From the NCBI GenBank assembly GCA_001512665.1, contig LFSF01000038.1, positions 65,859 through 104,658 of the forward strand: a DNA stretch of 38,800 nucleotides, given 5' to 3'. Shown here one piece after another: positions 1 through 38,800 of the stretch. The notes beneath the pieces were generated by a model. The model was not told where the DNA came from. It saw nothing but the letters and a program-made list of their open reading frames with translations, and made no database searches. The position numbers were made by a program, and so were the translations under genes. The DNA is from Clostridiales bacterium DTU073. GTDB taxonomy: Bacteria; Bacillota; Peptococcia; DRI-13; DTU073. The stretch's first letter is position 1, and each line of letters begins with the position of its first letter.

Positions 1-1
1 A

Positions 2-835
2 CAAAAACTAATAATTACTATCAAGAGAGAAGGAAAAGTATTAAAGAGAACAGTTTATCCTGAGTATTGTTACGAAACAAAATCTTATCGGATTGGGCTA
101 TTTGTGAGAGACAATGCAGGAGGTGTTGGAACTTTAACCTTTTGGGATCCGGTTACCAAGAAATATGGCGCCTTAGGTCATTTGATTACTGATAGTGAAA
201 CAAATCAAAAATTGCAAATTAGACAGGGTAAAATTTTATCTGCTTACATTGAAAATGTACAGAAAGGAAGAATAGGAAATCCCGGTGAGAAAGTCGGAAT
301 TTTTCTGGAAAATACCGAATATGGCAACATTGACAAAAATGAACAATGCGGCATTTATGGAACTTTAAACGGGGAATTAACGAACAACCAGTACAATTAT
401 GCTATCCCTGTAATGTATGCCAATCAGGTGCAGACAGGAAAGGCCGAAATATTAACGGTTGTTGAAGGTCAGGAAATAAGAAAATATGAAATAATAATTG
501 AAAAATTACTCTATAGTCGAACCGATGGTAAAAATATGATTATTAGAATCAGCGATCGTGAGTTATTGGAGAAAACCGGAGGAATAGTGCAAGGAATGAG
601 TGGAAGTCCTATTATACAAAATGGTCGTTTGATTGGAGCCGTTACTCATGTTTTTGTTAATGACCCAACCAGAGGATATGGTGTATTTATTGAAAATATG
701 CTATTTGAAGCAGGTATAATTAATAAAAAGAAACAAATCCTGGGGTTTTTTCCTCAGGATTTTGTTCGTAATATTAGCGAGAAAATGTGTTATAATGTAG
801 AAAAACAAAAAAACTTAGGAAAGTATGATGAATAA
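2..835 (+). CDS. spoIVB: SpoIVB serine peptidase, 3' part (5' end outside window)
   Basis: The reading frame is already open at base 2, so the N-terminus and most of the PDZ part lie upstream. What remains is the SpoIVB (S55) peptidase domain. It has a GALGHLITD segment carrying the likely catalytic His, and a GMSGSP motif with the nucleophilic Ser, followed by IGAVTHVFVNDP. In known spore formers SpoIVB is made in the forespore, secreted into the intermembrane space, and cleaves SpoIVFA to trigger pro-sigma-K processing. Its position directly upstream of spo0A is the usual one in Bacillus and Clostridia. An ATG at 104 is internal and not the start. Confidence 0.95.
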   Translation, partial: QKLIITIKREGKVLKRTVYPEYCYETKSYRIGLFVRDNAGGVGTLTFWDPVTKKYGALGHLITDSETNQKLQIRQGKILSAYIENVQKGRIGNPGEKVGIFLENTEYGNIDKNEQCGIYGTLNGELTNNQYNYAIPVMYANQVQTGKAEILTVVEGQEIRKYEIIIEKLLYSRTDGKNMIIRISDRELLEKTGGIVQGMSGSPIIQNGRLIGAVTHVFVNDPTRGYGVFIENMLFEAGIINKKKQILGFFPQDFVRNISEKMCYNVEKQKNLGKYDE

Positions 836-902
836 CATTTTAATAACTCAGAATTTTAAAGAAAAAAATTAAGCTAATTTATATAAAATGGAAAATAGAG
901 GC

Positions 903-928
903 AGGAATTTACAGTCAGTTGTCGAAAT
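903..928 (+). promoter_or_regulatory. Sigma-H-type promoter of spo0A overlapping a 0A box
   Basis: AGGAATT at 903-909 matches the sigma-H -35 element. GAAAT at 924-928 matches the -10 element, with the 21-base start-to-start distance I recall for the B. subtilis spoVG promoter. TTGTCGAA at 919-926 is a perfect Spo0A-binding box (core TGTCGAA) and overlaps the -10. The site ends 43 bases before the spo0A ATG. The arrangement implies sigma-H transcription and autoregulation by Spo0A~P. Assigned by eye only. Confidence 0.65.
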
Positions 929-971
929 GTTCTAAAGGTTAAACTAAGTAAAAATATTTAGGAGGTAATGC

Positions 972-1769
972 ATGTTGAAAGAAAAGATTAAAGTACTTAT
1001 TGCTGATGACAACAAAGATTTTGTAGATATTTTGCAAGAATATTTGGAGAGACAGGATGATATGTTTGTTGTCGGTACAGCTAATAATGGATTAGAAACA
1101 ATTGAATTGATCTCTAGTGAGACACCGGATGTAGTATTACTGGATATTATTATGCCACATTTGGATGGGCTAGGAGTATTAGAAAGATTAGCAGAATTGG
1201 ATTATCTGGAAAATAGACCTAAAATTGTTATGTTAACGGCATTCGGTCAAGAAACGATGACGCAAAAAGCTGTACAATTAGGGGCTGATTACTTTATTTT
1301 AAAGCCTTTTGATTTAGATACTTTAGCTAATCGGATACGACAACTTTTCAATGGAATATCGATAAGTATGCCTAGTTCATCCGTATGTGCATATCAGCAA
1401 CCTTTAGTACGTTCTCGTAATTTGGATTTGGAAGTAACCAATATCATACATCAGATGGGAGTACCGGCGCATATTAAGGGCTATCAATATTTACGTGATG
1501 CTATTCTTTTGGTTATTAATGAAATCAGTCTTTTAGGTGCCATAACAAAAGAACTTTATCCGACAATTGCTGAAAAATATCAAACTACACCCAGTAGGGT
1601 TGAACGAGCTATTCGACATGCCATTGAGTTAGCTTGGGATCGTGGTAATGTGGAAATGATGAATAAGTTTTTTGGTTATACCATTAATATTGAACGGGGT
1701 AAACCCACTAATTCTGAATTTATTGCCATGGTTGCGGATAAATTGCGGATGGGAAGCAAAGCTAGCTAA
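972..1769 (+). CDS. spo0A: Spo0A, sporulation master response regulator
   Basis: This 265-residue protein has the full Spo0A layout. The N-terminal receiver domain has the acidic pair at D12-D13, phospho-acceptor D58 in VLLDIIMP, T89 and K111 in FILKPFD. The C-terminal sporulation-specific DNA-binding domain includes [10 protein letters not shown] and [19 protein letters not shown], the recognition helix region. It receives phosphate from the sporulation kinases and activates or represses early sporulation genes. An AGGAGG site lies 6 bases before the ATG. It follows spoIVB, as usual, and a strong hairpin terminator follows. Its own promoter region carries a 0A box. Confidence 0.98.
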
Positions 1770-1790
1770 GAAAGGAAAGATGTTCTATAT

Positions 1791-1827
1791 AAAAACAAAC
1801 AAGAGATTAGTTCTCTTGTTTGTTTTT
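1791..1827. terminator. Bidirectional rho-independent terminator after spo0A
   Basis: A perfect 15-bp stem (1791-1805 with 1813-1827) encloses a 7-base loop. The arms are A-rich on the left and T-rich on the right, so both strands end in a U-run. It terminates spo0A on the plus strand. It also overlaps the last codons of the minus-strand small gene at 1807-1953, so it can serve both convergent units. Confidence 0.9.
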
Positions 1828-1953
1828 ATGTTTTTTTGTGTAAAAATCGATAACTTCCCGAACAGTTGTATGGCTTTTTTTTAAAGCTCTGATTTGTAAT
1901 AATATATCCTGAGGTCGACCAAATAACCAGAAGCTTTCAGGGCTAATAATCAT
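1807..1953 (-). CDS. mciZ: 48-residue protein, candidate MciZ (mother-cell FtsZ inhibitor)
   Basis: This minus-strand ORF of 48 codons has AAGGAG 7 bases before its ATG and ends in the spo0A terminator. Residues 8-35 align without gaps to B. subtilis MciZ as I remember it (40 residues): FWLFGRPQDILLQIRAL here against VVLVGKAWEIRAKLKEY, then VREVI against VKDWI. L, G, I, V and I are identical, and most charged positions keep their charge. MciZ binds FtsZ and blocks Z-ring formation in the mother cell. The location between spo0A and nudF agrees with the neighbourhood of mciZ in B. subtilis, and a sigma-E-like promoter lies just upstream. That a gene exists is well supported; the family assignment rests on a remembered sequence and on synteny. 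Confidence 0.65.
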   Translation of the reverse strand: MIISPESFWLFGRPQDILLQIRALKKSHTTVREVIDFYTKKHKNKQEN

Positions 1954-1988
1954 TTGTGTACTCCTTTTTTTTGGAGAATGTTAGTCCT

Positions 1989-2017
1989 AGTATATGATAT
2001 GATAAGTTTAGATATGC
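1989..2017 (-). promoter_or_regulatory. Sigma-E-like promoter for the mciZ candidate
   Basis: On the minus strand, GCATATC (2011-2017), a 14-base spacer and CATATACT (1989-1996) match the sigma-E consensus KMATATT-N14-CATACAHT at 13 of 15 positions. The expected transcript would start about 28 bases before the ATG at 1953. This fits mother-cell expression. Confidence 0.5.
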
Positions 2018-2032
2018 TTGGGAGGGATATAA

Positions 2033-2569
2033 ATGGAGGAGAAATTTAGGAAAAGATTAAAAGAAGAAAAAGGAAAGTTTTTGCATTATTGCCTTGATGA
2101 AGTTATGTTATCTAATGGACATATATCTACAAGGGAAATGGTGACTCATCCGGGAGCTGTAGGAATTGTGGCCGTGACTCCCGAACAGGAATTGGTTTTA
2201 GTTAAACAATATCGTTATCCGGTGCAATCGGTTTTATATGAAATTCCGGCCGGAAAACTGGAAACAGGTGAAGACCCTGCCGAAGCCGCTCAAAGAGAAT
2301 TGGCGGAGGAAACGGGGTATAATGCCGGAAATTGGGAGAAGTTGACTTCTTTATATACAGCGCCCGGTTTTAGTAATGAATTTATGCATTTATATTTGGC
2401 GACAAATTTAGTTCCCAAAAAGGCACATCCTGATCCTGATGAGATTATTACTTATGACACCATTCCTTTGAGCAAGGTACAACAAATGGTAGTAAACGGG
2501 GAGATTAAGGATGGTAAAACGGTAATCGCTGTGTTGTGGTTAATAATGAGGGAGAGGCAAAGCTCATGA
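2033..2569 (+). CDS. nudF: ADP-ribose pyrophosphatase, Nudix family
   Basis: The 178-residue protein contains a complete Nudix box, G-x5-E-x7-REL-x-EE-x-G-Y, from G74 to Y96, with the metal-binding REL..EE helix intact. The preceding VKQYRYPV and IPAGK segments are typical of the ADP-sugar pyrophosphatase branch. It hydrolyses ADP-ribose to AMP and ribose-5-phosphate in the cytosol. A GGGAGG site precedes the ATG. The gene overlaps the next start by 4 bases and is probably cotranscribed with it. nudF also lies close to spo0A and spoIIM in B. subtilis. Confidence 0.92.
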   Translation: MEEKFRKRLKEEKGKFLHYCLDEVMLSNGHISTREMVTHPGAVGIVAVTPEQELVLVKQYRYPVQSVLYEIPAGKLETGEDPAEAAQRELAEETGYNAGNWEKLTSLYTAPGFSNEFMHLYLATNLVPKKAHPDPDEIITYDTIPLSKVQQMVVNGEIKDGKTVIAVLWLIMRERQSS

Positions 2570-3774
2570 ATAAATATTTTCTGGATTTACATGTGCATAT
2601 TGGTCGTGATGGAGAGGGAAATGCTGTTAAAATTACGGCAAGTTCCAATCTTACCTTACCTAATATCCTCAGAGAATGTGTAGAAAGAAAAGGTATTGAT
2701 TTGATTGGAATTGTTGACTGTGGGACATATGGTGTTTTGCATGATTTAAAAAAGCTTGTTTCCTCCGGTGAATTAGTGGAGTTGGCTGGAGGAGGTTGGC
2801 GTTATCGGGAAAAGGTGACTCTTTTTGCCGGCGTAGAATTGGAAACGGTAGAAGCTAATGGCGGTAGAGCCCATTATCTTTGTTATTTCCCCAGTTTGAC
2901 CAGATTAGAGGATTTTGCCGGGTTGATTTGGCAAAAAGTTAAAAATAACCGTTTAAGCAGTCAGCTTTGTTATCTTAATGGACACCAGTTGTTGTGCGAA
3001 GTAAAAAAAAGAGCCGGTCTCTTGATTCCTGCTCATGTATTTACTCCTTTTAAAGGCCTGTATGGTAATTGTGCTTTTTGGATGTCTGATGTTTTCGGTG
3101 ATGATGCTGCTGAGATTAAAACGATTGAATTAGGCTTATCGGCCGACCGGGATATGGCGTTACTCATTCCCGAACTAAGAAACAGACAATTTCTGGCCAA
3201 TTCTGATGCTCATTCCCTGGATAAAATAGGGCGGGAATATAATGTGGTGGAGATGGAAACTCCTTCTTTTGACCACCTGGCCAAGCTATTAAGAGGTCAA
3301 CAGGGTAAAATAGTGGCTAATTATGGTTTAGACCCGCAATTAGGCAAATATCATCGCAGTTATTGTCTTATTTGTGATCGTTCTTTGCCGGAACCCCCAC
3401 CTGTCAATTGCTGTCCTTATTGCGGAGAAAAAAAGAAATTTGTGCTGGGGGTTTTAGACAGAATTATCAGTATTGCTTCTTTACAACAAGAAACTGTTGC
3501 GATAAAAACAGAAGAAGATCAGCAAGCGCAACTGCAACCTCAATATTATCACCAAGTACCTTTAAGTTTTTTGCCGGGTATTGGTAAGAAAACCAAGGAA
3601 AAGCTATTAAAAACATTTGGTACGGAAATGAAGATCTTACATTATGTCAAAAAGAATGAATTGAAAGCAGTAATGGGAGAAAAGATAGCCGAACTTATTA
3701 TTAAAGCAAGAAACGGCGAAATCCGGATTGATCCCGGAGGCGGGGGAAGATATGGCCGCATTACGGAGACGTAA
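2566..3774 (+). CDS. PHP-domain protein of the endonuclease Q type
   Basis: The 402-residue protein starts DLHVHIG (residues 7-13), the first metal-binding motif of PHP phosphoesterases. Further His/Asp motifs follow, such as LIPAHVFTPF and LANSDAHS. The C-terminal part has a four-Cys zinc ribbon (CLIC...CPYC), then a helix-hairpin-helix LPGIGKKTKEKLLKTFG. This order matches EndoQ, which nicks DNA 5' of deaminated bases such as uracil and hypoxanthine. I chose the ATG at 2566, which overlaps the nudF stop and follows GGGAGAGG, over the upstream ATG at 2536. Being next to a nucleotide-hydrolysing Nudix enzyme suggests a damage-repair theme, which is inference. Confidence 0.8.
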   Translation: MNKYFLDLHVHIGRDGEGNAVKITASSNLTLPNILRECVERKGIDLIGIVDCGTYGVLHDLKKLVSSGELVELAGGGWRYREKVTLFAGVELETVEANGGRAHYLCYFPSLTRLEDFAGLIWQKVKNNRLSSQLCYLNGHQLLCEVKKRAGLLIPAHVFTPFKGLYGNCAFWMSDVFGDDAAEIKTIELGLSADRDMALLIPELRNRQFLANSDAHSLDKIGREYNVVEMETPSFDHLAKLLRGQQGKIVANYGLDPQLGKYHRSYCLICDRSLPEPPPVNCCPYCGEKKKFVLGVLDRIISIASLQQETVAIKTEEDQQAQLQPQYYHQVPLSFLPGIGKKTKEKLLKTFGTEMKILHYVKKNELKAVMGEKIAELIIKARNGEIRIDPGGGGRYGRITET

Positions 3775-3792
3775 TTTATAAATATTTATTGG

Positions 3793-3821
3793 TAATAATT
3801 GTCTCTTCTCTCTCATAATTT
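3793..3821 (+). promoter_or_regulatory. Sigma-E-like promoter before spoIIM
   Basis: TAATAAT (3793-3799), a 14-base spacer and CATAATTT (3814-3821) match the sigma-E consensus at 12 of 15 positions, with the same spacer as at the mciZ candidate. In B. subtilis spoIIM is a mother-cell gene. CATAATTTA also fits a sigma-K -10, so the assignment is tentative. Confidence 0.4.
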
Positions 3822-3845
3822 ATGTTGGAGAGGGAGGAGGTTAGC

Positions 3846-4457
3846 GTGGAAAGAATCAAACTCATGATTATTCGCCATTTTTATGTAAGCTGGTGGGTGT
3901 ATTTACTCGTAGGGTCTTGTTTTATCGTCGGTCTTTTCTTTGGATTTTTAGGGATGTCCTCTTTAGAACAAAATCAAACCTCTTCACTAAGACAGCTTTT
4001 TGAAGAAGCATTAATGGATTTTGAAGAAAATTTTAATTTCTCTGTATCTGCTAGACAAGCTTTAGTAAAAAACATCTTGAATCTAGGCAAGATTTTTTTA
4101 ATGGGCTTGACGATTATCGGGTTGCCTCTTGTGTTAATCATTATTTTTACTCGTGGTTTTGTTTTAGGATTTACTATTGAGTTTTTATTACAGGAAAAGG
4201 CCTGGCGTGGTGGGGTAATGGCTTTATTAGCCGTATTGCCGCCAAACCTACTTTCTCTTCCGGCTTATCTTTTAGGTGCGGTAATTGCCATCAATTTTTC
4301 TCTTTATTTAATCAGGGGACATGGGCAAAGAAGTATAAAGATGTCGCAATGTTTTATGGAGTATCTCTTGGCCATGTTCTGTTTAGGCATATTGATGTTA
4401 GGTTCTGCTTTGATTGAAGGGTATTTTTCACCGATTTTTATTAAATTATTTCAGTAA
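3846..4457 (+). CDS. spoIIM: SpoIIM, engulfment membrane protein
   Basis: This 203-residue integral membrane protein has about five hydrophobic segments. One follows the first 15 residues, two form a central pair around IFLMGLTIIGLPLVLIII and FVLGFTIEFLL, and the last ends near the C-terminus. The spacing and the phrase RGFVLGFTI fit the SpoIIM/DUF95 family. SpoIIM works with SpoIID and SpoIIP in the septal peptidoglycan remodelling that drives forespore engulfment. The start is set at the GTG at 3846, which has GGAGG at 5 bases, rather than the ATG at 3822, which has no usable site. The place between nudF and xerD matches B. subtilis. Confidence 0.88.
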   Translation: MERIKLMIIRHFYVSWWVYLLVGSCFIVGLFFGFLGMSSLEQNQTSSLRQLFEEALMDFEENFNFSVSARQALVKNILNLGKIFLMGLTIIGLPLVLIIIFTRGFVLGFTIEFLLQEKAWRGGVMALLAVLPPNLLSLPAYLLGAVIAINFSLYLIRGHGQRSIKMSQCFMEYLLAMFCLGILMLGSALIEGYFSPIFIKLFQ

Positions 4458-4545
4458 ACAAAAAGTTATAGTATAAAGGTGTTATGATAAAAACCACTTC
4501 CTGAGAACATAATAAAAGTAAACTAAAATTTTAGGGAGGGTTTTT

Positions 4546-4908
4546 ATGGCAAAAAAAGAACAGGATCTGCAGGGTAAAGCTCCGCAAGGAAAGGATTTTG
4601 TTCCTACGGAAATGGGTTCGGCACGTTTTGTTTCTTTAGACGGTGAAGGAAGTACTTATAAATATGAAACAGGACCTACGGAGTATGAACAAGGTTTTCA
4701 TGGTCCTCCTTGGGGTATAGAGCCGAGTATGCATTTTCTTTGTGATGAGGTGGGAATTGATTATTCCAGATTTATTGATTCCTTGGCAGAAAATAAAAAG
4801 GATATGGAAATGGCTCAAGAGTTTAACGTAAGTGAGGAAACTGTTAAAGGCTTACGTGAGCACTTTTATAGGGTAGAGTCGATTGCCGGCAATTACGGAC
4901 AGGATTAA
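4546..4908 (+). CDS. Orphan 120-residue protein with a possible C-terminal helix-turn-helix
   Basis: I do not recognise this family. The protein has a strong GGGAGGG site 7 bases before the ATG. The first 30 residues are Lys/Gln/Gly-rich and look disordered. The middle (YKYETGPTEYEQGFHGPPWG) is Gly/Pro/Tyr-rich. The end is helical: a stretch with MAQEFNVSEETVKGLREHF resembles a helix-turn-helix, with the VSEETV turn-and-recognition pattern. No signal peptide, membrane segment or Cys pair is seen. It stands alone between spoIIM and a convergent ferredoxin gene. A small DNA-binding regulator is one possibility; the motif is short and could be coincidence. Confidence 0.7.
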   Translation: MAKKEQDLQGKAPQGKDFVPTEMGSARFVSLDGEGSTYKYETGPTEYEQGFHGPPWGIEPSMHFLCDEVGIDYSRFIDSLAENKKDMEMAQEFNVSEETVKGLREHFYRVESIAGNYGQD

Positions 4909-4912
4909 AAAA

Positions 4913-4931
4913 AGTCGTTTTTTAAACGACT
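4913..4931 (-). terminator. Terminator of the ferredoxin gene
   Basis: An 8-bp stem, AGTCGTTT (4913-4920) with AAACGACT (4924-4931), is followed on the minus strand by a run of seven T. It overlaps the last codons of the minus-strand ferredoxin gene. The plus strand lacks a U-run after the stem, so it mainly serves the minus strand. Confidence 0.75.
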
Positions 4932-5239
4932 CTGGTGGGGGGCACTTTGCCTTTAGCTTTTCTTTCTACTCTAATCGCAGGTTCGGGACATACTGTTTCA
5001 CATAGACCACAGACTATACAACCTTCGATCCGAGTTTTCACAGCAGGTGTTCCCATAAAACCCAGTTCTTCCGACCAATAAATCACTTGGGTCGGACATT
5101 TTTCAATGCATAAACCACAACCCTTGCATAAATCCGGAAAAATAGTCCAAGTGCCGCGGTCGTTTTCTTGTGTTGTTTGTTTCCAATTTCTGATGACCTC
5201 GTTAGGCTTATTCTCTTTTGCTAAGTTTTGCTTTTCCAA
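4922..5239 (-). CDS. Two-cluster [4Fe-4S] ferredoxin
   Basis: The 105-residue protein has two classical CxxCxxCxxxCP motifs, at C38/41/44/48 and C74/77/80/84. It should therefore carry two [4Fe-4S] clusters in a ferredoxin fold. A 30-residue basic, Gln-rich N-terminal extension and an 18-residue Lys-rich tail flank the fold. The same layout occurs in the delta subunits of 2-oxoacid:ferredoxin oxidoreductases, but no oxidoreductase gene is adjacent. It starts at TTG 5239, with AAAGGAG 8 bases upstream. It is a single-gene minus-strand unit with its own terminator, divergent from the xerD side. The partner is unknown. Confidence 0.85.
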   Translation of the reverse strand: MEKQNLAKENKPNEVIRNWKQTTQENDRGTWTIFPDLCKGCGLCIEKCPTQVIYWSEELGFMGTPAVKTRIEGCIVCGLCETVCPEPAIRVERKAKGKVPPTRVV

Positions 5240-5270
5240 ATTAATCGCTCCTTTAAACTTATAGTTTTCT

Positions 5271-5293
5271 ATTTTTAGGTTGACCCTAAAAAT
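5271..5293. repeat. 9-bp palindrome upstream of the ferredoxin gene
   Basis: ATTTTTAGG at 5271-5279 and CCTAAAAAT at 5285-5293 form a perfect inverted repeat around five bases. It lies 32 bases upstream of the TTG start of the minus-strand ferredoxin gene. It could be an operator or a leader hairpin; no regulator is identified. Confidence 0.5.
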
Positions 5294-5298
5294 AATTT

Positions 5299-5361
5299 CT
5301 TATCCTATTTTGCTCTACTCTTATTCTAATTAATTGTTATTTTTCATAGAAATAGGATAAG
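5299..5361. repeat. 12-bp inverted repeat spanning the divergent promoter region
   Basis: CTTATCCTATTT (5299-5310) is the exact reverse complement of AAATAGGATAAG (5350-5361), with 39 bases between. The arms sit symmetrically in the region between the minus-strand ferredoxin gene and the plus-strand small membrane protein. This suggests a paired binding site or two related promoter elements facing outward. Confidence 0.45.
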
Positions 5362-5372
5362 GGGGGGAGAGT

Positions 5373-5549
5373 ATGATTATTGTTATTGTGACAAAGTGGA
5401 AGAGAAAGCTATTACTGATGCTGGCAGCTTTGTTTTTTGTGATAAGTTTAAGTATGTGGTTAACGGAAACTGCACCTACGGGGAATCTTGAAGAAGATAT
5501 TTTAAATCAACCGGTAAAGGTACAAGGGGAGGCGGGACTAATCCCCTAA
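5373..5549 (+). CDS. Small single-pass membrane protein (58 aa)
   Basis: This ORF has a GGGGGGAG site 4-5 bases before its ATG. It encodes a short N-terminus, a basic patch (KWKRK, residues 8-12), a hydrophobic segment of about 18 residues (13-30), then an acidic and polar tail of 28 residues. The topology suggests an N-in, C-out anchor. It occupies the slot directly before xerD. In B. subtilis that slot holds yqzK, a small DUF4227 membrane protein; I cannot show sequence similarity, so only position and topology agree. It is probably cotranscribed with xerD, 77 bases away. Confidence 0.6.
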   Translation: MIIVIVTKWKRKLLLMLAALFFVISLSMWLTETAPTGNLEEDILNQPVKVQGEAGLIP

Positions 5550-5626
5550 ATACTAAGATTAAAAAGGAAATCGCCCTCAGTTTGTGGAAATATATTGTAA
5601 TGCCAATAAAGGGGGCGTTTTTTGTT

Positions 5627-6514
5627 TTGGAAGATTTATTACAGGAATTTTTGCTCTATCTCCAAGTGGAAAAAGGTCTAGCCAAAAATACGCTGCTAGC
5701 TTATGAGCGCGATTTAAAAAAATTAATTTTGTTTCTACAAAGAGAGAAGATTAAAGAATTTAAAGATGTGGATAAAAACCTTTTAGCCGGATATTTATAT
5801 TTTCTGCGCAAAAATAAAGAAGCTCCTGCTAGTATAGCTAGACAGCTGGCTTCTGTGCGAGGGTTTTTTAAATTTTTATGTATGGAAGAATATGTGCCTA
5901 TAGATCCTACTGTTTATTTAGAAACACCGAAATTACCACAAAAATTACCACAGGTTTTGAGTGAAGAAGAGGTGGACAGGCTTCTGGCCATACCGGAAAG
6001 CTTAAATCCTTTAATACTTAGAGATAAAGCTATGTTAGAGTTAATTTATGCAACAGGTATGCGCGTTTCTGAATTGGTTAATTTAACTGTACAACAGATT
6101 AATCTGGATTTAGGTTATGTACGTTGTTTGGGCAAAGGAAGTAAAGAACGAATAATCCCTTTAGGTTCTAAAGCGGCGCAAAGTTTACAACGCTATCTGG
6201 AAAAAAGTCGACCTTTTTTGGTAAAAAACCCTCGTGAGGACCATCTCTTTTTAAATCATCATGGTAGAGGTGTTAGTAGACAGTGGTTTTGGAAAATTAT
6301 CAAAAAAAGAGCAAATGATGTGGGGATAAACAAAGAGATTACGCCACATACCTTGCGTCATTCTTTTGCTACACATTTGCTCAGTAATGGTGCCGATTTA
6401 CGCTCGGTGCAAGAGATGTTAGGACATACGGATGTTTCAACAACACAGATCTATACTCATTTAACCAGAAATAAATTGCGGGAGATTTATCTTAAAACCC
6501 ATCCTCGGGCTTAA
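5627..6514 (+). CDS. xerD: Tyrosine recombinase XerD
   Basis: The 295-residue protein has the SAM-like N-terminal core-binding domain followed by the catalytic domain. The active residues are visible: Arg in ATGMRVSEL, Lys in GKGSKERIIP, HTLRHSF with its His and Arg, LGHTDVSTTQIYTH with the second His and the nucleophilic Tyr. It resolves chromosome dimers at dif. I set the start at TTG 5627, about 9 bases after AAAGGGGG, because it gives the normal Xer length. The ATG at 5600 has no binding site. The position before deoB corresponds to xerD (ripX) rather than xerC in Bacillus. Confidence 0.93.
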   Translation: MEDLLQEFLLYLQVEKGLAKNTLLAYERDLKKLILFLQREKIKEFKDVDKNLLAGYLYFLRKNKEAPASIARQLASVRGFFKFLCMEEYVPIDPTVYLETPKLPQKLPQVLSEEEVDRLLAIPESLNPLILRDKAMLELIYATGMRVSELVNLTVQQINLDLGYVRCLGKGSKERIIPLGSKAAQSLQRYLEKSRPFLVKNPREDHLFLNHHGRGVSRQWFWKIIKKRANDVGINKEITPHTLRHSFATHLLSNGADLRSVQEMLGHTDVSTTQIYTHLTRNKLREIYLKTHPRA

Positions 6515-6544
6515 ATTTAGGCTTTTATTTAATTGGAGGTAGAA

Positions 6545-7711
6545 ATGAAAACTATATTATTAGTGTTGGATAGTGTAGGGATTGGTTCATTACCTGATGC
6601 TCATCTTTATGATGATCAGGTGTCTAATACGATAAAACATATTGATGAAGCTGTACAGGGACTAAATCTTCCTAATCTGGGGAAATTGGGACTGGGAAAA
6701 TTGGTGTCTCTACAGAATATTTCCGGTGATTCACCGGCATTGGGTGCTTATGGAAGGATGGCTGAAATGTCTGCAGGTAAAGACACGACTACGGGACATT
6801 GGGAGATTGCCGGTTTAATTACGAAAGAGCCTTTACCTACATTTCCTCATGGTTTTCCTGCTGAGTTGATTAATGCTTTTGAGGAGAAAATCGGCAGAAA
6901 AATCTTAGGTAACAAGGTAGCTTCCGGTACAGAGATTATTGAAGAATTGGGCAAGGAGCATCTGGAAACAGGGTCACCGATTGTTTATACTTCTGCGGAT
7001 AGTGTCTTTCAAATTGCTGCCCATGAGGAGCTTATCCCCTTAGCGGAATTATATTCAATGTGTAGAATTGCCCGCAATTTGTTAACCGGGAAATGGGCAG
7101 TAGGAAGAGTTATTGCCAGACCTTTTGTCGGAGTACCCGGGAGTTTTACGCGTACTGCTAATCGCCATGATTTTTCTCTTCTTCCACCGGGCCCTACTGT
7201 CTTAGATGCATTACAAGCAAAGGGTGAAGAAGTAATTGGGGTAGGTAAAATTAGGGATATTTTTGCCGGACAAGCTATTTCCGATAGTTTACCCACAAAA
7301 AGTAATGACGAGGGGATTAATAAAACAATTGCAGCATGGCAGAGTTTAAAGAGCGGTTTGATTTTTACCAATTTAGTTGACTTTGATTCTAAATACGGTC
7401 ATCGTAATAATGTGACAGGATATGCTCAGGCTTTGGAAGAAGTTGATTTAAGACTGGGAGAGCTTTTTAACCTGGTAAAGGATGAGGGAATGCTCATTAT
7501 CACTGCTGATCATGGTAATGATCCTACCACTCAAAGTACAGACCATAGCAGAGAATATGTTCCCCTATTTGTCTATGGACATAATCTTCGCAGTAATGTC
7601 AATCTGGGGACGAGAAAAACCTTTGCAGATATTGCGGCAACAATAAGTGAATTATATCATCTCTCATATCATTGTCCAGGGGATAGCTTTCTCGATAAAA
7701 TTAGATCATGA
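6545..7711 (+). CDS. deoB: Phosphopentomutase DeoB
   Basis: The 388-residue alkaline-phosphatase-superfamily enzyme begins [19 protein letters not shown], where the first Asp binds metal. It contains KDTTTGHWE with the Thr that is phosphorylated, and [18 protein letters not shown] with the remaining metal ligands. It interconverts ribose- or deoxyribose-1-phosphate and the 5-phosphates. The ATG at 6545 is used, with GGAGG 6 bases upstream; the TTG at 6533 lies within the Shine-Dalgarno region. Its partner downstream is a pyrimidine-nucleoside phosphorylase, so the pair forms a nucleoside salvage unit. Confidence 0.96.
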
Positions 7712-7773
7712 TAATCAATATGAACGGAAAATAGCTGCTTACGTTAAGTTTTATAGCGAAGGGAGTGCAGAGG

Positions 7774-9111
7774 ATGCGTGTAGTTGATCTCATCGTTCGT
7801 AAAAGAAATGGTGAAGTTTTACAGCAGGAGGAGATTGAAACTCTCATTACTGCTTATGTTGAGGGGCAAATACCAGATTATCAGATGGCTGCATTATGTA
7901 TGGCCATCTATTTTCAGGGGATGAATACGGAAGAAGTAGCAAATCTGACTATGGCCATGGCTAAATCCGGCGAATTTATTGATTTGTCTGACATTGAAGG
8001 TATAAAAGTAGATAAACATAGTACCGGAGGGGTAGCTGACACAACCACTTTAATACTGGGACCCCTTGTTGCGGCAGCAGGCGTTCCGGTAGCTAAAATG
8101 TCGGGGCGCGGTTTGGGTCATACAGGTGGTACGATTGATAAGCTAGAAAGTATCCCAGGTTTTAAAACCTCTCTTTCCAGAGCAGACTTTATCAAACAAG
8201 TTAATCAGATTAAATTAGCAGTTGTCGGACAAAGCGGAAATCTTGTCCCGGCAGATAAGAAGATTTATTCTTTACGGGATGTTACGGGAACAGTGCCTTC
8301 AATTCCGCTGATCGCCAGCAGTATCATGAGCAAAAAAATTGCCGCCGGAGCAAATAAAATTGTTTTGGATGTTAAGCTGGGTAGCGGTGCTTTTATGAAG
8401 AATAAAGAGGATGCTTTTGCTTTAGCTAGGACTATGGTTAATATTGGAGAGGAAGTAGGGAGGGAAACGGTGGCCTTTGTTACTAATATGGATGAGCCTT
8501 TAGGTACATTTATCGGCAATGCCCTGGAGGTAAAAGAGGCCATCCTGACCCTGCAAGGGAAAAGCCGGGGACCATTAAGGGAGCTTTGTCTCAATTTGGG
8601 TGCATATATGTTGAGTTTAGCTAATCAAGTTAAAGAAATAGAGGAAGGAAAGGCAACCTTAGAAAAACTCCTTGATTCAGGTGCAGCTCTAGAGAGATTT
8701 GCTGAAATGGTGGCGGCACAAGGCGGGAATCCTGAGATAATTAGGGATTTAACTTTATTACCTCAGGCTAAATATCAATGGGATTATCACATGCCGCAGG
8801 ACGGTTATATTCATTCGATTAATGCGGAAACTTTAGGGATTGCCGCCATGACCTTAGGAGCAGGAAGAGAGAACAAAGATTCGAGTATAGATTTGGCGGT
8901 TGGTATCAAAGTACATGCCCGAAAAGGAGAGAGAAGACAAAAAGGGCAGCCATTATTAACCTTCTTTTATAATGAACAAGAGAAATTTGAAGCTGCTAAG
9001 AAAATGATTCCCCAGGTCATGCAAATATCTGCTACTCCTCCGAAAACCTTACCTTTAATCTATGGCATTGTGACCAAAGAAGGTTGTTTAGATTTAAATT
9101 GTTCATTTTAA
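7774..9111 (+). CDS. pdp: Pyrimidine-nucleoside phosphorylase
   Basis: The 445-residue protein matches the thymidine/pyrimidine-nucleoside phosphorylase family. The signature KMSGRGLGHTGGTIDKLES, the phosphate-binding KHSTGGVAD and the SIMSKKIAAG segment are all present, and the C-terminal domain ends normally. It cleaves uridine and thymidine to base and sugar-1-phosphate, which DeoB then converts to the 5-phosphate. The ATG at 7774 follows AAGGGAG at a good distance. In B. subtilis the gene after deoB is a purine nucleoside phosphorylase, so salvage specificity differs at this locus. Its 3' end overlaps a minus-strand small gene by 9 bases. Confidence 0.95.
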   Translation: MRVVDLIVRKRNGEVLQQEEIETLITAYVEGQIPDYQMAALCMAIYFQGMNTEEVANLTMAMAKSGEFIDLSDIEGIKVDKHSTGGVADTTTLILGPLVAAAGVPVAKMSGRGLGHTGGTIDKLESIPGFKTSLSRADFIKQVNQIKLAVVGQSGNLVPADKKIYSLRDVTGTVPSIPLIASSIMSKKIAAGANKIVLDVKLGSGAFMKNKEDAFALARTMVNIGEEVGRETVAFVTNMDEPLGTFIGNALEVKEAILTLQGKSRGPLRELCLNLGAYMLSLANQVKEIEEGKATLEKLLDSGAALERFAEMVAAQGGNPEIIRDLTLLPQAKYQWDYHMPQDGYIHSINAETLGIAAMTLGAGRENKDSSIDLAVGIKVHARKGERRQKGQPLLTFFYNEQEKFEAAKKMIPQVMQISATPPKTLPLIYGIVTKEGCLDLNCSF

Positions 9112-9243
9112 TCGGGCATTTCGTTTTATCCGGATAGTTTCTTTATAGATTTTTACTATGGGGATAATGACAAAACCAACTAAAAGATAGAGTGCACTGG
9201 CGGCGACCATGAGAGTTATTATAATTGCAAAGATTTGTTCCAT
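9103..9243 (-). CDS. 46-residue single-pass membrane protein
   Basis: A near-perfect ribosome-binding site (GAGGAGGTGAT) lies just before the ATG at 9243. The product has one hydrophobic segment at about residues 4-30, then a strongly basic tail (KIYKETIRIKRNARLK). The tail would face the cytoplasm by the positive-inside rule. It is divergent from dacF and overlaps the pdp stop. I recognise no family. The excellent binding site, a start well clear of pdp and the coherent topology argue that it is a real gene. Confidence 0.6.
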   Translation of the reverse strand: MEQIFAIIITLMVAASALYLLVGFVIIPIVKIYKETIRIKRNARLK

Positions 9244-9278
9244 TAGTATCACCTCCTCAGAGCTAATAGTTTTTCCTT

Positions 9279-9307
9279 ACATACTTTAAACAAAGTAGGG
9301 AAAAATT
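9279..9307 (+). promoter_or_regulatory. Sigma-F-like (forespore) promoter of dacF
   Basis: ACATA (9279-9283), a 14-base spacer and GGGAAAAATT (9298-9307) fit the sigma-F consensus GYWTA / GGnRAnAnTW, with only the first base of the -35 off. dacF is a forespore gene in B. subtilis. The same spacer occurs at the promoter-like site before spoVAC in this window. Confidence 0.5.
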
Positions 9308-9336
9308 AAACATTAGAATATAGGAGGTGATTGTTT

Positions 9337-10497
9337 TTGTTTCAACATAGGTGTAAAAATATTTCTGTACTTTTTTTGCTTATTTTTCTTTTTACAGCTT
9401 TATTGCCTCTGCCCTTGCAAGCGGTAGAATTACCCTTAACGGCAGAGTCAGCAATCTTAGTAGATGCCCATAGTGGTAAGATTCTTTATGAAAAGGAACC
9501 CCAGAAGAAACTATATCCTGCCAGTATGACTAAATTAATGACGCTTGCCTTGGCAATGGAGGCCATAGAAGCAGGCAAAGTTAAAATGGATGATGTGGTG
9601 GTTGTCAGTGAAAATGCGGCGTCTTATATGGGCTCACATATCTTTCTTGCACCCGGCGAAGAGTTGACCTTATATGAATTATTACTTGGTATCGCATTAG
9701 CTTCCGGTAACGATGCAGCTGTTGCCGTAGCTGAATATATTTCCGGAACTCATGAAGCATTTGTTGATTTAATGAATAAGAAAGCTAAAGAACTGGGGAT
9801 GAAGGGAACACATTTTGTAAACTGTAACGGCTTGCATGATCCTAATCATTATACTACTGCTTATGATTTTGCTTTATTAGCCAGATATGCTCTTAAATAT
9901 CCTCAACTCTTGGAAATATGTTCAATTAAACATTATCGTATCCGTACAGAAACGAAAAGACCCTTTCAATATGATAACAAGAATAAATTACTTTGGTTTT
10001 ATCCCGGGACAGACGGGTTTAAAACAGGGTGGACAGAAGATGCTAAATATTGTTTTGTTGGTACCTGTAAAAAAGATAATCTCAGATTAATTTCTGTAGT
10101 TATGGGTGTTCCGGTACCTCAAGGACATTTTTCTGAAACTAAAACATTATTTAATTATGGCTTCTCTCAATTCACCTTCAAAGAATTTTATCAAGAGAAT
10201 GAAATTATCGGGGAGATATACGTTGGTGAAGGTAAAAAAGATAAAGTTGATGTAATTCCTGACGGAAAGGTGGGGATAATCTTACCAAGAGGAGAAGATC
10301 AAAACATTACCACAGAGATTGAATTAGTGCCTTTAGTTAATGCTCCGGTTAATAAAGGTGATGTAGTAGGCCATATTTCTATTGTCAAAAACGGAGAAAT
10401 ATTGTCACGTGTCAATTTGCTTGTTAAAGAGGATGTAGCTAAAGGTTCCTTATGGCAAATGATGAAAAAAGTTTTTAAAGGTGTAGTAACTATGTAG
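9337..10497 (+). CDS. dacF: D-alanyl-D-alanine carboxypeptidase DacF
   Basis: This 386-residue penicillin-binding protein has an N-terminal signal peptide (hydrophobic residues about 10-29). The S63-x-x-K66 nucleophile motif is in PASMTKLM, the SGN motif is in ASGNDAAVAVAE, and the KTG motif is in DGFKTGWT. A C-terminal beta-rich PBP5-like domain and a basic amphipathic end follow. It trims the terminal D-Ala of peptidoglycan stem peptides; in Bacillus, DacF adjusts spore cortex cross-linking. The TTG at 9337 is preferred to TTG 9331 because its distance from AGGAGG is 9 rather than 3 bases. Unlike in B. subtilis, a terminator separates it from spoIIAA. Confidence 0.93.
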   Translation: MFQHRCKNISVLFLLIFLFTALLPLPLQAVELPLTAESAILVDAHSGKILYEKEPQKKLYPASMTKLMTLALAMEAIEAGKVKMDDVVVVSENAASYMGSHIFLAPGEELTLYELLLGIALASGNDAAVAVAEYISGTHEAFVDLMNKKAKELGMKGTHFVNCNGLHDPNHYTTAYDFALLARYALKYPQLLEICSIKHYRIRTETKRPFQYDNKNKLLWFYPGTDGFKTGWTEDAKYCFVGTCKKDNLRLISVVMGVPVPQGHFSETKTLFNYGFSQFTFKEFYQENEIIGEIYVGEGKKDKVDVIPDGKVGIILPRGEDQNITTEIELVPLVNAPVNKGDVVGHISIVKNGEILSRVNLLVKEDVAKGSLWQMMKKVFKGVVTM

Positions 10498-10520
10498 ATC
10501 ATTAGAAAATAAAAAAAATT

Positions 10521-10560
10521 AGGTTGGTGTAATGTTCTGCATACACCAACCTATTTTTTT
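10521..10560 (+). terminator. Terminator after dacF
   Basis: An 11-bp stem (10521-10531 with 10542-10551, arms AGGTTGGTGTA and TACACCAACCT) is followed by ATTTTTTT. It should isolate dacF from the spoIIA operon. Confidence 0.9.
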
Positions 10561-10581
10561 AAAGAATTTCCAAAAAATAGC

Positions 10582-10607
10582 AGGACAATCTTGTTTTATA
10601 GAGAAAT
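10582..10607 (+). promoter_or_regulatory. Sigma-H-type promoter of the spoIIA operon
   Basis: AGGACAA (10582-10588) and GAAAT (10603-10607) have the 21-base start-to-start geometry seen at spo0A in this window. The spoIIA operon is sigma-H dependent in B. subtilis. No perfect 0A box (TGTCGAA) is visible next to it. Confidence 0.5.
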
Positions 10608-10644
10608 AGATAGAGAGTTTAAACTTTGTGGGAGGGTTAAATAA

Positions 10645-11004
10645 ATGTCGCTTATTTTAAATAGTAAGAAGAATACGCTGATAGTACGTGTGGATGGTGA
10701 TTTTGATTTAGTTACAGCTAATGAATTCCGGGAAAAGATTGATCATAGTCTAGAAGAAACAGTATCACAAAATCTGCTGCTGGATTTAACAAAAACTAAT
10801 TTTATTGACAGTTCCGGTTTAGGTGTAATCCTCGGAAGATATCGAAAAGTAAAAGCAAATCAAGGAGAAGTAATTATTTGCGGAGCAAAACCTGCCATTG
10901 TAAATATTTTTGAGGTTTCAGGAATAACTTCATTAATGCCTATTTGCAACACAGAAGAAGAGGTATGGGAATTATTGGAAAGTAAGAGCGTTAGGGGGGC
11001 ATGA
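10645..11004 (+). CDS. spoIIAA: SpoIIAA, anti-anti-sigma factor
   Basis: This 119-residue STAS-domain protein carries the phosphorylation site motif DSSGLGVILGRY (Ser56/57). Dephosphorylated SpoIIAA binds SpoIIAB and frees sigma-F in the forespore. GGGAGG precedes the ATG by about 9 bases. It is the first gene of the spoIIAA-spoIIAB-sigF operon, with its own sigma-H-like promoter and a terminator behind it that blocks read-through from dacF. Confidence 0.97.
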   Translation: MSLILNSKKNTLIVRVDGDFDLVTANEFREKIDHSLEETVSQNLLLDLTKTNFIDSSGLGVILGRYRKVKANQGEVIICGAKPAIVNIFEVSGITSLMPICNTEEEVWELLESKSVRGA

Positions 11005-11006
11005 AA

Positions 11007-11459
11007 ATGGATAAGATAGTAAATAACAAAATAAAATTAGAATTTATGAGTATTGGAGAAAATGTGGCTTTAGCCAGAATTACCGTTGCTGCACTAGTTT
11101 CACAATTAGAAATAACCTTAAATGATTTAGAAGAAATAAAAGTGGCTGTATCTGAAGCTGTATCTAATGCCATTATCCATGGTTATCAAAATAAACCGGA
11201 CGGTATTGTAACGCTTTCGGCTTCTCTTAAAGGACATACCTTAATTTTAGAAATAGAAGATCATGGAGTAGGGATAGCTGATATACAAAAAGCGATGGAA
11301 CCTGCATTTTCTACAGACCCGGAACGAACAGGTTTAGGTTTTGTCTTTATGCAATCTTTTATGGATGAGGTTAAGGTTTTTTCACAAGTCGGTAGTGGGA
11401 CAAAGGTTATTTTAACGAAACAAATTAGTGCTGATCTAAAAAATATAGCAGTATCTTAA
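11007..11459 (+). CDS. spoIIAB: SpoIIAB, anti-sigma-F factor and kinase
   Basis: The 150-residue GHKL-fold protein has the N-box EAVSNAIIHGY, the G1 box DHGVGI and the G2 region RTGLGFVFM, all ATP-binding. It holds sigma-F inactive and phosphorylates SpoIIAA. The ATG at 11007 is chosen because it lies 7 bases after AGGGGGG; the ATG at 11001 is too close. It follows spoIIAA almost without a gap, which suggests translational coupling, and sigF follows 12 bases later. Confidence 0.97.
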   Translation: MDKIVNNKIKLEFMSIGENVALARITVAALVSQLEITLNDLEEIKVAVSEAVSNAIIHGYQNKPDGIVTLSASLKGHTLILEIEDHGVGIADIQKAMEPAFSTDPERTGLGFVFMQSFMDEVKVFSQVGSGTKVILTKQISADLKNIAVS

Positions 11460-11471
11460 GAGGTAACATTT

Positions 11472-12260
11472 ATGAACGTTAGGTTATCGGAAATGAATTT
11501 GCCCCGTTTTCCCTTGCTGAAGGAGGAAGAAACGAATGCATTATTACAAAAAGCTCAAAACAATGACCGGGAAGCTCGGGAAAAATTGATTAATTGTAAT
11601 TTACGTCTTGTCTTTAATTTAGTGCAAAGATTTTCCAACAGAGGCTATGAATTAGAAGACCTTTTTCAAATTGGTACGATTGGTTTAATTAAAGCAATTG
11701 ATAAATTTGATTTATCTTATAATGTGAAGTTTTCTACATATGCTGTCCCTATGATTATTGGAGAAATTAGAAGATTTTTACGCGACGATAATCCGGTCAA
11801 GATTAGTAGGTCACTTAAAGAAAATGCTTACCGAATTAATAAAATCAGAGATACTTTAACTAAGCAATTGGAAAGAGAGCCAACTATACAAGAAATTGCC
11901 GCAGAGGTGGAGCTTTCTGTGGAAGAAGTAATCACTAGTTTGGAAGCAATGCAATTGCCGGCTTCTATTTACGAAACGTTATATCAAGATGATGGTGACC
12001 CAATTTATCTGCTAGACCAGTTAAGTAATGAAAAAGATGAGGGAGTTTGGTTTGAGAAAATAGCCCTTAAAGAAACATTGGCAAAACTATCGGAGAAGGA
12101 AAGAGAAATATTAATAATGAGATTTTTCCAAGATAAAACTCAAACAGAGATTGCTAAAATTATCGGCATATCTCAAGTTCAAGTTTCGAGATTGGAAAGA
12201 CAGGCTTTAAAAAAGTTTAAACACCTTCTAGAAGATGATATTAGTAAAACAGGGACTTAA
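11472..12260 (+). CDS. sigF: RNA polymerase sigma-F factor
   Basis: This is a 262-residue sigma-70 family protein of the SigF/SigG group. Region 2 is present (NLRLVFNLVQRF, then FQIGTIGLIKAIDKFD and KFSTYAVPMIIGEIRRFLRD), region 3 follows, and region 4 has the helix-turn-helix KTQTEIAKIIGISQVQVSRLE. It directs early forespore transcription. The gene ends the spoIIA operon, with a terminator overlapping its stop. RGYELEDLFQIG and DNPVKISRS are typical of SigF. Confidence 0.97.
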   Translation: MNVRLSEMNLPRFPLLKEEETNALLQKAQNNDREAREKLINCNLRLVFNLVQRFSNRGYELEDLFQIGTIGLIKAIDKFDLSYNVKFSTYAVPMIIGEIRRFLRDDNPVKISRSLKENAYRINKIRDTLTKQLEREPTIQEIAAEVELSVEEVITSLEAMQLPASIYETLYQDDGDPIYLLDQLSNEKDEGVWFEKIALKETLAKLSEKEREILIMRFFQDKTQTEIAKIIGISQVQVSRLERQALKKFKHLLEDDISKTGT

Positions 12261-12280
12261 ACTCCCTGTTTATTTTTTTT
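12247..12280 (+). terminator. Terminator of the spoIIA operon
   Basis: A 9-bp stem, AAACAGGGA (12247-12255) with TCCCTGTTT (12263-12271), overlaps the sigF stop codon. It is followed by ATTTTTTTTT. The -35 of the downstream forespore promoter candidate sits inside the right arm. Confidence 0.9.
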
Positions 12281-12296
12281 TGAAGCGGAAAGAATA
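12268..12296 (+). promoter_or_regulatory. Sigma-F/G-like promoter of the spoVA operon
   Basis: GTTTA (12268-12272), a 14-base spacer and GGAAAGAATA (12287-12296) match GYWTA / GGnRAnAnTW at every defined position. It lies 43 bases before the proposed spoVAC start. The spoVA operon is forespore-specific in B. subtilis, where sigma-G is the main factor and overlaps sigma-F in recognition. Confidence 0.5.
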
Positions 12297-12338
12297 ATAA
12301 AGAAATGCAGAAAATCAGAGAGAAGGAGGTAGAATGAA

Positions 12339-12989
12339 CTGAACGAGGAAGAAATCCGCCAAAACATTAGACAAAGAGAAGGTTTGATTGCTCAAAATGT
12401 TTTATTGAATGAGCAAGAAATGACAAAATGGCTTAATGAACTACAGAAGGAACATCAAAAAGTACTGTTTTGGGAAGCACAGGCAAAGGGTGAAGAGAGA
12501 AAAAAATTTGCCGGTTTACGCCAGGAAATTGAAAGGCAACAACAAAGAATTGCCAGACCACAGCAAATAGACTATCAAAGTACGGCAATAAAACTGGTCC
12601 CTCCACAAACAGTAATTAAAAATGTAATTATGGCTTTTTTAGTGGGAGGTTCAATTTGTCTAATTGGACAAATCATTTATAATCTTTTTACACAAAGTGG
12701 CTTAGGGTTAAAAGACGCTGCAGCCGCAACTTCTTCATTTTTAGTATTTTTAGGAGCACTGTTTACAGCTTTAGGTTATTATGATGAGCTGGGCAAGGTC
12801 GCAGGGGCCGGTTCGATAGTGCCTATTACCGGTTTTGCAAATTCCATAGTTTCTTCAGCTTTAGAATTTAAGAGGGAGGGTTATATCTATGGAGTAGGGG
12901 CTCGTCTTTTTACTGTTGCCGGACCGATTCTTGTTTATGGAACAATGGTTTCTATACTTGTGGGACTAGTTTATTATTTTGTGAGGTAG
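12339..12989 (+). CDS. spoVAC: SpoVAC with an N-terminal coiled-coil extension
   Basis: Residues from about 80 onward match SpoVAC, a mechanosensitive membrane protein that helps move dipicolinic acid into and out of the spore. The family phrases MAFLVGGSICLIGQ, AGAGSIVPITGFANS and several hydrophobic segments are present. The first 80 residues are polar and coiled-coil-like, making the protein longer than the roughly 150-residue norm. I place the start at CTG 12339, 9 bases after AAGGAGG. The nearby ATG at 12334 is in another frame and stops after two codons; the next in-frame option is TTG 12384. A single missing base after that ATG would also explain the layout. spoVAA and spoVAB are absent, as is usual in Clostridia. 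Confidence 0.88.
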   Translation: MNEEEIRQNIRQREGLIAQNVLLNEQEMTKWLNELQKEHQKVLFWEAQAKGEERKKFAGLRQEIERQQQRIARPQQIDYQSTAIKLVPPQTVIKNVIMAFLVGGSICLIGQIIYNLFTQSGLGLKDAAAATSSFLVFLGALFTALGYYDELGKVAGAGSIVPITGFANSIVSSALEFKREGYIYGVGARLFTVAGPILVYGTMVSILVGLVYYFVR

Positions 12990-12998
12990 GGAGAAGTT

Positions 12999-14012
12999 AT
13001 GGCTCAAAATAAAATAGGGAAACAAACATTACATTTTCCATCTACACCGATTATTACTTCCTGGGCCTCTGTAGTTGGACCAATGGAAGGTAAAGGACCG
13101 TTAGGGGAAAAGTATGATTTGGTTTTAACAGATACCTTAGCAGGGGAAAAAACATGGGAAAAAGCAGAACAAAAAATGATGCAATTTTCCATAGAATTAG
13201 CCTTGGAAAAGCGAAATTTGTTACCTAAAGATTTAGATTTTTATCTGGCGGGAGACCTTTTAAATCAAATTACTTGTGCAAATTTTACCGCACGTTTTTT
13301 AAATACGCCGTTTTTAGGGCTGTATGGGGCTTGTTCTACTTTTGCCGAAGGTTTATGTATGGCGGGAGTCCTTTTAGAAGGGGGGTTTGCAGAGAAAGTT
13401 GGGGTTTCCGCAAGCAGTCATCATGATACTGCGGAAAAGCAGTTTCGTACACCTACGGAATTAGGTGATCAGCGGCCTATGACTGCGCAATGGACAGTTA
13501 CCGGTAGTGCTTCAATAATCATCGAAAAAACCGGTACAGGAATCATATTAACACATGCCACGATTGGAAAAATAATTGATTTGGGAAATAGTAATGCCCA
13601 GGATTTAGGTTCAGCAATGGCCCCGGCAGCTTTTGATACGCTCAAAACACATTTCGAAGATTTAGGAAGAAATGAAAATGATTATGATTTAATTGTCACC
13701 GGTGATTTAGGCTTGTTAGGTCACGGTATTCTTAAGGAATTATTAAAAGAAAAGGGGATTTCTCCGGACAGATTTAATGATTGCGGCATCATGGTTTACA
13801 GCCCGGATCAGGATACACATTGTGGCGGAAGTGGTTGTGGTTGTTCAGGTGTAGTTTTGACTGCTCATTTAATTGAGCGTTTACTTAGTGGGTATTATCA
13901 CCGTATTTTATTTATTGGCACAGGTGCTCTTTTAAGTCCGCTGACAAGTTTGCAAGGGGAAACGATACCTTGTATCGCCCATGCGGTTGTATTGGAATCC
14001 AGAGGAGAGTGA
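12999..14012 (+). CDS. spoVAD: SpoVAD, dipicolinic-acid-binding protein
   Basis: The 337-residue protein has the thiolase-like fold of SpoVAD, seen in LGLYGACSTFAEGLCMAG, SASSHHDTAEKQFRTP, QWTVTGSASI and the HCGGSGCGCSG segment. It binds dipicolinate and is needed for its uptake into the forespore. The ATG has GGGAG about 6 bases upstream and follows spoVAC after 9 bases. The next gene begins one base after its stop, so the spoVA genes form one transcript. Confidence 0.96.
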   Translation: MAQNKIGKQTLHFPSTPIITSWASVVGPMEGKGPLGEKYDLVLTDTLAGEKTWEKAEQKMMQFSIELALEKRNLLPKDLDFYLAGDLLNQITCANFTARFLNTPFLGLYGACSTFAEGLCMAGVLLEGGFAEKVGVSASSHHDTAEKQFRTPTELGDQRPMTAQWTVTGSASIIIEKTGTGIILTHATIGKIIDLGNSNAQDLGSAMAPAAFDTLKTHFEDLGRNENDYDLIVTGDLGLLGHGILKELLKEKGISPDRFNDCGIMVYSPDQDTHCGGSGCGCSGVVLTAHLIERLLSGYYHRILFIGTGALLSPLTSLQGETIPCIAHAVVLESRGE

Positions 14013-14013
14013 C

Positions 14014-14370
14014 ATGATGTTATTAAAAGCTTTTATCTTAGGAGGTCTTATTTGTGTTATTGGACAACTGTTGATGGATTTAACACCTTTTAACATTACT
14101 CCGGCACATATTTTAGTGGGATATGTTACTACCGGTGCTGTTTTAAGTGGGTTAGGTTTATATCAGCCCTTGGTTGACTGGGGTGGAGCCGGAGCTACAG
14201 TACCTTTGTCTGGTTTTGGTCATTCTTTAGCGCAAGGAGCAATTGAAGGGGTAAAATCAAAAGGTTTATTAGGGGCATTAGGGGGAGGTTTACAAGCTAC
14301 ATCTATTGGGGTTGCCGTAGCGATAGTCTTCGGGCTGTTTTTCGCTACTTTTGCGCGACCGAAAGGCTAA
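14014..14370 (+). CDS. spoVAE: SpoVAE (SpoVAEB), small membrane protein
   Basis: The 118-residue protein is almost all hydrophobic, with three to four membrane segments. It contains LIGAGATVPLSGF-type sequence (here GGAGATVPLSGFGHS), which resembles the SpoVAC region AGAGSIVPITGF and shows the two are paralogous. It is part of the SpoVA dipicolinate channel. GGAG lies 6 bases before the first ATG; a second ATG at 14017 is equally possible. It follows spoVAD directly. Confidence 0.93.
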   Translation: MMLLKAFILGGLICVIGQLLMDLTPFNITPAHILVGYVTTGAVLSGLGLYQPLVDWGGAGATVPLSGFGHSLAQGAIEGVKSKGLLGALGGGLQATSIGVAVAIVFGLFFATFARPKG

Positions 14371-14398
14371 TAACTATAGGAGTTAGGGGTTAGTGCAG

Positions 14399-15004
14399 AT
14401 GAAAAATAAGAAAAAAGTTATTATCGTAACAGATGGTGATAAAATTGCCCGAGAAGCAGTGGAAATAGCTGCAAAGGAAAAGGGATGTCGTTGTATCTCT
14501 TCTTCTGCAGGAAATCCTACACCGCTGACAGGACAGCAGGTTGTTGATTTAATTAATTCTACTCCTTATGATCCGGTAGTAGTTATGGTTGACGACCGTG
14601 GCGCAGCGGGGAAAGGTCAAGGAGAAAGAGTGATGGAATATATGATCAAGCATCCGGATATACAAATTATTGGCGTGGTTGCTGTTGCTTCTAACACTGA
14701 AAATATACAGGGAGCTCATGTTGACTGTGCAGTAACTAAAGATAAAGAGGTTATAAAAGGTGAAGTAAATAAAGATGGCACCCCGATATCTGATGAAGCT
14801 GTAATCAAGGGAGATACAGTGGATATTTTAAATCGGTACAATCAGGAAATACCTTTAATTGTAGGGGTCGGAGATATAGGAAAAATGGATGATTGTGATA
14901 AAACAGAGTACGGAGCTCAAATAACAGCAAAAGCCTTAGGTTTAATTCTGGATAATTATAAAGAAGGGAGAACTAATCTTGGGTTGGAAAATAGGAATAC
15001 CTAG
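14399..15004 (+). CDS. spoVAEA: SpoVAEA, stage V sporulation protein AE (soluble)
   Basis: The 201-residue soluble protein matches the SpoVAEA family: VIIVTDGDKIAREAVEIAA, ISSSAGNPTPL, VVVMVDDRGAAGKGQGE and IVGVGDIGKMDD. It has no membrane segment. Its exact role in dipicolinate transport or germination is not settled in the literature I know. Both GTG 14393 and ATG 14399 are possible starts, each with its own purine-rich site; I chose the ATG, 9 bases after AGGGG. The 3' end overlaps the next gene's TTG start by 26 bases. Confidence 0.9.
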   Translation: MKNKKKVIIVTDGDKIAREAVEIAAKEKGCRCISSSAGNPTPLTGQQVVDLINSTPYDPVVVMVDDRGAAGKGQGERVMEYMIKHPDIQIIGVVAVASNTENIQGAHVDCAVTKDKEVIKGEVNKDGTPISDEAVIKGDTVDILNRYNQEIPLIVGVGDIGKMDDCDKTEYGAQITAKALGLILDNYKEGRTNLGLENRNT

Positions 15005-16013
15005 AGCGTTATTCTATTATACATATTTCCCTTTATGGACGACCTTTTTTCAAGCATTAGGTGTGGAAGTAGTTGTATCTCCACCAACTAATAAAGCCAT
15101 TTTAGACCAAGGGACAAAAAGTGTTGTTGATGAAACCTGTTTACCGGTAAAGGTGTTTTTTGGTCATGCGGCAACTTTTACTAATAAAAATGTTGATTTT
15201 TTATTTGTTCCTCGTTTAATTAGTGTGGAAAAAAAGGCTTACATTTGTCCTAAATTTATGGGGCTTCCAGATATGCTGTCTGCCAGTAAAATAAAACATC
15301 CTCCGTTGATTAAGCCGGTTGTGAATAAAGTTAAATCAGAGCAAGATACACACTTTTTATGGGATTGTGCCAGCCCCTTTACCGGAAAGTGGTTAAAAAT
15401 AAAAAAAGCTTGGCATGATGCGGAGCAGGAACAAAGGAATTATGAGCAGAAATTAATAAGGAAATATCTTGATATTACTGATGATCGTAAGTTGAATATT
15501 CTACTTTTAGGACATGATTATAATTTATATGATCATTATGTTAATATGGGACTTTGGCAGAAACTGCAGGATTTAGATTGTACTGTATTTACTCCGGCAC
15601 AGTTTTCCAAAGAAGAAAGAGACTCGCAGTTAAGGAAATTTCCCAAGTCAATTTTTTGGACATATGGTCGTAACTTATTAGGTGCAGTGTATAGTTTTAT
15701 GCAACGCCCAGGCAAGAAAGGTGTGATTGTTCTTTCATCATTTGGCTGTGGCATAGACTCATTTATTGATAACTTGATTATCAGACGCCTTGTTGAACAA
15801 AAAATTCCGTATTTAAATGTAATTTTAGATGAACATACGGGTGAGGGTGGTTTGGTCACAAGGTTAGAAGCTTTTATAGATATTATTCGCTGGAGGAGGG
15901 ATTATCATCAAAATTACGTTTCCTCATATGGGCAATACGTGGGTTGCTGTAAAGGGAATGTTGGAGTACATGGGACTAAATGTGATTGTACCACCTCGTC
16001 CTACAAAAGATAG
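14979..16013 (+). CDS. DUF2229/COG3580-like protein, related to 2-hydroxyacyl-CoA dehydratase activase
   Basis: The protein begins (M)GWKIGIPRALFYY, the hallmark start of DUF2229 proteins. It contains DETCLPVKVFFGHA, a Cys-containing segment, and EHTGEGGLVTRLEAFID near the end. The family is found fused to BcrAD/HgdC-type ATPases or beside HgdB-like proteins, and is thought to bind iron-sulfur clusters. No ATPase domain is present here. The TTG start at 14979 follows AAGGGAG by 8 bases. Family homology seems to end near residue 308. The last 35 or so residues overlap the next gene and look like a run-on past a lost stop. Confidence 0.8.
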   Translation: MGWKIGIPRALFYYTYFPLWTTFFQALGVEVVVSPPTNKAILDQGTKSVVDETCLPVKVFFGHAATFTNKNVDFLFVPRLISVEKKAYICPKFMGLPDMLSASKIKHPPLIKPVVNKVKSEQDTHFLWDCASPFTGKWLKIKKAWHDAEQEQRNYEQKLIRKYLDITDDRKLNILLLGHDYNLYDHYVNMGLWQKLQDLDCTVFTPAQFSKEERDSQLRKFPKSIFWTYGRNLLGAVYSFMQRPGKKGVIVLSSFGCGIDSFIDNLIIRRLVEQKIPYLNVILDEHTGEGGLVTRLEAFIDIIRWRRDYHQNYVSSYGQYVGCCKGNVGVHGTKCDCTTSSYKR

Positions 16014-17010
16014 TTTATCTTTAGGAGTACAACATTCACCTGAATTTGCCTGTATTCCGCTAAAAATTTGTATTGGTAATCTTATTGAAGCAAATCAACT
16101 TGGCGCAGATACTTTTCTGATGGTAGGTGGCTGTGGCCCTTGTCGGTTTGGTTTATATGGACAGCTGATGAAAGAGATTTTTCAGGATTTGGGTATAAAT
16201 TATCATACCTTAATTATTGAACCACCTGATACAGGCTATTGGCAGTTTGTTACACGGGTGAAAAAGGTAATTGGACCTGTTTCTTGGTGGAAAATTATAC
16301 AAGGGATTCAATTAGGCTACAAAAAGGCTGTTATAGTTGATAAATTAGAAAAATATGTTCAGGAGATTAGACCACGGGAATTTAACAAAGGTACGGCAGA
16401 TAAGATTTTTAATAATGCTTTGCAAATGATTGATCAGACTCAAAATCTTGATGAATTGGAAGAGGTTTTTTGTTTAACTAAAGAAAAATTATGGCATATA
16501 CCGCAGGATGAATCCAAAGATGTGCTTAAAATCGGCTTAGTCGGAGAAATATACACGCTTTTAGAACCATTTGCCAGTTTAGAGATAGAAAAGAAACTCG
16601 GGAAGATGGGTGCTTATGTGCATAGATCCTTGTATTTAAGCGATTGGGTGAAGGAGCATTTACTCACAACCAGGTTTTTCAAATTGAAGGGAAATGATTA
16701 TCGTTCCTATGCCAGTCCTTTTTTAAATCACTTCGTTGGCGGACACGGAATTGAAAGTATCGGGGCTAGTGTGGCTTTCGCCCAAGAAGGTTATAATGGG
16801 ATTGTACAAGTTGCTCCTTTGACTTGTATGCCGGAAATTGTCGCTCATAATATTTTCCCTCAAGTTAGTGATAAATACGGGATTCCCGTATTGAATATTT
16901 ATGTTGATGAACAAACCGGCGAAACCGGACTTGAAACAAGGCTGGAAGCCTTTATAGAACTATTGGAAGCTAAGAGGAAAAAAGTTGACCGCAAAATAAC
17001 AATATGTTAA
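15928..17010 (+). CDS. HgdB-like (COG3581) iron-sulfur protein
   Basis: This 360-residue product belongs to the 2-hydroxyacyl-CoA dehydratase/double-cubane protein group. It shows HSPEFACIPLKICIGN, GGCGPCRFGLYG (cluster-binding Cys residues), PLTCMPEIVAHN and DEQTGETGLETRLEAFIELL. The last of these echoes the end of the upstream protein, so the two are distant paralogues. The given ATG has no binding site. The conserved N-terminus KITFPHMGNTW continues upstream, and GGAGGAGGG at 15892-15900 points to initiation at ATT/ATC codons 15901-15909. The substrate is unknown, and no dedicated ATPase activase lies nearby. Confidence 0.8.
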   Translation: MGNTWVAVKGMLEYMGLNVIVPPRPTKDSLSLGVQHSPEFACIPLKICIGNLIEANQLGADTFLMVGGCGPCRFGLYGQLMKEIFQDLGINYHTLIIEPPDTGYWQFVTRVKKVIGPVSWWKIIQGIQLGYKKAVIVDKLEKYVQEIRPREFNKGTADKIFNNALQMIDQTQNLDELEEVFCLTKEKLWHIPQDESKDVLKIGLVGEIYTLLEPFASLEIEKKLGKMGAYVHRSLYLSDWVKEHLLTTRFFKLKGNDYRSYASPFLNHFVGGHGIESIGASVAFAQEGYNGIVQVAPLTCMPEIVAHNIFPQVSDKYGIPVLNIYVDEQTGETGLETRLEAFIELLEAKRKKVDRKITIC

Positions 17011-17075
17011 CATACCTTAAGATAAAAAATGGTGTAAAGTGGAGATGTGTACGGAAAAATGAGGAGTGAAAGTAA

Positions 17076-18392
17076 ATGAAGTTGCAAGGTACAATGAGGA
17101 TAAATGACCAAGGTCATTTGTGTATTGGTGGATGTGATACCGTCGTATTAGCGAAAAAATTCGGAACACCTTTATACGTAATTGACGAGGAACATTTAAG
17201 GCAAATTTGTCGTGACTATTATCAAGCCTTTATGCAAAAATATCCTAAAAATAGAGTACTATATGCCAGTAAAGCATTCTTTACTAAGGCAATGGCGAAG
17301 ATTATTAAGCAAGAAAAATTAGGTTTAGATGTAGTATCCGGTGGTGAATTATATACGGCAATCCAAGCCGGCTTCTCACCGGAGCTTCTCTATTTTCATG
17401 GGAATAACAAATCAGTTGAAGAAATAAACTATGCACTTGATTGTAAGATTGGCCGTTTTGTGGTTGATAATCTTTACGAACTAGAACTGCTAAATGGGAT
17501 TTGTGCTGAACGGAAGGAAGTGGCGAGAATTCATCTGAGAATCACTCCCGGTATCGAAGCACATACCCATGAATATATTCAAACTGGACAAATAGATTCA
17601 AAATTTGGGGTTGCTATAGCTACAGGGCAAGCCATGGAAATTATCAAGAAAGCCTTATCTTTAGCCAATATTGAGTTAAAAGGACTTCATTGTCATATTG
17701 GTTCGCAAATTTTTGAAATCAATTCTTTCCGTCATGCCGCTGAAGTGATGATGGATTTTCTTCATAAAGTAAAAGAAGAAACAGGTAGAGAATTGGAAGA
17801 GTTAAATTTGGGTGGAGGCTTTGGCATCTATTATCACAAGGGTGATACCCCTGCTTCTGTTAGTGATTTTGCTCATATAATCATAAGTACTGTAGAGGAA
17901 AAAGCGAAAGAATTAAAAATGAAGATTCCCAATATAATTATTGAGCCAGGTCGGTCTATCGTTGGTACCGCGGGCACAACTCTTTATACGATCGGTTCCA
18001 TCAAGCATATTCCTGGAGTTAGAACATATGTTGCTGTTGATGGAGGAATGGCTGACAATCCTCGTCCTGCTCTTTACAAAGCACTCTATGAAGCAGCTGT
18101 TGCCAACAAAATGAAAACAAAGGCAACTGAAGAAGTTTCGATTACGGGAAAATGTTGTGAATCAGGAGATATGTTAATTTGGGATATAAAACTTCCTCCG
18201 ATGGTCAGTGGTGATATATTAGCAGTATCTTGTACGGGAGCTTACACCTATTCCATGTCCAGTAATTATAATCGCTTGCCGAGACCGGCAGTTGTTTTAG
18301 TCAATCAGGGAGAAGCGGATATTATCGTGGCCAGAGAAACATATGCCGATTTAATTCGCAATGACCTTGTTCCGGACAGGTTGGATGTATGA
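17076..18392 (+). CDS. lysA: Diaminopimelate decarboxylase
   Basis: The 438-residue fold-type III PLP enzyme has the cofactor Lys in LYASKAFFTKAM, CHIGSQI, the glycine loop LGGGFGIYY, EPGRSIVG and the C-terminal CESGDM with the catalytic Cys of the dimer interface. It makes L-lysine from meso-diaminopimelate; in spore formers this step competes with dipicolinate and cortex precursor supply. AGGAGTG precedes the ATG. lysA also follows the spoVA operon in B. subtilis, so the synteny supports the call. Confidence 0.97.
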   Translation: MKLQGTMRINDQGHLCIGGCDTVVLAKKFGTPLYVIDEEHLRQICRDYYQAFMQKYPKNRVLYASKAFFTKAMAKIIKQEKLGLDVVSGGELYTAIQAGFSPELLYFHGNNKSVEEINYALDCKIGRFVVDNLYELELLNGICAERKEVARIHLRITPGIEAHTHEYIQTGQIDSKFGVAIATGQAMEIIKKALSLANIELKGLHCHIGSQIFEINSFRHAAEVMMDFLHKVKEETGRELEELNLGGGFGIYYHKGDTPASVSDFAHIIISTVEEKAKELKMKIPNIIIEPGRSIVGTAGTTLYTIGSIKHIPGVRTYVAVDGGMADNPRPALYKALYEAAVANKMKTKATEEVSITGKCCESGDMLIWDIKLPPMVSGDILAVSCTGAYTYSMSSNYNRLPRPAVVLVNQGEADIIVARETYADLIRNDLVPDRLDV

Positions 18393-18410
18393 TAAGGATG
18401 TGATTACATT

Positions 18411-18596
18411 ATGGATAATAGTAAAAAAAGAAAAAAGTTATTTATATTAATTGTAATTTGCTTGTTACTAGTGATTGTAGCACCGTTTATTATCCATCTT
18501 TTAGTGGATAATTATGTTGTTAATTTCATCTTGCGAAGTGTGTTAGTGCTAGTCATTATTTATTTAATTCTGGAAATTTTAAATGTGTATAAATAA
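18411..18596 (+). CDS. Small membrane protein (61 aa)
   Basis: I do not recognise a family. The protein has a basic start (KKRKK), a hydrophobic segment at about residues 9-32, a short polar turn near LVDNY, and a second segment at about 37-57. It is therefore a two-helix hairpin with both ends inside. AAGGATGTG lies roughly 8 bases before the ATG, a moderate site. It follows lysA by 18 bases and precedes the nucleotidyltransferase gene by 27, so it is likely in the same transcript. Confidence 0.6.
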   Translation: MDNSKKRKKLFILIVICLLLVIVAPFIIHLLVDNYVVNFILRSVLVLVIIYLILEILNVYK

Positions 18597-18623
18597 ACTA
18601 TGGATCGGGATGTTAAGTAAATT

Positions 18624-19838
18624 GTGATTAAAAATTATCTTTTTCCGGACAATCTAATTTTATACTGGATTAGAAAGCTTAAAGAAGAAGAGCCTCTTTT
18701 TCTTGTCGGGGGATCTGTTCGTGATTTCTTGTTACAAAGAGCGTATCGGGATTATGATTTTCTTCTGGAAGGAGATGTTTTTTCTTTTGTCTCTAGATTA
18801 AAAGAGAAAATTGGAGGAAAAGCAGTTTTTAATAAACGATTCCTGACGGCAACTTTGAAGTTGAAAGAAATTACACTTGATTTCGCCTCAGCACGTAAAG
18901 AACATTACAGTCGACCGGGAAGTTTACCTCGGGTTATGCCAACAAGCTGGCAGGAAGATTTAAAAAGACGGGATTTTACTATTAACACACTGGCAATCCC
19001 GCTACTGAAAGAAGGATGGGGCGAAATAATTGACCTTTGTGATGGACAAAAGGATTTATCTCAAGGTTTAATTCGTATTTTGCATGAACAAAGCTTTAAA
19101 GATGACCCTACGCGTATTCTGAGAGCTATTCGTTATAAAAATCGTTTAGGATTTACTATTGAAAAAACAACATTAGAAAGATTAAAACAAAGCTGGCCGT
19201 ATTTAGAAAAGGTTTCACCTCGCCGTAGACTTAAAGAATGGCAGCTTCTTTGTACAGAAGATACTGTAGAGCAAAGTATGAAGGATATTTTTGATTTAGG
19301 TGGATGGCCTTATTTTACTGGGGGATTGCTGTCAGTACAGCAGATTAAGACCTGGGCTTCCTGGCAGTTACCTAAGCAGTTACCTAAAGAGATATGTCCA
19401 TGGTATTATTATCTTTTATTATTTTTGATTAAGGAACAGCACCAACTTGCAGTTATTTCTTCCTATTGGGGTTTATATCCTCAAGAAAAAGATGGACTAA
19501 AGCGAATACTGGTATTGGTGCAAAACCAAAAACAATTAGATCAACTTACAAGACGACAGCTCTTAGCTCGAATCAAAGAACTTCCATCGGAAGGAAGGTA
19601 TTTCTTGTTTAGGGAAAACCCTCAATGGGGTGAATCTTGGGATGATTTTTGTCAGGAAATAATTGCCAACAAAATGCCGGTACGGGGAAGTGATTTGTTA
19701 AAGCTTGGAATTAAGCAGGGACCGGAAGTAGGCAAACTTCTTCTGCGTTTGGAAGAGTTTTACCGAATGCATTTTTTCAATACAAAAAAAGAGGGGTTAG
19801 AGTTGGCTAACCGGTTATTAAAGGGGGAAAATAAATGA
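18624..19838 (+). CDS. CCA tRNA nucleotidyltransferase-family protein
   Basis: The 404-residue protein has the class II nucleotidyltransferase head: FLVGGSVRDFLL, the catalytic RDYDFLLEGD, RRDFTINTLAIP and DDPTRILRAIRYKNRLGF. A helical tail domain follows. It adds CCA, or part of it, to tRNA 3' ends; poly(A) polymerase or an A- or CC-adding enzyme cannot be excluded from sequence alone. The start is GTG 18624, with a weak site. The stop region overlaps the next gene's ATG by 4 bases. A perfect 12-bp tandem duplication in the tail domain gives QLPKQLPK. Confidence 0.88.
   Translation: MIKNYLFPDNLILYWIRKLKEEEPLFLVGGSVRDFLLQRAYRDYDFLLEGDVFSFVSRLKEKIGGKAVFNKRFLTATLKLKEITLDFASARKEHYSRPGSLPRVMPTSWQEDLKRRDFTINTLAIPLLKEGWGEIIDLCDGQKDLSQGLIRILHEQSFKDDPTRILRAIRYKNRLGFTIEKTTLERLKQSWPYLEKVSPRRRLKEWQLLCTEDTVEQSMKDIFDLGGWPYFTGGLLSVQQIKTWASWQLPKQLPKEICPWYYYLLLFLIKEQHQLAVISSYWGLYPQEKDGLKRILVLVQNQKQLDQLTRRQLLARIKELPSEGRYFLFRENPQWGESWDDFCQEIIANKMPVRGSDLLKLGIKQGPEVGKLLLRLEEFYRMHFFNTKKEGLELANRLLKGENK
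19364..19387 (+). repeat. Two perfect tandem copies of a 12-bp unit
   Basis: GCAGTTACCTAA occurs twice in a row inside the nucleotidyltransferase gene and duplicates four residues (QLPK) in frame. It looks like a recent replication-slippage event in a linker of the tail domain. Confidence 0.85.
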
Positions 19839-20449
19839 ATCTACAAGGGTTAGTTATTAGTTTACCGGCAATATTGTTAGCATTAAGTGTTCATGAATTT
19901 GCACATGGTTATGTTGCCTATAGGTTAGGGGATATGACTCCTAAATATCAGGGACGGCTTACCCTTAATCCGTTGGCCCATTTGGACCTTATCGGAACAA
20001 TAATGCTCATTTTCGTACATTTTGGTTGGGCCAAACCGGTTCTGGTTAATCCGGTAAATTTTCGTGTAGACCAAAAGAAAGGAATGCTTTATGTTGCCTT
20101 GGCCGGACCGCTTTCTAATGTTCTGCTTGCTTTAACCGGAGGCATATTATACAATCTACTTGTTAAGATGAATGCTGGTTATTTTTGGATTCTTTTAGTT
20201 CAATTTTTAATTATTATTAATGTAAATTTAGCTGTATTTAATTTAATTCCCATACCACCCCTGGACGGTTCAAAGATTCTGGCCGGTTTACTTCCTTATA
20301 AAATGCACCATATTGTTTATCAACTGGAAGCATATGGTCCGATTATCCTTATTCTTTTACTTGTAACTAATGTTTTCGGTACGATTTTTGGTCCTATTAT
20401 TGGTGGCATACTGGATATTATTATGCGAATCAGTAATTTAATTATATAG
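19835..20449 (+). CDS. Site-2 protease family membrane metalloprotease (M50)
   Basis: The 204-residue integral membrane protein has the zinc-binding HEFAH motif (H20, E21, H24). Near residue 140 it has the second motif NLIPIPPLDGSK, with the third ligand Asp. Hydrophobic segments surround both. It lacks PDZ and CBS domains, as do the short YwhC-type members. Substrates of this branch are unknown, and cleavage of membrane-bound regulators is the family theme. It overlaps the upstream gene by 4 bases and precedes trpS by 23. Confidence 0.9.
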   Translation: MNLQGLVISLPAILLALSVHEFAHGYVAYRLGDMTPKYQGRLTLNPLAHLDLIGTIMLIFVHFGWAKPVLVNPVNFRVDQKKGMLYVALAGPLSNVLLALTGGILYNLLVKMNAGYFWILLVQFLIIINVNLAVFNLIPIPPLDGSKILAGLLPYKMHHIVYQLEAYGPIILILLLVTNVFGTIFGPIIGGILDIIMRISNLII

Positions 20450-20472
20450 TTGACCGGGAGGTAATAATTATC

Positions 20473-21459
20473 ATGAAAAAAGGTAATATTTTTAGTGGCA
20501 TGCGTCCTACTGGCAGATTACATATTGGTCATTTAAGCGTTTTAAATAACTGGATTAAGTTGCAAAATGATTATAATTGTTTTTTCGGTATTGTTGATTG
20601 GCATGCATTGACAACGGCTTTTGATTATACAGAAACAATTCAGGATAACATTCGGATGATGTTGTTAGATTGGTTAAGTGCCGGACTAGATCCGGAAAAA
20701 AGCACTATTTTTGTTCAATCAAACGTAAAAGAACATGGCGAACTACATCTTTTACTATCCATGATTACCCCTCTTTCTTGGTTGGAAAGAGTACCAACAT
20801 ATAAAGATCAAATTCAACAATTAGGCAGTCAAGGTAAGGATATTTCAACCTATGGTTTTTTAGGTTATCCTCTGTTAATGGCTGCTGATATTCTTGTTTA
20901 TAGGTCAAATTTAGTCCCGGTTGGTGAGGATCAGCTACCTCATCTGGAGTTTACTCGGGAGATTTGTCGGCGTTTTAATTATCTTTACAAATGTGAAATC
21001 TTCCCGGAACCTCAGGCTGAATTAGCTAAAGTAGCCATGTTACCCGGAGTTGACGGTCGTAAAATGAGCAAAAGTTATAATAATGATATTCCTTTAGGGG
21101 CTAGCAGTGAAGAGATTTGGGAGAAGGTTCAGCTAATGGTGACAGACCCTGCCCGCATTAGGAAAACGGATCCCGGACATCCTGAGGTTTGTATTGTTCA
21201 TACTTATCATAGTATTTATAGTGCATTAGGCATTGAAGAATTACGTGAGGATTGTCGTCAAGGAAAGATGGGCTGTGTGGTCTGTAAAAAAAGGCTCGCC
21301 AAAATTATCGATGAACAATTAGCACCTTTGCGGGAAAAACGTGATTATTATGAGCAAAAACCGGAATTGCTTACGGAAATTTTGGCTGAGGGTGCTCGGA
21401 AAGCCAGAATAACCGCAGGTGAAACTATGGAATTAGTTCGTTCAGCTATGAATATATAA
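20473..21459 (+). CDS. trpS: Tryptophanyl-tRNA synthetase
   Basis: This 328-residue class I synthetase has RPTGRLHIGH (HIGH motif) near the N-terminus, GEDQLPHLEFTREICRRFN, and an exact KMSKS in RKMSKSYNN. The length is standard for the bacterial enzyme. It charges tRNA-Trp. GGGAGG lies 12 bases before the ATG. The upstream gap is too short for a T-box leader, so this copy is probably controlled from an upstream promoter. Confidence 0.97.
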   Translation: MKKGNIFSGMRPTGRLHIGHLSVLNNWIKLQNDYNCFFGIVDWHALTTAFDYTETIQDNIRMMLLDWLSAGLDPEKSTIFVQSNVKEHGELHLLLSMITPLSWLERVPTYKDQIQQLGSQGKDISTYGFLGYPLLMAADILVYRSNLVPVGEDQLPHLEFTREICRRFNYLYKCEIFPEPQAELAKVAMLPGVDGRKMSKSYNNDIPLGASSEEIWEKVQLMVTDPARIRKTDPGHPEVCIVHTYHSIYSALGIEELREDCRQGKMGCVVCKKRLAKIIDEQLAPLREKRDYYEQKPELLTEILAEGARKARITAGETMELVRSAMNI

Positions 21460-21477
21460 AATGGGGCATGATATAAA

Positions 21478-22230
21478 ATGGCCTATCAAGTAAAATTACC
21501 TGTTTATGAAGGTCCCATGGACCTTCTCCTAGATTTAATTGAAGAAAATGAGATTGATATTTATAATATTCCTATAGCTCAGATTACGCAGCAATATTTA
21601 GATTATATTAATCTGGCAGGGAAATTAGATTTAGAATTGACCAGCGAATTTTTGATAATGGCCTGTACTTTACTTTCTATTAAAGCAAAAATGCTTTTAC
21701 CTAAACCGGTTGTAGAAACGGTGAATGAGGAACAGGAAATTGATCCTCGGGAAGAATTAGTTCAAAAATTATTAGAATACAAGGAGTATAAAGAAAAAGC
21801 TAAGCTATTTGAGGAATTAGAAGAACGTCAAGCCCAATATTATTGGCGAGAAATAGATGATGTTGAATTATTAAAAAAATTCCCACCTTCTAATCCTATT
21901 GGGGATGTAAAGTGGGAAGACTTGGTTTCTGTTTTTAATAAAGTTTTGGAAAGAGCTGAAAAAAGAGTTGAATCTCTCTCTTTAAACCGAGAAAAGGTCT
22001 CCATAAAAGATAAAATTAAATTTATCATGTTAAAGCTAAAAGAAAAGCAAAGTGGTCTTTCTTTTTATCAATTAATTTCCGATGCAGTCAGTAAGGAAGA
22101 AATTATTGTTACATTTCTAGCTCTTTTGGAACTAATCAAACGTAATAAAATTATAGTTCGACAAAAAGGTTTATTTCAAGACATCTACCTTTATCTCAAC
22201 ACAATTGAGGAGGGACAGGATCATGCCTAG
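21478..22230 (+). CDS. scpA: ScpA, kleisin subunit of the SMC condensin
   Basis: The 250-residue protein starts with YEGPMDLLLDLIEENEIDIYNIPIA, the conserved SMC-neck-binding domain of ScpA. An acidic middle region (residues about 80-100) and a winged-helix C-terminus (about 175-250) follow. It bridges the SMC dimer and ScpB in chromosome organisation. The binding site upstream is weak (GGGGC). scpB begins inside its last codons, which argues for coupled translation. Confidence 0.95.
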   Translation: MAYQVKLPVYEGPMDLLLDLIEENEIDIYNIPIAQITQQYLDYINLAGKLDLELTSEFLIMACTLLSIKAKMLLPKPVVETVNEEQEIDPREELVQKLLEYKEYKEKAKLFEELEERQAQYYWREIDDVELLKKFPPSNPIGDVKWEDLVSVFNKVLERAEKRVESLSLNREKVSIKDKIKFIMLKLKEKQSGLSFYQLISDAVSKEEIIVTFLALLELIKRNKIIVRQKGLFQDIYLYLNTIEEGQDHA

Positions 22231-22744
22231 TCTTTTTCCTGATGATGCGAAAAGTATTATAGAAGCTTTATTGTTTGTAGCAAGTGAACCGCTTTCTGTC
22301 AAAACTATTGCCGGAATTATTGAACGTTCGGAATATGACGTAGAATTAATTTTAAAGGAAATAAAGGCTGAATGTGAACGAGAAATGAAAGGTTATTGTT
22401 TGCTCGAGGTTGCTGATGGCTATTCTTTTGTTACCCGTCCTGAATATGCACCATATATTGAAAAATTAGTAAAACCCCGGCTTAATAACCTTACACAAGC
22501 AGCCTTGGAAACTTTGGCGATTATTGCTTTTAAGCAACCGGTAACTAAGAGCGAGATTGATGAAATACGTGGTGTAAATAGTGACAGTGCGATTAGTACC
22601 TTATTAGCTCGTGCTTTAATCGAAGAGGCCGGTCGCAAGGAAGGTCCGGGCCGCCCTATAATTTATCGGACAACCAAAGATTTTTTGAAATATTTCGGTT
22701 TGAAAAATATAAAAGAATTGACCGAGATAGCTGAGAAGAATTAA
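22223..22744 (+). CDS. scpB: ScpB, condensin accessory protein
   Basis: The 173-residue protein has the two winged-helix domains of ScpB: IIEALLFVASEPLSV near the start, then ALETLAIIAFKQPVTKSEIDEIRGV, and GRPIIYRTTKDFLKYFGL near the end. It binds ScpA. The ATG at 22223 follows GAGGAGGG and overlaps scpA by 8 bases. The stop overlaps the stop of the convergent minus-strand reading frame by 2 bases. Confidence 0.95.
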   Translation: MPSLFPDDAKSIIEALLFVASEPLSVKTIAGIIERSEYDVELILKEIKAECEREMKGYCLLEVADGYSFVTRPEYAPYIEKLVKPRLNNLTQAALETLAIIAFKQPVTKSEIDEIRGVNSDSAISTLLARALIEEAGRKEGPGRPIIYRTTKDFLKYFGLKNIKELTEIAEKN

Positions 22745-22995
22745 ACAAAGTTAATTTTTATCGGAGTAGTATTACCGGTATTAAAATTCTTTTTCGGACG
22801 GTATATCGGTTGTAAGGGAGTAGCGAATTCTGCATCAATAGTTTTTACCTCTGTCACATTTGCATTTTCCTCATCAGTTTCTGCTGGTTTTATGGTGATA
22901 GTATCTATTTTAATGTTTGTAGGTCTGGGGCAGGGCTCACCCGGACATGGTTTTGGGCAAGGTGCCGGGCAAGGAGTAGGACAAGGACTGGGCAA
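22741..22995 (-). pseudogene. Frameshifted 3' part of the DUF2935/Cys-Pro repeat gene
   Basis: This frame continues the Cys-Pro repeat (PSPCPTPCPAPCPKPCP) that begins in the upstream frame, then carries about 60 residues ending TTPIKINFV. The two frames overlap in the repeat, and one base inserted there would join them. I take it as the displaced C-terminus of the DUF2935 protein rather than a separate gene, since its own ATG is internal to the repeat and has no binding site. The stop abuts scpB, as a real gene end would. Confidence 0.65.
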
Positions 22996-23804
22996 GGACT
23001 CGGACAGGGTCCGGGGGTAGGTGTTTGAGAGTGTTTAAGCATATTTACATCCCGGTCAATATCCTGAAGGAAACGCTCAGCTTCTCTTCTGACATGATCA
23101 GCAAGTAAGGGTGGAATGATACTTAAGATTTTACATTCTGTAATTAATTTAGTAGCTGTGGCTTTGAAATTGCGGATGTCTGTTCCTGCTTCGATAACAT
23201 CTTTGGTGAAACGTAGTAAAGAGGGAATGGGTCGAGGGGTAATTTCTAATATTGAATCAAAATCTTCAGCCTGAAAACGTAAACTATCAAAAGTATCACT
23301 AAACATTTGAGCTTGGCAAACAAATTTTCGTTCTGAAGGATCAAGTAGGTGCATAATAAATTTAGAATGATCAGCCATAATTCTTAACCAAAATACTTCA
23401 TCATTAATGAGTTCTTCTGTAGGAGACATTAATTCTCCACGGCATAAACGAATGATATTTGCAGCAAAGCGAATAGCTTCGCGTCTAATATGATCAACCA
23501 ATAAGGGGAAATTTGAGCCTCCTAAAGTACAAGTGATCAGCCGATCTAAAACTAAGGTTTTGAATTGAATTAATTCAAGAACAGCATTTAATGCTTCTTG
23601 GGCAAGGCATTTGATCTCAGCATCTGTTTTGGTACATAAACTTTTTTGTTCTAATTGGGCAAAACGTGATTCAAAGTTTTGTGCCATTTGGATTAACTGG
23701 GTTTCATTACAGGGGAATCCTAAACGTAAAAAAAGTGAGTGTTCTTTCATAATGCGAAGCCAAAACTGTAATTCGTTTAAAAGTCTTTGATTTATTGGAG
23801 TCAT
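22905..23804 (-). CDS. DUF2935-type helical protein with Cys-Pro repeat tail, frameshifted
   Basis: The protein has two similar helical-bundle modules. The first starts FWLRIMKEHSLFLRLG (residues 14-29) and includes HIRREAIRFA; the second repeats these as FWLRIMADHSKFI and HVRREAERFL. The recurring Glu/His pattern resembles metal-binding ferritin-like bundles and, as far as I recall, DUF2935. After residue 265 comes a C-P-x-P repeat, where the frame breaks. The last 23 residues (VLVLLLARH onward) are the wrong-frame reading. GGAGG lies 8 bases before the ATG. Two 17-base direct repeats lie just upstream. A Cys-rich tail would suit a spore-coat protein, which is inference. Confidence 0.75.
   Translation of the reverse strand: MTPINQRLLNELQFWLRIMKEHSLFLRLGFPCNETQLIQMAQNFESRFAQLEQKSLCTKTDAEIKCLAQEALNAVLELIQFKTLVLDRLITCTLGGSNFPLLVDHIRREAIRFAANIIRLCRGELMSPTEELINDEVFWLRIMADHSKFIMHLLDPSERKFVCQAQMFSDTFDSLRFQAEDFDSILEITPRPIPSLLRFTKDVIEAGTDIRNFKATATKLITECKILSIIPPLLADHVRREAERFLQDIDRDVNMLKHSQTPTPGPCPSPCPVLVLLLARHLAQNHVRVSPAPDLQTLK
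22921..23006 (-). repeat. Tandem 12-base repeat encoding C-P-x-P units
   Basis: Read on the minus strand, seven degenerate units of the form TGYCC...CCT follow one another. Their lengths are 12, 11, 12, 12, 12, 15 and 12 bases. The 11-base unit (22984-22994, TGCCCAGTCCT) breaks the frame; its neighbour reads TGTCCGAGTCCT. Confidence 0.85.
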
Positions 23805-23818
23805 TTGTACACCTCCGC

Positions 23819-23855
23819 GTCTACCTATTTTAATAGTTGTCTACCTATTTTAATA
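23819..23855. repeat. Two 17-bp direct repeats before the DUF2935 gene
   Basis: GTCTACCTATTTTAATA occurs at 23819-23835 and again at 23839-23855, a 20-base period, which is close to two helical turns. They end 15 bases upstream of the minus-strand ATG and so overlap the 5' leader and perhaps the promoter. They could be tandem operator sites or a small duplication. Confidence 0.8.
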
Positions 23856-23878
23856 TATGAAAAGGTATGTGGAGGGGT
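23851..23878 (-). promoter_or_regulatory. Possible sigma-K-type promoter of the DUF2935 gene
   Basis: On the minus strand, CATATATTA (23851-23859) fits the sigma-K -10 pattern CATAnnnTA, with an AC dinucleotide 17 bases upstream. The -35 requirement is very loose, so this is weak. A late mother-cell promoter would fit a coat-like product. Confidence 0.25.
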
Positions 23879-23889
23879 GAGAAAAAAAT

Positions 23890-23924
23890 AAAGGTTCATA
23901 ACAACTGTTTAGTTATGAACCTTT
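23890..23924 (-). terminator. Terminator after the phosphoglucomutase gene
   Basis: A perfect 13-bp stem, AAAGGTTCATAAC (23890-23902) with GTTATGAACCTTT (23912-23924), has T-rich flanks on both sides. It ends transcription from the minus-strand phosphoglucomutase gene, so the DUF2935 gene needs its own promoter. Confidence 0.9.
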
Positions 23925-23965
23925 TTTTATTTTTAAAAATCCTAAAATAGATAAATAACTTAACT

Positions 23966-25672
23966 TTAGATGTTGGTAATGGCAAGTACTGCATTTTTGA
24001 GCTGGGCTAGTTTGTTATTGGCTTCTTTTTTACTTGCAGCAACAACGGAAAAGTACAATTTAACTTTCGGTTCAGTTCCTGAAGGTCGGAAACAAAACCA
24101 GGAATCATCATTAAAACGGTAGTATAAAACTTTAGACTGAGGAAGGGTAAGGGCTTGTACTTCCCCTGTTATTAGATTATAAGATTTTTTCTGTTGATAA
24201 TTCCTTTTTTCAACAGCTTGTAGTCCGGAGACAATGGGAGGCTGTTGTTCAAGAAGTGTCATCACCCTATTTGCTTTTGTTTCGTCCTGTAATTCAACGG
24301 AAAGTAAATCTTCTTGAAAATAGCCATGACGTTGAAAAAGGTTTTCTAAAACTTGTAAAAGGCTCAAACCTTGTTCCTTATAATATGCGGTCATTTCAGT
24401 TAAGAGAAAAGCTGCAATATTAGCGTCTTTATCACGAGCATAAGTACCTACTAAATAACCATAGCTTTCTTCATAGCCAAAAAGGAAGTGAGGAGAGCCA
24501 TTAATCTCGAATTCTTTGATCTTTTCTCCAATATATTTAAAGCCGGTTAAAGTTTCAATAGTTTTAATGCCATAACTTTCTGCAATTTTTTTCCCTAAAT
24601 CATTGGTGACAATGGTTTTAATTAATACTCCGTCTTTAGGCAATTTTTGCTTTTTCTGCAACTGGGATAACAAATATTCAAGGAGAAGAGCACCGATTTG
24701 ATTGCCCGTAAAAAATTCATATTCACCTGCATTAACTTTAACGGCACAGCCTAAACGGTCACAATCAGGATCACTGGCGATTACTAAGTCAGCATTTTTT
24801 TGTTTAGCTAAATCCAAAGCCAGGGTAAATGAAGCTTTATCTTCAGGATTAGGTACTTTAACCGTAGGAAATTTAGAGTCTGCTATCATTTGTTCTTTTA
24901 CTACAGATAAATCAACATATCCGCATTGTTTCAATAATGTTGGTATGAAACAATTCCCAGTACCATGTAACGATGTAAAGACGACCTTAATTTTTTGTTG
25001 CGGCCGGTTAAGAGAATAAGAACGAATTTTTTCCAAATATAGCTTGTCTGTTTCGGAGGTAACAATTTTTATTAAACCTTTCTTTTCAGCATCTTGACGG
25101 TTTATTGTTAGAACATCTTGAAAAATGTGAACCTGGGCAATAGCTTTGGTCAAGTCATCAACAAAGGGAGATACGGCTTGACCGCCATCAGGTCCATAAA
25201 CCTTATAACCATTATACTCTGGTGGATTATGACTGGCAGTAATGACTATTCCTGCAACACATTGATGTTCTCTGATGGTAAAGGATAAAAATGGTGTGGG
25301 TTTAGGGCCGGAGAAGATTAATGCTTGAATTCCATTAGCAGCAAGAACTAAGGCTGCTTCTTCTGCAAATTCTTGAGAATAAAGCCGTGTATCATGGGCA
25401 ATAGCTACTTTAAGCAGAGATGAATGAGAATATGTTTGGCGTAAATAATTAGCTAAACCTTGAGTTGTCTTGCGTATTACATATGTATTCATCCGATTTA
25501 GTCCTACACCAATTATTCCTCTTAAACCACCTGTACCAAAAGACAGCTCTTTACCAAAAAGTTCTTTAATTGCTTGTTCATTATCTTTTATCTTGAGTAA
25601 TTCTTGTTTACTTTGAGAATCTACAATCTCTGACTGTAGCCAATCATGATAATTCTGTAATGTTTTAGACAT
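23966..25672 (-). CDS. Phosphoglucomutase/phosphomannomutase
   Basis: The 568-residue protein is an alpha-D-phosphohexomutase of the PgcA type. It has a metal and phosphate-binding start (GTGGLRGIIGVG), the phosphoserine loop TASHNPPEYNGYKVYG, the metal loop SDPDCDRLG, the sugar-binding GYEESYGYLVG and the phosphate-binding RPSGTEPKVKLYF. It interconverts glucose-1- and glucose-6-phosphate, or acts on the related hexose, for envelope polysaccharide synthesis. The start at ATG 25672 has GGAGG 10 bases upstream; the longer frame from 25708 lacks a site. A terminator follows, and a promoter and palindrome precede it. Confidence 0.93.
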   Translation of the reverse strand: MSKTLQNYHDWLQSEIVDSQSKQELLKIKDNEQAIKELFGKELSFGTGGLRGIIGVGLNRMNTYVIRKTTQGLANYLRQTYSHSSLLKVAIAHDTRLYSQEFAEEAALVLAANGIQALIFSGPKPTPFLSFTIREHQCVAGIVITASHNPPEYNGYKVYGPDGGQAVSPFVDDLTKAIAQVHIFQDVLTINRQDAEKKGLIKIVTSETDKLYLEKIRSYSLNRPQQKIKVVFTSLHGTGNCFIPTLLKQCGYVDLSVVKEQMIADSKFPTVKVPNPEDKASFTLALDLAKQKNADLVIASDPDCDRLGCAVKVNAGEYEFFTGNQIGALLLEYLLSQLQKKQKLPKDGVLIKTIVTNDLGKKIAESYGIKTIETLTGFKYIGEKIKEFEINGSPHFLFGYEESYGYLVGTYARDKDANIAAFLLTEMTAYYKEQGLSLLQVLENLFQRHGYFQEDLLSVELQDETKANRVMTLLEQQPPIVSGLQAVEKRNYQQKKSYNLITGEVQALTLPQSKVLYYRFNDDSWFCFRPSGTEPKVKLYFSVVAASKKEANNKLAQLKNAVLAITNI

Positions 25673-25738
25673 AAAAAATACACCTCCTTTTTTTATTTTT
25701 TTCTGCATTTTATGCCTTAATGAAAAAATGTTAATCTT

Positions 25739-25766
25739 TGATACCCCTTGAGGAGCAGGGGAATCA
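25739..25766. repeat. Interrupted palindrome in the phosphoglucomutase leader
   Basis: TGAT-A-CCCCT (25739-25748) pairs with AGGGG-A-ATCA (25757-25766) around an 8-base centre. It lies between the candidate promoter and the coding start, at about +6 to +33 of the transcript. It may be an operator or a 5' hairpin. No known riboswitch is recognised. Confidence 0.5.
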
Positions 25767-25777
25767 CTTTATCTATA

Positions 25778-25806
25778 ATGTTATAAAATATAAGGAAAAA
25801 AGTCAA
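25778..25806 (-). promoter_or_regulatory. Sigma-A-type promoter of the phosphoglucomutase gene
   Basis: On the minus strand, TTGACT (25801-25806), a 17-base spacer and TAACAT (25778-25783) give a reasonable housekeeping promoter. TATAAC, overlapping it at 15 bases from the -35, is an alternative -10. Confidence 0.5.
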
Positions 25807-25908
25807 TTTTTTCATAAATAGATTTGATGAGTTTATCTACTTTTAGGGTAATACTAATTTATGGAAATAATCTTGATGATGATACCTAATTAGGGGGTGA
25901 GTTGACAG

Positions 25909-26556
25909 ATGTTTTGGGGAATACTGTTAGTTTTGTTAATTATCTTAGGCTTAAGTCTAATCCCTATTAAAATATATTTTCGCATATATCGACAATCAAA
26001 GGAGTTTCACCTTACTTTCATTCTAAAAATATGGAAGTTACCAATAACCTTCAAAATTAATAATCTCGTTACAAGGATGTTTTGGCATTTATCTCAGAAC
26101 AGATTTTGGAAGAAACAGACCCCACAGGATCTTAAATCGAGCCAAATAGCCTGGTATAGAGTTTTTTCACGAATATATCTGTCTCAACAAATAATTCATT
26201 CGACACTGCAAGGCACAATGAAAACAATCCGTAAAATAGCAAAACCGATTAGAATAAAAAAATTTCGTTTATATACTGAAGTCGCTTTACAAGATGCAGC
26301 TCAAACAGCATTAGCAGTAGGAGTATTATGGTGGTTTTGGGGGATTATTTATGGTCAATTTGCTAGTTTGTTTAAAATAGCCAAGTCCGCAAATAATCTC
26401 GCTATTATTCCTAATTATAGAGAACAGAATCTGTTAAATATAGATTTATCTTGCATATTAGAGTTTCCTCTCGGTCATATTATTATTATCATCTATTATT
26501 TGTTTACAAATGCTGAGAAAATTAGATTATTTATTAGGAGGGTTAGTAATGAGTGA
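25909..26556 (+). CDS. DUF2953 (YtfI-like) protein
   Basis: The 215-residue protein has an N-terminal hydrophobic segment (residues 2-22), followed by a basic polar region. It has a second hydrophobic stretch around VGVLWWFWGIIYG and a third near the end (FPLGHIIIIIYYLF). The family DUF2953 is typically encoded just before ytfJ in Firmicutes, as here, and its role is unknown. GGGGGTGAG lies about 8 bases before the ATG. It overlaps gerW by 8 bases, so the two are a coupled pair. Confidence 0.8.
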   Translation: MFWGILLVLLIILGLSLIPIKIYFRIYRQSKEFHLTFILKIWKLPITFKINNLVTRMFWHLSQNRFWKKQTPQDLKSSQIAWYRVFSRIYLSQQIIHSTLQGTMKTIRKIAKPIRIKKFRLYTEVALQDAAQTALAVGVLWWFWGIIYGQFASLFKIAKSANNLAIIPNYREQNLLNIDLSCILEFPLGHIIIIIYYLFTNAEKIRLFIRRVSNE

Positions 26557-27028
26557 ACATCCAATTGAAGCACTAATGAAAACTGCAATGGAAAGTATTA
26601 AGGAAATGGTTGATGTTAGTACAGTAGTAGGTGATGCAGTAGAAACACCTGACGGTACAGTAATTATACCTATTTCTCGTGTGGCTTGTGGCTTTGCTGC
26701 CGGAGGAAGTGAATTCAGTACTGATCTGAACAGTGGAGGTAATACGCAAAAATCCGAGAATCAAAATACCTCTTTACCTTTTGGTGGTGGTAGTGGAGCT
26801 GGTGTGTCTGTACAACCGGTTGGTTTTTTGGTAGTGGGTCACGGACAAATACGGATGATGACCGTTGGTGCAAAAAATGCTTTTATGGAAAGGCTTATTG
26901 ATACAGCTCCTCAAGTTATGGAACAGCTTCAGAAATTAGTGAAATGTAATGGAAAAAAGCAGCCAACAACTACAGTTACTACTAATTCAGATATAGAGGT
27001 TATTGATAAGAAAGAGGAAGTTGAGTAG
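26549..27028 (+). CDS. gerW: GerW/YtfJ family sporulation protein
   Basis: The 159-residue protein matches YtfJ/GerW: HPIEALMKTAMESIKEMVD, a glycine-rich segment FGGGSGAGVSVQPVGFLVV and VPISRVACGFAAGG-like sequence (here IISRVACGFAAGG with the ProIle variation). In B. subtilis GerW is a forespore protein needed for normal spore germination. The ATG at 26549 follows AGGAGGG by 5-6 bases; the longer frame from 26510 is read inside the upstream gene. It forms a pair with the DUF2953 gene. Confidence 0.9.
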   Translation: MSEHPIEALMKTAMESIKEMVDVSTVVGDAVETPDGTVIIPISRVACGFAAGGSEFSTDLNSGGNTQKSENQNTSLPFGGGSGAGVSVQPVGFLVVGHGQIRMMTVGAKNAFMERLIDTAPQVMEQLQKLVKCNGKKQPTTTVTTNSDIEVIDKKEEVE

Positions 27029-27034
27029 TTTATT

Positions 27035-27072
27035 GCGGAATAGTGGGTGTAAGCGTGATTACACCTATTCGC
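27035..27072 (+). other. Imperfect hairpin between gerW and spmA
   Basis: GCG-g-AATAG-tgg-GTGTAA on the left (27035-27052) pairs with TTACACCTATTCGC on the right (27059-27072), with small bulges. No U-run follows, so it is not a classical terminator. It may be an RNA processing or attenuation element. Confidence 0.4.
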
Positions 27073-27152
27073 TTGCAAAGATTGTTCTAAATGTTATACC
27101 AATTTCATAAGTTTACAGAAGAAAAAGATATAAGGATAAGGCTTTTAAGATT

Positions 27153-27731
27153 ATGATTAATGTTATTTGGATGGTCATGATTATCTCTGGAATTATTCTG
27201 GCCGGCATACGAGGACAACCGGAAATAATTACGCAATCTGCTTTTGAGGCTGCTCAGGCAGCTGTTAAATATTCAATTGAATTGATTGGTATAATGAGTC
27301 TTTGGTTAGGTTTAATGAAGGTGGCAGAAGAAGCCGGCATGATCAAAGCTTTAGCAAAGCTCCTTCGTCCCTTTACCAGACTAATTTTTCCTTCACTTCC
27401 GCAAAATCATCCGGTCTTAGGCTCAATCTTAATGAATTTTAGTGCTAATCTTCTGGGTTTAGGGAATGCTGCAACTCCTTTTGGTTTAAAAGCAATGCAA
27501 GAGCTCCAGGAGATTAATAAAAACAAAGATGAAGCCAGTGAGGCTATGTGTACCTTTTTAGCCATGAACACTTCGAGTATTACGCTTTTACCTGCAACAA
27601 TAATCGGGGTACGTCTTGCGGCGGGCTCCGCAAATCCTACGGAAATTATTGGCACAAGCCTTTTTGCAACAACTATAGGGTTTACAGTAGCTTTACTCGC
27701 AGACAGAATTATGCGTCAATTACATCGGTAA
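27153..27731 (+). CDS. spmA: Spore maturation protein SpmA
   Basis: The 192-residue membrane protein has an N-terminal hydrophobic segment and the nucleoside-transporter Gate motif region MNFSANLLGLGNAATPFGLKAM, followed by MNTSSITLLPATIIGVR. With SpmB it is needed for spore core dehydration and heat resistance. The binding site (AGGATAAGG) is weak and far from the ATG. spmB follows 13 bases after, so they are one unit, and rluB is next, as in B. subtilis. Confidence 0.93.
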   Translation: MINVIWMVMIISGIILAGIRGQPEIITQSAFEAAQAAVKYSIELIGIMSLWLGLMKVAEEAGMIKALAKLLRPFTRLIFPSLPQNHPVLGSILMNFSANLLGLGNAATPFGLKAMQELQEINKNKDEASEAMCTFLAMNTSSITLLPATIIGVRLAAGSANPTEIIGTSLFATTIGFTVALLADRIMRQLHR

Positions 27732-27744
27732 AAGGGGGATTCTA

Positions 27745-28275
27745 ATGGCATCCATATTTTACGAAATATCCAGATGGGCAATCCCCGGGCTTATTTTTTT
27801 TATTTTGCTTTATGCTAGTTTTAAGGGTGTTAAGATTTACGAATGTTTCGTCAAAGGGGCAGAGGAAGGGTTTAGTCTAGCAGTTAAAATAATTCCCTTT
27901 TTAGTAGCGATGATGATGGCTGTTAGTATTTTCAGGCATGGTGGAGTAATTAGTTTGTTAGAGAAATATTGCGGTGGTTTTTTTAGTCTATTGCATATAC
28001 CACCTGATATTCTCCCTTTAGCCATTATGCGACCTCTCTCCGGTGGGGCCTCTTTAGGAATATGCACAGAAATAATTAATACCCATGGACCGGATTCTTA
28101 TTTGGGGCGTTTAGCTTCAACGATGCAAGGGAGTACAGATACAACTTTTTTTATTTTAGCCGTATATTTTGGGTCTGTGGGGATTAAAAAATACCGTTAT
28201 GCTTTAAAAGTCGGACTTTTTGCAGATATTATTGCTTTTCTTGCGTCAATTTTTATTGTCAGCATGGTCTTTTAA
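27745..28275 (+). CDS. spmB: Spore maturation protein SpmB
   Basis: The 176-residue Gate-domain membrane protein has four to five hydrophobic segments and the family phrases KIIPFLVAMMMAVSIFRHGG, LPLAIMRPLSGGASLG and MQGSTDTTFFILAVYFGSVG. It works with SpmA. AAGGGGG lies 6-7 bases before the ATG. Confidence 0.95.
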   Translation: MASIFYEISRWAIPGLIFFILLYASFKGVKIYECFVKGAEEGFSLAVKIIPFLVAMMMAVSIFRHGGVISLLEKYCGGFFSLLHIPPDILPLAIMRPLSGGASLGICTEIINTHGPDSYLGRLASTMQGSTDTTFFILAVYFGSVGIKKYRYALKVGLFADIIAFLASIFIVSMVF

Positions 28276-28302
28276 AATAGTGTAAAATAATAGTAAAAAC
28301 AG

Positions 28303-29040
28303 ATGGTGGTGGGGACACTGGAAAGACTACAAAAATATCTAGCCCGTTGTGGAGTGGCTTCACGTCGTAAGGCAGAAGAAATGATCAAACAAGGACAAGT
28401 TAGAGTTAATCAACAAATAGTTTCGGTAATGGGATTTCAGGTGGAACCGGGAAAAGATTTGGTCGAAGTAAACGGCAAAGTCGTTAAACCGGAAATTAGA
28501 AAGGTATATCTTCTTTTAAATAAACCACTAAATGTAGTGACAACTCTTGATGACCCCCAACAAAGAAAAATAGTAACAGATTTAATACAAGGAATACAAG
28601 AGCGCGTTTTTCCGGTGGGCAGGTTAGACTATCATTCAGAGGGGCTATTACTATTGACTAATGACGGCGAATTAGCTTATAGACTGACTCATCCGCGCTA
28701 TGAAATAGCAAAAACCTATTTGACATTGGTTAGTGGTCAGATAAAGGAGAATACTATAAATTTATTACGTAACGGAGTAGAACTTGAGGATGGGCTGACT
28801 CAGCCGGCTGTTGTAAAAGTCTTGAATCGAGAAAAAGCAAAAACCTTATTAGAGATAACGATTAAGGAAGGACGCAACCGACAGATTCGTAGAATGTGCG
28901 ATAAAGTTGGACATCCTGTTATTTCACTAAAACGGATAAAGTTTGGTCCATTAGAGTTAGGTGACTTAAAACCAGGGAAGTACAGAGAATTAAAGCCAAA
29001 AGAAATACAAGCCCTAAAAGCAGCCTGTAAAATGAAATAA
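28303..29040 (+). CDS. rluB: 23S rRNA pseudouridine synthase RluB
   Basis: This 245-residue protein has an N-terminal S4 RNA-binding domain (RLQKYLARCGVASRRKAEEMI). A RsuA/RluB-type catalytic domain follows, with the Asp in GRLDYHSEGLLLLTND and the KRIKFG tail motif. It modifies a uridine in the peptidyl-transferase region of 23S rRNA. The start is unclear: ATG 28303 and GTGs at 28306 and 28309 lack a site. The conserved start, ERLQKYLA, follows GGTGGTGGGG and an in-frame CTG at 28318. It lies after spmB, as in B. subtilis. Confidence 0.9.
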   Translation: MVVGTLERLQKYLARCGVASRRKAEEMIKQGQVRVNQQIVSVMGFQVEPGKDLVEVNGKVVKPEIRKVYLLLNKPLNVVTTLDDPQQRKIVTDLIQGIQERVFPVGRLDYHSEGLLLLTNDGELAYRLTHPRYEIAKTYLTLVSGQIKENTINLLRNGVELEDGLTQPAVVKVLNREKAKTLLEITIKEGRNRQIRRMCDKVGHPVISLKRIKFGPLELGDLKPGKYRELKPKEIQALKAACKMK

Positions 29041-29179
29041 TTTGATAAATAAAATGAGTTGAGCTATAGAAGTAATCATACTTTATAAACATAAGTATTA
29101 GGAAAACTGATCGGGTTAAAATATAAGGTGGGATGTTTATTAGGATAATAAGGTTTTTTCTTAGAGAAGGGTAAGAGAT

Positions 29180-29656
29180 ATGGAAAGAATGGAAAACTTG
29201 CTTGAACTAATGCAAAAAATAATGGTTTTTAGTCTTAAAGTGGTAATAATTATCTTACTAATCACACAGTCATTACTGCTAATTCCGGGGATGGGATCTC
29301 GTCTAAATCTTGCTTTAAGTTTAGAGGGCAAACCCCTTAAAGAGGATTTAAATATATATCAGGCTGGGGGCTTTTCTCTAACGCCTTGGACAAGTTTAAC
29401 TTTAGAACTTCAAGAATATAACAGTCGACCGGATATAGAAATTGAATTAAATGGAACAGACGTTGGCACTTTTTTACGTAAAGAATTTAGTTTGGCAGTA
29501 AAACAAGGTGACTTAATTACTATTTTTAATCCCCAAGAAAATCTGCCGGTAAAAATAAGGATTAGTAAAAAAACACCTAATATTCTCGTACCCGGTCTTG
29601 ACCAAATGGTTGAGGGGATAGGTCGCTTGTATTTTGATGCAGTCGATTTACAATAG
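29180..29656 (+). CDS. Orphan membrane-anchored protein (158 aa)
   Basis: I recognise no family. One N-terminal transmembrane segment (about residues 17-36) is followed by an outward-facing soluble domain of about 115 residues. That domain is predicted to be beta-rich: alternating Leu/Ile with LTLELQEYNSRPDIEIELNG, then FSLAVKQGDLITIF and PVKIRISKKTP. It contains no Cys. AAGGG precedes the ATG by 8 bases. It stands between rluB and the hutP-like gene, with gaps of 139 and 83 bases, so its transcript is unclear. Confidence 0.7.
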   Translation: MERMENLLELMQKIMVFSLKVVIIILLITQSLLLIPGMGSRLNLALSLEGKPLKEDLNIYQAGGFSLTPWTSLTLELQEYNSRPDIEIELNGTDVGTFLRKEFSLAVKQGDLITIFNPQENLPVKIRISKKTPNILVPGLDQMVEGIGRLYFDAVDLQ

Positions 29657-29739
29657 AATAGTTGATATTTATACTACATTGTATTAAAATTCAAATTAGG
29701 CAAAGAAAAATATGGCAGAAAAGGAAGGCTCGGTAAATC

Positions 29740-30162
29740 ATGATGTTTGGATCTAAAAAAATAGCCTCGGCAGCTATTAAGATGGCATTATCTGAAAACC
29801 GCGAAGAAGAGAATCAATTAAAAAATGAATTATCTAAAATAAATATTAAGAGTGTTGCTGTTGATATAGGCGGTGAATATGAAGCATCAATCCAAAAAAT
29901 TGTGGAAAGAGCTATTGTTGCAGCAAAAAGAGAAGGTGTGATCAAAGAAAATCATCATGACGAAGGGGCCATTGCCGGAGCCACTCGTGAAGCCCTTTCT
30001 CAAATTCTGCCTAAAGCCTTAGGTTTCAACGTTGGAGGGAAAATTGGGGTAGCACGTCAAGGTGATCATATTAGTGTTGCCGTATTTTTAGGTATCGGGT
30101 TAGTACACTTAGATGAAGTAGCTATTGGTCTCGGTCACCGCGTGTCACCTTATAATCAATAA
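29740..30162 (+). CDS. hutP: HutP-family RNA-binding regulator
   Basis: The 140-residue protein matches HutP over most of its length: ENHHDEGAIAGATREALSQI, GFNVGGKIGVARQGDHISV and FLGIGLVHLDEVAIGLGHR. H72, H73 and H133 correspond to the His ligands and Mg/histidine site region of the B. subtilis protein. HutP binds L-histidine and Mg2+, then UAG-repeat RNA, to prevent termination of the hut operon. No hut genes are visible here. Its stop overlaps the aroH start (TAATG), so it is coupled to chorismate mutase. The target here is unknown. Confidence 0.85.
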   Translation: MMFGSKKIASAAIKMALSENREEENQLKNELSKINIKSVAVDIGGEYEASIQKIVERAIVAAKREGVIKENHHDEGAIAGATREALSQILPKALGFNVGGKIGVARQGDHISVAVFLGIGLVHLDEVAIGLGHRVSPYNQ

Positions 30163-30536
30163 TGAAAAGAGTATATGGAATTCGTGGTGCTACAACTGTA
30201 ACCGCTAATACAAAAGAAAATATTATTGAGGAAACGCAAAAACTGTTACAGGCTATTTTTCAAGCAAATTCAATTACCGCAGAAAATTTGATTAGTATTA
30301 TTTTTACCTCGACCAAAGATTTAAATGCTGAGTTTCCGGCTAAAGCTGCCCGTATAATGGGATTAACCGATATTCCTCTTTTAGGATGCTTAGAAGCAGA
30401 TGTACCCCATGGATTGCCTTTTTGTATCCGTGTTTTGCTCCACGTTTACTTAGATGAAGGAGCAAAGATAAAACATATTTATTTGCATGATGCTGTCAAA
30501 TTACGTCCCGATTTAAATCAAGAAACAATCTCCTGA
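30162..30536 (+). CDS. aroH: AroH-type monofunctional chorismate mutase
   Basis: This 124-residue protein is an AroH-class chorismate mutase. It has VYGIRGATTVTANTKENI (active-site Arg), NLISIIFTSTKDLNAEFPA and CLEADVPHGLPFCIRVLLH with the catalytic Glu and Arg. It converts chorismate to prephenate for Phe/Tyr synthesis. It is translated by a one-base stop/start overlap with the hutP-like gene and ends in a strong terminator. No other shikimate gene is nearby, in contrast to B. subtilis, where aroH lies in the trp cluster. Confidence 0.95.
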   Translation: MKRVYGIRGATTVTANTKENIIEETQKLLQAIFQANSITAENLISIIFTSTKDLNAEFPAKAARIMGLTDIPLLGCLEADVPHGLPFCIRVLLHVYLDEGAKIKHIYLHDAVKLRPDLNQETIS

Positions 30537-30556
30537 AACAATTGGGAGATTGTTTT
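30523..30556 (+). terminator. Terminator of hutP-aroH
   Basis: An 11-bp stem, AAACAATCTCC (30523-30533) with GGAGATTGTTT (30545-30555), overlaps the aroH stop. TTTTATTAAT closes it. Confidence 0.85.
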
Positions 30557-30639
30557 ATTAATATATAGACAATTCTATGGCAAAATTTATTGTAACTATG
30601 GTAAAATAAGAGAAGATTTGCAAGTATTAAAAGAAAAGG

Positions 30640-31332
30640 GTGATACTTATTCAAATTACAATTGATGGACCCGCAGGGGCAGGAAAAAGTACAATTGCCA
30701 AAATGATTGCAAAAAGACTTGGATTTATACATATTGACACCGGAGCTATATACAGAGTAATCACATATATTGCCATGCAACAGAATGTATGTTTAGATAA
30801 CGAAGATGCTCTTGTCCAATTAATCGCTAGCACGAAGATAGATATGGAACAGCAAGCAGAAGGTGAACAAAAGGTATTTTGTAATAACATTGATGTATCC
30901 AAAGAAATTCGAGATCCTATAATTAGCAAAAATGTTTCCAGAGTAGCTGTTTTACCGAAGGTTCGTCAAGAACTAGTACGAATGCAGCGGGAATTAGCTC
31001 AAGATAAAAATGTAGTTATGGATGGGCGGGATGCCGGTACAGTTATTCTTCCTCATGCGGAATGTAAGATTTTTTTAACTGCCTCTCTGGAAGAAAGAAC
31101 TTACCGCAGATATTTAGAATTAAAACAGCGCGGATATAATGATGAACTTGAATTTGTAAAAAAAGATTTAGCCAGACGCGATTATATTGATGAAAACAGA
31201 AAGACCAGTCCTTTAAAACCTGCGCAAGACGCGGTAATCGTTGATACAACCTGTTTAGGTCCTGAAGAAGTCGTTCAGGAGATTCTGCGCATATATCAAG
31301 AGAAAAAGGAAGCCTTAAACAATGTTTTATAA
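30640..31332 (+). CDS. cmk: Cytidylate kinase
   Basis: The 230-residue P-loop kinase has TIDGPAGAGKST, HIDTGAIYR (nucleoside monophosphate binding), DGRDAGTVILP and SLEERTYRRYLEL. It phosphorylates CMP and dCMP. The GTG start at 30640 gives the usual length, but AAAAGG abuts it, so the true start may lie 9 bases on, at ATT 30649. The next gene starts inside its last 11 bases. cmk - plsC - ispH-rpsA is a common order in Clostridia. Confidence 0.95.
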   Translation: MILIQITIDGPAGAGKSTIAKMIAKRLGFIHIDTGAIYRVITYIAMQQNVCLDNEDALVQLIASTKIDMEQQAEGEQKVFCNNIDVSKEIRDPIISKNVSRVAVLPKVRQELVRMQRELAQDKNVVMDGRDAGTVILPHAECKIFLTASLEERTYRRYLELKQRGYNDELEFVKKDLARRDYIDENRKTSPLKPAQDAVIVDTTCLGPEEVVQEILRIYQEKKEALNNVL

Positions 31333-31930
31333 AGTGATTAGATTTATATTTGTTGTTTATCTAAAAATGTTTAACAGTTGGCAAGTAAAGGGCAAGGAAA
31401 ATATTCCCCAGCACGGTTCTGCTGTGCTGATTGCCAATCACGTTTCTTTATGGGATCCGGTAATTTTTGCTTGCTCGACCAACAGAACTGTGCATTTTAT
31501 GGCCAAAGAAGAATTATTTAAGATTCCGATAATCGGTAAAATATTTCCGATTCTTTATGCTTTTCCCATCAAACGGGGACAGGCTGACCGTAATGCTTTA
31601 CGAATAGCTGGAAAACTTTTAAACAGTGGTAAGGTTTTAGGCTTATTTCCAGAGGGGACGAGAAGCAAAACAGGGGATTTACTTCCTTTTCATCCCGGAG
31701 CAGCTCTTTTTGCTTTAAGGTCTGGTTCTCCCATAATTGTAATGTATATTGACGGTTCCAAAACTACCTTTCCTCTTTCCTGGAGAGGTAAGATTAAAGT
31801 AAATATTAGTAAACCTAAATATTATGAGGATTTATATGAGAAAAAAGTAACTACAGATGATTTAGAAATGGTGACTTCTGATATAATGGAAGAGATGAAA
31901 CGTTTACAAAAGGATGTGCAGAATTTTTGA
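31322..31930 (+). CDS. plsC: 1-acyl-sn-glycerol-3-phosphate acyltransferase
   Basis: The 202-residue membrane-bound acyltransferase has an N-terminal hydrophobic stretch. The HX4D motif is in [15 protein letters not shown] is present, and [12 protein letters not shown] is the second signature. It makes phosphatidic acid from lysophosphatidate. It starts inside the end of cmk and ends inside the start of ispH-S1, so all three are translationally coupled. AAGGA sits about 9 bases before the ATG. Confidence 0.93.
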
Positions 31931-33936
31931 AGATAAAGATTATTTTAGCAGAACACATCGGATTTTGTTTTGGCGTGAAAAGAGCTATCTTAGCTGCAGA
32001 AGAAGCGGCTAAAGCGGGTCCAATTTTCTCTTTTGGCCCACTTATACATAATCAACGGGAAATTGAACGTTTAGAAAAACTAGGTATTAAAACTATCACG
32101 GATAAACTGCAAATAAAAGCTGATGACCCCATCTTAATTAGAACTCATGGGGTTGGTCCGAATGTTTATACAGCCTTAAATAATGAAGGAAGAAAGCTAA
32201 TTGATACAACATGTCCTCATGTACAAAAGGCACAAATGGCTGCAAAAGAAGCCCATGAACAAGGATATCAGGTCATAATTTTGGGTGATAAAAATCATGC
32301 TGAAGTTCAAGGAATAGTTGCTTGGACTGAAAATAAAGCTGTGGTTATTGCTTCTTTAGAAGAATTGAAAAAACTGGAGCTACAAGATAAAATTGCTTTT
32401 TTAGCGCAAACTACTGAAAAAGAAGAAAAATTTGCGGAAATGGTAAAATATTTACAAGGGAAAACCACTGATTTAAAAGTATTTTCGACAATCTGTCCGT
32501 CGACACGAATTCGTCAAGAAGCTGCCGCTAAACTGGCACAAGAAGTTAATTTGATGATTGTCATTGGTGGTAAGCATAGTTCTAACACAAAAAAGCTAGC
32601 GGAAATATGTAGAAACTATGTTCCTACATTTCATATAGAAAGGGCCCAAGAATTACAATCTTCTTGGTTCTTAGATAAATTTAAGGTAGGTGTTACAGCG
32701 GGGGCATCAACCCCTGACTGGATTATTAAGGAGGTTGTGGAACAAATGGAAAAAATTAATGAAAGCAAGGTCGAAGAAAATTTTGTAGAAATTCAAGAAA
32801 AAATTGATCTACAAAACGTGCAAACAGGTGATTTAATTAAAGGAACAATTGTTCAAGTATCCAGTGATGATGCCCTAATTGATATAGGAGGTAAGTCAGA
32901 GGGCGTTTTACCTGTAACAGAGTTTTCCAATGAAAAAGTTGATCTTAAAGAACATCTTCAAGTGGGAGATGAAATTTTAGTAGAAGTAATTAAAGTAGAT
33001 AAAGAAGGAAATTATATACTCTCTCGTAAAAATGCTTACTATAATGAGTTAATGGATAAATTGGAAAAAGCTATGGAAACAGGTGAAATTATTGAAGCAC
33101 CTGTTGTCGAAATAGTAAAAGGTGGGTTATTAGTTGATGTAGGAATCAGAGGATTCGTTCCGGCCTCACAAGTAGAACGTTTCTTTGTCGAAGATTTTCA
33201 AGAATATCTACAAAAGACTTTACGTTTAAGAGTTATCGAATTAGATAAAGAAAAAAGAAAAGTTGTTTTATCACAAAGGGTAGTTTTAGATGAAGAGCAT
33301 CAAAAACAAAAAGAAGCTACATTAGAACAACTAAAAGAAGGTCAAACTAAAAAAGGTGTGGTTAAAAGGTTAACCAACTTCGGGGCTTTTGTTGATTTAG
33401 GAGGAATTGATGGTCTGCTTCATGTTTCAGAAATGGGCTGGAATAGAGTAAATCATCCTGCAGATGTTCTGCAAGTTGGTGATGAAGTAGAAGTTTACGT
33501 TCTAAGCGTTGATAAAGATAAAGAAAAAATATCCCTTAGTTTAAAACAATTATTACCTGATCCTTGGCAAGAAGCTATTCAAAAATATCAAGTGAATAGC
33601 ATTGTGACAGGAAAAGTTGTAAGGCTCGCTACTTTTGGTGCTTTTGTAGAGTTAGAACCAGGTCTGGACGGGCTGGTTCATATCTCCCGAATCTCTAAAC
33701 AAAGAGTTGAAAAAGTAGCCGATGTTTTAACAGTCGGGCAAGAAGTTAAGGTTAAAATAATGGATATTGATACCGATAAAAAACGAATCAGCCTTAGTAT
33801 TAAAGATGTAGAGGAAGAGCCGGAGGAAACTGAATATGCTTCTTTTCTTAATCAACAGACATCAGAAGATAGTGTAACGATTAGAGATTTGATAAAAGCC
33901 GGTCAAGATGATATAATTAAAGACAAAATTAAATAG
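31927..33936 (+). CDS. ispH: IspH fused to four S1 RNA-binding domains
   Basis: The 669-residue protein joins two usually separate proteins. Residues 1-280 are IspH (HMBPP reductase of the MEP isoprenoid pathway). The three [4Fe-4S] Cys residues lie in [20 protein letters not shown] and [10 protein letters not shown], with the active-site segment NHAEVQGI. After a short linker come four S1 domains, the last two being the most regular ([38 protein letters not shown]). The fusion is known from other Clostridia. Start TTG 31927 overlaps the plsC stop. Whether the S1 part works in translation or regulates IspH is open. Confidence 0.95.
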
Positions 33937-33965
33937 CTATCTTTTATAACTAAATAAATATAGAT

Positions 33966-33990
33966 AAAAAGCTGACATGAGCAGCTTTTT
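33966..33990 (+). terminator. Terminator of the cmk-plsC-ispH unit
   Basis: A 9-bp stem, AAAAAGCTG (33966-33974) with CAGCTTTTT (33982-33990), has a 7-base loop and ends in a T-run. It separates this unit from fni. Confidence 0.85.
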
Positions 33991-34046
33991 ATACTTTTTA
34001 TATTTAGAGTATCTTGTATACACTATGGTAAGATTTGAGTGATTTT

Positions 34047-35111
34047 ATGGATGAACAAAGAAAAAAAAGAAAATTAGAGCATCTTCACTATGCTTTGCAA
34101 ACAGAACCAGGACCACTATCAACTGGTTGGGATGATTTACATTTAGTACATCAAGCGCTTTTAAAAACTGATTTAAAAGATGTAGATACTTCCATTACTC
34201 TTTTTAATAAAAAATTAGCTTTGCCTCTGATCATTAATGCCATGACCGGTGGGGCTAAAGGTCTGGAAAAATACAATCGTGTTTTTGCAGAGATTGCCTA
34301 TGAATTTGGCTTGGGTATGGCTGTTGGTTCACAAACAGCAGCGGTTCACCATAAAGCTGAAGTTTACACTTTTCAAGTAGTCAGAAAAGTAAATCCCCAA
34401 GGCTTAATTTTCGCTAATGTAAGCGCAGGAGTAAATCCGGAAACAGCTTTAGCGGCTGTGGAAATGATTGAAGCCGATGCCTTACAACTTCATTTAAATG
34501 GTGTACAAGAATTAGTAATGAAGGAAGGCGACCGAGAATTTAAACACTGGGCATTAAATATCGAAAAGATATGTCGTCTAGTATCTGTCCCTGTGATTAT
34601 TAAAGAAGTGGGAAATGGTATTTCCTGGGAAATAGCCAAAAAATTATGCGAACTCGGTGTTTCCGGAATAGATACAGGAGGAAGCGGTGGAACAAATTTT
34701 GCTTCAATAGAACTTGCACGTAACCAACGTAAAAATTTGGAATTTTTACGTTTCTGGGGGATTCCTTCTGCTGCATCTTTATTAGAAGTCTGCAGTTTAA
34801 ATTTGGCTGTAACAATTATTGCCTCCGGAGGGATTACTAATTCTCTTGAAGCCATGAAAGCACTAGCAGTCGGAGCTGATGCAGTTGGTATAGCCGGAAA
34901 ATTCTTACAGGTATTTGCTCAGGAAGGTGAAGAAGGATTAAGAAAATTCATCTGTAATTTTAGTGATGAATTAAGATTAATGATGTTGTTAACAGGTGCA
35001 CAGAATGTTGCCGATATTAGAAAAGTGCCCGTAGTTATCACTGGTTTTATCCGGGAATGGTGCGAACAAAGGTGCGAAAATTATGGAGGTGAGAGATATG
35101 GCCAAAAATGA
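34047..35111 (+). CDS. fni: Type 2 isopentenyl-diphosphate isomerase (FMN)
   Basis: The 354-residue TIM-barrel flavoprotein has LIINAMTGGAKG, LGMAVGSQTAA, DALQLHLNGVQE, VIIKEVGNGIS and the phosphate-binding GSGGTNFASIE. It converts IPP to DMAPP with FMN and NADPH. Start ATG 34047 is preferred over TTG 34035; neither has a strong site, and GAGTGAT lies close before the ATG. It supplies the DMAPP balance for the product of IspH, encoded just upstream. Its end overlaps korD by 14 bases. Confidence 0.92.
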   Translation: MDEQRKKRKLEHLHYALQTEPGPLSTGWDDLHLVHQALLKTDLKDVDTSITLFNKKLALPLIINAMTGGAKGLEKYNRVFAEIAYEFGLGMAVGSQTAAVHHKAEVYTFQVVRKVNPQGLIFANVSAGVNPETALAAVEMIEADALQLHLNGVQELVMKEGDREFKHWALNIEKICRLVSVPVIIKEVGNGISWEIAKKLCELGVSGIDTGGSGGTNFASIELARNQRKNLEFLRFWGIPSAASLLEVCSLNLAVTIIASGGITNSLEAMKALAVGADAVGIAGKFLQVFAQEGEEGLRKFICNFSDELRLMMLLTGAQNVADIRKVPVVITGFIREWCEQRCENYGGERYGQK

Positions 35112-35298
35112 TAAGCCAAACATCAGTATTAAATATGAATGGTGTAAGGCTTGTGGAATTTGCTACAGCCTTTGTCCTAAAAAGGTTTTGGATAAAGATG
35201 AATGGGGTAAACCAATTATTCAAGACGTAGATTCCTGTACTCTTTGTCGGATTTGTCAGGATCATTGTCCAGATTTTTGTATTAAGATTGGAGGTTAA
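35098..35298 (+). CDS. korD: 2-oxoacid:ferredoxin oxidoreductase delta (ferredoxin) subunit
   Basis: The 66-residue protein has two CxxCxxCxxxCP motifs (CKACGICYSLCP and CTLCRICQDHCP) and should bind two [4Fe-4S] clusters. It is the electron outlet of the Kor complex. The ATG at 35098 follows GGAGGTGAGAG; the ATG at 35083 lies in that site. It overlaps fni and precedes korA by 5 bases. Confidence 0.93.
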   Translation: MAKNDKPNISIKYEWCKACGICYSLCPKKVLDKDEWGKPIIQDVDSCTLCRICQDHCPDFCIKIGG

Positions 35299-35303
35299 CT
35301 ATA

Positions 35304-36446
35304 TTGAAAACAAAAAGAAACGCTCAACTTCTTCAAGGTAACCAAGCATGTTCTCTTGGTGCTCTTGATGCAGGAGTACGTTTTTATGCAGGTTATCCGA
35401 TCACACCCTCTACAGAAATTGCGGAGTTTATGGCTGAAGAATTACCAAAAGTAGGGGGAAAATTCATTCAAATGGAGGATGAAATAGCCGGAATAGGTGC
35501 TGTCGTAGGTGCAGCTCTTACGGGAACTAAGGCTTTAACGGCTACTAGTGGACCAGGTTTTTCCTTAATGCAGGAAATAATTGGCTTTGCGGCCATGACC
35601 GAAGTTCCTTGTGTAATTGTTAATGTGCAGAGAATGGGTCCAAGCACAGGAGGTCCCACATCGCCGGCGCAAGCTGATATTATGCAAGCTCGTTGGGGAA
35701 CCCACGGAGATCATCCTGTTATTGCCCTTTCACCCGGTTCAGTTTTAGAAGCATATACTTTGACGATAAAAGCAGTAAATTTTTCCGAAAAATATCGCGT
35801 TCCGGTAATTTTTCTTTTAGATGAAGTTATTGGTCATCTGCGTGAGAAAGTTGTTCTTCCCGAATTAAATGAATTAGAAATAATCGATCGGAAAAGACCT
35901 ACAGTCTCACCTGAGCAATATAAACCTTATGCTGTTGATGAAAGTGGAATTCCGGCTATGGCTGATTTTGGACAAGGATATCATTGGCATGTTACCGGTT
36001 TAAACCATGACGAAACCGGTGGACCAACGGGAAAAGCAGATGTAATTAACCAACAATTATCGAGATTATTTCATAAATTAGACCAATATCGAGATGAAAT
36101 AACTCTATATCAAACTTTTGACGTCGAAGATGCCGAATATTTATTAATTTCTTTCGGATGTTCAACTCGTTCTTCTTTAGCAGCAGTTGAACTTTTAAGA
36201 AACGAAGGTATCAAGGTTGGATTACTGCAACTACAAACTATTTGGCCTTTCCCAGATCATGTCATTAAAGATTTTACAAAAAATAAAAAGGGTGTTTTTG
36301 TTGTCGAAATGAATGACGGTCAATTATGTTTAGAAGTTGAAAGAACAATCGGTAATCGTGATTTATTATCTAGAATCAACAAAATAAACGGAGAATTAAT
36401 TACACCTCAAGAAATAATTGACAAGGTGAAGGAGGTGGCTCTCTAA
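35304..36446 (+). CDS. korA: 2-oxoacid:ferredoxin oxidoreductase alpha subunit
   Basis: The 380-residue protein covers the pyrimidine-binding and domain-II regions of the alpha subunit: AGYPITPSTEIAEFMAEEL, GAALTGTKALTATSGPG, MGPSTGGPTSPAQADIM and RWGTHGDHPVIALSPGS. It is of the 2-oxoglutarate/branched-chain (KorA/VorB) type rather than the pyruvate type. The substrate cannot be fixed from sequence. TTG 35304 follows GGAGG by 9 bases. It overlaps korB by one base. Confidence 0.93.
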   Translation: MKTKRNAQLLQGNQACSLGALDAGVRFYAGYPITPSTEIAEFMAEELPKVGGKFIQMEDEIAGIGAVVGAALTGTKALTATSGPGFSLMQEIIGFAAMTEVPCVIVNVQRMGPSTGGPTSPAQADIMQARWGTHGDHPVIALSPGSVLEAYTLTIKAVNFSEKYRVPVIFLLDEVIGHLREKVVLPELNELEIIDRKRPTVSPEQYKPYAVDESGIPAMADFGQGYHWHVTGLNHDETGGPTGKADVINQQLSRLFHKLDQYRDEITLYQTFDVEDAEYLLISFGCSTRSSLAAVELLRNEGIKVGLLQLQTIWPFPDHVIKDFTKNKKGVFVVEMNDGQLCLEVERTIGNRDLLSRINKINGELITPQEIIDKVKEVAL

Positions 36447-37285
36447 TGCAGACAACTACAAATATAGAAAATTTATTTCGTCTCAACCGTTTACCTCATA
36501 TTTGGTGTCCCGGCTGTGGCAATGGTATTATTGTGAATGCAGTACAGAAGGCAATTTATGAAAGTGGATTAGACAAAGATAAAACAGTCATTGTTTCCGG
36601 TATTGGTTGTTCATCCAGAGCTACCGGATATATGAATTTTGATACATTGCATACTGCACATGGTAGAGCCATAACTTTTGCAACAGGGATTAAATTGGCT
36701 CGTCCTGAGCTAAATGTCATTGTCCTCACCGGTGATGGAGATTGTGCTGCAATTGGCGGAAATCACTTAATACATGCGGCTAGACGAAATATTGACCTTA
36801 ATGTCATCATGTTTAATAACAGCATCTATGGTATGACAGGGGGACAATTTTCTCCCATGACTCCTCATGGCAGACTTGCGACAACTTCACCATATGGTAA
36901 CTTAGAAAGAACTTTTGATATTTGTAAACTGGCAGAATGCGCCGGAGCTAGTTATGTAGGAAGAAGTACTGTCTATCATGTTCAACTGCTTGTTAACCTC
37001 ATTAAAAAAGCTATTGAGAATAAAGGTTTTTCCTTTGTAGAAGCTATTTCTATCTGTCCTATTTCCTATGGTCGTCGTAATAAATTAGGAGATGCTCCCA
37101 AAATGTTAGAATGGCTGAAAGAACATGCCGTCAACATTAAAGCTGCGCAGAAAATGGAACCGGAGAAACTGAAAGATAAATTCCTTATTGGTGAAATGTA
37201 TCATGGAGAAGCTCCTGAATATACACAACTTTATGACGAACTAATCGCCAAGTTGCAGAAAGGGGCTGAAAAAGATGTCCGTTAA
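36446..37285 (+). CDS. korB: 2-oxoacid:ferredoxin oxidoreductase beta subunit
   Basis: The 279-residue subunit binds thiamine diphosphate. WCPGCGNGIIV holds cluster-site Cys residues, GIGCSSR and HGRA are present, and GDGDCAAIGGNHLIHAARRN is the TPP/Mg2+-binding motif, followed by YGMTGGQFSPMTP. It catalyses oxidative decarboxylation of a 2-oxoacid with alpha. It starts one base before the korA stop and overlaps korC by 11 bases. Confidence 0.94.
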   Translation: MQTTTNIENLFRLNRLPHIWCPGCGNGIIVNAVQKAIYESGLDKDKTVIVSGIGCSSRATGYMNFDTLHTAHGRAITFATGIKLARPELNVIVLTGDGDCAAIGGNHLIHAARRNIDLNVIMFNNSIYGMTGGQFSPMTPHGRLATTSPYGNLERTFDICKLAECAGASYVGRSTVYHVQLLVNLIKKAIENKGFSFVEAISICPISYGRRNKLGDAPKMLEWLKEHAVNIKAAQKMEPEKLKDKFLIGEMYHGEAPEYTQLYDELIAKLQKGAEKDVR

Positions 37286-37823
37286 AATTGATATTCGTTT
37301 AAGCGGTACCGGCGGGCAGGGAATAATATCCGGAGGGATTATCTTAGCCGAAGCTGCAGTAATTGACGGAAAAGAAGTAATCCAAACACAAAGTTATGGT
37401 CCTGAAGCCAGAGGAGGAGCAAGTAGAGCTGAAGTTATCATAAGCGATGAACCGATCAAATATCCGAAGGTAATCATTCCTAACTACTTACTACTAATGT
37501 CGCAAAAAGCTGCAGATTTATATGCAAATAAAGTAGCCGAAGGTGGAATTATACTGGTTGATACCACTAATGTGCCCAATATGCCCTCCGTAAAAACACG
37601 CGTAATTAATCTTCCTCTTTCCCAATTAGCGATGGAGGAGATAGGTAATAAACTTACCACCAATGTTTTGGCAATAGGTGCTCTCGCTGCTATTGGTAAT
37701 CTTGTTACTCTGGAGTCACTCCAAGAAGCCACCCGTAAACGGTTGCCTAAAGTTGCTGCTTTAAATATCCGTGCACTTAATTTAGGATGGGATTGGGGTA
37801 AAAAAGCTTTAGAAAATGCATAA
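37275..37823 (+). CDS. korC: 2-oxoacid:ferredoxin oxidoreductase gamma subunit
   Basis: The 182-residue subunit starts with SGTGGQGIISGGIILAEAA and has QSYGPEARGGASRAEV, typical of the gamma part that shapes the CoA site. It completes the delta-alpha-beta-gamma set, so all four parts are present and coupled. A terminator follows. Confidence 0.94.
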   Translation: MSVKIDIRLSGTGGQGIISGGIILAEAAVIDGKEVIQTQSYGPEARGGASRAEVIISDEPIKYPKVIIPNYLLLMSQKAADLYANKVAEGGIILVDTTNVPNMPSVKTRVINLPLSQLAMEEIGNKLTTNVLAIGALAAIGNLVTLESLQEATRKRLPKVAALNIRALNLGWDWGKKALENA

Positions 37824-37847
37824 ATATTTACAGACTTTTTAATGTAC

Positions 37848-37888
37848 TGAGTCTACCATCATAGAAAAGGATGGTAGTCTCATTTTTT
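37848..37888 (+). terminator. Terminator of the kor operon
   Basis: CTACCATC (37853-37860) pairs with GATGGTAG (37870-37877). Four more pairs (TGAG/CTCA) lie beyond a T-T mismatch, and TTTTTTCTTG follows. Confidence 0.8.
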
Positions 37889-37968
37889 CTTGTGGTCTTC
37901 CAAATTTTATGTAATAATTAAAATATACTATCTTTTTTTCTTTAGCAAAAAATGAATGGGGTGAAATC

Positions 37969-38217
37969 TTGGTTAAAAAAAAATTAAAAGACTGGTTCAG
38001 TATTTATAATAGATGTAAGAAGAAACAGAAAGAAGAAACTTTTGATTATGATGCTGTTTGGGACAGTGGTGGAACAAAATTTTATAAGAAAGGCAATAAT
38101 CTTTATATAGAAAATAAGGAAAGGGTAATAATCCCTGAAAAATGTCTCATGGAATTTAATTTTAATAAGTCATCAGGACGTAAAAAAGTAATGGTTAAAG
38201 AATATGTAAGGAAATGA
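37969..38217 (+). CDS. Orphan 82-residue basic protein
   Basis: I recognise no family. The protein is Lys-rich (about a quarter Lys/Arg). It has a charged start KKKLKDWF, a segment of alternating polar and hydrophobic residues around GGTKFYKKGNNLYIENKERVIIP, and a basic tail. There is no signal peptide or membrane segment, and two Cys are present. The TTG start follows GGGGTGA at about 5 bases. It is flanked by terminators on both sides, so it is a single-gene unit. It might bind nucleic acid, given its charge, but this is speculative. Confidence 0.6.
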   Translation: MVKKKLKDWFSIYNRCKKKQKEETFDYDAVWDSGGTKFYKKGNNLYIENKERVIIPEKCLMEFNFNKSSGRKKVMVKEYVRK

Positions 38218-38226
38218 TCAATGACG

Positions 38227-38257
38227 CTACCGTTAAAGAGGCTGACGGTAGTATTTT
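38227..38257 (+). terminator. Terminator after the 82-residue orphan
   Basis: CTACCGT (38227-38233) and ACGGTAG (38245-38251) form a 7-bp stem followed by TATTTTTATT. It begins 9 bases after the stop. Confidence 0.7.
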
Positions 38258-38361
38258 TATTCTCGAATGTTCAAAGTACACTACACCCGATAATAATAGT
38301 AGTTATGATAATACATTTAAATGAATAAGTTATTATAAATGATTTATACAGGAGGCTTTTT

Positions 38362-38800
38362 ATGCCTGTTTTAGCTGCAATCGGTACAGCATTACCCCCA
38401 AATAAGGTCAGTCAAAAAGAAACTAAAGAATTCGCCAGGAACTTTTTCAAGGATACTTTTAAAGACCTAGAAAGATTATTAAAAGTATTCCAATCAACAA
38501 ATATACAGAAAAGATATTTTTGTGTATCTCCCGAATGGTTTGCACGAGAACACACTTGGGAAGAAAAAAATGCTTTATACATTCAAAACGCTATTTTTTT
38601 AGGTGCTCAGGCTATTAATAATTGTTTAAATAAAGTAAATTTAACACCGGCAGATATTGACATCATTATTTTTGTTTCCTCAACCGGGTTATCTACACCC
38701 AGTATTGATGCGTATTTATTTAATCTCTTAAAGATGAAAAACAAGCTAATCAGAATTCCTCTCTGGGGTTTAGGTTGTGCAGGTGGTGTTTCTGGTATAG
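38362..38800 (+). CDS. Type III polyketide synthase, 5' part (truncated by window end)
   Basis: The 146 visible residues fit the chalcone/stilbene synthase superfamily. IGTALPPNKVSQKE begins the protein, then FVSSTGLSTPSIDAYLFNLL and IPLWGLGCAGGVSGI follow; the last contains the catalytic Cys. In Bacillus and other Firmicutes such enzymes (BpsA type) make alkylpyrones or resorcinols from fatty acyl-CoA and malonyl-CoA. GGAGG lies 6 bases before the ATG. The gene is single so far; anything following it is outside the window. The remaining two-thirds, with the His-Asn pair, cannot be checked. Confidence 0.9.
   Translation, partial: MPVLAAIGTALPPNKVSQKETKEFARNFFKDTFKDLERLLKVFQSTNIQKRYFCVSPEWFAREHTWEEKNALYIQNAIFLGAQAINNCLNKVNLTPADIDIIIFVSSTGLSTPSIDAYLFNLLKMKNKLIRIPLWGLGCAGGVSGI

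Follow-up and report, generated by a model that had tools for sequence, protein, structure and literature searches.

The window analysed here, a stretch of 38,800 nucleotides from contig LFSF01000038.1 of Clostridiales bacterium DTU073, an uncultured relative of spore formers, carries a minus-strand gene for a DUF2935 protein that faces a convergent scpB gene (Table 1). The product as assembled leaves the frame shared with its orthologues near its end, with residues 1–272 in that frame and residues 273–299 out of it. Its membership of the DUF2935 family (PF11155) is indicated by a Pfam match in two stretches (1.2e-62; 210 bits, with a cut-off of 24.4), and its best match in the PDB is 3d19, described as a 'conserved metalloprotein' (3.3e-64, residues 6–262). 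The gene is the orthologue of the ferritin-like, helical DUF2935 protein of related genomes. We found nothing useful in the literature on the function of DUF2935, and no literature on DUF2935 in spores.

Table 1. Features of the DUF2935–scpB region, with positions numbered from the first base of the window.
Feature	Position	Strand	Evidence
scpB, convergent	22205..22744	plus	PF04079, 2.5e-58
DUF2935 gene as assembled	22905..23804	minus	299 aa; ORF call, Pfam, PDB match
Imperfect Cys-Pro-x-Pro array, ~12-base units	22954..23006	minus	Tandem Repeats Finder, sequence, direct-repeat scan
11-base unit, site of frame shift	22987..22997	minus	Sequence reading, direct-repeat scan
Aberrant C-terminus, 27 codons plus stop	22905..22988	minus	ORF list; without counterpart in orthologues
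Out-of-frame continuation encoding the conserved tail	22741..22995	minus	ORF list; tail kept in seven orthologues

The frame changes within a Cys-Pro array, whose minus-strand units are, in order, CCCTGTCCGAGT, CCTTGCCCAGT, CCTTGTCCTACT, CCTTGCCCGGCA, CCTTGCCCAAAA and CCATGTCCGGGT, the second of which has only 11 bases (22997–22987). A sequence-only reading of this DNA had described an 11-base unit amid 12-base units encoding C-P-x-P, and the unit is real; the position then given (22994–22984) denotes this unit read in a different phase. The associated claim, that the frame shifts and a C-terminal tail is lost, is also confirmed, and the shared frame is left after residue 272. The annotated frame reads ...CPSPCP followed by 27 unrelated residues (VLVLLLARHLAQNHVRVSPAPDLQTLK) and a stop at 22905. 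The other frame (ORF 22995–22741) is open for 84 codons, continues the CPxP pattern, and proceeds through ...CPTPCPAPCPKPCPGEPCPRP... to TTPIKINFV; its stop (22743–22741) overlaps the convergent scpB stop (22742–22744) by two bases, in agreement with the earlier observation that the tail abuts scpB. Re-initiation at the TTG of 22995 was dismissed: this codon falls within the repeat and opens the ORF only mechanically, and nothing points to translation starting at it.

Tandem Repeats Finder places the array at 22954–23000, with 4.1 copies and 72% matches, and in a direct-repeat scan its longest exact repeat is 9 bases; an 8-base sequence, AGTCCTTG, recurs within it at a distance of 11 bases. 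There is no long homopolymer or non-triplet repeat in the array: homopolymers do not exceed C5, which is upstream of the shift, and the shift site itself has only CCC. The frame changes only if the 11-base unit is lost or a single base is inserted or deleted, since slippage by 12 bases does not alter it.

Seven orthologues were found in related genomes (G001, G002, G003, G004, G006, G010 and G012; the 5' end of the G006 gene is cut by a contig end), and each encodes, in one frame, the DUF2935 double core followed by a Pro/Cys-rich linker that varies and a C-terminal tail that is conserved. Among these eight genes the window copy is the only one that is frameshifted, and it misses this architecture, which is that of the order, by one base. 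The sequence-only reading had proposed a comparison with orthologues, and none of the seven ends at the window's early stop. The linkers themselves, all in frame, differ widely: G004 lacks a CPxP array altogether (PSPVPCYTIEP), G002 and G006 have short linkers, and the array of G012 is long. The G012 linker (contig L005) is a Cys-Pro/Pro-rich array of near-identical, longer units (PTPSPCPGPAPA...), and would lend itself to measuring variation in length.

The tail encoded out of frame in the window is 77–79% identical over about 43 residues to the in-frame tail of G004, which is more than would be expected by chance. Ten tail columns are invariant across the eight sequences, with a consensus in this order's DUF2935 proteins of QPxxRPxKxF...N....KIxF, and a search of 46 genomes of the class with a tail profile gave clear scores only in the window genome and those of the seven orthologues; one further match (E 0.007) was taken as chance. 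Comparison of the window and G004 tails gives pN of 0.148 and pS of 0.739, the latter being near saturation, and the tail is under purifying selection. The earlier impression that the tail is maintained is therefore well founded, with a counterpart in 7/7 orthologues. At positions where three close relatives agree, the window tail has five private changes compared with two to four in each relative, which argues that it has not been evolving freely for long. Lack of stop codons in 84 codons is by itself weaker evidence for the tail, given that in a neutral simulation of this length 54% of runs still lack a stop at 0.1 substitutions per site, and 13% at 0.5. We found no published description of a conserved tail or Cys-Pro linker in DUF2935 proteins; conservation of the tail behind a flexible Cys/Pro linker may point to a role in attachment or assembly, possibly on spores, and the presence of SpoIVA in the window genome is compatible with this. 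The DUF2935 proteins of family f11 (G029 and G036) end at the core, and the core can therefore exist without the tail.

The surroundings of the gene vary between relatives. In G005, a genome that is 95% complete, scpB and the phosphoglucomutase gene are immediate neighbours; DUF2935 is absent from this position and was not found genome-wide, which argues that the gene is accessory and dispensable in the family; loss of the tail would be in keeping with this status. G002 and G006 have a ferritin/Mn-catalase-like gene between scpB and DUF2935, which is missing from both the window and G005 loci; elsewhere in the window genome there is only a relative with 29% identity. This locus thus loses genes within the family, DUF2935 in G005 and the ferritin-like neighbour in the window. 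The ferritin/Mn-catalase-like genes (L038 4510–5064 in G002; L010/L039 in G006) match the EncB family of encapsulin cargo proteins weakly, below the cut-off. The phosphoglucomutase also differs in form: it is a standalone protein of 580 aa in the window (23966–25708) and a 1035-aa fusion in G002 (L038 6252–9359), whose N-terminal part resembles, by eye, mannose-1-phosphate guanylyltransferase.

A conserved tail that stays open in the −1 frame could be explained by programmed −1 frameshifting of ribosomes within the 11-base unit, yielding both products. Such recoding is expected to use a slippery heptamer paired with a stable RNA structure downstream; the sequence at the shift, TGC_CCA_GTC, contains no X_XXY_YYZ heptamer, the downstream RNA folds no better than shuffled sequences (z −0.48), and the orthologues need no shift to make the tail. 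We consider this extremely unlikely.

The sequence-only reading had suggested possible phase variation, in which frequent and reversible slippage of the array would switch cells from one C-terminus to the other and back. One part of this is conceivable, in that the frame would be restored if the 11-base unit flanked by the AGTCCTTG copies were deleted, and linker length does differ greatly among the relatives. There is no comparable route back, however: once lost, the 11-base unit would not be regenerated from 12-base units, and its duplication would lead to the third frame, not to restoration. Frameshifting by slippage requires a unit whose length is not a multiple of three (PMC2651432), and gain or loss of the 12-base units is neutral for the frame; these units have moreover diverged from one another, and no orthologue is in the alternative state, G012 with its long array included. 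Switching between two C-termini is accordingly unsupported and we regard it as very unlikely. Equally unlikely is a population in which both alleles are present, where deletion of the 11-base unit, or recovery of the missing base, gives cells that differ in whether the ferritin-like protein is tailed. A two-state C-terminus would be of interest if true, but the present data do not support it.

A more serious alternative is that the consensus is locally wrong, and that in living cells the unit has 12 bases and the protein is produced at full length. The intact state of all of the relatives and the lack of clear relaxation in the window tail are consistent with this, and the selection signal is also what an intact gene carrying a sequencing error would give. 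The genome is a draft in 52 contigs, and the array is GC-rich (59%, against 37% for the window), where errors would gather. With exact repeats and homopolymers as short as those described above, however, the array is a weak target for repeat collapse or homopolymer error. We also compared about 417 kb of this genome with the proteins encoded by about 0.8 Mb of DNA of relatives, and in the roughly 149 kb of conserved coding sequence under matches the DUF2935 gene is the single true frameshift. General sequencing error is therefore unlikely, and the notion of a generally error-prone genome was dismissed. A search for another genome of this species returned only UBA5356 (G004) from the contig scan, no further member of the genus from the family set, and no match from viral contigs. 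Overall, an error confined to this position is less likely than a real mutation, yet it is the main rival.

Four other candidates from the scan were rejected. The C17 match is to an antisense frame, the C12 match spans an N-gap, and another reflects overlap where an extended frame begins. The fourth proved to be two adjacent window genes, for an AroH-type chorismate mutase (30162–30536) and cytidylate kinase (30640–31332); in UBA5356 a 368-aa frame on the minus strand of L046 contains both, and is possibly a fusion.

The explanation that we favor, as probably correct, is a recent, non-programmed frameshift that removed an accessory tail. Loss of one base in a linker unit would have shifted the frame, and the cell would now make the intact core followed by the 27 unrelated residues, which replace the tail and the remainder of the linker. 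The shift, the conservation of the tail, the intact relatives and the gene losses are observed, whereas the presence of the shift in living cells, its recency and tolerance of the tail's loss are inferred. The frameshift would be effectively one-way, an early stage in the decay of an accessory gene at a gene-losing locus. The result matters mainly for annotation: the 3' end of this copy should carry a frameshift flag, and the conserved tail behind a length-variable Cys-Pro linker is a feature to be recorded for the DUF2935 proteins of this order.

The core of the window protein resembles DUF2935 proteins of known structure, PDB 3d19 and 3dby, from which the window gene and its near relatives differ in carrying the extra Pro/Cys linker and conserved tail. 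Simple-sequence-repeat phase variation, as at the tetranucleotide loci of Haemophilus influenzae (PMC2651432), likewise involves a repeat in a coding region and a change of frame; such systems use near-perfect repeats of a non-triplet unit, whereas the window has few, imperfect copies of a 12-base unit, one odd unit and a single allele seen. The closer likeness is to ordinary frameshift pseudogenes and early decay in small genomes, with one indel breaking a downstream frame that intact orthologues conserve and the gene absent from a sister genome. It differs from these in that only the tail is lost, and the intact core could still work.
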